Shown here one piece after another: positions 1-64,000 of a stretch of 64,000 nt of DNA. Source of the DNA: Limnospira fusiformis SAG 85.79 (GTDB lineage: Bacteria; Cyanobacteriota; Cyanobacteriia; Cyanobacteriales; Microcoleaceae); assembly GCF_012516315.1 (NCBI RefSeq), contig NZ_CP051185.1, forward strand, positions 1,353,403 through 1,417,402, written 5' to 3'. The position numbers were made by a program, and so were the translations under genes. Under the pieces are notes generated by a model that worked only from the letters and a program-made list of their open reading frames with translations, was not told where the DNA came from and did not search any database. Positions within the stretch are counted from its first letter, which is position 1. Each line of letters starts with the position of its first letter.

Positions 1-1453
1 TTATCCACCTACTCCCGCGATTTTGCAATGGTTGAGTCAGGGACAGTTTCCTAGTCGGTTACATAGATCAGTCAGAATGTGGTTAATACTCGATCGCCTT
101 TATGGAGGACAATTTAACTGGGTTCAATCTCTATCCCAGCCATTTCGTTATAGCCAATTACGCGATCGTCTATTTTCTCTCAGTCATAGCAAAGGCGAAA
201 CTTTATCAGCCCAAGAATTAACCGTAAATTGTTCTGACCCCAAATGTTTATGTCATCAGTCACTTAGTACCATATTAAGCCATAGTAACTTACCTCAAAG
301 TTTGAGTGAATGGGTAACTGAAACATCCCAACGCACAGGCTTATCTGTCGCGGAAATTCAAACTCACCTAGATGACTGTCCTTTTGCTACCGTTCACCGT
401 TCATTACGAGACGATTTAACCCTGTTAGCATCCCAGGGATGGTTAAAGCATAGAAACCGACAAGGCTATTATTCTTTACCTCCCCAACAGTTACCAAAGC
501 CACCTATAGCCCCTCAGTCTAACCGCCACTTTGAGCAACTATCTTCTAGCCAGAAATCGCATCTTATCCATATATTAGAATCCGTGGCTTTTGTACAGCC
601 AGATATTGACATCGCTATTAATACATTGTGGGAGGAATTGACTGAATCACCGCCTAACTCATCTGACTATTTGATCGAGCAAAATCGGCGGATATTTCTG
701 CATTTTGACTATATTCTATCCTCGGAAATTCAAGAAAAAGTCGATGATTGGCAACAACAAATTGAATCCTTATGGTATAATCATGATGGTGGCATAATTC
801 AATTTAAAACCTGGGTGGTAAGGGAAAACCGGGTGGCTTTAGTTACAGTGTATCCTGTGTGTTTACACTATGCTAGACGCGCTAAATATCTAAGTGCTTA
901 TGGAGTTGATCCTTGGGGTGAAATTACTTGGCATAATTATCGACTCGATCGCATTATGTCTCCCCAATTGAGGATTTTATCCTGGGATGATCCAGCAGTT
1001 CCTCAACTGCTCAAAAAACAGCACGAAACTGGTACACTTCCTAATCCTGGATGGATTGAAGAACAACTAGAGGAAGCCTGGGGGTTTAATTTTTATCTAC
1101 CTAAAGCTCTATTGATTATGCGCTTTCCTGTAGACTTTGCTAGTAATTATGTGGATGATACTGTGAGACATTCAACTTTTCAAAAAATCCCTTATTCGGA
1201 ATTATTTAGCTCCGTTGAAACCCAGATTAATAATAGGGAAGAAAGACAACTTATCCAGAAAATTTTGCGGCAACGTTCTCCTGATGATGCCTACTATCAA
1301 GCATGGGTGAGGGTCGGTGATATTAACATAGTGATGCGACTGCGAGACTGGCGACCCCAGGGAGAAATAATTGCACCAGTTGTGCTACGTCAACAAATGT
1401 GGGAGGAGGTAGAAGCCGAACGTTTGCATTATGGTCAGGACTTCAGCAATTAA
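1..1453 (+). CDS. CRISPR-associated WYL-like regulator (TIGR03985-type), 5' truncated
   Basis: The frame is open to the left edge of the window, so the true start lies outside. The first in-window start-like codon (TTG at 23) has no ribosome binding site and is probably not used. The protein has a winged-helix-like stretch (around residues 100-150, with AEIQTHL and LRDDLTLLASQGWL) and a C-terminal WYL-like part with the signature HNYRLDRI near residue 305. The end, VMRLRDWRPQGEIIAP, is typical of WYL C-terminal extensions. I recognise the overall layout (a start like RLHRSVRMWLILDRLYG) as the cyanobacterial TIGR03985 family found beside CRISPR-Cas loci. WYL proteins are usually ligand-binding transcription regulators, so a role in controlling cas genes is likely but inferred. 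No CRISPR array is in the window; it may lie to the left. Confidence 0.65.
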   Translation, partial: YPPTPAILQWLSQGQFPSRLHRSVRMWLILDRLYGGQFNWVQSLSQPFRYSQLRDRLFSLSHSKGETLSAQELTVNCSDPKCLCHQSLSTILSHSNLPQSLSEWVTETSQRTGLSVAEIQTHLDDCPFATVHRSLRDDLTLLASQGWLKHRNRQGYYSLPPQQLPKPPIAPQSNRHFEQLSSSQKSHLIHILESVAFVQPDIDIAINTLWEELTESPPNSSDYLIEQNRRIFLHFDYILSSEIQEKVDDWQQQIESLWYNHDGGIIQFKTWVVRENRVALVTVYPVCLHYARRAKYLSAYGVDPWGEITWHNYRLDRIMSPQLRILSWDDPAVPQLLKKQHETGTLPNPGWIEEQLEEAWGFNFYLPKALLIMRFPVDFASNYVDDTVRHSTFQKIPYSELFSSVETQINNREERQLIQKILRQRSPDDAYYQAWVRVGDINIVMRLRDWRPQGEIIAPVVLRQQMWEEVEAERLHYGQDFSN

Positions 1454-1520
1454 CAGGCTGATTAAATGTTAATACAGGCATTAACAAATTTATCAAATTT
1501 TCGCGAGTAAATATCAAGCC

Positions 1521-2072
1521 ATGGTTTCAATTTCTAGCTGGTCTAAAAAAGAGATAATCATTCATAAACTGCGCCATCATATTCATAGTGCCGCCGCTGA
1601 GTTTGCGATTTCTCCCGAAATTGTGGGAGGGATTATTTTAGATGAATTACAACGGCGAGGTTTTAAAGATGATTGGGAAGAAATTATTGCCAGAATTTTC
1701 CCTCGGTTAGTTTATTGGGCTAACTGGTCTATTGGGGTGGCTCAATTTAAACCCAAAACGGCGGAATTAGTCTATAGTGAATTATTAGATGATTATCCGA
1801 GACCTGTAGCCATTGTGCGATCGCTTCTTGATGATGCTTTATCCTGTCGTTTAGTCGCCGCCTATTGTCGTTATATTATCAATCTCTGGAAGCCAGTATA
1901 TCCCCAGGCGGAAAATACTAATATTGACCAAAATGGCGCTCGTTTGTTAGGAACCCTGTACTCCCTAGAAGCTACGGGAACTTGGGGAGTAAATGATAAT
2001 CCCATATTTAATGACCGAGGAGAAGGTATAGTCTCTAGTATGCCGAAAATTAGGCAATTAATTCAGGATTAA
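1521..2072 (+). CDS. Small lysozyme/lytic-transglycosylase-fold protein, no signal peptide
   Basis: A 183-residue protein of unknown role. The motif SIGVAQFKPKTAE (around residue 73) resembles the GLMQ-x-x-P-x-TA signature of SLT and goose-type lysozymes. It is preceded by ISPEIVGGIILDE, in which the glutamate near residue 42 sits where the catalytic acid of that fold is expected. There is no N-terminal hydrophobic segment, so the protein appears cytoplasmic unless exported by another route. It lies 67 bp after the WYL-like CRISPR regulator and about 110 bp before a UvrD-like helicase on the same strand, which suggests a defence context. The fold call rests on motif resemblance only. It could be a degenerate non-catalytic domain. 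Confidence 0.6.
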   Translation: MVSISSWSKKEIIIHKLRHHIHSAAAEFAISPEIVGGIILDELQRRGFKDDWEEIIARIFPRLVYWANWSIGVAQFKPKTAELVYSELLDDYPRPVAIVRSLLDDALSCRLVAAYCRYIINLWKPVYPQAENTNIDQNGARLLGTLYSLEATGTWGVNDNPIFNDRGEGIVSSMPKIRQLIQD

Positions 2073-2102
2073 AAAAACCCAGATTAATTACTTGGTTTTT
2101 CG
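2073..2102 (+). terminator. Rho-independent terminator after the lysozyme-like gene
   Basis: Directly after the stop codon, an A-rich arm ending in ACCCAG and an arm CTTGG followed by TTTTT form a stem with one mismatch around an AT-rich loop, ending in a T run. This probably separates the first two genes from the UvrD-like helicase. Confidence 0.55.
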
Positions 2103-2180
2103 GGAAAATTTAGCCAATCACTTGCTAAAAATCCCCAAATCTGCTAAACTGGAAATCATACGATAAAATGGGCGCGGTCT

Positions 2181-4586
2181 GTGACTAAAGATACCGAAGA
2201 CCAATTAAACCCGTCCCCTGATAGCGGGTGGAACCTGTGGGACTCAAGCTATAACCTCGACTCGGAGACAGCAGAAATCAGCAGGCGAGAAAGACAAAAA
2301 GCCCTTGATAGCATAGAGTCTAGCCTACGTCCGGGACAGGATGCGATGGGTAAATGGAAAGGGGGACCCTTGGCGGTTTCGGCGGTTCCTGGTGCGGGAA
2401 AATCGACGGGAATGGCCGCGGCGGCAGCTTTAGCGATCGCCCGTCATCAACTCAACCCCCAACGCCAATTAATCGTTGTCACCTTCACCCGCGCCGCCGC
2501 CAGTAATATCCGCGCCAAAATTCGCCAACACCTGAACAACCTATCCATTCCCCCCGTCGGCTTCGTGGTGAATACCCTCCACGGACTAGCGCTATACATT
2601 GCGACCAGTCACCCGGAATTATCAGGCTTAGACCTAGACAACTTCACCTTAGTAGTTCCCACTTCCAGCCACCGCCTAATCCGCGCCTGTGTGGAACAGT
2701 GGATAACCCATAATCCCCGCCTGTACGAAACCCTAATCGAGGGATGTCAATTTGACTCGGAAGAAACCGAAAAATTGCGGCGGCGATCGGTTTTGCGTAC
2801 CGAAGTTTTACCAGAGTTAGCCTGGAAAGTTATTCAGGAAGCCAAAAGCTCTGGTTTAACTCCCGACCAGTTGCGAAGTTTAGGGCAAAAAATCCCGGAC
2901 GATTACGAAATCATGAACATAGCGGCTGGGTTATATTATAACTATCAACAACTGTTACAAAAGCAGCCATTTTTGGATTATGAGGAAATGATTTTAGGGG
3001 CGTTGCGAGTCTTGGAAAATCCCCCAATCCGTCTCCGTTGGCAACAGCGAGTTTTTGCGGTGTTTGAGGACGAAGCCCAAGACTCGACACCATTGCAAAA
3101 TAAACTCATAGAAATTTTAGCCCAGGATAGTAGTAATAACTCAGATTTGGATAACTTAAACTTAGTGCGAGTGGGAGACCCAAATCAAGCGATTAACTCA
3201 ACATTTACCCCCGCCGACCCGGTGTATTTTCGTCAATTTTGTGAAAACTGCGAAGCCTTGGAAAGGTTAGCCACCATGGATAGGGCGGGACGTAGTAATC
3301 AGATTATTATTGCAGCGGCTAACTTTGTATTAAAGTGGGTAAATCATAAAGTTTCTCAGCCAAATGAACTTCCGTTTAGAGAACAGGAAATTCGCCCGGT
3401 TGACCCGGATGACCCACAAGAAAACGCCAACCCTAATCCCACAGGAAAAGGATTAGAAATATATGAGCCGGAAAATATTTATGATACAGTTAACCTCATT
3501 GTTAAGCGAATTATATCCATTTTTCAGCAACACAAGGAGGGAAGTTTTGCAATTTTAGTCCGAGAACATCGCCAAGGAGAATTTATCGCTAATGCACTGC
3601 GTCAACCCCAAGAATATGACCTAGAGGTTAACTTTAGTGATTATCCAATTACCATATTTGATGCTTATGAAAGCACTCGTCAGTCTCATATTCCTAGGGA
3701 AATGTTGCACTTACTGCAATTTATACACCGTCCCCATTCTCCCGAATATTTGAAGGCTGCTCTCAAAGTATTAAGCGATCGCCATCGTATTCCCAACCAA
3801 GATTTTAACATACTAGCAGCACAGCCAGAACAATTTTTATATCCCAGTCCTCTCTCACCTCCTCAGCCAGAAACAGTCAGCCGCTGTCGTCAACTTTGCT
3901 GTAACCTAATTAAAGCCCGTGTCGAACTTCCCGCTTATGAATTAATTGCATTTCTCGCCCTCGCTTTACAATACGAAAAAAGCGAACTCGCCAGCGCCGA
4001 TAAACTCGCCACTAAAATTTCTCATAAGACCGCAGGAAATCAATCCTTATCGGCAATGTTAACGGCTTTGGATGAAATGGTTAGTTCCGAAAGATTTGAG
4101 ACCATAGAAGAGGAAGAAAATTCAGATGATAGTATTTTTACCCGTCCCGGTCAGGTAACAATTATCACCATGCACAAAGCCAAAGGACTAGACTGGGATT
4201 ATGTATTTCTGCCATTTTTACATGAAAAAATTATCCCCGGCAACCTGCGAGTTAATCCCCAAATCAGATTTTTAGGGGATTTTACCCTATCGGAAGTCGC
4301 TCGCGCCCAAATTCGCGCTAACCTCCATAATTCCCAGCAATTACCGGATATAACCACGGCTTGGGAACAGGCAAAATACCTAAAAACTGCTGAGGAATAT
4401 CGCTTACTTTATGTAGCCATGACTAGAGCCAAACGGCTGTTATGGATGTCCGCCGCCCAACGGGCCCCTTCTTATTGGCGCAGACCAGAAAACCAGGATA
4501 AACAAAGACCATGTCCGGTTTTAGCTGCCTTAAAAAAAGAATTTCCCCATAGTTTCATATCTAGGAGTTACAATGAAGATAATTAA
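2181..4586 (+). CDS. UvrD/Rep-family (SF1A) ATP-dependent DNA helicase
   Basis: An 801-residue superfamily 1 helicase. Visible motifs in order are Walker A AVPGAGKST (68-76), motif Ia VTFTRAAASNIRAKI (about 99), NTLHGLAL (about 130), Walker B FEDEAQDSTPLQ (about 294), motif III VGDPNQAINS (about 330), TMHKAKGLDWDYVFLP (about 664) and motif VI LLYVAMTRAK (about 748). These are the UvrD/PcrA/Rep signatures for ATP-driven 3'-5' unwinding. The GTG start at 2181 is the first plausible one and lacks a clear Shine-Dalgarno sequence. Size and N-terminal extension match cyanobacterial UvrD-like paralogues rather than the main UvrD. The CRISPR-associated regulator upstream makes a defence or repair role possible but unproven. 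Confidence 0.85.
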   Translation: MTKDTEDQLNPSPDSGWNLWDSSYNLDSETAEISRRERQKALDSIESSLRPGQDAMGKWKGGPLAVSAVPGAGKSTGMAAAAALAIARHQLNPQRQLIVVTFTRAAASNIRAKIRQHLNNLSIPPVGFVVNTLHGLALYIATSHPELSGLDLDNFTLVVPTSSHRLIRACVEQWITHNPRLYETLIEGCQFDSEETEKLRRRSVLRTEVLPELAWKVIQEAKSSGLTPDQLRSLGQKIPDDYEIMNIAAGLYYNYQQLLQKQPFLDYEEMILGALRVLENPPIRLRWQQRVFAVFEDEAQDSTPLQNKLIEILAQDSSNNSDLDNLNLVRVGDPNQAINSTFTPADPVYFRQFCENCEALERLATMDRAGRSNQIIIAAANFVLKWVNHKVSQPNELPFREQEIRPVDPDDPQENANPNPTGKGLEIYEPENIYDTVNLIVKRIISIFQQHKEGSFAILVREHRQGEFIANALRQPQEYDLEVNFSDYPITIFDAYESTRQSHIPREMLHLLQFIHRPHSPEYLKAALKVLSDRHRIPNQDFNILAAQPEQFLYPSPLSPPQPETVSRCRQLCCNLIKARVELPAYELIAFLALALQYEKSELASADKLATKISHKTAGNQSLSAMLTALDEMVSSERFETIEEEENSDDSIFTRPGQVTIITMHKAKGLDWDYVFLPFLHEKIIPGNLRVNPQIRFLGDFTLSEVARAQIRANLHNSQQLPDITTAWEQAKYLKTAEEYRLLYVAMTRAKRLLWMSAAQRAPSYWRRPENQDKQRPCPVLAALKKEFPHSFISRSYNEDN

Positions 4587-4645
4587 TTAGGTATCCCCTT
4601 GTAATTCATCGACTGTAAACAATCAACTCTCAACTATTTCCCATT

Positions 4646-4942
4646 ATGTTGAAGTTTAAACTACCTTTACTGTCACTTTCCCTTTCCGTGGCTACCTGAC
4701 TGAGTGGTTGTACTCAGGAGACACCTTTTGAATGCACAGATGCGATCGCTTGCGTTACCATTAACCCAGGAGAACCTATAAAAATAGGAGTTCTGCAAAC
4801 TCTGAGTGGGGGAACTGCTCCCGGTGGTATTGATCAAGTCCGTACCATTGAACTGGTGGTAGAACAACAGGGAGATATATTAAATCATCCCATTCTTCTC
4901 AAAGTTAAAGCAGAATTTATCATTGAAATTCCAGTCAATTAA
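4646..4942 (+). pseudogene. Truncated ABC-transporter substrate-binding lipoprotein with in-frame TGA
   Basis: The plus-strand frame from ATG 4646 reads as a lipoprotein signal (MLKFKLPLLSLSLSVAT), then a TGA at 4697-4699, then LSGC, a lipobox with its lipidation cysteine. It continues in the same frame with EPIKIGVLQTLSGG and IDQVRTIELVVEQQ, the N-terminus of branched-chain amino-acid (LivJ-like) periplasmic binding proteins. The frame then ends at 4942 after only about 98 codons, where the family normally has about 400 residues. The last codons run into an AATTAAT heptamer and repeat DNA, so the 3' part was lost. A premature stop plus truncation makes it non-functional. Confidence 0.6.
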
Positions 4943-5198
4943 TAATTAATAATGGTAGGGGCGGGTTCTGTTGTCAATTCTCCATCCCCACGACTTAATG
5001 AATAAACTCGCCCCACCGTGTTGAGAAACCGGGTTTCTTTGAGAAACCGGGTTTCTTGACCTTTGGGGGAGAAACCCGGCGATAATTAATTAATAATGGT
5101 AGGGGCGGGTTCTGTTGTCAATTCTCCATCCCCACGACTTAATGAATAAACTCGCCCCACCGTGTTGAGAAACCGGGTTTCTTGACCTTTGGGGGCTG
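4943..5198. repeat. Two-copy intergenic repeat with AATTAAT heptamers and GAAACCSGGTTTC palindromes
   Basis: Two near-identical copies of about 100 bp start with AATTAATAATGGTAGGGGCGGG (about 4950 and 5090). Each carries the segment GTTGAGAAACCGGGTTTCTT. The same modules build the array at 7.8-9.2 kb. No gene is visible here. Confidence 0.85.
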
Positions 5199-6323
5199 TT
5201 AGTATAACTCATACTTGAGTAAAGTGCAGGGTAGGGCCCCATTGTATAGGGGTATACGTTGGGAAGTTCTTAATCCAATGCGCTTTGATAGGGCTTTGTT
5301 TCCGGTAAAGATAAACGCCGTCCACCCCTTAAAGCGTTGTTTGAGAATATCCCCAAGTTGCTGATATAAGTCTCCCAACTCCTCCACATTTCCTAAACGT
5401 TCCCCATAGGGAGGGTTGCAGACAATTAAACCATTATCCCCGGTGGGTTCCACCTCTGATAGGTATGCCTCCCATAAGCTAATATGACTATCTACGCCGC
5501 ACTTTTTGGCATTATAATTGGCTTGGGCGATCGCTTCTGAATCGCGATCGCATCCCCCGATAGAGATCTTCAAATCTTCCCGACAACTAGCTTGGGCCTC
5601 CCGGACCAACTGCTTCCACAGAGACTCATCAAAATCCGACCACTTCATCAAAGCAAATGTTTCACGAAATAGCCCTGGCGCGACGTTGAGGGCTTTTAAA
5701 GTCGCTTCTAGGGGGAGAGTACCAGAACCGCACAAAGGGTCTAAAAACGGGCGATCGCCTTGCCATTGTGCTAAGTCCAATAACCCCGCGGCCAGACTTT
5801 CTTTAAGGGGTGCTTTTCCCACCGCCGGACGATATCCCCGCCGATGTAGACTAGGACCAGAACTATCTAGGCTGAGGATGCCATGATTACCGTTAATATG
5901 CAGATTTATGTGTAGATCAGCATCCAAAATATCCACCGTTGACCGCTGACTAAACTTGTCTCGCTGTTGGTCAACGATCGCATTTTTCACCTGTAAAGCC
6001 GTAAAATGGGTATGATTTAACTGTCTATTTTTACCCGTACAGTGAACCGATAAAGTCTGATGGGGTTTAATATATTCTTCCCAGTCTATTTTCTGGACTT
6101 CCTTATAAAGGCGATCGCCATTCGGACAGGGAAATTTCGCTATGGGAACCAAAACCCTAAAAATAGTTCTCGACCATAGATTCACCTTATAAAGCAAGTG
6201 GCGATCGCCACTAAAACTCACCCCCGCAAAGTCCGGCTTTACCTGTCTCGCGCCCAAACTTTCCAACTCATTAGCCGCCACCGATTCCAACCCATGAGCC
6301 ACCGTCGCAAAATACTCAGACAT
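5199..6323 (-). CDS. THUMP-domain class I SAM-dependent RNA (guanine-N2) methyltransferase, RlmL-like
   Basis: A 374-residue protein with an N-terminal THUMP-type RNA-binding region (about 1-155) and a C-terminal Rossmann methyltransferase. The SAM-binding motif is DPLCGSGTLPLEA (about 195-207). The catalytic motif VCNPPYGERLG (about 303-313) has the NPPY signature of N-methyltransferases acting on exocyclic amines. The family makes m2G in 23S rRNA (m2G2445 for E. coli RlmL). This protein corresponds to the RlmL half alone; E. coli RlmKL is a fusion of about 700 residues. It is a single gene on the minus strand flanked by repeats, with no operon partner. Confidence 0.85.
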   Translation of the reverse strand: MSEYFATVAHGLESVAANELESLGARQVKPDFAGVSFSGDRHLLYKVNLWSRTIFRVLVPIAKFPCPNGDRLYKEVQKIDWEEYIKPHQTLSVHCTGKNRQLNHTHFTALQVKNAIVDQQRDKFSQRSTVDILDADLHINLHINGNHGILSLDSSGPSLHRRGYRPAVGKAPLKESLAAGLLDLAQWQGDRPFLDPLCGSGTLPLEATLKALNVAPGLFRETFALMKWSDFDESLWKQLVREAQASCREDLKISIGGCDRDSEAIAQANYNAKKCGVDSHISLWEAYLSEVEPTGDNGLIVCNPPYGERLGNVEELGDLYQQLGDILKQRFKGWTAFIFTGNKALSKRIGLRTSQRIPLYNGALPCTLLKYELY

Positions 6324-6854
6324 TCAACTACCGCTCACAATTTCACCCGAATATTTACTAGGTGCAAATACCAACTCTCACATGGCAGTTTACCATCACA
6401 ACCACAATTCTATATCCTTTTTACTCAAATCTAAGCAGCCAGACACATATCTGCAATCAAAATTTCATCAGACAAAGCCCATATATGGCACTCTTAATTA
6501 AAAGCGGAGATTATGGGAGCGACCATTAAAGCGATCGCCCCATTTCACTCACACACCACATAAGAATGAAGCATATTTAGCAGACATTACTATTCTTTTT
6601 TCAGAAAGGACACCGACGACTGGCCGTGTTTCGTCTCGGTGTCCCAACTGGTTCGCTCCTCACACGATTGTAACTCTAGCCAACCCCCATAGTTTTGTCA
6701 ACACTTTTATCAAAAAAAATTTTGATGAATGCCCAAAACCCTTGCCAAATAGGTAATTTTTATAGTTCCCCACACCGTTAGCAATGGATGTTTGCTTAGA
6801 CCCATTCAGCAGCGAATAGGGGGGGTCAGTCCCCACCTTCGATAAATTCTGACC
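6324..6854. other. Intergenic region with no protein gene
   Basis: This 531-bp gap lies between two minus-strand genes. Apart from the Yfr1-like element, it holds AT-rich sequence and a weak hairpin ATCAAAA/TTTTGAT near 6709-6727. A plus-strand open frame at 6198-6434 overlaps the methyltransferase antisense and lacks gene features. Confidence 0.6.
6603..6710 (+). ncRNA. yfr1: Candidate Yfr1 small RNA
   Basis: The segment 6656-6665 reads CTCCTCACAC, the invariant unpaired core of the cyanobacterial RNA Yfr1 described in the literature. Just upstream, GACACCGA (6609-6616) pairs with TCGGTGTC (6636-6643), extended by GAC/GTC, forming the expected 5' stem-loop. A -10-like TATTCT lies at 6591-6596. 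The 3' stem-loop and terminator are not clear, so the 3' end is approximate. A 10-mer alone could occur by chance; the adjacent hairpin and promoter-like element strengthen the call. Yfr1 is a trans-acting RNA that base-pairs with outer-membrane protein mRNAs. Confidence 0.5.
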
Positions 6855-7760
6855 CTAAAGCGACCCACCCAGGTTGTCCAACCAATTAAGAATCAGAGGA
6901 TTAACCACAGTTGGCCGTTCATCGTGGGGACAGTGGCCAGTTTCGGGAATAGAAACAAACTCAACCGATGCACCAGTTGTCGCTAAATCCCGATAAATAT
7001 CAGCACCCTTAATCGGAGTCCAGGGGTCATTTTCCCCCCAGATTACTAATAAAGGACGCTGTAATTTCGGCAAAAGTTCCGAAGGGCGAGGGCCAGCCGG
7101 GGCGGTTAAAATGGAAGCAAAAACCTGTTGTGCGCCCACATCATTAGAGGGTTGATAGAGTAAATCCACCAACTCATCTGTGATTGCGTCTCGGTTTCCG
7201 TAGACTTGGCGGAGGGTGTTGCGGATGCGGTGTTTTTGGCGGACTTGGTTAAACACAAACGGCCCAATAGCCGGGGAAGCGACTAGCTTAGTAAATGTTC
7301 CCATGACCACCCGTAGGGGAAAATTCAACTCTTCCGGGCGATGATTCAAGCCTCCCGCGCAGTTTAACAGGACTGCCCCCCGGCAAATATCCGGGTAATT
7401 TACCGCCATCATTAAACTCAGCAGCGCCCCAATGGAGTTACCGACAAAAACAGCAGGTTCTCCCACTTGTTCACTCCAGAAATCCCGCAGCAATTCTTCC
7501 CATAGGTCCAAACTATAATCAACGGCTGGTTTCCCAGAAGCCCCAAAACCCAATAAATCTAAGGCAAAGACCCGATATCCTCCAGCGGCTAAAACGGGGA
7601 TATTTTGTCGCCAATGACCAATAGAAGCCCCAAACCCATGGACTAAAATCAGGGGTTGGCCTGTTCCCTGGACTGTATAGCGGATTTGGTGACTTTTCCA
7701 GGTCCAATCGAGAGGTTCCAAACAACTACGGACAGTAACAGACGGTTGGGTTGCGGTCAT
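6855..7760 (-). CDS. Alpha/beta-fold hydrolase
   Basis: About 301 residues from the preferred start (MTATQPSV, ATG at 7758-7760). An upstream ATG (7802) would add 14 residues that look unconserved. The catalytic triad is visible: nucleophile elbow GNSIG, acidic residue in WGENDPWTP and histidine in ETGHCPHDE. HGFGASIGHWR forms the oxyanion-hole loop. The substrate is unknown; plant and cyanobacterial relatives are often annotated as pheophytinase-like or haloalkane-dehalogenase-like. A clear paralogue at 38067-39041 shares GFGASIGHWR and HCPHDE. The gene is flanked by repeat DNA on its upstream side. Confidence 0.85.
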   Translation of the reverse strand: MTATQPSVTVRSCLEPLDWTWKSHQIRYTVQGTGQPLILVHGFGASIGHWRQNIPVLAAGGYRVFALDLLGFGASGKPAVDYSLDLWEELLRDFWSEQVGEPAVFVGNSIGALLSLMMAVNYPDICRGAVLLNCAGGLNHRPEELNFPLRVVMGTFTKLVASPAIGPFVFNQVRQKHRIRNTLRQVYGNRDAITDELVDLLYQPSNDVGAQQVFASILTAPAGPRPSELLPKLQRPLLVIWGENDPWTPIKGADIYRDLATTGASVEFVSIPETGHCPHDERPTVVNPLILNWLDNLGGSL

Positions 7761-7802
7761 ATTGTGAACTTTTGTAAACTCTGTACTTCCATCATACAAC
7801 AT

Positions 7803-9171
7803 AAATAATTAATAATTAATAATTAATAATTAATAATTGTAGGGGCGGGTTCTGCTGTTAATTCTCTCACCCCACCAGGATATTAATAAACCCGCCCTCC
7901 GGGTTCTGCTGTTAATTCTCTCACCCCACGGTTTGCTTAGAAACCCGGTTTCTCAAAGAAACCGGGTTTCTTGACCAATAATTAATAATTAATAATTAAT
8001 AATTAATAATGGTAGGGGCGGGTTCTGTTGTCAATTCTCGGACCCCACCAGGATATTAATAAACCCGCCCTCCGGGTTCTGCTGTTAATTCTCTCACCCC
8101 ACGGTTTGCTTAGAAACCCGGTTTCTTGACCAATAATTAATAATTAATAATTAATAATTAATAATGGTAGGGGCGGGTTCTGTTGTCAATTCTCGGACCC
8201 CACCAGGATATTAATAAACCCGCCCTCCGGGTTCTGCTGTTAATTCTCTCACCCCACGGTTTGCTTAGAAACCCGGTTTCTTGACCAATAATTAATAATT
8301 AATAATTAATAATTAATAATGGTAGGGGCGGGTTCTGCTGTTAATTCTCTCACCCCACCAGGATATTAATAAACCCGCCCTCCGGGTTCTGCTGTTAATT
8401 CTCTCACCCCACCAGGATATTAATAAACCCGCCCTCCGGGTTCTGTTGTCAATTCTCGGACCCCACCAGGATATTAATAAACCCGCCCTCCGGGTTCTGC
8501 TGTTAATTCTCTCACCCCACGGTTTGCTTAGAAACCCGGTTTCTTGACCAATAATTAATAATTAATAATTAATAATTAATAATGGTAGGGGCGGGTTCTG
8601 CTGTTAATTCTCTCACCCCACCAGGATATTAATAAACCCGCCCTCCGGGTTCTGCTGTTAATTCTCTCACCCCACCAGGATATTAATAAACCCGCCCTCC
8701 GGGTTCTGTTGTCAATTCTCGGACCCCACCAGGATATTAATAAACCCGCCCTCCGGGTTCTGCTGTTAATTCTCTCACCCCACGGTTTGCTTAGAAACCC
8801 GGTTTCTCAAAGAAACCGGGTTTCTTGACCAATAATTAATAATTAATAATTAATAATTAATAATGGTAGGGGCGGGTTCTGCTGTTAATTCTCTCACCCC
8901 ACCAGGATATTAATAAACCCGCCCTCCGGGTTCTGCTGTTAATTCTCTCACCCCACCAGGATATTAATAAACCCGCCCTCCGGGTTCTGCTGTTAATTCT
9001 CTCACCCCACCAGGATATTAATAAACCCGCCCTCCGGGTTCTGCTGTTAATTCTCTCACCCCACCAGGATATTAATAAACCCGCCCTCCGGGTTCTGCTG
9101 TTAATTCTCTCACCCCACGGTTTGCTTAGAAACCCGGTTTCTCAAAGAAACCGGGTTTCTTGACCACGATA
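7803..9171. repeat. Compound tandem-repeat array (heptamers, 54-bp units, REP-like palindromes)
   Basis: Blocks of (AATTAAT)n are followed by GGTAGGGGCGGGTTCTG and a variable number of 54-bp units (containing CCAGGATATTAATAAACCCG; 8902 to 8956 is exactly 54 bp). Each block is closed by a palindromic segment with AGAAACCCGGTTTCT and, in some copies, its inverse AGAAACCGGGTTTCT. At least seven heptamer-led blocks are visible, with one to five 54-bp units each, so copy number is unstable. No gene is visible. Confidence 0.9.
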
Positions 9172-9235
9172 GGGGCGGTGCGTCAAAGGAATGAAATTTG
9201 CGGTTAACCCGATAGGTTATCCCTCTGACGCACCC
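9172..9235. repeat. Dispersed palindromic element related to the 24-copy array
   Basis: GTGCGTCA near 9178 and TGACGCAC near 9223 are inverted ends. The interior (ACCCGATAGGTTATCCCTC) is the reverse complement of the core of the repeat unit at 24.1-27.8 kb. It is a single dispersed member of that family in opposite orientation. Confidence 0.65.
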
Positions 9236-9290
9236 TACTTCTATAATTTATAAAGGCGATCGCTTTTCTATCCGGTGTAACAACCGCGCG

Positions 9291-9445
9291 AAAAACTGCA
9301 AAGGCTCTTTTCCCTTTCGGTACTCAGAAGCCTTGCAGTTATGGGGGAACAAAGCCCATTAGCATTAGGGCTGGGTTCTAGTTATATCTTCTATGCGCTG
9401 GGGTCTTAACTCACAAAGGAGCCATAGGACAGTCCCAGAGCCTAC
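9291..9445 (-). ncRNA. Unassigned small RNA gene with consensus promoter and intrinsic terminator
   Basis: On the minus strand a consensus promoter (TTGACA, 17-bp spacer, TATACT) lies at 9481-9453, so transcription should begin near 9445. About 155 nt later a strong hairpin (arms 9340-9329 and 9306-9294, AACTGCAAGGCT with AGCCTTTGCAGTT) is followed by TTTTT, a classic Rho-independent terminator. There is no long open frame. The RNA contains a pyrimidine stretch, GGCTCCTTTG, that could pair with Shine-Dalgarno sequences, and further small hairpins such as AGCCC/GGGCT. I could not assign it to a known family with certainty; 6S RNA and PsrR1 were considered without a convincing match. Confidence 0.6.
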
Positions 9446-9452
9446 AATATAC

Positions 9453-9481
9453 AGTATATCTCAGATGATGAGAATTGTCAA
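9453..9481 (-). promoter_or_regulatory. Sigma-70-type promoter of the small RNA
   Basis: -35 TTGACA (9481-9476) and -10 TATACT (9458-9453) with exactly 17 bp between, on the minus strand. It diverges from the SNF2 helicase gene that starts 55 bp away. Confidence 0.65.
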
Positions 9482-9535
9482 TGAATCTCAATGGCTCGGA
9501 ACCAAATAGATTTTTTCACAGAGTAAAAAAGGGAT

Positions 9536-12500
9536 ATGATTAGACTAGAAGATATAACTCGTGGTACAATTATTAAAGGGATTTTGCCTAATGAAAATGT
9601 TACCGTTATTGATGCTGCTTGGTATGGTGATGATGCGATTGAATTGACCTATAAAGATAGTCGGGGGAAACCTGGTAATGAACTACTATTTCGCAGTGAC
9701 CAAGATAGATTAGAAATTGTTAGGGATGGACAGCCCTGGAGTTTTAACGGAGATGGTGCTATATTTAGATTGGTTTCCGAAGCTCACCGCATTCGCCTGG
9801 CTCATTTGTTTGACCCTCGGCTGGCTGTTCATACTTCTTTGGTGGAACCTCTCCCACACCAAATTGATGCCGTTTATAACCAAATGCTGAACCGTCAACC
9901 TTTGCGGTTTCTGTTGGCTGATGACCCCGGGGCGGGTAAAACTATTATGGCGGGATTATTGATTCGGGAATTGTTGATTAGAGGGGATTTACAAAAGTGT
10001 TTGATTGTCTGTCCGGGGAGTTTGGCGATACAGTGGCAAGATGAATTGTCTCAGAAGTTTCACCTACCTTTTGAAATTTTGACAAACGATCGCCTTGAAG
10101 CTGCCCGCAGTGGGAACGCTTTTACGGAAATTCCCCTACTGGTTGCTCAATTAGATAAACTTAGCCGTAATCCTAAGTTACAGGCTAAACTCGCCCAAAC
10201 TGATTGGGATTTGGTCGTAGTTGATGAGGCTCATAAACTCTCGGCTTCCTTTTTTGGGGGGGAAATTAAGGAAACTAAACGCTATAAATTGGGGAAACTT
10301 CTGTCGGGGTTGACTCGCCATTTTTTGCTGATGACCGCTACGCCGCATAATGGGAAAGAAGAGGATTTTCAGCTATTTTTGGCTCTGTTGGATGCCGATC
10401 GCTTTGAGGGGAAATTTCGGGATGGTGTCCATGTCTGCGAGACCGCTGATTTGATGCGTCGCCTCATTAAAGAAAACTTGCTAAAATTTGATGGTCGTCC
10501 CCTGTTTCCAGAACGTCGCGCCCATACCGTGGAATATCGTCTCTCGGAGTTGGAAGCCATCCTTTATAAACAAGTAACCGACTATGTGAAAGAAGAATTT
10601 AATCGCGCCGATAACCTGCAAAAAGGACGTAGGGGAACCGTGGGTTTTGCCTTAACTATTCTCCAGCGTCGTCTGGCTTCCTCTCCCGAAGCTATTTATC
10701 AGTCTCTGAAACGACGGCGCGATCGCCTCCAAAAAAGACTGCGGGAAGAACAACTAAACCAACGAGGACTCAACGCGGAATTTGACCTTGATCAACAAGA
10801 CATTGATGATGATTTGGAAGACTTACCCAGTAGCGAGAGGGAAAACATCGAAACCGAAGTCGTTGACCTGGCGACCGCTTCTCGGACTATTCAGGAATTA
10901 CAGACAGAAATCGAACGTTTGCGCCAATTGGAAGAGTTAGCCCAACGGGTGCGCCAGAGTGGGAAAGATTGCAAATGGGAACAATTATCTAAGGTTATGG
11001 AAAACGAAATTTTTGCCTTTCCTAACCCCCAGAATGGCGACCATGAACCCGGACAGAAAGCATTGCGGAAACTGGTAATTTTTACGGAACATCGCGATAC
11101 CCTTAACTATTTGCGCGATCGCATTAAAACCCTTTTAGGTCGTCCTGAAGCCGTAGTTACCATTCATGGAAGTATGGGACGGGATGAACGCAAAAAAGCC
11201 GAAGAAGACTTTAAACAGGATGTTACCGTCCAGGTATTAGTAGCCACCGACGCAGCGGGGGAAGGAATTAACCTACAACGCGCCCATCTTATGGTTAATT
11301 ATGACCTACCTTGGAATCCGAATCGTTTGGAGCAGAGATTTGGGCGCATTCACCGGATCGGACAGACGGAAGTTTGTCATTTGTGGAATTTGGTCGCCGG
11401 GGAAACGCGGGAGGGGGATGTATATTTATCGCTGTTGCGGAAACTGGAAATTGAGCAAAACGCCCTGGGGGGTCAGGTGTTTGATGTGTTGGGAAAAGCG
11501 ATCGCTCAGGTAGAATTGCGGGAGTTGCTCATTGAAGCTATCCGCTATGGCGATCGCCCTGATATTAAAGCCAAACAGCAGCAATTGAGCGATCGCCTGA
11601 ACCGGGAATATTTGCAAACACTCATCGAAGAAAAAGCCCTCGCGAGAGACTCCTTGGATACCATCAAAGTTCAAGCCATTCGGAAGGACATGGAAAGGGC
11701 GCAAGCGCGGAAACTCCAACCCCATTTTATCGGCTTATTTTTCCAGGAGGCTTTTACCCGCCTAGGGGGAACCATGCGACTCCGGGAACCCCAACGTTAT
11801 CAAATAAACAACGTTCCCGCCGTTATTCGTCATCGCGATCGCCAAATAGGACTGAGTAAACCTATACTAAGTTATGAGCGGATCTGTTTTGAGAAGGATT
11901 TAGTCAGCGTCCCCGGGAAACCCATAGCCGACCTAGTTTGTCCTGGTCATCCCCTTCTTGATGCCACCCTAGACCTGATTTTAGAACGTCATCGAAATCT
12001 ATTGCGTCAGGGGAGCATTTTGGTTGATGATAGTCCTAACCCGCAGCCAGAGAGAATCTTAGTTTATCTGGAACATAGCATTCAGGACGCGCGAACCGAC
12101 TCCAACGGACAGCGGCGGTTAGTCTCCCGCAGAATGCAATATGTGGAACTTCCCTGTAGTCTGTTTCCCGACGGCGACCCGACTCCCTCCCCCGCTATTA
12201 ATGGGGGATATGCGCCTTATTTGGACTATCGCCCCCTCACCGAAGAGGAACATAAAGCGATCGCTCCTTTTCTGCCTAATTTACCGCCAAAAGAGGACAT
12301 TGAGAAACAGGCGACTACCTACGCCATTACCCATTTAGTCCAACCCCACCTGGAAGAGGTCCAGAAACCCAAACAGGAACTCATTGATAAAACCCTAGTC
12401 GCCGTCAAAGACCGACTCACCAAGGAAATTAACTATTGGGACCAAAGGGCTGTCAGTTTGCGCCTGGATGAAAAAGCGGGGAAACCCAATGCTAAACTTA

Positions 12501-13051
12501 ACTCTAGCAAAGCCCAGCAACGGGCGGACGAGTTAGCCTCCCGCCTAGAAAAAAGGCTCCGCGAACTGGAAGACGAGCGCCGACTTTCACCTTTACCCCC
12601 CGTGGTGGTAGGGGCAGCTTTAATCATTCCCAGCCACCGTCTGGCAGCCCTACAACCCCCCTCGCCGAAGATTTCCGACACTTTTGCCCAAAACCGGCAA
12701 GCCGTGGAATTAGCGGCAATGGAGGCGGTGATGCGGAAGGAAACGGAGTTAGGCTATCAACCGCGAGACGTTAGCGCCGAAAAGTGCGGTTATGATATCG
12801 AGTCGGTCATTCCCGAAACGGGAAAATTGCGGTTTATCGAGGTGAAAGGACGCATTGAGGGGGCGCAAACGGTGACGGTGACTAAAAACGAGATTTTGAC
12901 GGCCTTAAACCGACCTGATAGCTATATCCTAGCATTAGTGGAAGTTCCAGGCGATCGCATTTCCTATATCCACCAACCGTTTCAGCAACAACCCGATTTT
13001 GCCGCTCACAGTATCAATTATAGTTGGCGAGACCTAATAATTAATAATTAA
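9536..13051 (+). CDS. DrmD-like SNF2-family helicase with C-terminal DUF3883 (putative nuclease-like) domain
   Basis: A 1171-residue SF2 helicase. Walker A is DDPGAGKT (129-136), motif II DEAH (230-233), motif III MTATPHN, motif V GEGINLQ and motif VI RFGRIHRIGQ, as in SNF2/RapA-type translocases. The C-terminus (about 1065-1135) matches DUF3883: GYDI with D1087, then RFIEVKGR with E1102-V-K1104. That is a D...ExK arrangement seen in PD-(D/E)xK nucleases; activity is inferred. Similar proteins are DrmD of class 1 DISARM and helicases clustered with DUF1156 and DUF499 genes. The last codons (IINN-stop) lie inside AATTAAT heptamers, and a 2.2 kb repeat array separates it from its likely partner methyltransferase. 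Confidence 0.85.
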   Translation: MIRLEDITRGTIIKGILPNENVTVIDAAWYGDDAIELTYKDSRGKPGNELLFRSDQDRLEIVRDGQPWSFNGDGAIFRLVSEAHRIRLAHLFDPRLAVHTSLVEPLPHQIDAVYNQMLNRQPLRFLLADDPGAGKTIMAGLLIRELLIRGDLQKCLIVCPGSLAIQWQDELSQKFHLPFEILTNDRLEAARSGNAFTEIPLLVAQLDKLSRNPKLQAKLAQTDWDLVVVDEAHKLSASFFGGEIKETKRYKLGKLLSGLTRHFLLMTATPHNGKEEDFQLFLALLDADRFEGKFRDGVHVCETADLMRRLIKENLLKFDGRPLFPERRAHTVEYRLSELEAILYKQVTDYVKEEFNRADNLQKGRRGTVGFALTILQRRLASSPEAIYQSLKRRRDRLQKRLREEQLNQRGLNAEFDLDQQDIDDDLEDLPSSERENIETEVVDLATASRTIQELQTEIERLRQLEELAQRVRQSGKDCKWEQLSKVMENEIFAFPNPQNGDHEPGQKALRKLVIFTEHRDTLNYLRDRIKTLLGRPEAVVTIHGSMGRDERKKAEEDFKQDVTVQVLVATDAAGEGINLQRAHLMVNYDLPWNPNRLEQRFGRIHRIGQTEVCHLWNLVAGETREGDVYLSLLRKLEIEQNALGGQVFDVLGKAIAQVELRELLIEAIRYGDRPDIKAKQQQLSDRLNREYLQTLIEEKALARDSLDTIKVQAIRKDMERAQARKLQPHFIGLFFQEAFTRLGGTMRLREPQRYQINNVPAVIRHRDRQIGLSKPILSYERICFEKDLVSVPGKPIADLVCPGHPLLDATLDLILERHRNLLRQGSILVDDSPNPQPERILVYLEHSIQDARTDSNGQRRLVSRRMQYVELPCSLFPDGDPTPSPAINGGYAPYLDYRPLTEEEHKAIAPFLPNLPPKEDIEKQATTYAITHLVQPHLEEVQKPKQELIDKTLVAVKDRLTKEINYWDQRAVSLRLDEKAGKPNAKLNSSKAQQRADELASRLEKRLRELEDERRLSPLPPVVVGAALIIPSHRLAALQPPSPKISDTFAQNRQAVELAAMEAVMRKETELGYQPRDVSAEKCGYDIESVIPETGKLRFIEVKGRIEGAQTVTVTKNEILTALNRPDSYILALVEVPGDRISYIHQPFQQQPDFAAHSINYSWRDLIINN

Positions 13052-15212
13052 TAATTAATAATTAATAATTAATAATTGGGGAAAACTGTTGTGGTGGCTG
13101 AGAAACCCGGTTTCTTTGAGAAACCGGGTTTCTTGACTTGTGGGGGGAAACTCCGTTGACTGGAGGCTGAGAAACCCGGCTTATTTCTGGAGGGTTAGAA
13201 ACCCGGTTTCTTTGAGAAACCGGGTTTCTTGACTTGTGGGGGGAAACTCCGTTGACTGGAGGCTGAGAAACCCGGCTTATTTCTGGTGGCTGAGAAACCC
13301 GGTTTCTTTGAGAAACCGGGTTTCTTGACTTGTGGGGGGAAACTCCGTTGACTGGAGGCTGAGAAACTCGGCTTATTTCTGGAGGGTTAGAAACCCGGTT
13401 TCTTTGAGAAACCGGGTTTCTTGACTTGTGGGGGGAAACTCCGTTGACTGGAGGCTGAGAAACCCGGCTTATTTCTGGTGGCTGAGAAACCCGGTTTCTT
13501 TGAGAAACCGGGTTTCTTGACTTGTGGGGGGAAACTCCGTTGACTGGAGGCTGAGAAACCCGGCTTATTTCTGGTGGCTGAGAAACCCGGTTTCTTTGAG
13601 AAACCGGGTTTCTTGACTTCTGGGGGGAAACTCCGTTGACTGGAGGCTGAGAAACTCGGCTTATTTCTGGAGGGTTAGAAACCCGGTTTCTTTGAGAAAC
13701 CGGGTTTCTTGACTTCTGGGGGGAAACTCCGTTGACTGGAGGCTGAGAAACCCGGCTTATTTCTGGAGGGTTAGAAACCCGGTTTCTTTGAGAAACCGGG
13801 TTTCTTGACTTCTGGGGGAAACTCCGTTGACTGGAGGCTGAGAAACCCGGCTTATTTCTGGAGGGTGAGAAACCCGGTTTCTTTGAGAAACCGGGTTTCT
13901 TGACTTCTGGGGGAAACTCCGTTGACTGGAGGCTGAGAACTCCGGCTTATTTCTGGAGGGTTAGAAACCCGGTTTCTTTGAGAAACCGGGTTTCTTGACT
14001 TCTGGGGGGAAACTCCGTTGACTGGAGGCTGAGAAACCCGGCTTATTTCTGGAGGGTTAGAAACCCGGTTTCTTTGAGAAACCGGGTTTCTTGACTTCTG
14101 GGGGGAAACTCCGTTGACTGGAGGCTGAGAAACTCGGCTTATTTCTGGAGGGTTAGAAACCCGGTTTCTTTGAGAAACCGGGTTTCTTGACTTCTGGGGG
14201 GAAACTCCGTTGACTGGAGGCTGAGAAACTCGGCTTATTTCTGGAGGGTTAGAAACCCGGTTTCTTTGAGAAACCGGGTTTCTTGACTTCTGGGGGGAAA
14301 CTCCGTTGACTGGAGGCTGAGAAACCCGGCTTATTTGTGGTGGCTGAGAAACCCGGTTTCTTTGAGAAACCGGGTTTCTTGACTTCTGGGGGGAAACTCC
14401 GTTGACTGGAGGCTGAGAAACTCGGCTTATTTCTGGAGGGTTAGAAACCCGGTTTCTTTGAGAAACCGGGTTTCTTGACTTCTGGGGGGAAACTCCGTTG
14501 ACTGGAGGCTGAGAAACTCGGCTTATTTCTGGAGGGTTAGAAACCCGGTTTCTTTGAGAAACCGGGTTTCTTGACTTCTGGGGGGAAACTCCGTTGACTG
14601 GAGGCTGAGAAACCCGGCTTATTTCTGGTGGCTGAGAAACCCGGTTTCTTTGAGAAACCGGGTTTCTTGACTTGTGGGGGGAAACTCCGTTGACTGGAGG
14701 CTGAGAAACCCGGCTTATTTCTGGAGGGTTAGAAACCCGGTTTCTTTGAGAAACCGGGTTTCTTGACTTGTGGGGGGAAACTCCGTTGACTGGAGGCTGA
14801 GAAACCCGGCTTATTTCTGGTGGCTGAGAAACCCGGTTTCTTTGAGAAACCGGGTTTCTTGACTTGTGGGGGGAAACTCCGTTGACTGGAGGCTGAGAAA
14901 CCCGGCTTATTTGTGGTGGCTGAGAAACCCGGCTTATTTCTGGCGGGTTAGAAACCCGGTTTCTTTGAGAAACCCGGTTTCTTGACTTGTGGGGGGAAAC
15001 TCCGTTGACTGGAGGCTGAGAAACCCGGCTTATTTGTGGTGGCTGAGAAACCCGGCTTATTTGTGGTGGCTGAGAAACCCGGTTTCTTTGAGAAACCCGG
15101 TTTCTTGACTTGTGGGGGGGGAAAGCCGGGTAGGTTATCCATATAACGCCACGAGGGCGATAATAATTAATTATCCATTATTAATTATTAATTATTAATT
15201 ATTAATTATTAA
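13052..15212. repeat. Tandem array A: about 21 units of 96 bp with perfect REP-like palindrome
   Basis: The array starts and ends with AATTAAT heptamers. The unit contains TTGACTTSTGGGGGGAAACTCCG, CTGGAGGCTGAGAAAC and a 15-bp perfect inverted repeat, AGAAACCCGGTTTCT-TTG-AGAAACCGGGTTTCT. Successive copies of CGGGTTTCTTGACTT are 96 bp apart. Variation is mainly GTG/CTG and TTAG/TGAG swaps, and the last two units are rearranged. Minus-strand open frames here are by-products of the repeats. No gene is visible. Confidence 0.95.
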
Positions 15213-15215
15213 TTG

Positions 15216-18149
15216 ATGCCTGACCAGCTATACTGGGAGTCGGTGTCTACACTGCTTCCCATGACCTACCGCAAAAAACTCATCGAAGTTGCCCTACCCC
15301 TCGAAGCCATTAATATGGAGTCCGCGCGGGAAAAGTCTATTCGTCACGGACACCCCTCGACTCTGCATTTGTGGTGGGCGCGGCGACCTTTGGCGGCTTG
15401 TAGGGCGGTGCTTTGGGCTTCTTTGGTAGATGACCCCAGTAGTTGGCCGGAAAAATTCCCCACCCTGGAAGCACAAACCCAGGAAAGACAACGCCTTTTT
15501 GATATCTTAGGCCGAATTGTGGTCGATACCGATAAGAAGGGGAAACAAAAACAGGTGGTGCGGGGTTTGGTGTCTTGGGATGATATCAAAGACCCCCAGG
15601 TTATTCAAGACGCACAAAGGGAGATAGCCCGCTGTTTGGCGTGGGGAAGGGGGGAAAAACCACCGACGAAACCGGAAGAGGTCCGGGAGTATATCGCCCA
15701 GTATGCGCCACCCGCCTATGACCCTTTTGCGGGAGGTGGGTCTATTCCCCTGGAAGCGCAACGGTTGGGGTTGGAAGCCCATGCTAGTGATTTGAACCCG
15801 GTGGCGGTATTAATTAATAAGGCGTTGATTGAAATTCCCCCTCGGTTTGCGAATTTACCCCCGGTGAATGGAGATGATAGAAAACGGACTGGGTTAGAGT
15901 CTTGGCGTGGCGCACAGGGGTTGGCTGCCGATGTGCGATATTATGGAAGTTGGATGCGAGAGGTGGCTGTTAACGGCATTGGGGATTTATATCCTCCGGT
16001 GACTTTGGAAAATGGCGACAAGGCGACGGTTATTGCTTGGTTATGGGCGCGGACGGTGACTTGTCCTAACCCTGCTTGTGGCTGTCAAATGCCTTTGGTG
16101 CGAAGTTTTAACCTTTCCACAAAGACGGGAAAGGAGACTTGGGTTGAATATGCCATTAACGGGGAAACTAGCCCCCCCGAAATTGATTTTGTGGTGAAGA
16201 CGGGGAAGGGAAAACCACGGGAGGGGACGGTTGACCGCAAGGGGGCGGTTTGTCTGGCTTGCGGCACTTCTGTAAAATTGGATTATGTGCGGTCAGAAGG
16301 TCGTCAGAAACGCATGGGGGTTAAATTAATGGCTATTGTGGCTGAAGGTAAAAATGGCAGGATTTATTTACCCCCCACCAAACAACAGGAAAATATTGCT
16401 TTTTCCGCTAAACCAAAATGGCAGCCTGATGCAATTCTACCCAAAAATCCACGGGATTTTAAAACTCCTAATTATGGGATGACAAGTTTTGGCGATTTAT
16501 TCACCTCCCGTCAATTGGTGGCTTTAACTACTTTTAGTGATTTGGTCGGGGAAGCTAAAGATAAGGCTTTTCAAGATGCCCTGGCTGTGGGATTATCTGA
16601 TGATGATATTCCCTTGAATAAGGGGGGTAATGGCGCGAGGGCTTATAGTGAAGCGATCGCAGTTTATTTGGCGTTTGCTTTGGATAAATGTGCAGATTAC
16701 TGGAATACTATTGCCACTTGGATGCCAAGAGGAACAGTAGGTCATTTGTTTACAAAACAGGCTATCCAAATGACATGGGATTTTGTAGAAGCTAATGGGC
16801 TTGTTGATTTTCATTGTGCATGGCATGAATCTTTTGAATGGGTTTCAAAAAACCTCGAAACTTACTCTAATATCTCACTCGGAAAAGTTACCCAACATGA
16901 TGCAACCGCCCCTCACCCCAACGACACCACCCCAAAACTCATCTCAACCGACCCGCCCTATTATGATAATATTGGCTACGCGGATTTATCGGATTTTTTC
17001 TATGTGTGGCTGCGTCAATCTTTGGGTTTAATTTATCCTGATGTTTGCAGCACCCTGTTAGTGCCGAAATCTCAAGAATTGATAGCAACCCCCTACCGCC
17101 ATAAAGGCGAAAAAAACCAGGCTAAACAATTTTTTGAAGCCGGATTAATGCAGGCGTTTAAGCGCATCAATAGCATAGCTGATGCTAACTATCCGGTGAC
17201 CGTTTATTATGCTTTTAAACAAGCCGAAACTGATGCTAAAGATAAGGTTGCTTCTACGGGTTGGGAAACCATGTTAGAAGGGTTAATGCAGGCTAACTTT
17301 AGCATTGGTGGAACATGGCCAATGCGTAGCGAACGCAGTGGTCGCATGGTTGCCAATAATTCAAACGCCCTATCTTCTTCTATAGTGTTAGTGTGTCGTC
17401 CCCGTGGTGAGAATGCGGCACCAACGACGAAGCGAAAATTTTTAAGTGAATTGCAAAACGAACTCCCCCAGGCGCTAAAAACGCTGCAAGAGGGAAACAT
17501 CGCCCCGGTTGACCTAGCCCAAGCCAGTATCGGACCGGGTATGGCAATATATAGCAAGTATAGCGAAGTTTTAGAAAACGATGGCAGCAAGTTGACCGTC
17601 CGCAGCGCCCTACAATTAATTAATCAACTCCTAGATGAATACCTGACGGACCAAGAAGGGGAATTTGACAGCGATACCCGTTGGGCGTTAACATGGTTTC
17701 AACAATACCAATTCGACCCCGGACTATATGGGGAAGCCGAAACCCTGTCGAAGGCGAGAAATACCAGTATAGAAGGGTTAGAAACGGCGGGAATTTTAAC
17801 GGCGAAAGCGGGGAAAGTCCGGTTGCTGACACGGGATGAACTCCCGGAGAAATTGACGGCGGAAAAAGATACACGCCTCCCCCACTGGAAACTCACCCAA
17901 GGGCTAATTCAGCGACTCCTACAAAAGGGAGAAACGGGGGCGGCGGAGTTGCTGTCTGGGCTTCGACAACAGAAAGCGGAGGTAGAAATAGCCAGGGACC
18001 TCGCCTATCGTCTATATAATTTATGCGATCGCAAAGGATGGTCATCGGAAGCGATCGCCTATAATAGTCTAGTAGTATCCTGGCCGGAAATCACCCGTTT
18101 AGCCAGTGAGTTTGCCGCTAAACCTTCCCAAGGGGAACTTTTCAATTAA
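15216..18149 (+). CDS. DUF1156 DNA methyltransferase (adenine-specific type, Zn-ribbon) of a DISARM-related system
   Basis: About 977 residues from ATG 15216; a start at MTYRKKLIEVALP, 15 codons further on, is also possible. The N-terminus (EVALPLEAINMESAREKS, HPSTLHLWWARRPLAA) is the DUF1156 domain. SAM motif I is DPFAGGGSIP (170-179) and the catalytic motif is DPPY (580-583), fitting an amino-methyltransferase. Cysteines C284/C289/C291 and C347/C350 form a zinc-ribbon-like insertion. It resembles DrmMI of DISARM and COG1743 proteins. It probably methylates host DNA to mark self, working with the flanking helicase and HEPN-ATPase genes. Neighbouring arrays separate it by about 2 kb on each side, so separate transcripts are likely. 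Confidence 0.85.
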   Translation: MPDQLYWESVSTLLPMTYRKKLIEVALPLEAINMESAREKSIRHGHPSTLHLWWARRPLAACRAVLWASLVDDPSSWPEKFPTLEAQTQERQRLFDILGRIVVDTDKKGKQKQVVRGLVSWDDIKDPQVIQDAQREIARCLAWGRGEKPPTKPEEVREYIAQYAPPAYDPFAGGGSIPLEAQRLGLEAHASDLNPVAVLINKALIEIPPRFANLPPVNGDDRKRTGLESWRGAQGLAADVRYYGSWMREVAVNGIGDLYPPVTLENGDKATVIAWLWARTVTCPNPACGCQMPLVRSFNLSTKTGKETWVEYAINGETSPPEIDFVVKTGKGKPREGTVDRKGAVCLACGTSVKLDYVRSEGRQKRMGVKLMAIVAEGKNGRIYLPPTKQQENIAFSAKPKWQPDAILPKNPRDFKTPNYGMTSFGDLFTSRQLVALTTFSDLVGEAKDKAFQDALAVGLSDDDIPLNKGGNGARAYSEAIAVYLAFALDKCADYWNTIATWMPRGTVGHLFTKQAIQMTWDFVEANGLVDFHCAWHESFEWVSKNLETYSNISLGKVTQHDATAPHPNDTTPKLISTDPPYYDNIGYADLSDFFYVWLRQSLGLIYPDVCSTLLVPKSQELIATPYRHKGEKNQAKQFFEAGLMQAFKRINSIADANYPVTVYYAFKQAETDAKDKVASTGWETMLEGLMQANFSIGGTWPMRSERSGRMVANNSNALSSSIVLVCRPRGENAAPTTKRKFLSELQNELPQALKTLQEGNIAPVDLAQASIGPGMAIYSKYSEVLENDGSKLTVRSALQLINQLLDEYLTDQEGEFDSDTRWALTWFQQYQFDPGLYGEAETLSKARNTSIEGLETAGILTAKAGKVRLLTRDELPEKLTAEKDTRLPHWKLTQGLIQRLLQKGETGAAELLSGLRQQKAEVEIARDLAYRLYNLCDRKGWSSEAIAYNSLVVSWPEITRLASEFAAKPSQGELFN

Positions 18150-20660
18150 TAGGCTTAGAAACCCGGTTTCTTTATAATTAATAATTAATAATTAATAATT
18201 AATAATTGGGGAGTGGCGGGTTAGAAACCCGGTTTCTTTGAGAAACCGGGTTTCTTGACTTCTGGGGGGGAAACTCGGTTGACTTGTTGGCGGGAAACCG
18301 GGTTTCTTGACTTCTGGGGGGGAAACCCAGTTGACTGGAGGCTGAGAAACTCGGCTTATTTGTGGCGGGTTAGAAACCCGGTTTCTTTGAGAAACCGGGT
18401 TTCTTGACTTACGGGGGGAAACTCGGTTGACTTGTTGGTGGGAAACCGGGTTTCTTGACTTCTGGGGGGAAACTCGGTTGACTGGAGGCTGAGAAACTCG
18501 GCTTATTTGTGGCGGGTTAGAAACCCGGTTTCTTTGAGAAACCGGGTTTCTTGACTTCTGGGGGAAACTCGGTTGACTTGTTGGCGGGAAACCGGGTTTC
18601 TTGACTTCTGGGGGGAAACTCGGTTGACTGGAGGCTGAGAAACTCGGCTTATTTGTGGCGGGTTAGAAACCCGGTTTCTTTGAGAAACCGGGTTTCTTGA
18701 CTTACGGGGGGAAACTCGGTTGACTTGTTGGTGGGAAACCGGGTTTCTTGACTTCTGGGGGGAAACCCAGTTGACTGGAGGCTGAGAAACTCGGCTTATT
18801 TGTGGCGGGTTAGAAACCCGGTTTCTTTGAGAAACCGGGTTTCTTGACTTGAACTCGTTGACTTGTTGTGGGAAACCGGTTTCTTGACTTCTGAAACCCA
18901 GTTGACTGGAGGCTAGGAAGCTCGGCTTATTTGTGGCGGTTAGAAACCCGGTTTCTTTGACCAAACCGGGTTTCTTGACTTACTGGGGAAACTCAGTTGA
19001 CTGGTTGAGAAACTCGGCTTATTTGTGGCAGAAACCCGGTTTCTTTGAGTTTCTTGACTCTGGGAAACTCGGTTGACTGGAAAGGGTTTCTTGACTTCTG
19101 GGGGAAACGACTGGAGGCTGAGAAACTCGGCTTAATTGTGGCGGGTTAGAAACCGGTTTCTTTGAGAAAACCGGGTTTCTTGACTTCGGGGGAAACTCGG
19201 TTGACTTGTTGGTGGGAAACCGGGTTTCTTGACTTCTGGGGGGAAACCCAGTTGACTGGAGGCTGAGAAACTCGGCTTATTTGGCGGGTTAGAAACCGGT
19301 TTCTTTGAGAAACCGGGTTTCTTGACTTACGGGGGGGGGAAACTCGGTTGACTTGTTGGTGGGAAACCGGTTTCTTGACTTCTGGGGGGAAACCCAGTTG
19401 ACTGGAGGCTGAGAACTCGGCTTATTTGTGGCGGTTAGAAGCCCGGTTTCTTTGAGAAACCGTTTCTTTAACTCGGTTTATTTAGAAACCCGGTTTTTTG
19501 AGAAACCGGGTTTCTTACTTACGGGGAAACTCGGTTGACTGGGAAACCGGGTTTCTTACTCTGGGGGAAACCCGGTTGACTGGAGGCTGAGAAACTCGGC
19601 TTATTTGTGGGGTTAGAAACCTGGTTTCTTTTTTGAGAAACCGGGTTTTTGACTGGGGGAAACTCGGTTGACTTGTTGGTGGAAACCGGGTTTGACTTCT
19701 GGGGGAAACCCAGTTGACTGGAGTCTGAGAAACTCGGCTTATTTGGTTAGAAACCCGGTTTTCTTTTGAGAAACCGGGTTTCTGACTTACGGGGGAAACT
19801 CGGTTGACTTGTTGGTGGGAAACCGGGTTTCTTGACTTCTGGGGGGAAACCCAGTTGACTGGAGGCTGAGAAACTCGGCTTATTTGTGGAGGGTTAGAAA
19901 CGTTTCTTTGAGAAACCGGGTTTCTTGACTTACGGGGGGAAACTCGGTTGACTTGTTGGTGGGAAACCGGGTTTCTTTGACTTCTGGGGGAAACTCGGTT
20001 GACTGGAGGCTGAGAAACTCGGCTTATTTAGAGAGGGTTAGAAACCCGGTTTCTTTGAGAAACCGGGTTTCTTGACTTCGGGGAAAAACTCGGTTGACTT
20101 GTTGGTGGGAAACCGGGTTTCTTGACTTCTGGGGGAAACTCGGTTGACTGGAGGCTGAGAAACTCGGCTTATTTGGGTTAGAAACCCGGTTTCTTTGAGA
20201 AACCGGGTTTCTTGGACTTACGGGGGGAAACTCGGTTGACTTGTTGGTGGGAAACCGGGTTTCTTGACTTGGGGGGAAACCCAGTTGACTGGAGGCTGAG
20301 AAACTCGCTTATTTGTGGGGGTTAGAAACCCGGTTTTCTTTTTGAGAAACCGGGTTTCTTGACTTACGGGGGAAACTCGGTTGACTTGTTGGTGGGAAAC
20401 CGGGTTTCTTGACTTCTGGGGGAAACCCAGTTGACTGGAGGCTGAGAAACTCGGTATTTGTTAAGAAACCCGGTTAGAAACTTTTGAGAAACCGGGTTTC
20501 TTGACTTACGGGGGGAAACTCGGTTGACTTGTTGGTGGGAAACCGGGTTTCTTGACTTCTGGGGGGAAACCCAGTTGACTGGAGGCTGAGAAACTCGGCT
20601 TATTTGTGGCGGGTTAGAAACCCGGTTTCTTTGAGAAACCGGGTTTCTTGACTTCAACAG
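18150..20660. repeat. Tandem array B: about 16 units of roughly 147 bp, internally degraded
   Basis: A short heptamer block (18175-18207) is followed by units combining the AGAAACCCGGTTTCT palindrome with GACTTGTTGGTGGGAAACCG and a second half containing CCCAGTTGACTGGAGGCTGAG. The outer units are nearly identical. The middle (about 18850-19800) shows many small deletions. The building blocks are shared with array A but combined in a longer period. Minus-strand frames at 18503-18964 and 20364-20657 are repeat by-products. Confidence 0.9.
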
Positions 20661-20718
20661 GTGAACACAATTGGCGGTTTTGGCATATAATTGATCTCAA
20701 TTACGCATCCTACCGATT

Positions 20719-23700
20719 ATGGCTATCAGCAATCATGAGAGAGTTACTCGCGCTTTAAGGATACTCCAAGAAGGATTGTATCCCTTCGTGGAAAGGGAAA
20801 TGCGATCGCATTATGGCGATAATCACTGGTTGACCGCCGCCAGTGCCTCGCTTTCCGATAGTTATGTTAACAATCGTAGCCGACAACCTGTTGAAAAGAT
20901 TCTTAAAGAAGATCTCTATGCTCTGCTGATGGTCGTGTGGGAACATTGGAATGACGTATTTCGCCAAATTCTGGGAAGGAGTGAACGCAGCATTGTCAGC
21001 GAATTGCGCGATAACCGCAACCAATGGGCGCACCAAACCACTTTCTCGACTGATGATGCTTACCGTATCCTTGATAATATCAGCCGTCTGTTAACCGCTA
21101 TTTCCGCCCCAGAAGCCAGCCAAGTCGAAAAAGAGAAAAATGAATTGATGCGATCGCGTTTTGAAGCCGAAGCCCGTCGCGAAAGAAGGAAAGTCACCGT
21201 CACCCCCACAGAAGGACAACCTCAAACCGGACTCAAACCCTGGCGAGAGATTGTTACACCTCATCCTGACGTGGCTGGCGGGACTTTCCAACAAGCAGAA
21301 TTCGCCGCGGACTTATGGGAAGTATACCTCGATCAGGGGTCTGATGAATATAGAGACCCGACCGAATTTTATCGCCGCACTTACCTCACCGAAGGCCTAA
21401 AACAGCTTCTCAGTAATGCACTGCTACGGTTAACTGGTCAAGGGGGAGACCCGGTAATTGAATTGCAAACTAACTTCGGCGGCGGCAAAACTCACGCCCT
21501 GTTATCCCTCTATCACCTTTGCCAAGCCTGCCATATTCATAACTTACCAGGGATGGAAGAGATTTTTCAACAGGTGGGTATATCTCAACCTCCCCAAAAT
21601 GTTAACGTCGCTGTGTTGGTGGGGAATAAACTGCCCCCCAGTGGCATTAAACCCTATGGAAAAGGCGATCGTAACCGTCCCCCCATAATTAAAACCCTCT
21701 GGGGGGAGTTGGCTTGGCAGTTGGGAGGAGAAGAAGGTTATCAAATGTTGCGGGAGGCTGACGAAACGGCAACTAATCCCGGTGATATACTTAAACAACT
21801 GTTTAACCGCTTCTCCCCCTGTCTAATTCTGATTGATGAATGGGTCGCCTATGCTAGACAACTCCACGAAAAACCTGATGTGGTGGGGGGGACTTTCGAC
21901 ACTCAATTCACTTTTGCCCAAACTTTGAGTGAGTCCGCCAAAAATGCTAAGGATACCCTGCTGGTGGTGAGTGTTCCCGCGTCGGATATTGAAAAAGGCG
22001 GCGAGAAGGGATACGAAGCGACCGACAGGCTGAAAAATGCGATCGGTCGCGTAGAGTCCCCTTGGCGACCTGCCAGCGCCGAAGAAGGTTTTGAAATCGT
22101 CCGGCGGCGCTTATTTCAGTCTACCACGGATACAACTCTCTTGGCTCAACGAGATGCGGTGATAGATACCTTTTACAATATGTATCGGGAACATAGCCAG
22201 GAGTTTCCCACGGATACCAAGGAGGCTAACTATAAACGCCGTATGCGAGAGGCTTATCCTATTCACCCAGAATTGTTCGATCGCCTTTATGAGGACTGGT
22301 CGAGTTTAGATAAGTTTCAGCGGACCCGTGGGGTTTTGCGTCTCATGGCTAAGGTGATTCATACCCTATGGGAACGTAATGATGCTAATCTGTTGATTAT
22401 GCCGGGAAATGTGCCGATGGATGACCATCAAGTGCAGTCGGAACTTACCCGCTACCTGGAAGATAATTGGACTCCCATTATTGATAAAGATGTCGATGGA
22501 CCATTATCTTTACCCCTAGATCTCGATCGCCAATACCCTAATTTCGGCCGTTATTCCGCTTGTCGTCGCGTTACCCGCACTATCTACATGGGGTCAGCAC
22601 CAACCCAGAAAGCTGCTAACCGTGGCTTAGAAGACCGTAGAATAAAGCTAGGTTGTGTGCAACCGGGAGAGGCGGCGGCGACTTTTGGGGACGCACTCCG
22701 ACGACTCAGCGATCGCGCTACCTATCTCTATGTTGATAATAAACGCTACTGGATTTCCACTCAACCTAATGTTAACCGCACAGCGGCGGAAAGGGCTGAT
22801 CAGTTTCTCGGTGAAGGCGATCGCTATTTGGTTGAAAAGGAAATTGTTAAACGTCTCAAAAAATTTGGCGATCGGGGTATCTTTACCACGGTTCATGTGG
22901 CCCCCAATTCTAGCGGGGATATCCCTGATGATAAACGTTCCGGTGTGCGTCTGGTTATACTCCCCCCACAATTCCCCCACGACCAAGGCTTAAATTTACA
23001 GAGTCCGGCTTGCAAATGGGTGGCTGATGTGTTAGACTACAGGGGGGAGACTCGTCGCTCTTACCAAAATACCCTGGTGTTTTTGGCTGCTGATAAAACC
23101 AAGTGGGAAACCCTGGGAAAAAATGCCGCCCAATATCTCGCCTGGGAGTCCATTTGTCGCGAAAAGGAAGAGTTGAACCTAGATGCTTTTCAGGCTAAAC
23201 AAGCCCACACCAAACTACAGCAGTTTGATGATGATGTCCAAAAGCAGATTTCCGAAACCTACCAATGGTTATTAGTCCCTGAACAACCAGACCCCAAAGA
23301 AGCGATCGCCTGGAAAACTATCCGCCTCCGTAATCTTGAGTCCTCCCCGACACTTAACGCCAGCAAAAAGGCGATCGACGAATCCCACCTCTCAGATACC
23401 TACGCCCCCCTAAATCTCTATTTAGAGGTTTTGGAACCCTTCGTCTGGCGCGACAAAAACCACATCAGCCTACAGGAGATCTGGGAATATCTAACTAAAT
23501 ATCCCTATCTGCCCCGCCTCAAGGATGAACAGGTTTTGCTGAAAGCGATCGCCGACGGCGTATCCTCGACCGCTTGGAGTCAGTGGTTTGCCTACGCGGA
23601 AGGCTTCGATCCAGAAACCGGCACCTATCAGGGACTGAAAGCCGGGGAATCCATCAATCCTACAATAGCTCAAAATAGTTTAATTGTCAAGCCCGATGTA

Positions 23701-24090
23701 GCCCAAAAACAGTTACAACTGAGCCAGCAGCCCAGCCCCAATTCCTTGGAGCAATATTCCGCCCCCTCACCGGGTCAGGAAAGGGAGGTAAATGCGATCG
23801 TAGGGGAGGACATAAACCCCGGAAATTATAGAGTTTCCCCGGCTCAAAATCAGCCCCTAAGACGCTTTTACGGGGTGGTAGAAATTGAGGCTTTACGACT
23901 CAACAGAGACGCGGGAGTAATTAGCGATGAAGTCATTCAACATTTAATCTCTCTCAAAAACACCAAGGTAAAAATTACCCTAGAAATTCAGGCAGACATT
24001 CCCGACGGTATCCCGGAAAATGTAGCCCGGACAATTATGGAAAATTGCCAAACCCTAAAATTCCAGCAAAAAGGCTTGGAAACCAATTAA
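20719..24090 (+). CDS. DUF499 AAA+ ATPase with N-terminal Swt1-type HEPN domain
   Basis: A 1123-residue protein. Residues 1-125 resemble the Swt1 HEPN domain, with the motif R100-NQWA-H105 (R-x4-H) used by HEPN ribonucleases. The ATPase core has Walker A FGGGKTH (253-259) and Walker B LILIDEW (369-375), the DUF499/COG1483 signature. DUF499 ATPases are known neighbours of DUF1156 methylases and SNF2 helicases in defence islands, as here. The HEPN domain may be the RNA-cleaving effector or a nucleic-acid sensor; this is inference. It ends in heptamer repeats. No DUF3780, PLD nuclease (DrmC), DrmA or DrmB gene follows, so the system is either minimal or reduced. Confidence 0.85.
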   Translation: MAISNHERVTRALRILQEGLYPFVEREMRSHYGDNHWLTAASASLSDSYVNNRSRQPVEKILKEDLYALLMVVWEHWNDVFRQILGRSERSIVSELRDNRNQWAHQTTFSTDDAYRILDNISRLLTAISAPEASQVEKEKNELMRSRFEAEARRERRKVTVTPTEGQPQTGLKPWREIVTPHPDVAGGTFQQAEFAADLWEVYLDQGSDEYRDPTEFYRRTYLTEGLKQLLSNALLRLTGQGGDPVIELQTNFGGGKTHALLSLYHLCQACHIHNLPGMEEIFQQVGISQPPQNVNVAVLVGNKLPPSGIKPYGKGDRNRPPIIKTLWGELAWQLGGEEGYQMLREADETATNPGDILKQLFNRFSPCLILIDEWVAYARQLHEKPDVVGGTFDTQFTFAQTLSESAKNAKDTLLVVSVPASDIEKGGEKGYEATDRLKNAIGRVESPWRPASAEEGFEIVRRRLFQSTTDTTLLAQRDAVIDTFYNMYREHSQEFPTDTKEANYKRRMREAYPIHPELFDRLYEDWSSLDKFQRTRGVLRLMAKVIHTLWERNDANLLIMPGNVPMDDHQVQSELTRYLEDNWTPIIDKDVDGPLSLPLDLDRQYPNFGRYSACRRVTRTIYMGSAPTQKAANRGLEDRRIKLGCVQPGEAAATFGDALRRLSDRATYLYVDNKRYWISTQPNVNRTAAERADQFLGEGDRYLVEKEIVKRLKKFGDRGIFTTVHVAPNSSGDIPDDKRSGVRLVILPPQFPHDQGLNLQSPACKWVADVLDYRGETRRSYQNTLVFLAADKTKWETLGKNAAQYLAWESICREKEELNLDAFQAKQAHTKLQQFDDDVQKQISETYQWLLVPEQPDPKEAIAWKTIRLRNLESSPTLNASKKAIDESHLSDTYAPLNLYLEVLEPFVWRDKNHISLQEIWEYLTKYPYLPRLKDEQVLLKAIADGVSSTAWSQWFAYAEGFDPETGTYQGLKAGESINPTIAQNSLIVKPDVAQKQLQLSQQPSPNSLEQYSAPSPGQEREVNAIVGEDINPGNYRVSPAQNQPLRRFYGVVEIEALRLNRDAGVISDEVIQHLISLKNTKVKITLEIQADIPDGIPENVARTIMENCQTLKFQQKGLETN

Positions 24091-27000
24091 TAATTAATAA
24101 TTAATAATTAATAATTATTACCCTCGTAGCGTCCGAGGGATAACCTATCGGGTAAACGGCAAATTTTATTCATCTGACACACCACCGATATCGCGGTCAA
24201 GAAACCCGTTTGTCCCAGAGGTCAAGAATAATTAATAATTAATAATTAATAATTAATAATTATTACCCTCGTAGCGTCCGAGGGATAACCTATCGGGTAA
24301 ACGGCAAATTTTATTCATCTGACACACCACCGATATCGCGGTCAAGAAACCTGTTTGTCCCAGAGGTCAAGAATAATTAATAATTAATAATTAATAATTA
24401 ATAATTAATAATTAATAATTATTACCCTCGTAGCGTCCGAGGGATAACCTATCGGGTAAACGGCAAATTTTATTCATCTGACACACCACCGATATCGCGG
24501 TCAAGAAACCTGTTTGTCCCAGAGGTCAAGAATAATTAATAATTAATAATTAATAATTATTACCCTCGTAGCGTCCGAGGGATAACCTATCGGGTAAACG
24601 GCAAATTTTATTCATCTGACACACCACCGATATCGCGGTCAAGAAACCTGTTTGTCCCAGAGGTCAAGAATAATTAATAATTAATAATTAATAATTAATA
24701 ATTAATAATTAATAATTATTACCCTCGTAGCGTCCGAGGGATAACCTATCGGGTAAACGGCAAATTTTATTCATCTGACACACCACCGATATCGCGGTCA
24801 AGAAACCTGTTTGTCCCAGAGGTCAAGAATAATTAATAATTAATAATTAATAATTAATAATTAATAATTAATAATTATTACCCTCGTAGCGTCCGAGGGA
24901 TAACCTATCGGGTAAACGGCAAATTTTATTCATCTGACGCACCACCGATATCGCGGTCAAGAAACCCGTTTGTCCCAGAGGTCAAGAATAATTAATAATT
25001 AATAATTAATAATTAATAATTAATAATTAATAATTATTACCCTCGTAGCGTCCGAGGGATAACCTATCGGGTAAACGGCAAATTTTATTCATCTGACACA
25101 CCACCGATATCGCGGTCAAGAAACCCGTTTGTCCCAGAGGTCAAGAATATTAATAATTATAATTAATAATTAATAATTAATAATTAATAATTATTACCCT
25201 CGTAGCGTCCGAGGGATAACCTATCGGGTAAACGGCAAATTTTATTCATCTGACACACCACCGATATCGCGGTCAAGAAACCCGTTTGTCCCAGAGGTCA
25301 AGAATAATTAATAATTAATAATTAATAATTAATAATTAATAATTAATAATTATTACCCTCGTAGCGTCCGAGGGATAACCTATCGGGTAAACGGCAAATT
25401 TTATTCATCTGACACACCACCGATATCGCGGTCAAGAAACCCGTTTGTCCCAGAGGTCAAGAATAATTAATAATTAATAATTAATAATTAATAATTAATA
25501 ATTAATAATTATTACCCTCGTAGCGTCCGAGGGATAACCTATCGGGTAAACGGCAAATTTTATTCATCTGACGCACCACCGATATCGCGGTCAAGAAACC
25601 CGTTTGTCCCAGAGGTCAAGAATAATTAATAATTAATAATTAATAATTAATAATTAATAATTAATAATTATTACCCTCGTAGCGTCCGAGGGATAACCTA
25701 TCGGGTAAACGGCAAATTTTATTCATCTGACACACCACCGATATCGCGGTCAAGAAACCCGTTTGTCCCAGAGGTCAAGAATAATTAATAATTAATAATT
25801 AATAATTAATAATTAATAATTAATAATTATTACCCTCGTAGCGTCCGAGGGATAACCTATCGGGTAAACGGCAAATTTTATTCATCTGACACACCACCGA
25901 TATCGCGGTCAAGAAACCCGTTTGTCCCAGAGGTCAAGAATAATTAATAATTATTAATAATATAATAATTAATAATTTAATATTACCCTCGTAGCGTCCG
26001 AGGGATAACCTATCGGGTAAACGGCAAATTTTATTCATCTGACACACCACCGATATCGCGGTCAAGAAACCCGTTTGTCCCAGAGGTCAAGAATAATTAA
26101 TAATTAATAATTAATAATTAATAATTAATAATTAATAATTATTATCCCTCGTAGCGTCCGAGGGATAACCTATCGGGTAAACGGCAAATTTTATTCATCT
26201 GACACACCACCGATATCGCGGTCAAGAAACCCGTTTGTCCCAGAGGTCAAGAATAATTAATAATTAATAATTAATAATTAATAATTATTACCCTCGTAGC
26301 GTCCGAGGGATAACCTATCGGGTAAACGGCAAATTTTATTCATCTGACACACCACCGATATCGCGGTCAAGAAACCCGTTTGTCCCAGAGGTCAAGAATA
26401 ATTAATAATTAATAATTAATAATTAATAATTAATAATTAATAATTAATAATTAATAATTATTACCCTCGTAGCGTCCGAGGGATAACCTATCGGGTAAAC
26501 GGCAAATTTTATTCATCTGACACACCACCGATATCGCGGTCAAGAAACCCGTTTGTCCCAGAGGTCAAGAATAATTAATAATTAATAATTAATAATTAAT
26601 AATTATTACCCTCGTAGCGTCCGAGGGATAACCTATCGGGTAAACGGCAAATTTTATTCATCTGACGCACCACCGATATCGCGGTCAAGAAACCCGTTTG
26701 TCCCAGAGGTCAAGAATAATTAATAATTAATAATTAATAATTAATAATTAATAATTAATAATTATTACCCTCGTAGCGTCCGAGGGATAACCTATCGGGT
26801 AAACGGCAAATTTTATTCATCTGACACACCACCGATATCGCGGTCAAGAAACCCGTTTGTCCCAGAGGTCAAGAATAATTAATAATTAATAATTAATAAT
26901 TAATAATTATTACCCTCGTAGCGTCCGAGGGATAACCTATCGGGTAAACGGCAAATTTTATTCATCTGACGCACCACCGATATCGCGGTCAAGAAACCCG

Positions 27001-27818
27001 TTTGTCCCAGAGGTCAAGAATAATTAATAATTAATAATTAATAATTAATAATTAATAATTAATAATTATTACCCTCGTAGCGTCCGAGGGATAACCTATC
27101 GGGTAAACGGCAAATTTTATTCATCTGACACACCACCGATATCGCGGTCAAGAAACCCGTTTGTCCCAGAGGTCAAGAATAATTAATAATTAATAATTAA
27201 TAATTAATAATTATTACCCTCGTAGCGTCCGAGGGATAACCTATCGGGTAAACGGCAAATTTTATTCATCTGACACACCACCGATATCGCGGTCAAGAAA
27301 CCCGTTTGTCCCAGAGGTCAAGAATAATTAATAATTAATAATTAATAATTAATAATTAATAATTAATAATTATTACCCTCGTAGCGTCCGAGGGATAACC
27401 TATCGGGTAAACGGCAAATTTTATTCATCTGACACACCACCGATATCGCGGTCAAGAAACCCGTTTGTCCCAGAGGTCAAGAATAATTAATAATTAATAA
27501 TTAATAATTAATAATTATTACCCTCGTAGCGTCCGAGGGATAACCTATCGGGTAAACGGCAAATTTTATTCATCTGACACACCACCGATATCGCGGTCAA
27601 GAAACCCGTTTGTCCCAGAGGTCAAGAATAATTAATAATTAATAATTAATAATTAATAATTAATAATTAATAATTAATTATTAATAATTATTACCCTCGT
27701 AGCGTCCGAGGGATAACCTATCGGGTAAACGGCAAATTTTATTCATCTGACACACCACCGATATCGCGGTCAAGAAACCCGTTTGTCCCAGAGGTCAAGA
27801 AACCCGGTTTCTCAATTA
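24091..27818. repeat. Tandem array C: 24 units of about 145-160 bp with variable heptamer tracts
   Basis: Each unit has an (AATTAAT)n tract of variable length, then ATTACCCTCGTAGCGTCCG, GGGATAACCTATCGGGTAAA, ATTCATCTGACACACCACCG and GTTTGTCCCAGAGGTCAAGA. I count 24 copies of the CCCTCGTAGCG core, from 24117 to 27690. Core variation is tiny (CACACC/CGCACC, CCTG/CCCG), while heptamer number varies between about 4 and 8. It ends with one AAACCCGGTTTCT motif. No gene is visible and the spacing segments are identical, so it is not CRISPR. Confidence 0.95.
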
Positions 27819-28328
27819 TTAAATTAATTTTTGCTTGAGTTGCTGTAATTTTTCTGGGGTAAGAATTACCTTGACATCCAATAATTGTGCCGGGTCTCTA
27901 AATAGTATCATTAAGCCATTATTGCCCACGGCAATATGAGGATTTTCGATATTGATGGTGTCATATTTAAGCTCAGGGATACTAACTTTCAGCACCAGTT
28001 GCTGTTGAGATTGAGAGAAAATATAAAGCTGTTGGTGGTCAAGGTAAAGCACCATTTTCCGGGGGGTGATACTACGTTGGTCGGGGTTGTTTGGTTTACT
28101 CCAAAAAATGGTGATTCCCCTGATTTCGGGGTTGCAAATTACAAAATTTTCGTCAAACTTTTGGGGTTCCCAGTTTAACTGACTGGGGTCTGTATCCTGT
28201 GGCATAAGTCGCTGTTGCCAGTCGATTTTAATATTCTGGAGGTTAGCCCACCATTGTCTAATAACTTCCAGGTTATTGGCATTATCAGGGTTGCTGCTGC
28301 CTAACTCCCAAATAGTTGTGCTATCCAT
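27819..28328 (-). CDS. Hypothetical protein, 169 residues
   Basis: I do not recognise the family. It is a soluble-looking protein without signal or membrane segments, rich in Gln and Asn, with predicted beta-strand patterns in the second half (MVLYLDHQQLYIF, LVLKVSIPELKYDTI, HIAVGNNGLMILF). The helical end is LTPEKLQQLKQKLI. The ATG at 28326-28328 is the only good start; it is followed upstream by a divergent HDAC-like gene whose start is 60 bp away, so the two share an upstream region. The stop codon lies a few bases from array C. Confidence 0.7.
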   Translation of the reverse strand: MDSTTIWELGSSNPDNANNLEVIRQWWANLQNIKIDWQQRLMPQDTDPSQLNWEPQKFDENFVICNPEIRGITIFWSKPNNPDQRSITPRKMVLYLDHQQLYIFSQSQQQLVLKVSIPELKYDTINIENPHIAVGNNGLMILFRDPAQLLDVKVILTPEKLQQLKQKLI

Positions 28329-28389
28329 GTTAATTGTCTCTAGTTGAATTTAATATTAGTTAGATTGTACAACCTGAATATATGCACCG

Positions 28390-29307
28390 ATGAATTTGCC
28401 GATTGTTTTTCATCCCGACTATGTAGCCCCCCTGCCACCAGGACACCGTTTTCCGATGCCGAAATTTGGGTTACTTTGTGATATGTTACTCCAAGAAGGC
28501 GTAATCAGACGATCGCAACTTCACCTACCCAAACTGCCACCTACTGAGTGGATCGAATTAGTCCACCACCGGGACTATGTAGAGGCTTACTGTCAGGGGA
28601 AACTAGACCCGAAAGCACAACGTCGCATAGGTCTCCCCTGGAGTCAGGCTTTAGCACAGCGGACCTGTATCGCAGTGGGGGGTGCCATATTGACGGCTAA
28701 ACTAGCATTATCTCACGGTTTAGCCTGCAACACGGCCGGAGGCACTCACCACGCCTTCCCTAACTATGGATCTGGTTTCTGCATATTCAATGATATAGCG
28801 ATCGCTGCCTGTGTCATGCAAAAATTAGGACTAGCCAAAAAAATCCTGATTGTGGATCTTGATGTACACCAGGGGGACGCAACGGCGGTAATTTTTCAAG
28901 ATAACCCCCATGTATTTACCTTTTCAATGCACTGTCAAGCTAACTTTCCGGCTAAAAAACAAACAAGCGATCGCGATATTCCCCTAGCCGTGGGTATGGA
29001 AGACGAAGAATATTTGCAAATTTTAGCCAGTCATTTACCTGACTTGCTTACGGAATTTCGCCCAGATCTAGTGATCTATGATGCAGGAGTAGATACCCAT
29101 ATTGGCGATCGCTTAGGAAAATTGGCCCTAACTGACTCTGGGTTATGGCGGCGGGAAATGCAAGTTTTGTCTACCTGTGTGGGAATGGGATATCCGGTGG
29201 CGGGAATTATTGGCGGTGGTTACTGTGAAGATATGCAGAGTTTGGTTTACCGCCATTCTCTCCTACACCGCGCCGCTACGGACGTTTACCGCCAGTATCG
29301 CCTGTAA
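28390..29307 (+). CDS. Histone-deacetylase-family amidohydrolase
   Basis: A 305-residue zinc amidohydrolase of the HDAC/acetoin-utilisation superfamily. Key features are the double-His active site in GGTHHAFPNYG, metal ligands in VDLDVHQGDAT, a third metal Asp in YDAGVDTHIGDRLG, and GGGY near the C-terminus. Bacterial members deacetylate polyamines or lysine side chains; the substrate here is unknown. The protein covers the complete family length. A DUF4126 membrane-protein gene follows after 25 bp on the same strand, suggesting a two-gene operon. Confidence 0.9.
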   Translation: MNLPIVFHPDYVAPLPPGHRFPMPKFGLLCDMLLQEGVIRRSQLHLPKLPPTEWIELVHHRDYVEAYCQGKLDPKAQRRIGLPWSQALAQRTCIAVGGAILTAKLALSHGLACNTAGGTHHAFPNYGSGFCIFNDIAIAACVMQKLGLAKKILIVDLDVHQGDATAVIFQDNPHVFTFSMHCQANFPAKKQTSDRDIPLAVGMEDEEYLQILASHLPDLLTEFRPDLVIYDAGVDTHIGDRLGKLALTDSGLWRREMQVLSTCVGMGYPVAGIIGGGYCEDMQSLVYRHSLLHRAATDVYRQYRL

Positions 29308-29332
29308 TTAGATAATAGTAGAAAGTGAAAAT

Positions 29333-29899
29333 ATGATGATGAATTATCTGTTAGGGATTTTTTGCGGCGTTGGTTTAAGCGCCGCCTGTGGGTTTAGAAT
29401 ATTTGTACCCCCGGTAATTTTGAGCACAGCCGCCATATACGGCGATTTTGACCTACCCCCCGACTTAGAGATTTTGGGAACCGAGACGGGGTTGATAGCC
29501 GTCGCTACTCTGTTAGCAGTGGAGGCGATCGTCTATTTTATCCCCGGAGTCGATCATGCTTTGGATATCCTGGAAGCACCGATCGCTATGGTGGTGGCTA
29601 CTTTGATTGTAGCTGCATTTTTACCAGACATGGAACCTCGGTGGATGTGGACAGTCTCTATAATTCTGGGGGCTGGATCAGCCGGAGTGATTGAAATGTT
29701 AATGGGTATTACCCGTGTCGCCTCTACTATGGCCACCGGAGGCTTGGCTAATCCATTGGTATCCACAATGGAGTTGCTGTGCGCTATGATCTTATCAGTA
29801 TTGGCGATTTCTCTGCCTATATTGGGGGCGATAACAGTGGCGATCGTACTGGTGTTGGTAGTTCCGAAAATTTTGAGACGTAATTGGCAGCGATCATAA
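29333..29899 (+). CDS. DUF4126 family membrane protein
   Basis: A 188-residue hydrophobic protein with about five predicted membrane segments (for example LGIFCGVGLSAACGFRIFVP, LIAVATLLAVEAIVYFIPGV, PIAMVVATLIVAAFL, and a long C-terminal hydrophobic region). The start MMMNYLLGIFCGVGLSAACG and the GLANPLVSTMEL segment are typical of DUF4126. The function is unknown. It begins 25 bp after the HDAC-like gene, so co-transcription is likely. A run of basic residues (PKILRRNWQRS) closes the protein, as expected for a cytoplasmic C-terminus. Confidence 0.8.
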   Translation: MMMNYLLGIFCGVGLSAACGFRIFVPPVILSTAAIYGDFDLPPDLEILGTETGLIAVATLLAVEAIVYFIPGVDHALDILEAPIAMVVATLIVAAFLPDMEPRWMWTVSIILGAGSAGVIEMLMGITRVASTMATGGLANPLVSTMELLCAMILSVLAISLPILGAITVAIVLVLVVPKILRRNWQRS

Positions 29900-30060
29900 G
29901 TTGTGAAATAGGATTTTTACCCCCCACAAAGTTGCCCCGGTTGGCATAGGTGGAAAATGGCGATCGCCCCTGTGAAAATGGTAACAATGTCTCCAGTGAT
30001 GCAGTGGCTTAGAATTGCTGTCAGCTAATATCAAAAAACCGACAGTGGGACACAACTACT

Positions 30061-30879
30061 ATGAAACTCGAATCAAACGCTGACATTTTAGCCCCTCTCA
30101 AAAATAACATTTTATTTGATAAACTACCTCCCAAAGCCCAAGAATGGGCGGAAAGTTTGCCTTGGGAACAGCGGCGCTATTTACTGTCTTTGTGTTATAT
30201 ATTCTGTGCCTCCCCTCCCGAAAAACAGGCGGAATTTTTAGATGAATATACCGCCGATGGCTTAGTGTCTAAATTACTGGAAGATATCGACTCAATTAAT
30301 CGGATTCAAAGATACTTTAACTGGTTTAAAGTGACTAGCCCCTTGACCGAGGGAGTTCTCCGCAAATATATCCGTCAGTTTTATATACACTCCGCCCAAG
30401 ATGCCAGATGTCAGCCAGATATCTACTTGGAATCAGCTTTAAAATTGGTAGCCAGCACCCAAGAAAAAGAGAACGTTTTTAATTATATTGTCGGCTTTGA
30501 ATTGATTAAAATCATGTTCACAATGAGTTGGCAACAACACGAAAGACTAGCCCGACTGCAAAAAAATCAGGACGATTTTATCAAACAATATATTAAACCT
30601 ATTCAATATGCCCACCGCATTAATCGCCTGGTGGTCCCGAAAGATGAAAAAGTATTTTTTGCCAAACGAGATTATTTTGTGAAACCACCGGAAGTCAGTT
30701 CTCAAAAACTCATGGCTTTAATTATGGCAACTTTTACCACTGACCAAATTGTTAACTGTGGCTTTTCTGTAACTAGGCATATCCGGGCGCTAGAATTTGA
30801 TTATGACTATATTTTTAACTTTTCGGAATCGGAAAGTATTTTTCCTTGGAACTCCGAATCAATGCTAGAATCAACTTAA
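30061..30879 (+). CDS. Conserved cyanobacterial hypothetical protein, 272 residues
   Basis: A soluble, mostly helical protein with no signal peptide or recognisable catalytic motif. Characteristic segments are DKLPPKAQEWAESLPWEQRRY near the start and a long charged helix around residues 155-190 (SWQQHERLARLQKNQDDF). The name cobyrinic acid a,c-diamide synthase has circulated for relatives, but nothing here (no P-loop, no glutaminase triad) supports that. The gene sits 147 bp before gshA on the same strand. Role unknown. Confidence 0.7.
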   Translation: MKLESNADILAPLKNNILFDKLPPKAQEWAESLPWEQRRYLLSLCYIFCASPPEKQAEFLDEYTADGLVSKLLEDIDSINRIQRYFNWFKVTSPLTEGVLRKYIRQFYIHSAQDARCQPDIYLESALKLVASTQEKENVFNYIVGFELIKIMFTMSWQQHERLARLQKNQDDFIKQYIKPIQYAHRINRLVVPKDEKVFFAKRDYFVKPPEVSSQKLMALIMATFTTDQIVNCGFSVTRHIRALEFDYDYIFNFSESESIFPWNSESMLEST

Positions 30880-31025
30880 AACTCACTCTCAGAGTGGGTC
30901 TTAGTCGTCATGTCTATAAACACGGGAACTGGGAAAGTCGGAGTCCTTACTTAATAGCTGTCAACTGTCCACTATAGGGACCCTATCCTAGTTTCCGTTC
31001 ATCTAAATTTAAGTGAGGCACAAAA

Positions 31026-32177
31026 GTGTTACTACCCAAAGGTTTTGAAGTCGAAATGTACACGGGTACACCCCAGGGGGACATAGTAGGCTTTTCCGAT
31101 AAAATAGTTAAAAATCTTGATGGGTTTGTCCGGGAACCAGATACCCGCAATGTGGAGTATATCACCGCCCCAATTTGCAGTTACGATCGCTCTCTTTGCG
31201 CTTTAGTCAAACCTCGGCAACAACTGCGACAATACCTGCGCCAACTTGGCAACTACACCATTATACCAGGTAGCACTCTCTCTCTGGGAGATAGTCGGCG
31301 CTTTTACCGTTCTGACCCCAACAACCCCTATCATGCCTACATTCAGGAAACCTACGGAACTGATGTAGTTACGGCCAGCATCCATATTAACATCGGTATT
31401 GATGATCCAGAAGTGCTAATGCGTGCCGTGCGCCTAGTGCGGGTAGAAGCACCATTATACCTCGCCCTAAGTGCCTCCTCTCCCTTTTTGGACGGTAAAC
31501 CCACCGGTTATCACTCCCATAGGTGGCATTTGTTCCCCAAAACTCCCCGCCACGTTCCCCTCTTTGAAAGTCATTCTCATTATATCCAGTGGACTAATGA
31601 ACAACTAGAAGCCGGAACTATGAGAAATGTGCGACACCTGTGGTGTTCCGTGCGTCCTAATGGGGTTCGTCGCCCCTACAGCCTCAATCGCCTGGAATTA
31701 AGGATTTGTGACCTAATGGTGAATCCCATAGCCTTACTGGCGACTACAGCCTTCTTAGAGGCAAGGTTATGGCAACTGATGGAGACCCCGAACCTAGACC
31801 CCCTGGAATTGAGTAGCCTACCAGCAAACACCCGCAATCAGGAATTAGTGGCGATCGCAGATGCCAACGAGGAAGCAGTAGCGCACCGGAGTCTGGATGC
31901 TAACCTGAAACACTGGAAAGATGGCAGCAGTATTTTAGCCCGCGATTGGATCGATAATCTGTATCAAGAAGTTTGGCCAGTGGCTAAACAGCGTGGTTTT
32001 AGCTGTTTTCTGTCTCCCCTCAAAAAGATTCTGCGGTCGGGAAACAGCGCCCAACAGTGGCTAAAACAGTATGAAAGTGGCATCGATACTCGTAGTATTA
32101 TCAAAAAGGCGATCGCTGATGCTTATGAACAGGAGCAGGAACTTGAAGATAAATTATGTCAATTACTGGTTACCTAG
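31026..32177 (+). CDS. gshA: Glutamate-cysteine ligase, cyanobacterial type
   Basis: A 383-residue enzyme for the first step of glutathione synthesis, ATP-dependent joining of glutamate gamma-carboxyl to cysteine. The start MLLPKGFEVEMYTG, EYITAPICSYD, HINIGIDDPE, GYHSHRWHLFPKTPRH and RLELRICDLM are recognised hallmarks of the cyanobacterial gamma-GCS family, which differs from proteobacterial GshA. The start is GTG at 31026, preceded by a GAGG motif about 9 bp upstream. Length is normal for the family. No glutathione synthetase gene is nearby. Confidence 0.85.
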   Translation: MLLPKGFEVEMYTGTPQGDIVGFSDKIVKNLDGFVREPDTRNVEYITAPICSYDRSLCALVKPRQQLRQYLRQLGNYTIIPGSTLSLGDSRRFYRSDPNNPYHAYIQETYGTDVVTASIHINIGIDDPEVLMRAVRLVRVEAPLYLALSASSPFLDGKPTGYHSHRWHLFPKTPRHVPLFESHSHYIQWTNEQLEAGTMRNVRHLWCSVRPNGVRRPYSLNRLELRICDLMVNPIALLATTAFLEARLWQLMETPNLDPLELSSLPANTRNQELVAIADANEEAVAHRSLDANLKHWKDGSSILARDWIDNLYQEVWPVAKQRGFSCFLSPLKKILRSGNSAQQWLKQYESGIDTRSIIKKAIADAYEQEQELEDKLCQLLVT

Positions 32178-32335
32178 TGGGTTGATGCAAAAGACCTATT
32201 AATATATCTTATGTCCTCAGCCAAGGAGGAAATATAAAGAAAAGCTATAGAAATGTGGCTTTTAGTTCAGGAGTTGGGGATTATATAGTATTAACTTCTG
32301 GCGGGTAAATTCCTGGCCTTTCAATGCGATCGACT

Positions 32336-32797
32336 ATGCCCCAACTCGTTCTAGTTAATCCTCAAATCCCCCAAAATACAGGGAATATTGCCCGCACCTG
32401 TGCGGCGACCCAAACACCCTTGCATCTGGTGGGCCCCCTGGGATTTGAAATTAGCGATCGCTATCTGAAACGGGCAGGACTAGATTACTGGCCCTATGTA
32501 CCCCTTAAATACCATACCCATATAGAGGATTTCCAAGCCTTTCACCAACCATTAGGGGGCCGCTGGGTAGGATTTAGCGCCCGTGGAAAACAGAATTATG
32601 TGTCCTTTCAATTTCAGGAAAATGATTGGCTGCTGTTTGGTAGCGAGACAGAAGGACTCCCCCCAGAAGTTCTAGCCCTCTGTCAAGCTACCGTCTACAT
32701 CCCCATGTGTCAGCCGAATGTCCGCAGCCTGAACCTCTCCGTTAGTGCCGCTGTAGGATTGTTTGAAGCCCGCCGACAACTAGGTTTGCTGGCTTAA
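32336..32797 (+). CDS. trmL: tRNA (cytidine/uridine-2'-O-)-methyltransferase, TrmL-type SPOUT enzyme
   Basis: About 153 residues from the preferred ATG 32336 (MPQLVLVNPQIPQNTGNIAR); an ATG four codons upstream (32324) adds MRST and is unlikely. SPOUT knot motifs are visible: NTGNIARTCAAT (motif 1), FGSETEGLPPEVL (motif 2) and MCQPNVRSLNLSVSAAVGLFEA (motif 3). TrmL methylates the 2'-O of the wobble base (position 34) of certain tRNA-Leu species using SAM. Stand-alone gene. Confidence 0.88.
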   Translation: MPQLVLVNPQIPQNTGNIARTCAATQTPLHLVGPLGFEISDRYLKRAGLDYWPYVPLKYHTHIEDFQAFHQPLGGRWVGFSARGKQNYVSFQFQENDWLLFGSETEGLPPEVLALCQATVYIPMCQPNVRSLNLSVSAAVGLFEARRQLGLLA

Positions 32798-33369
32798 CCC
32801 CCACGGTCTAAACATAAGTTTTGATTATATACTCTAGGAGGAGTAGCTCTATGTCTTCTGATAGATTTTCGTGATCAATCCAAGGATGTCTGGGTGAGAG
32901 GGTAAAGTCGGCGTAAGGATTGATGTATCAAGTTGTTGGCTACTTGAGTATATTCTTAACACTACTCTGCTAAAGTTGGGAAACCACAAAACATGGTTCC
33001 CAAGCCATTGTGTTTTTTGAGGTAGATGGTGTAAAGTTTGATTCGGGATCAACGGATTCCCAATCTGCATTTCCTGCCAACTGTCTTTTATCTATGACAT
33101 CAAGGGAATTGCCAGATTGTTAACTCACACTCTCAACTTTGTGGTAATTGATGGGTAAAGGTGGCTTGTCGAAATTCAAAAAGCAAGGTAATCTGACCTA
33201 ATCAATATCAATATGGCTGCCAGTGGTGGGCATCATGCAATCAGCATGATAAATATCACTTATCAGTTACTGTAATCGCAGGTTCTGCTTAAAGCCGTGT
33301 TAAATACAGATAACTGAGGAAAACCAGCCCCAAAAACAGTTTAAGCGCTTCTCCATAGGAGGTCGTTCT
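32798..33369. other. 572-bp intergenic region upstream of the M23 peptidase
   Basis: No gene is supported. A seven-codon mini-ORF (ATG 32851, MSSDRFS-stop) follows a strong AGGAGGAG ribosome binding site at 32836-32843 and could be a leader peptide or chance. A minus-strand frame at 32849-33070 lacks a ribosome binding site and family features. The long leader suggests regulation of the peptidase gene. Confidence 0.4.
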
Positions 33370-33372
33370 TTG
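33357..33372 (+). promoter_or_regulatory. Strong ribosome binding site fixing a TTG start
   Basis: CATAGGAGGTCGTTCTTTG: a full AGGAGG stands 8 bp before the TTG. No ATG occurs nearby until codon 22 of the reading frame, so the rare start is preferred. Confidence 0.65.
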
Positions 33373-35547
33373 AAAGGAACAGTTCCACACAACAATCAGC
33401 CTGTTGTTACGGATGCCATTAATACAGATATGAACGTGGAAACTACACAACAGGTGACAGCCCCCAGTCGGAGCAAGGTAAAAACCTCTGCTGCGTTCTT
33501 GGGTTTAGCGATTGCATCAGGTCTTCTGTTTCCCGAAGGGGGTAGTGCTGCTACTGAGTCACTAAAAGCCGATAGCACCAAATCGATGCAGTCTTCTTCC
33601 AATCAAGCTGCACTTAATCAAGACGGCGACTCAGTATCTGATTCATCAGATTGGCAACCATCCATTCTGCGAAACCTGACAGAATCTAATTCTGGGTCTA
33701 TGGGTTCGGCAACCCCAGTAGAACCAGCAGCAGTTATTGACCATCAGGAAAACGAGACTCAAGCCCAAGAGCAAGCCCAGCCTGGGTCTGTGGTTGTCTC
33801 GGAACCGTCTTTATCAAAATCTGAAGAAAAACCTTTCCCCTATCAGTTTGACACCATAGAAAGGTTTGACACCACAGAAAGGGCTGTGGGAAATGGCATT
33901 AGCGGTTCAGACTCCTATAGCTCTGATGTGACGGAAAACACTGCCCCTAGCCCACGGTTTTCTCAACCTTCCCAGGTGAGCAATGCGGTTAGGGAGACAA
34001 TTAGGGAAACTGATATCAGTTCCTTTAATAGGGTTCCCGGTACCTTGGTGATTGACTCAGACCCCACTCAGTCGGTTTCGGTGGTCTATAAGGTCAGTTC
34101 AGGAGACACTATAGCTCGAATTGCTGAGGCCCACGGGGTGTCAGTAGATGATGTGATTAGAGCTAATAATTTGACTGACCCTCACTTGATTAAGGTTGAT
34201 CAAGAACTGAGGATTCCTAAACGTTTGCATAACTATCTGGCATCTCCAAGAGATAGTTACACAGCAGATCACAACTTAAACAACTCCAGAATTGATTTGG
34301 GTTCTGCCCAAACTACTACTCCTAGCCACAGAGCATCTACTAACAACAATACTCCGGGAGCTTCTGTTAGACTACGCTTGAGTCAAACTGTGACTCCTAC
34401 AGTTCTCCCGTCCCAAATATCTGGCGATATCACCAAACCGGTGGGCCTGAAAGTGGATTTGGGCGATCGCTTGGGTACATCAAATGATGGCGGCGATCGC
34501 ATTTCCCCCAGGAAACTTTCGGAACTCAGTCAACAAACCCCTGTCATAGAGTCTAACTATACTGATAACTCAACTACAGCTTCACGAAAGGATCTATCAA
34601 CTAGTGGTGAGTCCCAACCCAGTAGTAATGGGGAATTTAGTCTTGCTGATGCTGAGGAGAGAAGGCTTACCCCTCTCAATCGCCGCCACAGCGGCAGTAG
34701 ACTCTATAGCGATCGCCTGAGAACTGAGATTGAGCGACTGCGAAACGAGTACCACGCTCAACAGTCTCAACCCACCTATTCCTATCAAACTGTCAGCTTT
34801 TCTCAGGAACCAGAAGAAGTAGTGATCGAGGCGAAAGCCGAAAAAGCCGAAACCGCTGATCAGGTGTTGGCTGCTACTGAACCTAACCCCAGACGACTAC
34901 AACGGATTAACCCTGAGTTTAACCCCACAGCCTACCAATATCAAAAGGATATCGATGGGGAAAAACCCTCAGACGGGGCTACTCAAGAGATTTCCCGCCG
35001 CCCAGAACCAGGTTCCGAAGATAACCCCAATTCATTGGTTGCTACTGCTCCTCTGGGGGCTAGTGCTTATGATCCACTTCAGAACCCTACTCTCGGTCGC
35101 ATTGTTTCCCCCGATTTACCGCCACTACTTGGCCCGGATGCCTACCTACCGGGAGGCTCCACACGGTTTGCTGGCTATATTTGGCCAGCCGAGGGAATTT
35201 TAACCTCCGGCTACGGTTGGCGTTGGGGAAGAATGCACCGAGGTATTGATATTGCCGGTCCGGTGGGTACTCCCATCTTAGCAGCCGCTCCGGGAGTGGT
35301 TATCTTTTCTGGTTGGAACAGCGGTGGCTATGGCAACTTGGTGGAACTAGAGCATCCTGATGGCAGTGTTACCCTTTATGCTCATAATCACCGGAATCTG
35401 GTCAGTAAAGGGCAGAAAGTTACCCAAGGTCAGCTAATTGCGGAAATGGGTAGCACCGGGTTTAGCACTGGTCCTCACTTGCACTTTGAAATTCACCCCA
35501 CCGGAAATGGGGCTGTCAATCCTATGGCTTTGTTGTCCAGGGATTAA
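33370..35547 (+). CDS. LysM and M23 (LytM) peptidase-domain cell-wall protein
   Basis: A 725-residue envelope protein. A hydrophobic segment (SAAFLGLAIASGLLF, about residues 37-51) is a signal anchor. A long low-complexity linker follows, then a LysM domain (about 235-285: VYKVSSGDTIARIAEAHGVS, PHLIKVDQELRIP). A C-terminal M23 domain (about 615-720) has the zinc ligands in MHRGIDIA and HLHFEIH. M23 domains cut peptidoglycan cross-links, or act as divisome factors when degenerate; the ligands here look intact. The TTG start is supported by AGGAGG at 33357-33362, 8 bp upstream. A hairpin 20 bp after the stop may terminate transcription. Confidence 0.9.
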   Translation: MKGTVPHNNQPVVTDAINTDMNVETTQQVTAPSRSKVKTSAAFLGLAIASGLLFPEGGSAATESLKADSTKSMQSSSNQAALNQDGDSVSDSSDWQPSILRNLTESNSGSMGSATPVEPAAVIDHQENETQAQEQAQPGSVVVSEPSLSKSEEKPFPYQFDTIERFDTTERAVGNGISGSDSYSSDVTENTAPSPRFSQPSQVSNAVRETIRETDISSFNRVPGTLVIDSDPTQSVSVVYKVSSGDTIARIAEAHGVSVDDVIRANNLTDPHLIKVDQELRIPKRLHNYLASPRDSYTADHNLNNSRIDLGSAQTTTPSHRASTNNNTPGASVRLRLSQTVTPTVLPSQISGDITKPVGLKVDLGDRLGTSNDGGDRISPRKLSELSQQTPVIESNYTDNSTTASRKDLSTSGESQPSSNGEFSLADAEERRLTPLNRRHSGSRLYSDRLRTEIERLRNEYHAQQSQPTYSYQTVSFSQEPEEVVIEAKAEKAETADQVLAATEPNPRRLQRINPEFNPTAYQYQKDIDGEKPSDGATQEISRRPEPGSEDNPNSLVATAPLGASAYDPLQNPTLGRIVSPDLPPLLGPDAYLPGGSTRFAGYIWPAEGILTSGYGWRWGRMHRGIDIAGPVGTPILAAAPGVVIFSGWNSGGYGNLVELEHPDGSVTLYAHNHRNLVSKGQKVTQGQLIAEMGSTGFSTGPHLHFEIHPTGNGAVNPMALLSRD

Positions 35548-35565
35548 TGACCAATTTGCGGCTAA

Positions 35566-35596
35566 GAACAGACCCAGATCTTCCCCTGGTCTGTTC
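35566..35596 (+). terminator. Hairpin after the M23 peptidase gene
   Basis: GAACAGACCCAG and CTGGTCTGTTC pair around ATCTTCCC, with one bulged C. A C run rather than a T run follows, so termination efficiency is uncertain. Confidence 0.45.
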
Positions 35597-35684
35597 CCCC
35601 CCCTTAACAGGTTGAAAATTTTTTGGGCGATAGCTTGCCATATATGGGGAAAAGGTGCTAGGATTATAAATTGTTGAAGAACAA

Positions 35685-35757
35685 GGCTCTGTAGCTCAGT
35701 GGTTAGAGCAGGGGACTCATAAGCCCAAGGTCGCAGGTTCAAATCCCGCCAGAGCCA
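35685..35757 (+). tRNA. tRNA with CAU anticodon, probably tRNA-Ile2 (or Met)
   Basis: A 73-nt cloverleaf: acceptor GGCTCTG/CAGAGCC, discriminator A, D-arm GCTC-AGTGGTTA-GAGC, anticodon loop CTCATAA (CAU), T-loop TTCAAAT. CCA is not encoded. The stretch GTGGTTAGAGCAGG, the anticodon region and AAGGTCGC closely resemble E. coli tRNA-Ile2 (ileX), whose C34 is changed to lysidine by TilS to read AUA. Elongator Met is the alternative. The anticodon stem has only three G-C pairs, with mismatches at both ends. Confidence 0.9.
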
Positions 35758-35778
35758 TTTATTGAACTGATTTAACCT

Positions 35779-35811
35779 AGGGTCCTACACAAAAACACAT
35801 GGGACCCTTTG
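35779..35811 (+). terminator. Hairpin after the tRNA
   Basis: AGGGTCC (35779-35785) and GGACCCT (35802-35808) form a 7-bp stem followed by TT. It is a plausible tRNA terminator. A second hairpin, AGGCCCC/GGGGCCT, lies at 35816-35838. Confidence 0.45.
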
Positions 35812-35963
35812 AGCCAGGCCCCCCATAAACCGGGGCCTCTAACCAACGCGCCGGCGGAAATATCTGGCGGTCAATTATAGTATGATCAGGATGATGCAAG
35901 CATAACAAATGGTAAACTCAGCCATAAAAAACTGGGTTTTCAGAGGAATTAGGAGATTGACCC

Positions 35964-36560
35964 ATGACAAGTGAGTGTATTCGCGTTGGTTTAGCAGCCC
36001 CGGATTTTACCGCCACAGCGGTTATTGACCAAGAGTTCAAAACTATTAAGTTATCTGAATATCGGGGTAAATACGTTGTTCTGTTCTTTTATCCCCTGGA
36101 CTTTACTTTTGTCTGTCCGACAGAAATTACCGCATTTAGCGATCGCGCTGAAGAATTTTCAGCCATTAACACCCAAATCTTAGGGGTTTCTGTCGATAGC
36201 GAATTTTCTCACCTAGCTTGGATTCAAAGCGATCGCCAGTCCGGTGGAGTTGGCGACCTCAACTATCCCCTAGTGTCTGACATTAAAAAAGAAATCAGCG
36301 CCGCCTACAATGTGCTTGACCCAGAAGCCGGAATTGCACTGCGGGGTCTGTTCATTATTGACAAAGATGGCATTATTCAACACGCCACTATCAATAACCT
36401 CGCCTTCGGTCGTAATGTAGACGAAACCCTACGGACCTTACAAGCGATCCAATATGTGCAAGCTAACCCCGGCGAAGTTTGTCCCGCAGGTTGGAAGCCA
36501 GGAGATAAAACCATGAACCCCGACCCAGTTAAGTCTAAAGAGTTCTTCGCAGCTATCTAA
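35964..36560 (+). CDS. Typical 2-Cys peroxiredoxin (AhpC/TSA family)
   Basis: A 198-residue thiol peroxidase that reduces peroxides in the cytoplasm. The peroxidatic cysteine is in [11 protein letters not shown] (about residue 52) and the resolving cysteine in PGEVCPAGW (about residue 174), the typical 2-Cys layout. [14 protein letters not shown] is the conserved core. The C-terminal helix with KEFFAAI resembles eukaryotic-like, overoxidation-prone 2-Cys enzymes. Electrons would come from thioredoxin. The start has GGAG (35950-35953) 10 bp upstream. Single gene. Confidence 0.92.
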
Positions 36561-36605
36561 ATCAATAATAGTGCATAGTTAACAGTTGACCGTGACCAAG
36601 GCCCC

Positions 36606-37799
36606 ATGAGATTCAAGATGATTCAACTCCTTACTCCCATTGCTGGCAGTTTGCTAGGAAGTTTGCTCTTGATGGCTTGTGCAACACCAACCGGAGTAGA
36701 AACCCAACCGGAAAACCCTATAGGACAAATCCTATCCACCGAGGTTGAGTCTGGTGCATCTATCCCTCTGAATCGGGAGTGGGAACAAACCACAGTAGTG
36801 GAGAATTTGGAACATCCCTGGGGATTAGCGTGGCTTCCTGATGGGACAATGCTGATTACTGAGCGACCAGGACGCTTACGGATAGTGCGCGATGGGGTTC
36901 TCGACCCTACTCCTGTAGCTGGGTTGCCAGAAATCTTAGTCCTGAATCAGGGAGGTTTACTCGATATTGCCGTTCATCCCCGGTTTGAGGAAAATTCATT
37001 GATTTATTTCACCTATTCCCAAGGAACGCCCGAAGCCAATGGGGTGGCAGTGGGTAGAGGGGAGTTAAGGGGAAACAGCCTAGAGAATGTCGAGGTGATT
37101 TTCCAAGCTGTTCCTTTGAAGCGGGGAGGACAACACTTTGGTTCGCGCATCGTGTGGTTACCCGATGATACTCTGCTGGTGGCGATTGGTGATGGGGGAA
37201 ATCCACCGGTGGAACTCGACGGGGAACTGATTCGCTTACAGGCTCAAAATCGAGAGAGTCATTTGGGTAAGATTGTACGCCTGAATGACGATGGCTCAAT
37301 TCCCGGTGATAATCCTTGGCAGGGAGACCCTGATAGTGACCCTGCTATTTGGAGTTATGGTCATCGGAATATTCAGGGGTTGGCGATTGATTCCCAACGG
37401 GGTCACGTTTGGTCTACGGAACATGGGGCGCTTGGTGGGGATGAGTTAAATCTGATTAAAGGGGGGAAAAATTACGGCTGGCCTCTTGTAACCCATAGTC
37501 GGGAATATACGGGGGGGCAGATTTCCGATCGCCAAACCCATCCAGATATGGTTGACCCCCATATCGTTTGGACACCAGCGATCGCTCCGTCCGGGTTAGC
37601 CGTGCATGGGGGCGATTTGTTTGCTGGGGGTTTGGTATCCCAATCCGTGCATCATATCCAATTAAATGAGTCCGGTGAGGTGATAGACCAACGAGCGATC
37701 GCGATCGGTCAGCGTGTGCGGGATGTTCGGGAAAGTCCTGATGGTCATCTCTATGTGTTGACTGATGCCGCCCCCGGGCGGTTAATTCGACTTCATTAA
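36606..37799 (+). CDS. PQQ-dependent sugar dehydrogenase family lipoprotein (glucose/sorbosone dehydrogenase-like)
   Basis: A 397-residue exported protein. The N-terminus is a lipoprotein signal (LLGSLLLMAC, lipidated Cys at about residue 24). The rest is a six-bladed beta-propeller of the soluble glucose dehydrogenase (GDH-B/Asd) family: HPWGLAWLPDGTMLITERPG, GGLLDIAVHP, YGHRNIQGLAID, HGALGGDELNLIKGGKNYGWP. The family oxidises aldoses with PQQ and calcium. Cyanobacteria often lack PQQ synthesis, so the real substrate and cofactor are open. It follows the peroxiredoxin gene by 45 bp, and co-transcription is possible. Confidence 0.88.
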   Translation: MRFKMIQLLTPIAGSLLGSLLLMACATPTGVETQPENPIGQILSTEVESGASIPLNREWEQTTVVENLEHPWGLAWLPDGTMLITERPGRLRIVRDGVLDPTPVAGLPEILVLNQGGLLDIAVHPRFEENSLIYFTYSQGTPEANGVAVGRGELRGNSLENVEVIFQAVPLKRGGQHFGSRIVWLPDDTLLVAIGDGGNPPVELDGELIRLQAQNRESHLGKIVRLNDDGSIPGDNPWQGDPDSDPAIWSYGHRNIQGLAIDSQRGHVWSTEHGALGGDELNLIKGGKNYGWPLVTHSREYTGGQISDRQTHPDMVDPHIVWTPAIAPSGLAVHGGDLFAGGLVSQSVHHIQLNESGEVIDQRAIAIGQRVRDVRESPDGHLYVLTDAAPGRLIRLH

Positions 37800-37881
37800 C
37801 TTAGCGCGAGTTTTCTGGCTGTCTCCTGGATCCGGAAAAATTCAGTTTCTGCCTCAATTCTAACCCCTGGCGTGCAACTGA

Positions 37882-38043
37882 CCGGATTTTCCAGAATTTG
37901 ACCCTTCTCCCAGGTTAGGGAACTGGCGTCTTCTAGCTTGGTCTCACAGCGCAGCGGGGATTGGATTAGCCCCGTTGTATGCCCTCAATCATCAGGATTA
38001 TCAACAAATCCGCCAGAAAATTGATACAGCTCTGGACGACTGA
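37882..38043 (+). pseudogene. Remnant of a LanM/LanC-type lanthipeptide synthetase (cyclase end)
   Basis: A 53-codon open segment ending at TGA 38041 reads WRLLAWSHSAAGIGLAPLYA and then IRQKIDTALDD. This matches the cyclase signature W-CHG-A-(A/P)-GIGL-A-R followed by an (I)RQ-x-I-x-AL helix. The zinc-ligand Cys and neighbouring Gly of CHG are replaced by Ser (WSHS). A stop lies in frame just upstream (37879) and no start or leader follows, so it is a decayed fragment. The match is by eye and short. Confidence 0.4.
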
Positions 38044-38066
38044 CGATATCAGTGACGAGTTCGGCG

Positions 38067-39041
38067 TTAGGGTAGAGTTAGAGTTTCCCCTAAGCAACTT
38101 TTAATCCAGTCGAAAATTTCCCGGTTCACCCGTTCGGGACATTCATCATGGGGGCAGTGACCCGCGCCCTCCAGTTCTACTAACTTGATGTGGGGATTAT
38201 ATTTTAGGTAGAGGTGAGGTTTAGCCAGTTTCAGGGGAATCAGTCGATCCTGTTTTCCCCAGAGTAGTAATATGGGAACCTGCACCTGGGGAAATAGACT
38301 GCGTACAGCAGGGCCGAGTTTAGAACTCCCCATAATCCGAAACAGAATAGTAAAAGCCCTAGCTGCCCCTCGTTCTTGGGGTGGAGTAGATAGAATATGT
38401 ATCAGTTCCTCTGTAACTGCATCAGGATTGTGATAGGCTAATTTAACCCAACGACTGATGACAGATGGTTGTCTCACTAGATAGAATATGGGACGTAATA
38501 TAATAGGGGAAGCAACCAAACTTTGGATTAACTCAACTGGGGGAACCATCCACCCAGGTAATAAGTCCGCTTGAGCGGCGGGATCGGGTAAACTGAGCAT
38601 AACCAAACCTTTAGCGGTTTTGGGATATTGAGCAACAGTTGCTAAGGCGATTAGAGAACCAATAGAGTTTCCCACCCAGATGGTCGGACGGCGGATAAAA
38701 GTTTGCCAAAAGTCATGCACCAATTCGGTCCAGAGGGAAACATTATATGGAGCGATCGCCTTTTCAGAACCACCAAACCCCAATAAGTCCAAAGCATAAA
38801 CTGGGTGCGAATGACTGAAGACCGACAAATTGTGTCTCCAGTGGCCGATAGATGCACCAAAGCCGTGAAGGAAAATTAAAGGAACAGGAGAGTTGCTCCC
38901 GAGTGGGTCTTGAACCTCAAAAATAGGCGATTTAGCCTCTTTAGGGTGCTGCCAACGCAGAAAAGTATAGCGAACTCTCCAACCCCTCCAAATCCAATCA
39001 CGCTGAAAGCCCATCTGTTTGTGCAAGTCTGGTAAATCCAT
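38067..39041 (-). CDS. Alpha/beta-fold hydrolase (paralogue of the one at 6.9 kb)
   Basis: A 324-residue hydrolase with nucleophile elbow GNSIG, acidic residue in WGKQDRLIPL and catalytic histidine in GAGHCPHDECP. HGFGASIGHWRHNLSVF is nearly identical to the first hydrolase's oxyanion loop, while the cap regions differ. The substrate is unknown; chlorophyll- or lipid-type esters are possible by analogy to pheophytinase-like proteins. The start MDLPDLHKQMGFQRDWIW (ATG 39041) is chosen as the only early ATG in frame. It is convergent with the sugar dehydrogenase and divergent from infC. Confidence 0.87.
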   Translation of the reverse strand: MDLPDLHKQMGFQRDWIWRGWRVRYTFLRWQHPKEAKSPIFEVQDPLGSNSPVPLIFLHGFGASIGHWRHNLSVFSHSHPVYALDLLGFGGSEKAIAPYNVSLWTELVHDFWQTFIRRPTIWVGNSIGSLIALATVAQYPKTAKGLVMLSLPDPAAQADLLPGWMVPPVELIQSLVASPIILRPIFYLVRQPSVISRWVKLAYHNPDAVTEELIHILSTPPQERGAARAFTILFRIMGSSKLGPAVRSLFPQVQVPILLLWGKQDRLIPLKLAKPHLYLKYNPHIKLVELEGAGHCPHDECPERVNREIFDWIKSCLGETLTLP

Positions 39042-39215
39042 CTAACCGTCGTCCTGAGTGCAACATAACTTGAAAGTTACCCCTAAAATACTAGGGTCCC
39101 TAAAGTTTAGATTAAATGTCAAGCCTATTGATATGGGAAATCAGTACAATGTTCGGTTAGTGCGACCCACAATTTTCGAGACATTCGTTAACCTCATTAA
39201 CTTAAAATTCCTGTA

Positions 39216-39758
39216 ATGCCTGTGATAGAATCAAAAAGAAATCGCAACTTACCTCAAATCAACGACAATATCCGCTTTCCTAAGATTCGCCTGATCGATA
39301 CCGAAGGCGGTCAGCTAGGGATCATGACTCCCAGGGAAGCCATGAAACTAGCTCAGGAAAAGGAACTAGACCTAGTTCTGGTTAGCGATAAAGCTGACCC
39401 TCCCGTATGCCGGATTATGGATTATGGGAAGTTCAAATATGAACAGGAAAAGAAAGTTCGGGAAGCTCGTAAAAAGCAGCATACCGCCGATGTCAAAGAA
39501 GTTAAGATGCGTTACAAAATTGATGATCACGACTATCAGGTGCGTGTGAATCAAGCCAAGCGCTTCCTTAAATCCGGCGATAAGGTCAAAGCCACAATCA
39601 TGTTCCGGGGTCGAGAAATTCAGCATAGCAACCTGGCCCGGGAGCTGCTAAAACGTATGGCAGTAGACCTAGAAGAACACGCAGAAGTTCAACAGTCCCC
39701 CAAACAAGAGGGACGGAGCATGATGATGCTGTTGGCTCCCAAAAAAACAACTAGCTGA
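39216..39758 (+). CDS. infC: Translation initiation factor IF-3
   Basis: A 180-residue protein with both IF-3 domains. The N-domain has [17 protein letters not shown] and [17 protein letters not shown]; the C-domain has [23 protein letters not shown] and [17 protein letters not shown]-3 binds the 30S subunit, prevents 50S joining and checks start-codon pairing. ATG 39216 fits the usual length; in some species infC uses rare starts, but no better start is seen upstream. rpmI and rplT do not follow; a degraded IS605-type element does. Confidence 0.95.
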
Positions 39759-39879
39759 GACTTAGGAATTGCGGGCCATTGTCATTTATCAAACCTGTTG
39801 CTGCTACAGTTATGATAAACCAGTAACCCCAGTTCCCCCCCCCATAACTGATAATTTAGAAAAGAGTTGACACTCCCCG

Positions 39880-39912
39880 TTCTAAAGAGACGGGGATTCT
39901 TGGTTCGCGCTA
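39880..39912. repeat. IS605-type right-end hairpin of the tnpB element
   Basis: ACTCCCCGT and ACGGGGATT around TCTAAAGAG form the stem found at right ends of IS200/IS605 elements, where the omega-RNA scaffold normally ends. The same hairpin in variant form appears at 49372-49400. Confidence 0.6.
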
Positions 39913-40427
39913 CTCGCCATTAGACCGCAGGTTTACACCAACAGCCCAAGAGAGCCAATCTCCCCAAGCGTAAGTTCCGGCGTGCCCCGCCTTAGCTAGT
40001 CCGCGTTTCCGGATATTCGCTGCCACATTAACATCACGGTCGGCTACATACCCACAGTGCGAACACATTATGTGTTCTTTCTCATAGGGTTTTCTTGACT
40101 CATTGACCCCAGTTTGAGCATTCTTGGCTGGTATAGCGAGGCTCTGCAGCTACCGTCACCTTGCCATATTTCACACCAAAATACTCTAGCCAACTGCGAA
40201 AAGTAGACCAACCTGCATCAGAAATAGATTTAGCTAGTTTTCGATTTCTTGCCAGCCCTTTCACATTCAAGTCTGTAGATTGGATAACGGAATATGCTAA
40301 TCTCTTGCAATATTCTTTTCGCTGCCTACTTACTCTTAAATGCTTACGAGCATATCTATTTATAGCTTTGTGATAGTTTTTAGATGGTTTTGGTCTGGCT
40401 TTCTTTTGAGCGTAACTGTACTTTTTG

Positions 40428-42182
40428 GTAGGGGTCGAAAGGGAAGTCGCCTTCCCCAACTCCCATACAAAACCGTGCTTGATACTTTCACATCACACGG
40501 CTCCTGATGTGGATACCCTATTGTCAGTAGGAACAGGGTTACTACCCCCTGCTTTATGACTTCAACTTTGGGAGCTATATACACTACGTAGTCTTTAAAC
40601 TCGCTCTGGTCATAAGTACTCCTACTTATCGCAGTCTCTATATCCACACCGTGACTAGTGGGCATATCCCAACCATTACAGTTAGGCATTAGCTTTCAGT
40701 CACATCCCTTCCCCTTATGGGGTTAGGGGTCGAGAGTGAAGTCACCTTCACCCTCTCCCATTCAGAACCGTGCTTGATAGTTTCCCATCACACGGCTCCT
40801 GGTGTGGATACCCTATTTGTCAAAGGAGCAGAATCAAGAGACCTGCTTTCTACTTCGATGTTCAGAGCTATATGCACCACGTAGTCTTTAAACTCGTCCT
40901 CGCCATTATACTCTTACTGACCGCAGTATCTATATCCACACCGTGACCTGTGGGCATATCCCAACCATGACAATTGGGCTTTAGCTTCTGGTCACATCCT
41001 TCACCCTCTAAGCATGCGCTTACATTTTTCACTACTGCCTTGTGAATAGCATTACTCACTGGTTTATAGGCAGAGCATTAGAGGGGTTACAACGTTCCGA
41101 TTATATGGGCATTCCATCGTTAGATTTGTCCTCTCCGCCGGGGTACTTTTAAAGGTCTGTGTAGGTAGTCGCACGAACCCCCTACTTTTCCCCTTGCCCT
41201 TTTGAGCGCAGCGTGTCAACCTATTTCGCTGCTAGTGTATTACGATGGTTCAAGTCGGACATTCGGTCTTGCTAATCATAGATGGTTGGCAGTGGTCGCG
41301 TCTTGGTAGTAGGTTCTACCTCACGCCTTCCGTTCCCCGCTTCAATCCTGGAGTTATGATTTCCAAAACTGGGGGTGGCTATCGCCGTTACTCTCTACTC
41401 CCTGATTTCTCAGTTCGTTTATGACCTTGAGTTCCCTGCCTTGCTTAGTTCCCTAAGCGTCGGGACATATAACCAGTTATGAGGATGGTCAGGAGAGGTC
41501 TCCTTATATCCAGATTCGGAGCTGGAATCCTCACCGGGTAGTTATTTCGGGCATTTCAGCCCTATTTCATACCCGAACGTCTCGCACCATACGCTTACAC
41601 TTTTCACTACTCTACGAGATGTACTCGTAGAGAGCCCAATAGGGGTTTCAACGTTCCGTATATATGGGCATTCCATCTTTAGATTTGTCCTATCCACCGG
41701 GGTAATTTTAAAGGTCTTTGTAGGTAGTAAGTCTAAACTCCTACTTTTCCCCTTGCTCTTTTGAGCGCAGCGTGTCAACATATTTCGCTGCTTGGTAATT
41801 ACGATGGTTCAGGCCAGACATTCGGTTTCCCTAATCATGGATGGTTGGCAGTGGTCGCATATAGTAGTATGTTCTACATCACGCCTTCCGTTCCCCGCTT
41901 CAATCCTAGGGTTGTGAATCCTAAAACTGGGGGTGGCTATCGCCTTTACTCTTTCCCATAATCACCCCAAGTGGGTTAAATACTCCTCCTAAGTATACTT
42001 GGACGGTACTTTGTGATTTCTTAAAATGGGATTGACCCTGAGTTCCCTGCCTTGCTTAGAGTCACGACTTCTAAGCGTCGGGACATATATACAGTTAAGG
42101 GGTAGACTTGTCGAAGGTCTAACTCCCTCTAGGAGGTTATTTCAGGCATTGCAGCCTTATTTCACTCCTAAACATCTCGCAC
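40428..42182 (-). mobile_element. Outer ORF-less group II intron of a twintron
   Basis: Minus strand. The 5' end is GTGCGAGATGTTTAGG (G at 42182), matching the group II GUGYG start, directly after tnpB codons. The 3' end has domain V, GAGCCGTGTGATGTGAAAG with pairing AGCACGG, then a domain VI ending in TCGACCCCTAC at 40428 with a bulged-A candidate 8 nt from the end. There is no reverse transcriptase frame. Its domain IV region is occupied by a second intron. Without the inner intron it is about 889 bp. Splicing would need a maturase supplied in trans. Confidence 0.8.
40722..41587 (-). mobile_element. Inner ORF-less group II intron nested in the outer one
   Basis: Minus strand, about 866 bp. 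It starts GTGCGAGACGTTCGGG (41587) and ends after domain V (GAGCCGTGTGATGGGAAAC, AGCACGG) with TCGACCCCTAA or TAAC near 40722. It is highly similar to the outer intron along its whole length (shared CAAGGCAGGGAACTC, GGCGATAGCCACCCCCAG, GAAGCGGGGAACGGAAGGCG). Insertion is in the outer intron's domain IV region (GTAAGCGTATG before it, CCCCATAAGGGG after it). The 3' boundary may be off by about 3 bases. No maturase frame. Confidence 0.75.
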
Positions 42183-42747
42183 AGACTTCTCTACCATAGC
42201 ATCTACAGCATCTACAGCGATCGCAAATTGAGCATAGTATCCATCAGCCTGGCGGACTAATCTTACTCGCTTAATTTGTGTGATGTCGTAGTAGTTCAGG
42301 TCCCAGGTTCCCTTTAATTTCAGAGTCCCGATACCTTTTTTGTCAGAAAAGGTAATAGCTTTTCTGGTTTCCGAAAGTTGCCATCCGCTAGTTTTATATT
42401 CAACAGAGCGACTATGTTTTTTGAACTTAGGAAAACCTTTTTTACCCTTAACACTCAGCGAAGTCAAGGCTTTAACTTTTTTCTGACAGTTATCGTAGAA
42501 CCGAGAAATAGCAAACCAAGCGCGTTCAGCCACTGATTGTCTAGCCATCGAGTTCAATTCCTTGGCAAAAGGAAACTCAGCCGCTAAGACAGCACAATAT
42601 TTATTTAGGTCATATTTACCCCCCCCTTTATTATCCATCCAATAGCGCCAACATTTGTTTTGGATAAACTGAGATGTGCGAATAGCCTCGTCTATAGCTT
42701 GGTACTGAGATGGTTTAGCTTTGATGGGCGAACTCGTATACAATCAT

Positions 42748-42865
42748 TGCTCACTCTAACAACCTTATGCTATTATAGGATACCAATGAAAAGATAGCAA
42801 TAGTAGGTAGGCGAATAAATTTGCCCTAGCCGCTACATCCGCCCTATAAAGAGAGGCGGCCAAAG
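42748..42865 (-). mobile_element. Left end of the IS605-type element
   Basis: The 118 bp upstream of tnpB contain the hairpin CCGCC-CTATAAAGAGA-GGCGG (about 42840-42864) and TATTATAGGATACC, the sub-terminal structure expected for a single-strand transposon left end. The boundary is approximate. Confidence 0.45.
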
Positions 42866-42875
42866 TGGCTATCAG

Positions 42876-45800
42876 GTGTTTTCAGATAACATTGAGGGGT
42901 CTCAATACGGGATGGAAAAGCGAATTGGTGAACCCGCAGGAGTGGGACAGGGTGTGCTACGCGGTCTAAATCTCCGCCCAGAAGAAGTAGAGCGAACCTT
43001 ATTAATGTTCGCAGTTTATACTTTTTCATCCATCGGACTGATTTGGTTAGAACTAAGTACCGTCGGCCTATTTATTGATCAATATGGGGCAGAAAAACTG
43101 CCTTGGATTTATATTGCTAGTGCTGGGATCGGGTCTAGTTTGGGTGTAGTTTACTCTCGGTTACAGACCTTTTTACCCCTGCGCCGGGTGATTGTTCTGA
43201 TTTTACTACTGATGGCAATCCCCCTGTTTCTATTTCGTTTTGGTTTGAGAATAGAAAATTTCAGGTTCTTGGGATTAAGTCTTCAGTTTGTTACCCTATT
43301 TGTCATGTGGCTGTGGGTTGAGGCTTGTTATCTTCTCAACGATCTCAATACCTCCATTACCTCTAATCAACTTTTTAACATTCGGGAGATCAAGCGCACC
43401 TATCCCATTATCAGTAGTGGTTATCTGGTGGCTGGGGTGGTTAGCGGTTTCTCCCTACCTCTATTGCTGAGATTTGTAGGATTAAACAATGTCACCCTAG
43501 TATCTGGGACTATGGTTCTCGTGGGTGCAGGTGTTTTATTTTATCTGTCCCAAAGATATGAACAGTCTTTCCCAGATTCTTCCCGGTGGACCCCCGAAGA
43601 CGAACTCCCCGAATTTAGTACCCGTAGCCTCAAAGGTCCCCTACAAGGCTATGTCATTCCCTTGGTGCTATTTTTCGTCATGGCTGAAGTCGTCTATGTC
43701 ATGGTCGATTTCCAGTTTTTCAGTCAATTAGAATACCGTAGTATCGGTGGCGCTAGTTGGATTGTTAGCTTCCTGGGACTATTTGAGGGGGTTTTGAGTA
43801 CCTTCCAAGTAGCCACTCAGTGGTTTGCTTCCAGTCGCTTGGTCGAAAAAATAGGCGTGTTTGGTACAGCATCTATCCTTCCTGTGGGGGTAGTCGCCTT
43901 GGGCCTGTTTTCCTTGATAGGGGGGGCTACGGGTTTATTTACCATATTTATAGGGTTTTTGATTCTCAGATTTTTAGATGAACTGTTCCACTACACTCTC
44001 ATCGAAACTACCGGGACGGTTCTATTTCAACCCCTACCAGAAAATATTAGGAGTGATATTCAGACCCTGGTTAATGGTGTCTTTGAACCCCTGTCAACGG
44101 GTTTGAGTGGTATCGGGATTTTGCTGTTGCTGTGGCTGATTAACCTATTTTTACCCGATGGTGTCCCAGAAGGTATTTTCCTGCAAGACCAAAGTCTGAT
44201 TTTTGTCGTAACTATTATTTTGTTGGCTTTTGTCTGGTTGTGGGTGGTCTGGAAAATTCGCTCCCAATATGTAAGACTTCTAGTCCGTAGTGCTGAACGC
44301 GGTCGCCTGGGAACTACAGATATTGATATGCGTAGCCTCAAGCGATCGGTGGTCGATGAGTTGAAACAGCCAACCCCAGAAGCTGATAAGCGTTCCTGTA
44401 TTGAATTACTCAGCCAACTTGATCCTAAAAATGTCGGGGATACTCTGGTTCCACTACTGGAGATTATGTCCCCGAATCTTCAGCGTCAAGCCCTAGAACT
44501 GATGCTAGATTATCCTAATCCCGCTCATTTAGAGGCGATTAGATCCCTATCTCGTAGCAGTCTACCTCCTGAAGTTTTGGCTTTGGCACTACGCTATATC
44601 TGGTTAACTGAATCTAACCCAGATATTAATCAGTTGAAACCTTACCTACAACCAAGGGTCGATCCGGTGGTACGGGGAACAGCCGCAGCCTTGATTATGC
44701 GTCGTGGCGATCGCGAACAAAAAGCGGCGGCTACTAATACTATCCGCCGCATGATCGTCTCTAATCAAGAACCCGAACGGGTGATGGGAGTCCGGGCTCT
44801 GGGTGATGCTGATTATCTGCAAGGGTTGCGAGTTTATCTTAATGACCTCCTCGCTGATGAATCTCTCAGGGTCCGCTGTTCGGTCTTGGAAGTCATTGCG
44901 GCTACTAAGATGGAAGAATACTATGGCTCCCTATTAAAAGCCGTTTCCTACCGTTCTACCAGAGAAGCAGCAAGAATGGCCTTAGTCCGATTGGGAAATG
45001 AGGCTATTCCTCTATTAATGAGAATAGCAACGGATATCTATAAATCAGATTTGGTCAGACTTCAGGCTTGGTCTGCTTTGGGAGAAATTGGTACGCCAGA
45101 AGCCTTAGATACTCTCATTGATAATCTGTTAATTTCCTGGGGAACCACCCGACGTAATATTCTCCGCATTCTCCTGAAAATTCCCGATGATGCGGGGATT
45201 GAAAGAACTTTAGACCGCATTGGACGTAATGGGGTGGAAACGTTAATTGAACAGGAGTTGATGTTTATTGGTCAAATCTATAGCACTCTTTTAGACCTCG
45301 AACCTGAAAAACCTACAGCTCCTATCTTACCTTCTACTGTCTCCCTTGAGGTCGCTTCCCCCCTAGAAATGCTCTGTCGCGCGCTCCGTAATCTTGAATC
45401 TGATGCCATAGACCGCTGTTTTCTGCTGATGAAGTTCCTTTACTCCCTCGGATCTATTCAGGCGGCGGCTTTCAATATTCGCTCTGGACAACAGGGAAAT
45501 ATTGCTCGTGGGTTGGAAATCTTGGATAATACTGTTGATATTTCCCGTAAACGAGCCTTGATTGGCATTTTGGATAATCACTCTATTGTCCAAAAAATTG
45601 AGGACCTCTCCCCTTTGATTTCCTATAAACCAATGACACCTAGCGAGCGCCTTCGTCGTTTACTGGAGTTTCGCCATTTCCTCTCGGATTGGTCTTTGGC
45701 TTGTTGCTTCCACCAAGCGCGGTCCGCCAGTTGGAGTCTCACCGCTGAACAGACTTTGATGTGTCTGAGACATCCCACAGGTTTTGTCCGGGAAGCTGTT

Positions 45801-45944
45801 TTGGCTTACCTCAAGATGGGAGCGCGTCAGGCTTTGGTAGAATTATTGCCAATGCTACAAACCGATCCAGACCCTTTGGTGGCTCACCAAGTACAACAAT
45901 TAATCTCGGAATTAGCTGTACACATAAAAACCGAAATGCCTTGA
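42876..45944 (+). CDS. MFS/ATP-ADP-translocase-like membrane protein with C-terminal HEAT repeats
   Basis: A 1022-residue protein. Residues about 40-465 hold about 12 membrane segments resembling nucleotide transporter (Npt/Tlc) family members, for example LLMFAVYTFSSIGLIWLEL, IPLVLFFVMAEVVYVMVDF and FLILRFLDELFHYTLIETTG. Residues about 500-1010 are HEAT-like helical repeats (KRSCIELLSQLDPKNVGDTL, VMGVRALGDADY, LVRLQAWSALGEIGTPEALD), probably a protein-binding scaffold. GTG 42876 or ATG 42912 (MEKRIGEPAG) may be the start; the latter is about as likely. It precedes the cNMP-binding gene by 58 bp; in other cyanobacteria these modules are fused, so they probably work together. Confidence 0.82.
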   Translation: MFSDNIEGSQYGMEKRIGEPAGVGQGVLRGLNLRPEEVERTLLMFAVYTFSSIGLIWLELSTVGLFIDQYGAEKLPWIYIASAGIGSSLGVVYSRLQTFLPLRRVIVLILLLMAIPLFLFRFGLRIENFRFLGLSLQFVTLFVMWLWVEACYLLNDLNTSITSNQLFNIREIKRTYPIISSGYLVAGVVSGFSLPLLLRFVGLNNVTLVSGTMVLVGAGVLFYLSQRYEQSFPDSSRWTPEDELPEFSTRSLKGPLQGYVIPLVLFFVMAEVVYVMVDFQFFSQLEYRSIGGASWIVSFLGLFEGVLSTFQVATQWFASSRLVEKIGVFGTASILPVGVVALGLFSLIGGATGLFTIFIGFLILRFLDELFHYTLIETTGTVLFQPLPENIRSDIQTLVNGVFEPLSTGLSGIGILLLLWLINLFLPDGVPEGIFLQDQSLIFVVTIILLAFVWLWVVWKIRSQYVRLLVRSAERGRLGTTDIDMRSLKRSVVDELKQPTPEADKRSCIELLSQLDPKNVGDTLVPLLEIMSPNLQRQALELMLDYPNPAHLEAIRSLSRSSLPPEVLALALRYIWLTESNPDINQLKPYLQPRVDPVVRGTAAALIMRRGDREQKAAATNTIRRMIVSNQEPERVMGVRALGDADYLQGLRVYLNDLLADESLRVRCSVLEVIAATKMEEYYGSLLKAVSYRSTREAARMALVRLGNEAIPLLMRIATDIYKSDLVRLQAWSALGEIGTPEALDTLIDNLLISWGTTRRNILRILLKIPDDAGIERTLDRIGRNGVETLIEQELMFIGQIYSTLLDLEPEKPTAPILPSTVSLEVASPLEMLCRALRNLESDAIDRCFLLMKFLYSLGSIQAAAFNIRSGQQGNIARGLEILDNTVDISRKRALIGILDNHSIVQKIEDLSPLISYKPMTPSERLRRLLEFRHFLSDWSLACCFHQARSASWSLTAEQTLMCLRHPTGFVREAVLAYLKMGARQALVELLPMLQTDPDPLVAHQVQQLISELAVHIKTEMP

Positions 45945-46002
45945 GCAATGGGGAGTCCCTCTGGATTCAAGTTTACTAACTCGCGCTTTACCTCGTCTGA
46001 TT

Positions 46003-46479
46003 ATGTTAACTAGCGTACAACGCCTATTGTTTGTCCGAAAAGTCCCCATTTTTCAAGAACTTAGGGATGATTTCTTGGTGCGTCTTGCTTCTGTTATGGA
46101 TGAATTGTCTTTTCCCCCTAATCAAAGTATTTTTACTGAGGGACAAGAAGGGCGATCGCTTTATATTGTCGTTTCTGGTCAGGTCAAGGTTCATCATGGC
46201 GATCGTGAATTGGCTCGTTTGGGTAAGGAAGACTGTTTTGGCGAAATGTCTCTATTTGATGCTGAACCGCGATCGGCTTCTGTCACTACCCTAGAACCCT
46301 GTGAATGTCTCATGCTCACACAGATGCAGCTTTATGATGCTATTGATGAGACTCCTGGTATTGCGGTTAATATTATTCGCTTACTATCTCGCCGCATCCG
46401 AGAATTGAACCAAAAAGCCAACGATCAAAACCCTAAATCTTCCATTTCCGAAGTTAAAGTCCCACCCCCTCGGTCTTGA
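46003..46479 (+). CDS. Cyclic-nucleotide-binding domain protein
   Basis: A 158-residue protein consisting almost entirely of a CRP-type cNMP-binding domain: FPPNQSIFTEGQEGRSLYIV, SGQVKVHHGD, phosphate-binding cassette CFGEMSLFDAEPRSASVTT. It lacks a DNA-binding helix-turn-helix, so it is not a transcription factor of CRP type. The FGEMSL-x6-RSA core contains the Glu and Arg used to bind cyclic nucleotide. The N-terminal helix MLTSVQRLLFVRKVPIFQEL resembles the linker of fused transporter-HEAT-cNBD proteins. With the upstream HEAT membrane protein it probably forms a split two-gene unit sensing cAMP or another ligand. Confidence 0.85.
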   Translation: MLTSVQRLLFVRKVPIFQELRDDFLVRLASVMDELSFPPNQSIFTEGQEGRSLYIVVSGQVKVHHGDRELARLGKEDCFGEMSLFDAEPRSASVTTLEPCECLMLTQMQLYDAIDETPGIAVNIIRLLSRRIRELNQKANDQNPKSSISEVKVPPPRS

Positions 46480-46535
46480 TGTATCTTGATTTTTTTTCAA
46501 AAAAAAATTGGGGTCGCTTTTTTGCCTCGCGGGCA

Positions 46536-46564
46536 TTGACAACCCAGGGCATTCCTGCTATTAT
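46536..46564 (+). promoter_or_regulatory. Consensus sigma-70 promoter, copy 1
   Basis: TTGACA (46536-46541), 17-bp spacer, TATTAT (46559-46564). No start codon with a ribosome binding site follows closely, so a short RNA or a long prfC leader is possible. Confidence 0.55.
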
Positions 46565-46747
46565 ATTGACAATATCTTTAATAATTGGATATAGCCAAAA
46601 ATAAAAATTTTACAACCATCCCATTATATTAAAAGTATAGCGCAAGTAGCCACGAAAGGCAACCCCCCTCCCCCCAAAAAATTCGCATTTTGCCAGTTGA
46701 TTTTTTTTTCAAAAAAAAATTGGGGTCGCTTTTTTGCCTCGCGGGCA

Positions 46748-46776
46748 TTGACAACCCAGGGCATTCCTGCTATTAT
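46748..46776 (+). promoter_or_regulatory. Consensus sigma-70 promoter, copy 2
   Basis: Identical to copy 1: TTGACA (46748-46753), 17-bp spacer, TATTAT (46771-46776), carried by the second direct repeat. Confidence 0.55.
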
Positions 46777-47041
46777 ATTGACAATATCTTTAATAATTGG
46801 ATATAGCCAAAAATAAAAATTTTACAACCATCCCATTATATTAAAAGTGTAGCGCAAGTAGCCGCCAAAGGCAACCCCCCTCCCCCCAAAAAAATTTTTT
46901 GCAACATTTATTAAAATTTTGTTACAAAAGTTAATAAAGTTATAGTTTGGTAGGAAGGGATTAGTCTGTAAGCTAATGTTTGGACACACAGTTACCCATT
47001 AATCCCAAAATTGGGCAGCTATTTGGCTAGGGTAGGTGTAG

Positions 47042-47392
47042 CAGTTCGTGGCTGACAGAAGCACCCCGAGGGCGGGTGTAGCAGTCTTGCTGGTGTTGGT
47101 AGTAGCTGACAGAAGCACCCCGAGGGCGGGTGTAGCAGTCTTGCTGGTGTTGGTAGTAGCTGACAGAAGCACCCCGTGGGCGGGTGTAGCAGTCTTGCTG
47201 GTGTTGGTAGTAGCTGACAGAAGCACCCCGAGGGCGGGTGTAGCAGTCTTGCTGGTGTTGGTAGTAGCTGACAGAAGCACCCCGTGGGCGGGTGTAGCAG
47301 TCTTGCTGGTGTTGGTAGTAGCTGACAGAAGCACCCCGAGGGCGGGTGTAGCAGTCTTGCTGGTGTTGGTAGTAGCTGACAGAAGCACCCGC
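47042..47392. repeat. 54-bp minisatellite, about 6.5 copies
   Basis: The unit (GCTGACAGAAGCACCCCG, then GGGCGGGTGTAGCAGTCTTG and CTGGTGTTGGTAGTA) repeats exactly every 54 bp (GCTGACAGAA at 47051, 47105, 47159). Because 54 is a multiple of 3, frames stay open on both strands. GAGGGCG and GTGGGCG variants alternate. The remaining 250 bp up to prfC hold no recognised gene. Confidence 0.9.
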
Positions 47393-47652
47393 CCCTACTG
47401 TCAATGCAGAAAGAAAAGTCTTGTATCTGCTATGATAATTCAATAGCCCAGGTACTCTGGGTGGTAATGCCTGTGGAGCTGTCGGAACGGGGTAAGACTG
47501 TTGGGAGGTTTCGGCCACTTGTACCAACAACTGCTGGGGAAGACCAAGGAAGCAGGAATGCCTTATCGTGAGGTAAGGAAGCCCGTGTCGTAATCTTTGA
47601 TTCGATGACGGGAGGATGTCACGTCGGAGATGGCAAAATCTATCAAGGTCCT

Positions 47653-49275
47653 ATGTCAACAGAAATTAAGGACGAATTACAGCTAGAAGTGCAACGCCGC
47701 CGTAATTTCGCCATTATCTCCCACCCAGACGCGGGAAAAACCACGTTAACAGAAAAACTACTTCTGTATGGAGGAGCCATTCACGAAGCGGGAGCAGTAA
47801 AAGTCCGCAGGTCGCAGCGTCACGCGACATCAGACTGGATGGCGATGGAACAACAACGGGGGATTTCCATCACTTCAACAGTGTTGCAGTTTGAATATCA
47901 TAACACTCAGATTAACTTACTGGATACTCCCGGACACCAAGATTTCAGTGAAGATACCTATAGGACGTTGGCGGCGGCGGATAATGCGGTGATGCTGGAA
48001 GATGCAGCTAAGGGTTTAGAACCTCAAACCCGGAAGCTGTTTGAGGTGTGTAAGATGCGGGGCTTACCTATTTTTACGTTTATTAATAAAATGGATCGCC
48101 CTGGTCGGGAACCTTTGGAACTTCTTGATGAAATTGAGCAGGAATTGGGGTTACACCCTTACCCGGTAAACTGGCCAATTGGTATGGGCGATCGCTTTAA
48201 AGGAGTTTTTGACCGCCATAAGGGACAAATTCATCTATTTGAACGGACAGCCCACGGTTCTCGGGAAGCGGTAGATACAGTGATAGATTTGGGAGATCCG
48301 CGCATTGAGGATTTATTAGACCAGGATCTGTATTATCAACTCAAGGAAGAATTGGAACTGTTGGACGCTTTAGGTTCAGACTTGGATCTGTCGGCGGTAC
48401 ATAGTGGGAAAATGACCCCAGTATTTTTTGGTAGCGCCATGACTAACTTTGGGGTACAACTGTTTCTGGATGCTTTCCTAGAATATTCGTTAAAACCAGG
48501 TCCCCACAATAGCACGATTGGGGATATTCCCCCAGATTATCCAGAGTTTACAGGGTTTGTGTTTAAGTTACAGGCGAATATGGACCCGAAACATCGCGAT
48601 CGCGTGGCTTTTGTGCGGGTATGTACAGGAAGATTTGAGAAGGACATGACGGTTAGCCATGCTAGAACCGGAAAAACGGTGCGTCTGTCACGTCCGCAAA
48701 AACTGTTCGCGCAGGATCGTGAGTCAATTGAGGCGGCTTATCCTGGGGATGTCATTGGTTTAAATAATCCGGGAGTATTTGCGATCGGTGATACCATCTA
48801 CAATGGTCAAAAACTGGAATATGAGGGGATTCCCTGTTTTTCGCCGGAACTTTTCGCCTATCTGAAAAATCCTAATCCGTCTAAATTTAAGCAGTTCAAT
48901 AAGGGTATTACAGAACTGAGGGAAGAGGGAGCAATTCAGATCATGTATTCTCAGGATGATTCTAAACGCGATCCAATTTTGGCGGCGGTGGGTCAACTTC
49001 AGTTTGAGGTAGTTCAGTTTCGGATGCAGAATGAATATGGGGTGGAAACTCGCCTAGAATTGTTACCCTATAGTGTGGCTAGATGGGTAGCAGGGGGATG
49101 GGAAGCGTTAACCAAGGTGGGAAGACTGTTTAATACTGTTACTGTTAAGGACAGTTGGGGTCGCCCAGTTTTGTTATTTAAGAATGAGTGGAATTGTCAA
49201 CAGGTACAGTCGGAACATCCAGAACTGGAATTAAGAAGTTCGGCTCCGGTGGTGTCGGGTCAGCAACCGCAATAG
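47653..49275 (+). CDS. prfC: Peptide chain release factor 3 (RF3)
   Basis: About 540 residues from ATG 47653 ([20 protein letters not shown]); a longer frame begins at 47605 but its extra residues are not conserved. GTPase motifs are G1 [14 protein letters not shown]3 [18 protein letters not shown] and G4 FINKMDR. This matches RF3 rather than EF-G ([22 protein letters not shown]). RF3 uses GTP to remove RF1/RF2 from the ribosome after peptide release. In G3-adjacent VMLEDAAKG, a Glu stands where Ile is usual in other RF3s. A 10-bp hairpin 14 bp after the stop serves as terminator. Confidence 0.93.
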
Positions 49276-49289
49276 TGGGAAAAATTGAG

Positions 49290-49314
49290 TAGGGACAACA
49301 TATAGTTGTCCCTA
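49290..49314 (+). terminator. Hairpin terminator of prfC
   Basis: Perfect 10-bp inverted repeat TAGGGACAAC-ATATA-GTTGTCCCTA, followed by TCGTTT. The T tail is short. Confidence 0.6.
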
Positions 49315-49363
49315 TCGTTTGTGTGTATATACAGAATTGACAGAAAGACAATGAGGATCCTTG

Positions 49364-49705
49364 TGTTGACTACTCCCCGCGCTAAAGCGACGGGGATTCC
49401 CCGGAGGGATTTCAGAACTTCCGACAAGTCGGACTCCTAGGCGAAGTCAAATACGCCTCTATAGGTGGCCCGAAGGCTTCCTTTTACTTATTTTCATTCA
49501 ATCACCTTTTGTCTCTCGCCAATGAAACGTCTTTGCTGCCGACATTTCTGCATGATGCAAGTCTGCCCTCACGGGATGTTAAGCCCCTTTCATTTGGGTC
49601 ATAGAGAAGGCGATACCATTCTATCATAGTCATTGCGGCTAAAGCCGCCGAGTCGTTTTTCCGCCCCGCTTTAAAAAGACGGAGCTACCAAACTCCCGAA
49701 TTTTT
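49364..49705 (-). mobile_element. Non-autonomous IS200/IS605-type remnant
   Basis: One end, GTTGACTACTCCCCGCG...CGACGGGGATTCC, is a variant of the tnpB element's right end at 39.9 kb. The other end has GCGGCTAAAGCCGC (about 49637) and CCGCCCCGCTTTAAAAAGACGG hairpins. The 340 bp between hold no transposase. It is best explained as a deletion derivative mobilised by a TnpA in trans. Ends are approximate. Confidence 0.5.
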
Positions 49706-49740
49706 GCCGTGTTGTATATGGAGGGAAGCGCAATAGTTAG

Positions 49741-50496
49741 TTATTCGACAATAGCGGGGGTTTCTTCGATTGGCGTTTCAGAAAATAAGGCTGTATAGGC
49801 ATATCCGGCGGCGATCGCTCCTACAATGGGAGCCAACCAGAATAACCACACTTGACTAAACAATTCTACGCCAGCAAACAGGGCTGGTCCTGTGCTGCGA
49901 GCGGGGTTAACAGAAGTGTTGGTCACGGGAATGCTGATTAAGTGAATTAGGGTTAGGGCTAAACCAATAGCAATAGGAGCAAAGCCCTTGGGGGCTCGGC
50001 TATCTGTTGATCCCAAAATCACCATCAAAAACATGAATGTCAGAACTACTTCTGTGATTAAACACGAAAGTAAGGAAAAGCCACCGGGAGAGTGAGGCCC
50101 AAAACCATTAGTAGCCAGAGGATTAGTACCAGTAAGGATAAAATCTGGTTGACCTATGGCGATTAGATAGACCAAACCGGCGGCAACGATCGCACCTATA
50201 ACCTGAGCGACAATATAGGGGAGTAAATCCGAGGCTGGGAAGCGTTTTGCTGCCCATAAACCAAAGGAAACTGCCGGGTTAAGGTGACAACCGGAAATGT
50301 GACCAATGGCATAAGCCATAGTCAATACGGTGAGACCAAAGGCGATCGCCACACCAATAAAGGCAATCCCAAAAGGATTATCAACACCCCGTGGAAATTC
50401 GGCTGCTAATACCGCACTACCACAACCTCCGAACACGAGCCAAAACGTACCGAGAAACTCGGCGATGCACCGTTTATTCAGGGGCATTTTTTTCAC
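49741..50496 (-). CDS. aqpZ: Aquaporin Z
   Basis: A 251-residue MIP-family channel in the inner membrane with six membrane segments. The two NPA boxes are present, [11 protein letters not shown] and [12 protein letters not shown], with the Arg of the selectivity filter after the second. [16 protein letters not shown] starts TM1. Residues fit a water channel rather than a glycerol facilitator (narrow filter, no Asp after the second NPA). ATG 50496 ([18 protein letters not shown]) is the natural start, with a GAGG motif at 50501-50504 (minus strand) 4-5 bp upstream. Single gene. Confidence 0.93.
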
Positions 50497-50740
50497 CTCA
50501 AATAACTAATTGGGTAAGTTTAAGCAGCAATGCTATCACGTCTGCTTCTGGGAGTGAATTGTTGTTAGTAAAACTTTATAATTGTCGTGGCTATCTGGAA
50601 GCCCTAGACTATTATTAAATGAACATATAACTATATGTTAACCTAACAGATATCTAGTATTTGTTGGGTATGCCCTGAGACCAGGTATGGCTTATATATC
50701 CTGTGGAAAAGCAGTTATAGAGTTAATTAAACATAGTTAA

Positions 50741-51934
50741 TCAAAGACGATCGCCTGTTTGTGGGTGAAAAAGATGCACTTTTTCATAGGCGATCGCCAA
50801 GTTAATTTTATCCCCCAAACTGACATCAATGGCTGCGGGAATCCTCACCTGTAAGCCATCTTCTGGGGGGTGGGTAAACCTAGCAAATAACAGGGTTTCA
50901 TGTCCCAAGGATTCGACCCGTTCAACCCTGACATTAAGATGATTCGGGCTAGGTTCTGCGAGGGTTAAATGTTCCGAACGCACGCCCAAAACGATAGACT
51001 GATCAGCCAAATTCGTGAGATTAGCTATGGTTTCCTGAGATAAACTGAGGCGAAAATGGGGATGGATTAACTCACCGGACTTAGACAATTTAACGGTGAG
51101 AAAATTCATGGGACTAGAGCCAATAAACTCGGCTACAAAACGATTAGCGGGGGAGTTATACAAAACCATGGGACTGTCAATTTGCTGAATTTGTCCGCCA
51201 TTCAGGACAGCAATTCGAGTCCCCATAGTCATAGCTTCGGTTTGGTCGTGGGTAACATAAATAGTGGTAGTTCCTAACTGTCGTTGTAAGTCAACAATTT
51301 GCGATCGCATTTCGGTGCGTAACCTAGCATCCAAATTAGATAAGGGTTCATCCATGAGAAAAACCTGGGGATTTCGAGCCATAGCCCTTCCTAAAGCGAC
51401 CCGTTGCTTTTGACCGCCGGAAAGTTGTTTGGGAAACCGATCTAGTAGGGGTTCAATTTGCAACATCTCAGCAATTTGTTGTACTCGCAGCGCAATGGAA
51501 CGTTCCCGACTAGACTGGTTACGGAAGGAATTAGGAAAAGGGAGCGATCGCTTTATAGTTCCGGCTAGTCTTTGAGGCAATTTTTCGGGTTGGCCAGTAC
51601 GTCGCAACCCAAAAGCCAAATTATCATAAACTTTAATGTGGGGATATAGGGCGTAATTTTGAAATACCATAGCGACATCGCGGTTTTTGGGAGGATAATC
51701 ATTAACTAAGCGATCGCCAATCCAAATCTTTCCGGCTGTGGGAGTTTCCAAGCCAGCAATCAAGCGTAATAGGGTACTTTTTCCGCAGCCAGAAGGTCCG
51801 ACAAACACCATAAATTCACCATCACGGACGGTGAGGTTAATATTACGAAGGACGGCTCTATCTCGGTCGGTTTCCGAGGGGGTATTTTCCTGGGAAAAAC
51901 GCTTATAAATATTCTCCAAAACGACGATCGCCAT
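50741..51934 (-). CDS. ugpC: ABC transporter ATP-binding protein, UgpC/MalK type (sugar or glycerol-phosphate uptake)
   Basis: A 397-residue ATPase of the CUT1 carbohydrate-importer class. Motifs: Walker A GPSGCGKST, Q-loop MVFQNYALYPH, signature LSGGQKQRVALGRAM, Walker B VFLMDEPLSNLDA, His switch YVTHDQTEAMTMG. The C-terminal OB-type regulatory domain (about 245-397) is typical of MalK/UgpC/MsmX. An unusual basic insertion of about 25 residues lies between the Q-loop and signature regions (about 118-147, TIKRSLPFPNSFRNQSSRER). No permease or binding-protein gene is adjacent, as is common for shared MsmX-type ATPases. The symbol reflects the family, not a proven substrate. Confidence 0.87.
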   Translation of the reverse strand: MAIVVLENIYKRFSQENTPSETDRDRAVLRNINLTVRDGEFMVFVGPSGCGKSTLLRLIAGLETPTAGKIWIGDRLVNDYPPKNRDVAMVFQNYALYPHIKVYDNLAFGLRRTGQPEKLPQRLAGTIKRSLPFPNSFRNQSSRERSIALRVQQIAEMLQIEPLLDRFPKQLSGGQKQRVALGRAMARNPQVFLMDEPLSNLDARLRTEMRSQIVDLQRQLGTTTIYVTHDQTEAMTMGTRIAVLNGGQIQQIDSPMVLYNSPANRFVAEFIGSSPMNFLTVKLSKSGELIHPHFRLSLSQETIANLTNLADQSIVLGVRSEHLTLAEPSPNHLNVRVERVESLGHETLLFARFTHPPEDGLQVRIPAAIDVSLGDKINLAIAYEKVHLFHPQTGDRL

Positions 51935-51942
51935 AGTGATTA

Positions 51943-52260
51943 ACCCTCGATTTTTGTACGGTGAATGGGGCTAACCACGGACAAAATCGGTTCCCCAGCA
52001 TTCAATTCTACCAGGCGATCGCCATAACCATCCTTACCCCAAACCGGAACCACATCAGGAACTAAAGTTACCTAATGATTTTCACTGGTTAAACAATATA
52101 CAACCTCACGGGGAGTAGTCGCGGCCAACCCCCGACAAGCATATCATGATGACGGAGAGTTTAACATCTGAGTACCAAGGACTAACTGGACTATGGAGGT
52201 TTAAGCGATCGCAATTCATTTTTGAGGGATTTTAATAACTCGGAGCGATCTGATCATCAA
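51943..52260 (-). pseudogene. Duplicated, deleted 3' fragment of the gyrase-A paralogue (copy 1)
   Basis: From GTGATTAACCCTC onwards this matches the 3' end of the gene at 55.8 kb (shared CCATAACCATCCTTACCCCA, ACCACATCAGGAACTAAAGT) with many substitutions. It then jumps to AAGCGATCGCAATTCATTTT, which matches an internal part (about 57024-57070). So about 1 kb of the original is missing. Clearly non-coding debris. Confidence 0.75.
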
Positions 52261-52359
52261 CCGCCTACCCCCACCGGGTGCGATCGTTTGATTCCCGCTC
52301 AGTTAGTAGGGTGAGATGGTGGTGTTGGGTTCCGTACCTCCACCCAACCTACTCAAATA

Positions 52360-52830
52360 GGCGATCGCCCTTTGTGGCTCGGGTGAAACCCAACATTTGT
52401 TGCTTGGGTTTCACCCAACAGGGAGAGATATGACGGAAAAAGCGATCGCCCTTTGTGGCTCGGGTGAAACCCAACAGGGAGAGATATGACGGAAAAAGCG
52501 ATCACCCTTTGTGGCTTGGGTGAAACCCAACAGGGAGAGATATGACAGAAAAAGCGATCGCTCTTTGTGGCTTGGGTGAAACCCAACAGGGAGAGATATG
52601 GTGGTGTTGGGTTTCGTTCCTCCACCCAACCTACTCAAATAAGCGATCGCCCTTTGTGGCTCGGGTGAAACCCAACATTTGTTGCTTGGGTGAAACCCAA
52701 CAGGGAGAGATATGACGGAAAAAGCGATCGCTCTTTGTGGCTTGGGTGAAACCCAACAGGGAGAGATATGGTGGTGTTGGGTTTCGTTCCTCCACCCAAC
52801 CTACTCAAATAAGCGATCGCTCCTGGGAAG
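52360..52830. repeat. 56-bp minisatellite with a HIP1 octamer in each unit (unit 1)
   Basis: Units consist of GCGATCGCYCTTTGTGGCT, YGGGTGAAACCCAACAGGGAG and AGATATGACGGAAAAA. The GGGTGAAACCCAAC/GTTGGGTTTC parts form small palindromes. Length variants and inserted TGGTGGTGTTGGGTTTCG segments occur. All six frames show repeat-derived open frames that I do not accept as genes. Confidence 0.85.
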
Positions 52831-52955
52831 TCTCTAGGCGATCGCTCTACGGCTTGGCTAAACTGCACATATATTCACTATCAAAGGAACCAGAAACCAT
52901 AGTACAATAAACCCAATTGTTTAGATATCTCTTTATTGAAAAAAAAGGAGTTGTT

Positions 52956-53600
52956 ATGGCTTTAATCAATCTAAATTTATTGTGGGTTATAGCAAAAACG
53001 GCAGAAGCCTCCTTGCCTGTGGTCGCAGATATTGCAGTAGGAGCGGCAGAAGCCTCGTTGCCTGTGGTTGCCGGAATTGCAGGTGCAGCGGTAGAATCGT
53101 TGCCTGTGGTTGCGGGAATTGCAGTGGGAGCGGCAGAAGCCTCGTTGCCTGTGGTTGCCGGAATTGCAGGTGCAGCGGTAGAATCGTTGCCTGTGGTTGC
53201 GGGAATTGCAGTGGGAGCGGCAGAAGCCTCGTTGCCTGTGGTTGCCGGAATTGCAGGTGCAGCGGTAGAATCGTTGCCTGTGGTTGCGGGAATTGCAGTA
53301 GGAGCGGCAGAAGCCTCGTTGCCTGTGGTTGCCGGAATTGCAGGCGCAGCGGTAGAATCGTTGCCTGTGGTTGCGGGAATTGCAGTAGGAGCGACAGAAG
53401 CCTCGTTGCCTGTGGTTGCTGGAATTGCAGTAGGAGTGGCAGAAGCCTCGTTGCCTGTGGTTGCCGGAATTGCAGCCGGAGCGGTGGCAGAAGCTTTGTT
53501 GCCTGTGGTTGTGCCTGTCGTTATAGGTTCTACGGTAATTAAGGTTACAGTTGAGATTATTAACTCTCCAGAACCGCAACCAAAACTCAAACCAGCATGA
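52956..53600 (+). CDS. Ala/Val-rich hydrophobic repeat protein (29-residue units), unknown function
   Basis: A 214-residue protein from ATG 52956, fixed by the ribosome binding site AAAGGAG 6 bp upstream (an earlier in-frame ATG-like start at 52917 has none). The body is built from 29-residue units (87 bp each) of two halves, EASLPVVAGIAGAAV and ESLPVVAGIAVGAA. Each half is hydrophobic with one Pro and one Glu. The end, IKVTVEIINSPEPQPKLKPA, is polar. The pattern suggests short amphipathic or membrane-inserting hairpins, but no known family is recognised. A TACAAT -10-like box lies at 52903. The second copy at 54555 is broken. Confidence 0.65.
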   Translation: MALINLNLLWVIAKTAEASLPVVADIAVGAAEASLPVVAGIAGAAVESLPVVAGIAVGAAEASLPVVAGIAGAAVESLPVVAGIAVGAAEASLPVVAGIAGAAVESLPVVAGIAVGAAEASLPVVAGIAGAAVESLPVVAGIAVGATEASLPVVAGIAVGVAEASLPVVAGIAAGAVAEALLPVVVPVVIGSTVIKVTVEIINSPEPQPKLKPA

Positions 53601-53725
53601 AAGCTCCTGAGAAGTGGCTAGACTCAACTTCGTAGGTTGGGTGAAACTCCGTGAAACCCAACAATTAGGGGTTAAAGATGGTGGTGTTGGGTTCCGTACC
53701 TCCACCCAACCTACTCAAATAGGCT

Positions 53726-55284
53726 AACCCCCGACAAGCATATCATGATGACGGAGAGTTTAACATCTGAGTACCAAGGACTAACTGGACTATGGAGGTT
53801 TAAGCGATCGCAATTCATTTTTGAGGGATTTTAATAACTCGGAGCGATCTGATCATCAACCGCCTACCCCCACCGGGTGCGATCGTTTGATTCCCGCTCA
53901 GTTAGTAGGGTGAGATGGTGGTGTTGGGTTCCGTACCTCCACCCAACCTACTCAAATAGGCGATCGCCCTTTGTGGCTCGGGTGAAACCCAACATTTGTT
54001 GCTTGGGTTTCACCCAACAGGGAGAGATATGACGGAAAAAGCGATCGCCCTTTGTGGCTCGGGTGAAACCCAACAGGGAGAGATATGACGGAAAAAGCGA
54101 TCGCCCTTTGTTGCTTGGGTGAAACCCAACAGGGAGAGATATGACAGAAAAAGCGATCGCTCTTTGTTGCTTGGGTGAAACCCAACAGGGAGAGATATGG
54201 TGGTGTTGGGTTTCGTTCCTCCACCCAACCTACTCAAATAAGCGATCGCCCTTTGTGGCTCGGGTGAAACCCAACATTTGTTGCTTGGGTGAAACCCAAC
54301 AGGGAGAGATATGACGGAAAAAGCGATCGCTCTTTGTGGCTTGGGTGAAACCCAACAGGGAGAGATATGGTGGTGTTGGGTTTCGTTCCTCCACCCAACC
54401 TACTCAAATAAGCGATCGCTCCTGGGAAGTCTCTAGGCGATCGCTCTACGGCTTGGCTAAACTGCACATATATTCACTATCAAAGGAACCAGAAACCATA
54501 GTACAATAAACCCAATTGTTTAGATATCTCTTTATTGAAAAAAAAGGAGTTGTTATGGCTTTAATCAATCTAAATTTATTGTGGGTTATAGCAAAAACGG
54601 CAGAAGCCTCCTTGCCTGTGGTCGCAGATATTGCAGTAGGAGCGGCAGAAGCCTCGTTGCCTGTGGTTGCCGGAATTGCAGGCGCAGCGGTAGAATCGTT
54701 GCCTGTGGTTGCGGGAATTGCAGTGGGCAGAAGCCGTTGCGTGGTTGCCATGCAGTGCAGGGTAGAATCGTTGCCTGTGGTTGCGGGAATTGCAGTGGGA
54801 GCAAGCCTCGTTGCCTGTGGTTGCCGGAATTGCAGGCGCAGCGGTAGAATCGTTGCCTGTGGTTGCGGGAATTGCCAGAAGCCTCGTTGCCTGTGGTTGC
54901 CGGAATTGCAGGCGCAGCGGTAGAATCGTTGCCTGTGGTTGCGGAATTGCAGGCGAAAGCCTCGTTGCCTGTGGTTGCTGGAATTGCAGTAGGAGTGGCA
55001 GAAGCCTCGTTGCCTGTGGTTGCCGGAATTGCAGCCGGAGCGGTGGCAGAAGCTTTGTTGCCTGTGGTTGTGCCTGTCGTTATAGGTTCTACGGTAATTA
55101 AGGTTACAGTTGAGATTATTAACTCTCCAGAACCGCAACCAAAACTCAAACCAGCATGAAAGCTCCTGAGAAGTGGCTAGACTCAACTTCGTAGGTTGGG
55201 TGAAACTCCGTGAAACCCAACAATTAGGGGTTAAAGATGGTGGTGTTGGGTTCCGTACCTCCACCCAACCTACTCAAATAGGCT
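53726..55284. repeat. Segmental tandem duplication, unit 2 (1559 bp)
   Basis: Near-identical to unit 1 outside the repeat-protein gene, which carries multiple small deletions here. It includes gyrA-derived debris (53726-53853) and a 56-bp minisatellite (53960-54430). Confidence 0.85.
54555..55159 (+). pseudogene. Frameshifted second copy of the Ala/Val-rich repeat gene
   Basis: The first 60 codons are the same as in the intact copy (ATG 54555, same AAAGGAG). From about 54726 deletions of several bases (GGGCAGAAGCCGTTGCGTGG instead of the regular unit) shift the frame, and translation ends at 54923. The original 3' end (ATTAAGGTTACAGTTGAG, CCAGCATGA at 55159) remains intact but out of frame. 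Either decay after duplication or assembly error in a repeat. Confidence 0.7.
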
Positions 55285-55845
55285 AACCCCCGACAAGCAT
55301 ATCATGATGACGGAGAGTTTAACATCTGAGTACCAAGGACTAACTGGACTATGGAGGTTTAAGCGATCGCAATTCATTTTTGAGGGATTTTAATAACTCG
55401 GAGCGATCTGATCATCAACCGCCTACCCCCACCGGGTGCGATCGTTTGATTCCCGCTCAGTTAGTAGGGTGAGATGGTGGTGTTGGGTTCCGTACCTCCA
55501 CCCAACCTACTCAAATAGGCGATCGCCCTTTGTGGCTCGGGTGAAACCCAACATTTGTTGCTTGGGTTTCACCCAACAGGGAGAGATATGACGGAAAAAG
55601 CGATCGCCCTTTGTGGCTCGGGTTTCACCCAACAGGGAGAGATATGACGGAAAAAGCGATCGCCCTTTGTGGCTCGGGTGAAACCCAACAGGGAGAGGAG
55701 AGATATGACGGAAAAAGCGATCGCTCTTTGTGGCTTGGGTGAAACCCAACAGGGAGAGATATGACGGAAAAAGCGATCGCCCTTTGTGGCTCGGGTGAAA
55801 CCCAACAGGGAGAGATATGACAGAAAAAGCGATCGCTCTCAGTGA
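55285..55845. repeat. Partial third duplication unit plus 56-bp minisatellite
   Basis: Starts with the same gyrA-derived debris as units 1 and 2 and continues into about six 56-bp HIP1-bearing units up to 55840, directly before the stop codon of the gyrase-A paralogue. Confidence 0.8.
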
Positions 55846-58476
55846 TTAACCCTCCATTGTTGTACGGTAAATGGGGCTAACCACCGACAAAATGCGTTCC
55901 CCAGAATTCAATTCCACCATGCGATCGCCATAACCATCCTTACCCCAAACCGGAACCACATCAGGAACTAAAGTTACCATACGATTTTCACTGGTTAAAC
56001 AATAGACAACCTCACCGGGACTAATCGCCGCCAACCCCCGACAAGCATCATCACGGGTGTGAAACTGTAACATTTGAGTACCAATTCCCCCTCGACGGGA
56101 ACGTTGGAGACTTTGTAGAGAAATCCGTTTAAAATACCCTTGTTCTGACACCAACAGAATAAACTGGTTGTTTAACTCACCCGTTGATGACAGCGTAATA
56201 CAGCCCACCAACTGTTCATTTTTTCGGAGTCGGGTAGCCACAGAACCCTGAGCGGTTCTTCCCATGACCGGGATCTGCTCAGAATTAATATCCAAACGCA
56301 ACAGCCGCCCTCCAGAGGTAGCTAAAACCACTTGATCGCCTGTAGCAGCCAGATTAGCATAACTCAACTCATCATTATCTTTGAGTTTCATTACCGTAAT
56401 CCCCCTAGCACTCAAATCCATGAAATCAGTCCCGGAGAAGCGCTTAATCTTCCCCTCTGCTGATAGCATGATTAAATCAGTCTCTGGGGAAAAAGCACTC
56501 TTGGGGGAGGTTCCGCCATCAGTTGTCCGTCTTAGGGGAGAGCTTTGTAAACCCGCCCCCGCAAATGCAGCTACAATCAAATCTTGAGGGCGACTACTGG
56601 CATCTTTGGTGGCGGAGGGAGATAATAAGGTGATTAAAGGTACACCACGGGACTTCTGAGACACACTGGGGATATCAGCCACGCTCAAGGGGTAAGCCTT
56701 ACCCATGCGGTTAATAATCACCAGGGTTTCCGCTGTGGTAGTTAGATAAGAAGCTACGGGAAAATCATCGATCGCCTCAATCGTAATATCCTCACGGGAC
56801 TGGGGACGAGACAGGGCGCTGGGAGTCACTCGTCGCACATATCCTTTTAGGGTCATTTCGACCAAAGTCTCTTCTACAGCCGGTAATTGGGGGCGTAAAA
56901 TCTTGGATTTCGTAGGTTTTGAGGGGGGATGCACCTCCTGAGAGGAGGGGACAGACACGGAGGGAGATTCCTGGGGTTCTGAAGAAACAATGCGAGTGCG
57001 ACGTGGGTCTGAATATCGACGTTTGAGCGATCGCAATTCCTTTTTGAGGGATTTTAATAACTCCGCGCGCTCTGATAATAAAAGGCGCAGGCGATCGATT
57101 TGCGCCGCCAACTCCGCCGCTTCCTGCTGCAACTTTTGCCCTTCCAACTGCGTCAATCGTCTGAGGGGCATAGCTAGAATTGTATCGGCTTGCTCGCCAG
57201 TCAGATCTAAACGAGTTTCTAGGGATATTTTAGCCGAAGTACCATCGGGAGCATTTCGCAAAATCTCGATCACCTCATCCAAAGCTGCTAAAGCCTTGAG
57301 TAAGCCTCCCACCATCAAAGCGCGACGTTCCGCTATCTGTAACTCGGATCTATAGCGACGCAGGAGAGTTTGTTCACGAAACCCTAGAAATTCCTGGAGG
57401 ATTTGTTTAAGGCTCAGTTGTCGAGGTTGACTGTTGACCAAAGCCAGGAAAATCGCCCCAAATTTCGACATCAAATCCGTGTGCTGATAGAGATTATGCA
57501 GCACCACTTCTGGGGTGGCTTCCCGTTTCAGTTCGATTACCACTCTAATCCCTTCGCGATCGCTTTCGTCTCGGATATCAGAAATCCCCTCCAATTTACC
57601 CGCATTCACCAAAACCGCCACCTTTTCAATCCATCCGGCTTTGTTGACCTGAAAAGGTAATTCCGTCACCACAATCGCATTTTTAGTGCGTTTACGACCC
57701 GCCGTTGGTACCTGCTCAATTTTCGCGACCCCCCGCATGACAATACTACCTCGCCCTGATGTGTAGGCTTCTGTAATCCCTGCTGTAGCCACAATTTCCC
57801 CCCCAGTGGGAAAGTCCGGTCCCGGAATGAGTTGCATTAACTTCTGATCGGAAAGGTCGGGATGATCAATCAAAGCGATTAAGCCATCGACTACCTCCCC
57901 TAAATTGTGGGGAGGAATATTAGTCGCCATACCTACTGCGATACCAGAGCTACCATTGAGGATTAAAAACGGTAGTTGCGCCGGGAGAACTGTGGGTTCT
58001 TGTTGGGAATTGTCAAAGTTACTCGTAAAATCAACCGTCGCTTCTCCTACCTGGGTAAGCAGTCCCTCATTACCAATAGCAGCTAACCGGGTCTCTGTAT
58101 ACCTCATGGCGGCGGGAGGGTCGTTATCTACCGAACCAAAGTTACCGTGACCCGCCAATAACGGATAACGACTAGAAAACTCTTGCACTAACCGCACTAG
58201 AGCATCATATACCGACTGGTCGCCGTGGGGGTGGTATTTTCCTAATACGTCCCCAACTACCCGCGCACACTTACGATAAGGGCGATCGGGTGTTAGCCCT
58301 AGTTCGTGCATGGCATATAATATGCGACGGTGTACTGGTTTTAAGCCGTCTCGGACATCTGGTAGCGCTCGCCCCACAATTACACTCATGGCGTATTCGA
58401 GGTACGATTGCTGCATTTCATTGGTTAATGATGTGGGTATCACTTCCCCGCAAAGAAAATTTAACTGTTTAGCCAT
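55846..58476 (-). CDS. DNA gyrase/topoisomerase IV subunit A paralogue
   Basis: An 876-residue type IIA topoisomerase subunit that cuts and rejoins DNA together with a GyrB/ParE partner. Catalytic Tyr is in [11 protein letters not shown]. The quinolone-resistance region reads [14 protein letters not shown], and the C-terminal domain has the gyrase-box-like SRRGGIG that supports DNA wrapping. The start, [20 protein letters not shown], matches the second cyanobacterial GyrA-like paralogue (Synechocystis sll1941 type) rather than the main GyrA. A long linker with [16 protein letters not shown] follows the coiled-coil. The 3' end is the source of the debris in the duplication next door. Confidence 0.9.
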
Positions 58477-58761
58477 GAGTTGGATCGATTTTAGGGTTTA
58501 GCAATTTTAATATTTGAGAAACTCTAGGGATTTCAACACCTGAGTTAAGGACGATTTCGGAGCCTACTATTTTAGGTTAACTGCAATGTTGCCCCGTTTT
58601 GACCAAAATTTTCAGATTCAATTGCCGATGGAATCAGGTTCAAGTTGCTGTTTTGTGCTCATAATGATATCAGACGGGGATTTTTTGGGTTCGCCCAATA
58701 CTATCAACCTCGTGTTATGATTGCACATCGTAACTGGAGAGTATGTCCAGCGGAGACTCTG

Positions 58762-59160
58762 ATGAAGACCGTTCTGATTGTAGAAGACGATCCGGTTAAT
58801 GCCCGCGTTTTTGCCAAAATTTTGAGCAAACGAGGGGGATTAGCGGTTAAGCACACTGAAAACGTAGACGAAGTAATGCAGATAGCTCGCACTAAAGAGG
58901 CTGACCTGATTTTGATGGATGTGTCATTGGCTCGCAGTGTGTATCTGGGTAAAGCAATCGATGGGATTAAAATTACCCAGTTGCTCAAGGCTGATCCAGA
59001 TACAGCTAAGTTACCAATTATTCTAGTGACCGCCCACGCTATGGCGGGCGATCGCGAAGATTTTTTGGCGGAAAGTGGCGCTGACGACTATATTTCCAAA
59101 CCTGTCATTGATCATCAAGAATTTGTCAATAAAATTAAGTCCCTACTCCCCAAGGATTAG
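58762..59160 (+). CDS. CheY-like response regulator (receiver domain only)
   Basis: 132 residues from ATG 58762 (MKTVLIVEDDPVNARVF), supported by GGAG at 58752. A longer frame reaches back to 58645 but its extension has no family resemblance. The receiver domain has the acidic pair VEDD, phospho-acceptor Asp in ADLILMDVSLA, Thr in ILVTAHAM and Lys in DDYISKPV. There is no output domain, so it acts through protein contacts. It is related to DivK-like regulators. The histidine kinase at 60-61.5 kb, convergent, could be a partner. Confidence 0.87.
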   Translation: MKTVLIVEDDPVNARVFAKILSKRGGLAVKHTENVDEVMQIARTKEADLILMDVSLARSVYLGKAIDGIKITQLLKADPDTAKLPIILVTAHAMAGDREDFLAESGADDYISKPVIDHQEFVNKIKSLLPKD

Positions 59161-59171
59161 CTATGCTATCC

Positions 59172-60074
59172 TTAGAGTCGGCTGATGGTTTGCTGCATCC
59201 GAGGTGTGGAAAAAAAAGTCCGAGCATCCTCCATGAGGCGATCGCCCCAGAGATTTTCTCGGAGAAATTCAAGCTCTGCATAACGACTATCTAGTTGCAG
59301 GGCTTGTTCTCCCAAGGTTAAAGCCCTTTCTGTGTCGCCCTGTCGATAAAGGGCTACTGCAATGGCTAACAATGGCTCGGCGGCGGTTTCATCAATGGCA
59401 AAAGCCTCTTCCCAACGCTGCACTGCTGAATCGGTTTTACCGAGTTCGTATTCCACTAAACCAATATTATTAATTGCTGGCCAGAGGAGTCTTTCCAGGT
59501 TATAGGCTTCTTTGTATTTGGCGATCGCTTCGTCGAATTTTCCCAGTTGAAAATAGGCATTACCTAAATCAAACAAGGCTCCGGGAACGTTAGGATTGAT
59601 TCTTAAACCCTGTTCGATTTCCTCCACAGACCTCTGATACTCTCCTTTGCGAAAGTAAGCATCCCCTAAGACAAACCTAATTGCTGGGTTGTCAGGGGCT
59701 AAGGCTTGGGCTCTGTTTAGGGCTTCGATTCCGGCTTCTATGCGATCAACCTGGACGTAAAGGCTACCTAATAAAGCCCAGGTTTGATAGTTTTTGGGTG
59801 CTAATTGGGTCGCTAATTCAGCCCTGGGTAGGGCGAGTTGGTATTGCTGAAATCGCGTGAGTTGGGCGGCTTCTTCAATTAAACCATCTCCGGTTTGTTG
59901 TAAATGTTCTGAGTCTACTTGCAGAGTGTAAGGTAATAGGGCTTGGGCGAATGCTGCTTGGCGCACACCCGCCAGACTTAACCACAGGGGGAGGGTCAGT
60001 AGTAACCCCCCTAATTGCCTCATTAGGCGGAAATGGCGACTTGTGAAATGGCTAAAAATTGATGTCCAGAGCAT
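59172..60074 (-). CDS. TPR-repeat protein with signal peptide
   Basis: 300 residues. The N-terminus (LGGLLLTLPLWLSLAGVRQAAFA) is a signal peptide or anchor, so the protein is probably periplasmic or thylakoid-lumenal. About five tetratricopeptide repeats follow, for example NYQTWALLGSLYVQVDRIEAG, PAIRFVLGDAYFRKGEYQRS, PGALFDLGNAYFQLGKFDEA and AEPLLAIAVALYRQGDTERA. TPR proteins act as assembly scaffolds, in cyanobacteria often for photosystem biogenesis. The gene starts 37 bp after the histidine kinase gene's stop on the same strand, a likely operon. Confidence 0.85.
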   Translation of the reverse strand: MLWTSIFSHFTSRHFRLMRQLGGLLLTLPLWLSLAGVRQAAFAQALLPYTLQVDSEHLQQTGDGLIEEAAQLTRFQQYQLALPRAELATQLAPKNYQTWALLGSLYVQVDRIEAGIEALNRAQALAPDNPAIRFVLGDAYFRKGEYQRSVEEIEQGLRINPNVPGALFDLGNAYFQLGKFDEAIAKYKEAYNLERLLWPAINNIGLVEYELGKTDSAVQRWEEAFAIDETAAEPLLAIAVALYRQGDTERALTLGEQALQLDSRYAELEFLRENLWGDRLMEDARTFFSTPRMQQTISRL

Positions 60075-60111
60075 GATGGTTACAGGTGATCAAAGGGGGT
60101 TTAATTTAGAT

Positions 60112-61524
60112 TTAGGTTAGGGGGAGCCAAATTTCAAATTCTGTGCCTACACCCAGTTGCGATCGCAGATTTAGCTTGCCTCCGTGTTTGGCGGTGACAA
60201 TTTGATAGCTTAACCCTAAACTGGTTTCTTTGTCAGCGCGACGATGAGCCGAGAATGACTCCAGGATTTTTTTCAACTGCGACGATGACATCCCCAGACC
60301 ATTATCACTTATTTTAATTAAAACCCAGGACTCCTGATTTGACTCCCCCCTGGGGGTATCTCCTTGGTCGTCTGTCATGGCACTAACCTTGATGGTAATT
60401 TCAATTCGGGGGCGATCGCTTCTTTGAACCCGATGCACTGGCCCAAACTCTTCTACCCAGTCCTGTCTCACCGCCCGATCAATCAGAGCGCTAACCGCAT
60501 TGGTGAGAATATTCATAAACACCTGATTTAACTGTCCAATATAGCAGGAAATCGGCGGAACTTGACCGTAGTGCCTAATAATTTCGATTTCCCCTTTGAT
60601 TTGGCTTTGGATTAACAAGACAATACCATCCAAAGACCCCTGCAAATCTGCTGGCTTGGGGTGGACATTATCAATATGGCAGAAGTTCTGTAAGCTGGTG
60701 GCTAATCGATTTAGGCGATCGGCCCCTCCACTAATACTAGCAACTACTCGCGGTAAATCCGATCGCACAAAGTCTAAGTCTATCTCCTCCTGTTTAGCTT
60801 CAATCTCTGGCGGCACTTGGGGAAAATGCTTCTCATAAGCTGATAATAACTCCATTAACCCTTGGGCGTATTCGTTTAAATGGGTAAGATTACCCCAAAT
60901 AAATCCCACCGGATCTAAGATTTCGTGGGCGACACCATCTACCAAGCGCCCTAGGTTACTCATTTTTTCACTCTGAATCATTTGGATCTGGGTGCGTTCA
61001 TAACGCACTTGGGTTTCAATACCTCTAATTTGCCAATGGGCAATATTGAGATCGTCAATATTTAAAATAGAATAGGGGATGGCTGGATTTCCTCGATGAG
61101 CTACAACAATTGGTTCGGCAATTAGTTCTGGCGATCGCCTTCTAGCATAGCGCGCCGCTTCTAAAATCGTCATCGTTTCCGGTAAAACCAGCATCGGGAA
61201 ACCCCCATAGCTATAACAAACTCCCAAGGGTTGACTTGACAACATTTCCCCCCCTTGAGGTCGGATGAAAAACTCTAATAATTGTCGTCGGGAAAGTAGC
61301 CCCACTAATTGGGGTTCCTCCGATTCTATGTCTTCCCAAATTAATACCCCAGGTAGTAAAGCGTGACGCTGAAATTGTCGGACTACTTCTGACACCAGGC
61401 TATCTGATTTGAGCCCAAAATGATAAGTGGGTAAATCCCCTAAAGTGGCTTCCCAGTCTAGGTCTGGGCTATTTCCCTCTAACAGCCGGGGAAAGGATAA
61501 GTAAGTTTTAAATGGCTCTGACAC
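60112..61524 (-). CDS. Sensor histidine kinase with N-terminal CBS-like domains
   Basis: 470 residues, no membrane segments. The N-terminal ~170 residues look like a CBS pair (LVSEVVRQFQRHALLPGVLI, LVGLLSRRQLLEFF, TILEAARYARRRSPEL). The H-box is LVDGVAHEILDPVGF with the phosphorylatable His. ATP-binding motifs are N-box LTNAVSALID, G1 ISDNGLGMSS, and G2 replaced by ETSLGLSYQIVTAKHGG. ATP-dependent autophosphorylation and transfer to a response regulator are expected. The CBS part suggests sensing of an adenine nucleotide inside the cell (inference). It precedes the TPR gene in a likely operon. Confidence 0.87.
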   Translation of the reverse strand: MSEPFKTYLSFPRLLEGNSPDLDWEATLGDLPTYHFGLKSDSLVSEVVRQFQRHALLPGVLIWEDIESEEPQLVGLLSRRQLLEFFIRPQGGEMLSSQPLGVCYSYGGFPMLVLPETMTILEAARYARRRSPELIAEPIVVAHRGNPAIPYSILNIDDLNIAHWQIRGIETQVRYERTQIQMIQSEKMSNLGRLVDGVAHEILDPVGFIWGNLTHLNEYAQGLMELLSAYEKHFPQVPPEIEAKQEEIDLDFVRSDLPRVVASISGGADRLNRLATSLQNFCHIDNVHPKPADLQGSLDGIVLLIQSQIKGEIEIIRHYGQVPPISCYIGQLNQVFMNILTNAVSALIDRAVRQDWVEEFGPVHRVQRSDRPRIEITIKVSAMTDDQGDTPRGESNQESWVLIKISDNGLGMSSSQLKKILESFSAHRRADKETSLGLSYQIVTAKHGGKLNLRSQLGVGTEFEIWLPLT

Positions 61525-61606
61525 TGGATACTATGGCGATCGGAATTTTGACGCTCATTTGATTATAAATTATTCCGAGCCTTGGTCAGATGAAATCTGA
61601 CTATCT

Positions 61607-62143
61607 TTACATAAACCCATTGGGACCAATAGTGCGATCGCATTGTTCAGGAGATAGATTAACTCCCTTAGCCCGAAACAGGTTACAACCAATAAATATA
61701 GCCTTTTCTATCTGGGCTCCTTCCAGGTTAGCACCCTGTAGGTCAACATTGACTAGATAAGCATCTTGTAAATCCGCATTATACAAGTCCGCCGCTTGTA
61801 AATTGACATCAGACAATTGAGCCCTCTGTAAGTTACTATAGCGCAGATTAGCTCGATAAAAATTACTATGGGATAGGCAAGCATCAGATAAATTACCCTC
61901 CTTCAGCTTCACATCCCCAAATTCACTCTCAATAATCTCTGTATTGCTCAAATTAGCATAACTTAAATTAGCATAGGGCATATATACTTTAATTAATCGA
62001 CTTGCTAGCAGTTGAATATTTCGCAAATCTACCTCAAATAAATTTGCTCTCACTATTTCAATCTTTACAAAATCTCGTTGACCATTAACATAATTTCGCC
62101 ATAAATCCTGATCAGTTAACTTCTGCATTTTGGAATTATTCAA
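61607..62143 (-). CDS. Pentapeptide-repeat protein
   Basis: 178 residues with about 20 pentapeptide repeats of the A(D/N)LXX type, from about residue 35 to 160 (ANLSYANLSNTEI, ANLRYSNLQRAQLSDVNLQAADLYNADL, DLQGANLEGAQIEKAIF). They form a right-handed quadrilateral beta-helix. There is no signal peptide. Family members include DNA-gyrase protectors (MfpA, Qnr) and many cyanobacterial proteins of unknown role. The start at ATG 62143 is the only early one. The presence of a gyrase paralogue in the window is probably a coincidence. Confidence 0.85.
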   Translation of the reverse strand: MNNSKMQKLTDQDLWRNYVNGQRDFVKIEIVRANLFEVDLRNIQLLASRLIKVYMPYANLSYANLSNTEIIESEFGDVKLKEGNLSDACLSHSNFYRANLRYSNLQRAQLSDVNLQAADLYNADLQDAYLVNVDLQGANLEGAQIEKAIFIGCNLFRAKGVNLSPEQCDRTIGPNGFM

Positions 62144-62256
62144 GATATCATTTCTTTTCAGGAATCTTTCCCCGAAAAGTCGATTGCCGTTTTACACTGT
62201 AGGACACCTATACACCAAAACCGATAAGTTTTAATCTTTTTTTTATAGTTAGCGAT

Positions 62257-62679
62257 TTATGGCATTGAATAGCCGGTAGTTTTATAAATATAATCTTGAA
62301 TTCTTTGATAAGTACCCGGGTTGCTGTGGCGATTAATCACTACCTGTTCACGGGTATTCGCCAACCAAAATACAATCCGCTGAGTACCATCACAGCTAAA
62401 TACTTGGATACGACTCAAATCAATTATATATTCATTGCGGTCATAATTAAACTTAATCCAAAACCCTGTTTCTGGACTTTCTGCTGTTTGTGTTTTGATG
62501 TAATCGAGAATAATTTGATAGGTTTCTGGGTGAGTTTTTGGATTAATTACAATAGGATAGTTACCGTCTTTTAACCAAAAGGTTAGGCGATGATTTAAGC
62601 CAAAACAAAATGCACCGATGCTATGGAGATCGATAATATAGGTTTCTCTTTCATATATCAATTTAATCCAGTGCGCCAC
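62257..62679 (-). CDS. Small protein with internal duplication, unknown function
   Basis: 140 residues made of two related halves of about 70 residues: WIKLIYERETYIIDLHSIGAF ... TYQIILDYI and WIKFNYDRNEYIIDLSRIQVF ... TYQRIQDYI. Each half shows a beta-rich pattern ending in a helix (xPETYQxIxDYI). No family is recognised. Clear duplication and a conserved start (MAHWIKLIYE) with good codon use support a real gene. It lies between pyrG and the pentapeptide gene on the same strand. Confidence 0.7.
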   Translation of the reverse strand: MAHWIKLIYERETYIIDLHSIGAFCFGLNHRLTFWLKDGNYPIVINPKTHPETYQIILDYIKTQTAESPETGFWIKFNYDRNEYIIDLSRIQVFSCDGTQRIVFWLANTREQVVINRHSNPGTYQRIQDYIYKTTGYSMP

Positions 62680-62797
62680 AAGATTACCTCAAATCTGTGA
62701 TTCTTGCCATAATTAGTCTTAGGAAAAATGCAGCATTATAGATTACCAAAATCCAGCCCCAACCAACTGATAAAATTCAATTGGTGGGCGGTAATTG

Positions 62798-64000
62798 CTA
62801 GGACTTATCAGCGGAATTATTGACTACCGCCGGAGGTTTACTTTCTGACCCCAAGGTGGTTGTCTTGTCTTTCTTTAATAAATGACAAGCGGCTTGAATT
62901 AACCCTTTGAACAGGGGGTGGGGAGTATTAGGTCGAGATTGAAACTCAGGATGGAATTGGGTAGCAATGAAAAATGGATGCTCGGGAAATTCAATAATTT
63001 CTACCAAGCGACCATCTGGAGATGTACCACTGATCATATAACCGGTTTCCAAAAATAGACTTCGATAGGCATTATTAAACTCATACCGATGTCGGTGGCG
63101 TTCATAAACCACTTCCTGATCGTACAGTTTGGAGGCGAGGGTATCAGGCTTTAACCTACAAGGATATAACCCTAAACGCATAGTTCCACCAAGATCGACA
63201 ACATCCTGCTGTTCTGGTAATAAGTTAATTACCGGGTTAGGGGTGTTGGGATCAAATTCGGCACTATCTGCGTTTGCTAGTCCCGCACAATAACGCGCCC
63301 ATTCGATAATAGAACATTGCATCCCTAAGCATAGACCTAAAAACGGGATTTGATGTTCTCTGGCATAACGAATCGCCGCAATTTTACCATCAATTCCCCT
63401 GACCCCAAATCCCCCCGGTACAATAATACCGTGAACTTCTTTCAGGGCTGATTGTACATCATCAGTTTGTAGGTCTTCTGAATTTACCCATCTGAGATTG
63501 ACTTCGGTTCCCACATCAATTGCTGCATGGCGCACGGCTTCTACTACGGATAGGTAAGCATCGCTTAACTGGATGTATTTACCGACGATCGCAATTTCCA
63601 CGGGGGTGGGTTCCATAGTCGCCAATCCACCCCTTTGGGTATGATAGAGGCGATCGACAAGAGTTTGCCAAGAACTCAGATCTGGCTGTCGCTGTTCTAA
63701 TTGTAGAAGTTCCAAGGTTTGCTGGGCGAGTCCTTCTTTTTCCAAAATTAGGGGTACTTCGTAAATGCTATCAGCATCTTGGGCTGTAATCACACTCTCT
63801 ACCTCTACATCGCAAAACTCGGAGATCTTCTCTTTTATCCCCATAGGTAAAGGGCGATCGCATCTACAAACCAGAATATCTGGTTGAATACCAATTGATC
63901 GCAATTCCTTGACCGAATGTTGAGTCGGCTTAGTTTTCATCTCCCCCGCCGCACTAATAAAAGGCATTAAGGTAACATGGAGATAGACCACATTTTTTCG
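62798..64000 (-). CDS. pyrG: CTP synthase, 5' part outside the window
   Basis: The frame is open to the right edge ([20 protein letters not shown]); the family is about 545 residues, and about 145 N-terminal residues are missing. [20 protein letters not shown] and VCRCDRPLP belong to the amidoligase domain. The glutaminase domain has PGGFGVRG, the nucleophile Cys in LGLCLGMQ, and the His-x-Glu in [14 protein letters not shown] synthase makes CTP from UTP and glutamine using ATP. The frame's apparent GTG start at 63991 is not the true start. The C-terminal tail ([17 protein letters not shown]) is a short cyanobacterial extension. Confidence 0.93.

Follow-up and report, generated by a model that had tools for sequence, protein, structure and literature searches.

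AbiF, together with its noncoding RNA (ncRNA), has been proposed as an ancestor of Cas13, and the complex of the PbAbiF protein with its ncRNA was reportedly described by Zilberzwige-Tal et al. Two RNA partners of such proteins serve for comparison. According to the part of PMC12737573 that deals with inhibition, AbiFr shuts off its HEPN RNase by means of bulged nucleotides, and the relevant part of PMC12373285 describes RCd22 as neutralizing the AbiF protein of C. difficile in cis and in trans via direct binding. PD-T4-5 is presented in sections of PMC9519451 as a plasmid-borne gene conferring abortive, toxin-antitoxin-like defence and as a distant relative of AbiF/D; the terms "ncRNA" and "non-coding RNA" are absent from the main text of that paper. 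In the titles and abstracts of the open-access papers retrieved on AbiF/ncRNA, Cas13, cyanobacteria, RF03085, and PD-T4-5, neither the RNA reported here nor a divergent partner RNA is described.

The locus compared with these systems lies in the window, that is, the whole 64,000-nucleotide stretch of Limnospira fusiformis SAG 85.79 (genome G000) that was analysed; its features are collected in Table 1. The original prediction had proposed a complete promoter-RNA-terminator unit on the minus strand, and this was confirmed. The promoter TTGACA-17-TATACT (9481..9453, minus strand) agrees with 11 of 12 consensus positions and ranks first of 25 promoter-like sites in the interval 7000-12000, for which shuffled sequences give 8.0, the number of such sites there being inflated by AT-rich repeats. 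The RNA predicted from it measures 156 nt (9446..9291), in agreement with the anticipated length of about 155 nt, and its minimum free energy (MFE) of -49.8 kcal/mol, compared with -40.2 ± 3.6 kcal/mol in shuffles, corresponds to a z score of -2.66, with 1/200 shuffles being equally stable. The expected T-tailed terminator is present as a 3′ hairpin followed by T5, yet it was not listed by a simple terminator scan, probably because of the internal loop of the hairpin. As foreseen, no open reading frame of at least 80 amino acids overlaps the gene, and each of the six frames contains at least one stop. Judged from sequence, this combination of a promoter and a structured RNA of about 156 nt with a T-tailed 3′ hairpin marks a real RNA gene, which would be transcribed from the minus strand.

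Table 1. Positions of the RNA gene, its surroundings, and comparable RNAs elsewhere (window coordinates unless a locus is named)
Feature	Position	Strand	Basis or remark
-35 box TTGACA of the RNA promoter	9476..9481	-	Promoter scan
-10 box TATACT of the RNA promoter	9453..9458	-	Promoter scan
Predicted RNA, ~156 nt	9446..9291	-	Start inferred from promoter
Conserved 5′ domain, family hallmark	9385..9445	-	Covariation
Middle hairpin, predicted	9347..9378	-	Fold
3′ hairpin then T5; probable terminator	9294..9340	-	Fold
GAGUACCGAAAGGGAAA at tip of 3′ hairpin	9309..9325	-	Common to G017 C196 (two copies) and G369
Possible vestige of a lost abi_2 start	9481..9543	+	By eye; tentative
hmaA (helicase), not of the RNA system	9536..13051	+	PADLOC HmaA, 1609 bits
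HmaB	15213-18149		PADLOC
HmaC	20719-24090		PADLOC
Proteobacterial divergent RNAs beside PD-T4-5-like genes	L093 1030-1140; L094, L091, L096, L097		

The predicted fold comprises three parts. The 5′ domain consists of a long stem (CUGGG/CCCAG), a short stem (GUC/GAC), and an inner hairpin (UGGCUC/GAGUUA), and all 16 of its 16 pairs are intact in the window copy. The middle hairpin has no counterpart in the two aligned relatives. The tip of the 3′ hairpin, GAGUACCGNNAGGGAAA, occurs at 9309-9325 of the window, at L003 1625-1691 (as a tandem duplicate), and at L007 1361-1377; by eye, the stems beneath it differ between window and relatives while pairing is kept. This tip may resemble a bulged-G motif and a segment of 23S rRNA.

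The RNA belongs to a family. When it was used as a BLAST query, 2/59 genomes matched, its own included; the other, G017, belongs to another genus and contains two copies of the 5′ half at 79-82% identity (E 5e-20 and 6e-16). Covering the first 61 nt and built from six sequences, a covariance model (R2) matched 10/388 genomes of the order at 11 loci, and among 386 genomes drawn from the phylum it matched four, all within the same ten. Because stricter filters apply to searches of over 40 genomes, at the expense of weak matches, these family counts are lower bounds. Two extra weak matches of a second covariance model built from 13 rows (R3), namely G301/L047 (E 0.007) and G327/L048 (E 0.001), were discarded, since both lie inside long open frames, that of L048 encoding a Glycos_transf_3 protein and that of L047 appearing alike by eye; an abi_2 profile found no match in either genome. 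Searching genome_contigs with the exact RNA pattern returned six stretches (Planktothrix UBA8402, an uncultured cyanobacterium, Anabaena FACHB-1237, Planktothricoides SR001, Aphanizomenon FACHB-1287, and an Oscillatoriales MAG), five of which correspond to loci already known, with Aphanizomenon being additional. The pattern was absent from viral contigs (0 matches), and the window RNA was absent from the plasmids searched.

The conserved part is supported by covariation. Across 11 distinct rows, 95.4% of the cells are paired and 6/16 pairs show changes on both sides, a count that leans towards the structure of R2 to which the rows were fitted. None of 500 shuffles reached either value, and slid controls paired at 43.9% at most; the number of further pair types does not exceed that in shuffles, 259/500 of which reached it. 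The structure that guided the underlying alignment (A4) started out as the MFE fold of the window RNA, and a MAFFT alignment of six rows, assessed with a structure from that same fold, gave 99.0% paired cells and four two-sided pairs (reached in 2/500 shuffles). Together with the relatives in another genus, the covariation of the 5′ domain bears out the view that the unit is more than a product of chance. No match to the window RNA was found in Rfam 15 at the gathering score, including the families suggested beforehand (6S, PsrR1, and Yfr, as far as Rfam has them), none of which matched, and Rfam abiF (RF03085) matched neither the window nor any of 15 loci (11 cyanobacterial and four proteobacterial). 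The highest-ranking sub-threshold match, RT-14 (21.4 bits versus 48.1 needed, E 0.87), was set aside, its likeness being confined to the 3′ hairpin. With a stable fold, relatives, and covariation, the gene can thus be regarded as genuine and unassigned, as originally proposed, and its first 61 nt define, on the strength of sequence and predicted pairing, an undescribed cyanobacterial RNA family.

At four of the 11 loci (G017 C75, G369, G071, and G128 C155) the RNA adjoins an abi_2 gene, and in all four it lies divergently upstream of it. In G017, G369, and G071 the plus strand reads TGTCAATG, so that the final base of the TTGACA complement is also the first of the ATG of the putative toxin gene; in G128 the -35 box and the ATG abut. 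The window has the same arrangement: the plus strand at 9476..9481 reads TGTCAA, the last A of which begins an ATG (9481-9483) at the position occupied by the abi_2 start codon in relatives. The G017 C75 partner matches PF07751 (Abi_2) with 26.4 bits (cut-off 25.6) and the PADLOC profiles PD-T4-5 (2e-17) and AbiD (4e-8), and relatives of it occur in 17/388 genomes. The G071 partner falls below the Pfam cut-off for Abi_2, and the G128 C155 gene is broken by stops. Residues R64 and N65 and those of the RNxxxH motif are invariant across 11 Abi_2 proteins.

AlphaFold2 was used to model the Abi_2 protein, yielding a pLDDT of 86.4 and a pTM of 0.81. The closest structural match of the model is 8vz6_A, "PbAbiF dimer bound to ncRNA" (Z 12.2, rmsd 4.2 over 208 residues, 10% identity), followed by a next row at Z 5.6. 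This match came solely from the second structural look (VIA); Foldseek found nothing in the PDB at E 0.001, and a PDB sequence search with Abi_2 retrieved no AbiF. Because the Foldseek result was not significant and a Z of 12 can arise by chance between helical proteins, the case for the fold draws on the distance separating this match from the next row, combined with the Pfam and PADLOC matches. On this footing, the modelled partner is a member of the AbiF/Abi_2 proteins with a predicted HEPN fold and an RNxxxH motif, the latter suggesting RNase activity. As in type III toxin-antitoxin systems, the RNA thus adjoins a putative RNase toxin gene at 4/11 loci, the window's own not being among them.

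The genome of the window RNA lacks a detectable toxin gene: no abi_2 was found in G000 by Pfam, protein, or profile searches, and the type III pattern of a toxin encoded in the same genome is accordingly absent there. Since the Pfam model alone misses the G071 partner, the statement on toxin absence rests on the profile A5, which was run against 13 genomes. Of the ten RNA genomes only G017, G369, G071, and G128 match it at E 0.001; G000, G070, G092, G119, G164, and G232 do not, the remaining scraps being E 0.39 in G164 and E 0.46 in G119. The RNA is therefore seen without the toxin more often than with it (7/11 loci lack an adjacent abi_2, and 6/10 genomes have no profile match), which leaves room for another primary function. 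In this sense, the RNA could be an independent cyanobacterial sRNA that acts by base pairing, has its real function in the orphan loci, and lies near abi_2 by chance. Two orphans, that of Aphanizomenon being a presumed one, speak for such a reading, which we nevertheless consider improbable. In Anabaena (L043) and Aphanizomenon (L045) the 5′ domains are 90.9% identical and promoter plus RNA 82.3% identical, whereas the flanks reach only 55.0% and 51.3%, and both copies stand beside a conserved frhB-type gene. Against a free-standing sRNA, what is conserved goes beyond an exposed, unvarying seed and consists of helices with compensatory changes, intact loci have the -35 box in contact with the start codon of abi_2, similar divergent RNAs occur at some distant abi_2 genes (see below), and the distribution is patchy (10/388). 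The frhB-type gene (Pfam FrhB_FdhB) adjoins the orphan RNA at L043 1851-1912 and L045 7046-7105, and in the terminator hairpin of these two copies the stem differs while pairing is kept.

Traces of toxin loss can be followed at one locus and perhaps at a second. At G017 C196, 15 abi_2 codons (MPDLNRLSLETQDAI) are followed by a stop, with the RNA beside them intact; by its sequence this remnant is a decayed toxin gene. In the window, the candidate vestige comprises 20 codons and then a stop, with likeness to the toxin's MSDLNP confined to the first few, and it may tentatively be taken as remains of abi_2. Since no toxin gene is detectable here while promoter, 5′ domain, and terminator remain, the window RNA is best regarded as an orphan antitoxin. 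Specifically, we favour the explanation that it is a partner, most likely the antitoxin, of Abi_2/AbiF-type HEPN ribonucleases whose toxin was lost in this genome; this is probable, though well short of certain. A version of the same explanation, compatible with it, holds that the RNA is a pure relic with no present role. That no abi_2 was found in G000 and that the same-genus genome G001 has no such RNA fit a relic, while the intact pairs of the 5′ domain and the 11/12 promoter are at odds with decay, as are the two orphans conserved above their flanks, from which it follows that orphan RNAs can be under selection; on balance a pure relic is a real but minority possibility.

The neighbouring HmaABC defence system (9536-24090) had been suspected to be linked with the RNA, and the comparison with G001 does not sustain this. 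G001 contains HmaA, HmaB, and HmaC at 88, 78, and 82% identity, preceded, as in the window, by the abhydrolase stretch and repeats, but without the RNA-bearing piece, and unfiltered R3 searches around its hmaA gave nothing better than E 8.5. More generally, neither G001 nor G020, whose hmaA loci are the closest besides that of the window, has the RNA there. From the presence of HmaABC without the RNA in G001 it follows that the RNA is not a fixed part of Hma. The RNA was also considered as a partner of HmaC, whose N terminus contains a Swt1-like HEPN domain with RNQWAH, and this candidate was set aside, as the HmaC of G001 (82%, RNKWAH) occurs without the RNA. Between abhydrolase and RNA, the window contains dense tandem repeats with 54- and 155-nt spacing (7738-9220), where G001 has a different repeat expansion. 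Farther downstream, two Rfam group II intron matches lie on the minus strand at 40428-40800.

It had further been suggested that an exposed CUCCUUU stretch could bind ribosome binding sites (RBS), with the helicase leader as a candidate target. Exposure holds for four of the seven bases, while CUC is paired with a probability of 0.98-1.0, and the 7-mer occurs in only 1/13 aligned rows, that of the window itself. The RNA does adjoin hmaA in G000 and diverges from it, and the duplex between its loop and the RBS reaches -10.0 kcal/mol; this value is matched by 10% of shuffled RBS regions, however, and 71% of shuffled leaders give as good a duplex with the RNA. With the 7-mer half paired and poorly conserved, and with G001 having HmaABC in the same setting without the RNA, regulation of hmaA through CUCCUUU pairing with its ribosome-binding site is highly improbable.

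Divergent RNAs were also seen at more distant abi genes. By eye, the distant abi_2 loci L009, L017, L019, L020, and L022 have a sigma-70-like promoter and an RNA on the opposite strand, and these RNAs carry a long-range stem of the type CCUUGGG...CCCCAAGG. L021 has an RNA upstream of abi_2 without a clear promoter, and in L010, L011, and L014 (which ends at a contig edge) no divergent RNA was seen, likewise by eye. Unfiltered R3 searches over 22 loci yielded eight matches up to E 5, five of which are found immediately 5′ of abi_2, on the other strand: L018 (E 8e-5) together with the weak matches in the near-identical L012/L013 (0.046), L016 (0.22), and L015 (0.31). A match in L055 (E 2.8), located away from the Abi gene, was dropped. 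The PD-T4-5 profile is matched by partners in cyanobacteria and on gamma- and alphaproteobacterial plasmids, and the PD-T4-5-type genes of E. coli and Pantoea plasmids and of an IMG/VR contig have a conserved divergent RNA and terminator of their own, which does not imply homology to the window RNA. These proteobacterial RNAs gave only sub-threshold matches in Rfam. The E. coli RNA has similar sequences in 62 plasmid records, itself included, and no annotated feature lies under the match in the best 40 of the 62. In four other plasmid records examined, a PD-T4-5-type gene lies about 45 nt away in two and is absent in two, where the similarity ends inside the promoter as judged by eye. The E. 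coli plasmid abi stretch was not found in ecoli_genomes.

For the favoured explanation, an orphaned antitoxin of AbiF-type ribonucleases, the following scheme can be drawn. In intact loci the RNA and toxin genes would stand back to back, with the -35 box touching the first codon of the toxin gene, and the closely packed divergent promoters may make transcription of the two compete. By analogy with AbiFr on PbAbiF and RCd22 on AbiF, the toxin would be inhibited by the folded 5′ domain, which would attach to the HEPN dimer and obstruct its RNase site. In G000 the toxin gene would have been lost, with promoter, 5′ domain, and terminator being kept. The orphan RNA would then be either a relic or a shield, the explanation spanning both; possibly it is kept against incoming AbiF RNases, any present role being putative. 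A broader proposal is that AbiF/PD-T4-5 genes of cyanobacteria and proteobacteria share overlooked divergent RNA antitoxins with a promoter touching the toxin start, and that toxin-less genomes keep the RNA so as to survive or disarm AbiF systems arriving on plasmids or phages. We put this forward as speculation that may well prove wrong; if true, such standing RNA inhibitors would be an RNA counterpart of anti-addiction modules. Natural orphan antitoxins would make it possible to ask whether RNA inhibitors are retained by cells as protection from foreign defence genes.

Compared with the known systems, the family resembles each in part. Rfam abiF RNA (RF03085) is likewise a structured RNA tied to Abi_2 genes; it differs in that its model found no match in G000 at E 10, the reach of this genome search being unproven because 14 control genomes gave only sub-cut-off matches. 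RCd22, as far as the relevant part of PMC12373285 describes it, is also an ncRNA beside an Abi_2 gene with its own promoter and terminator, but it has a pair of abiF motifs (RF03085) and precedes the toxin gene in the same orientation, being co-transcribed with it, whereas the window family has one domain, the opposite strand, and no RF03085 match. With PD-T4-5, abortive and toxin-antitoxin-like in the account given in sections of PMC9519451, the likeness is that the partner proteins match its profile; PD-T4-5-like defence genes, now described by protein alone, would gain a hidden RNA. A further class of divergent partner RNAs lacking an abiF motif match would also widen the possible sources of guide RNAs. 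AbiF/AbiFr (PDB 8VZ6) differs from the window RNA in that the latter is divergent, has no RF03085 match, and has lost its toxin in G000. The two share an apparently same-fold HEPN RNase (Z 12.2) with an adjacent structured ncRNA, and the single conserved RNA domain per molecule found here fits the one AbiFr per monomer reported in the pertinent part of PMC12737573.
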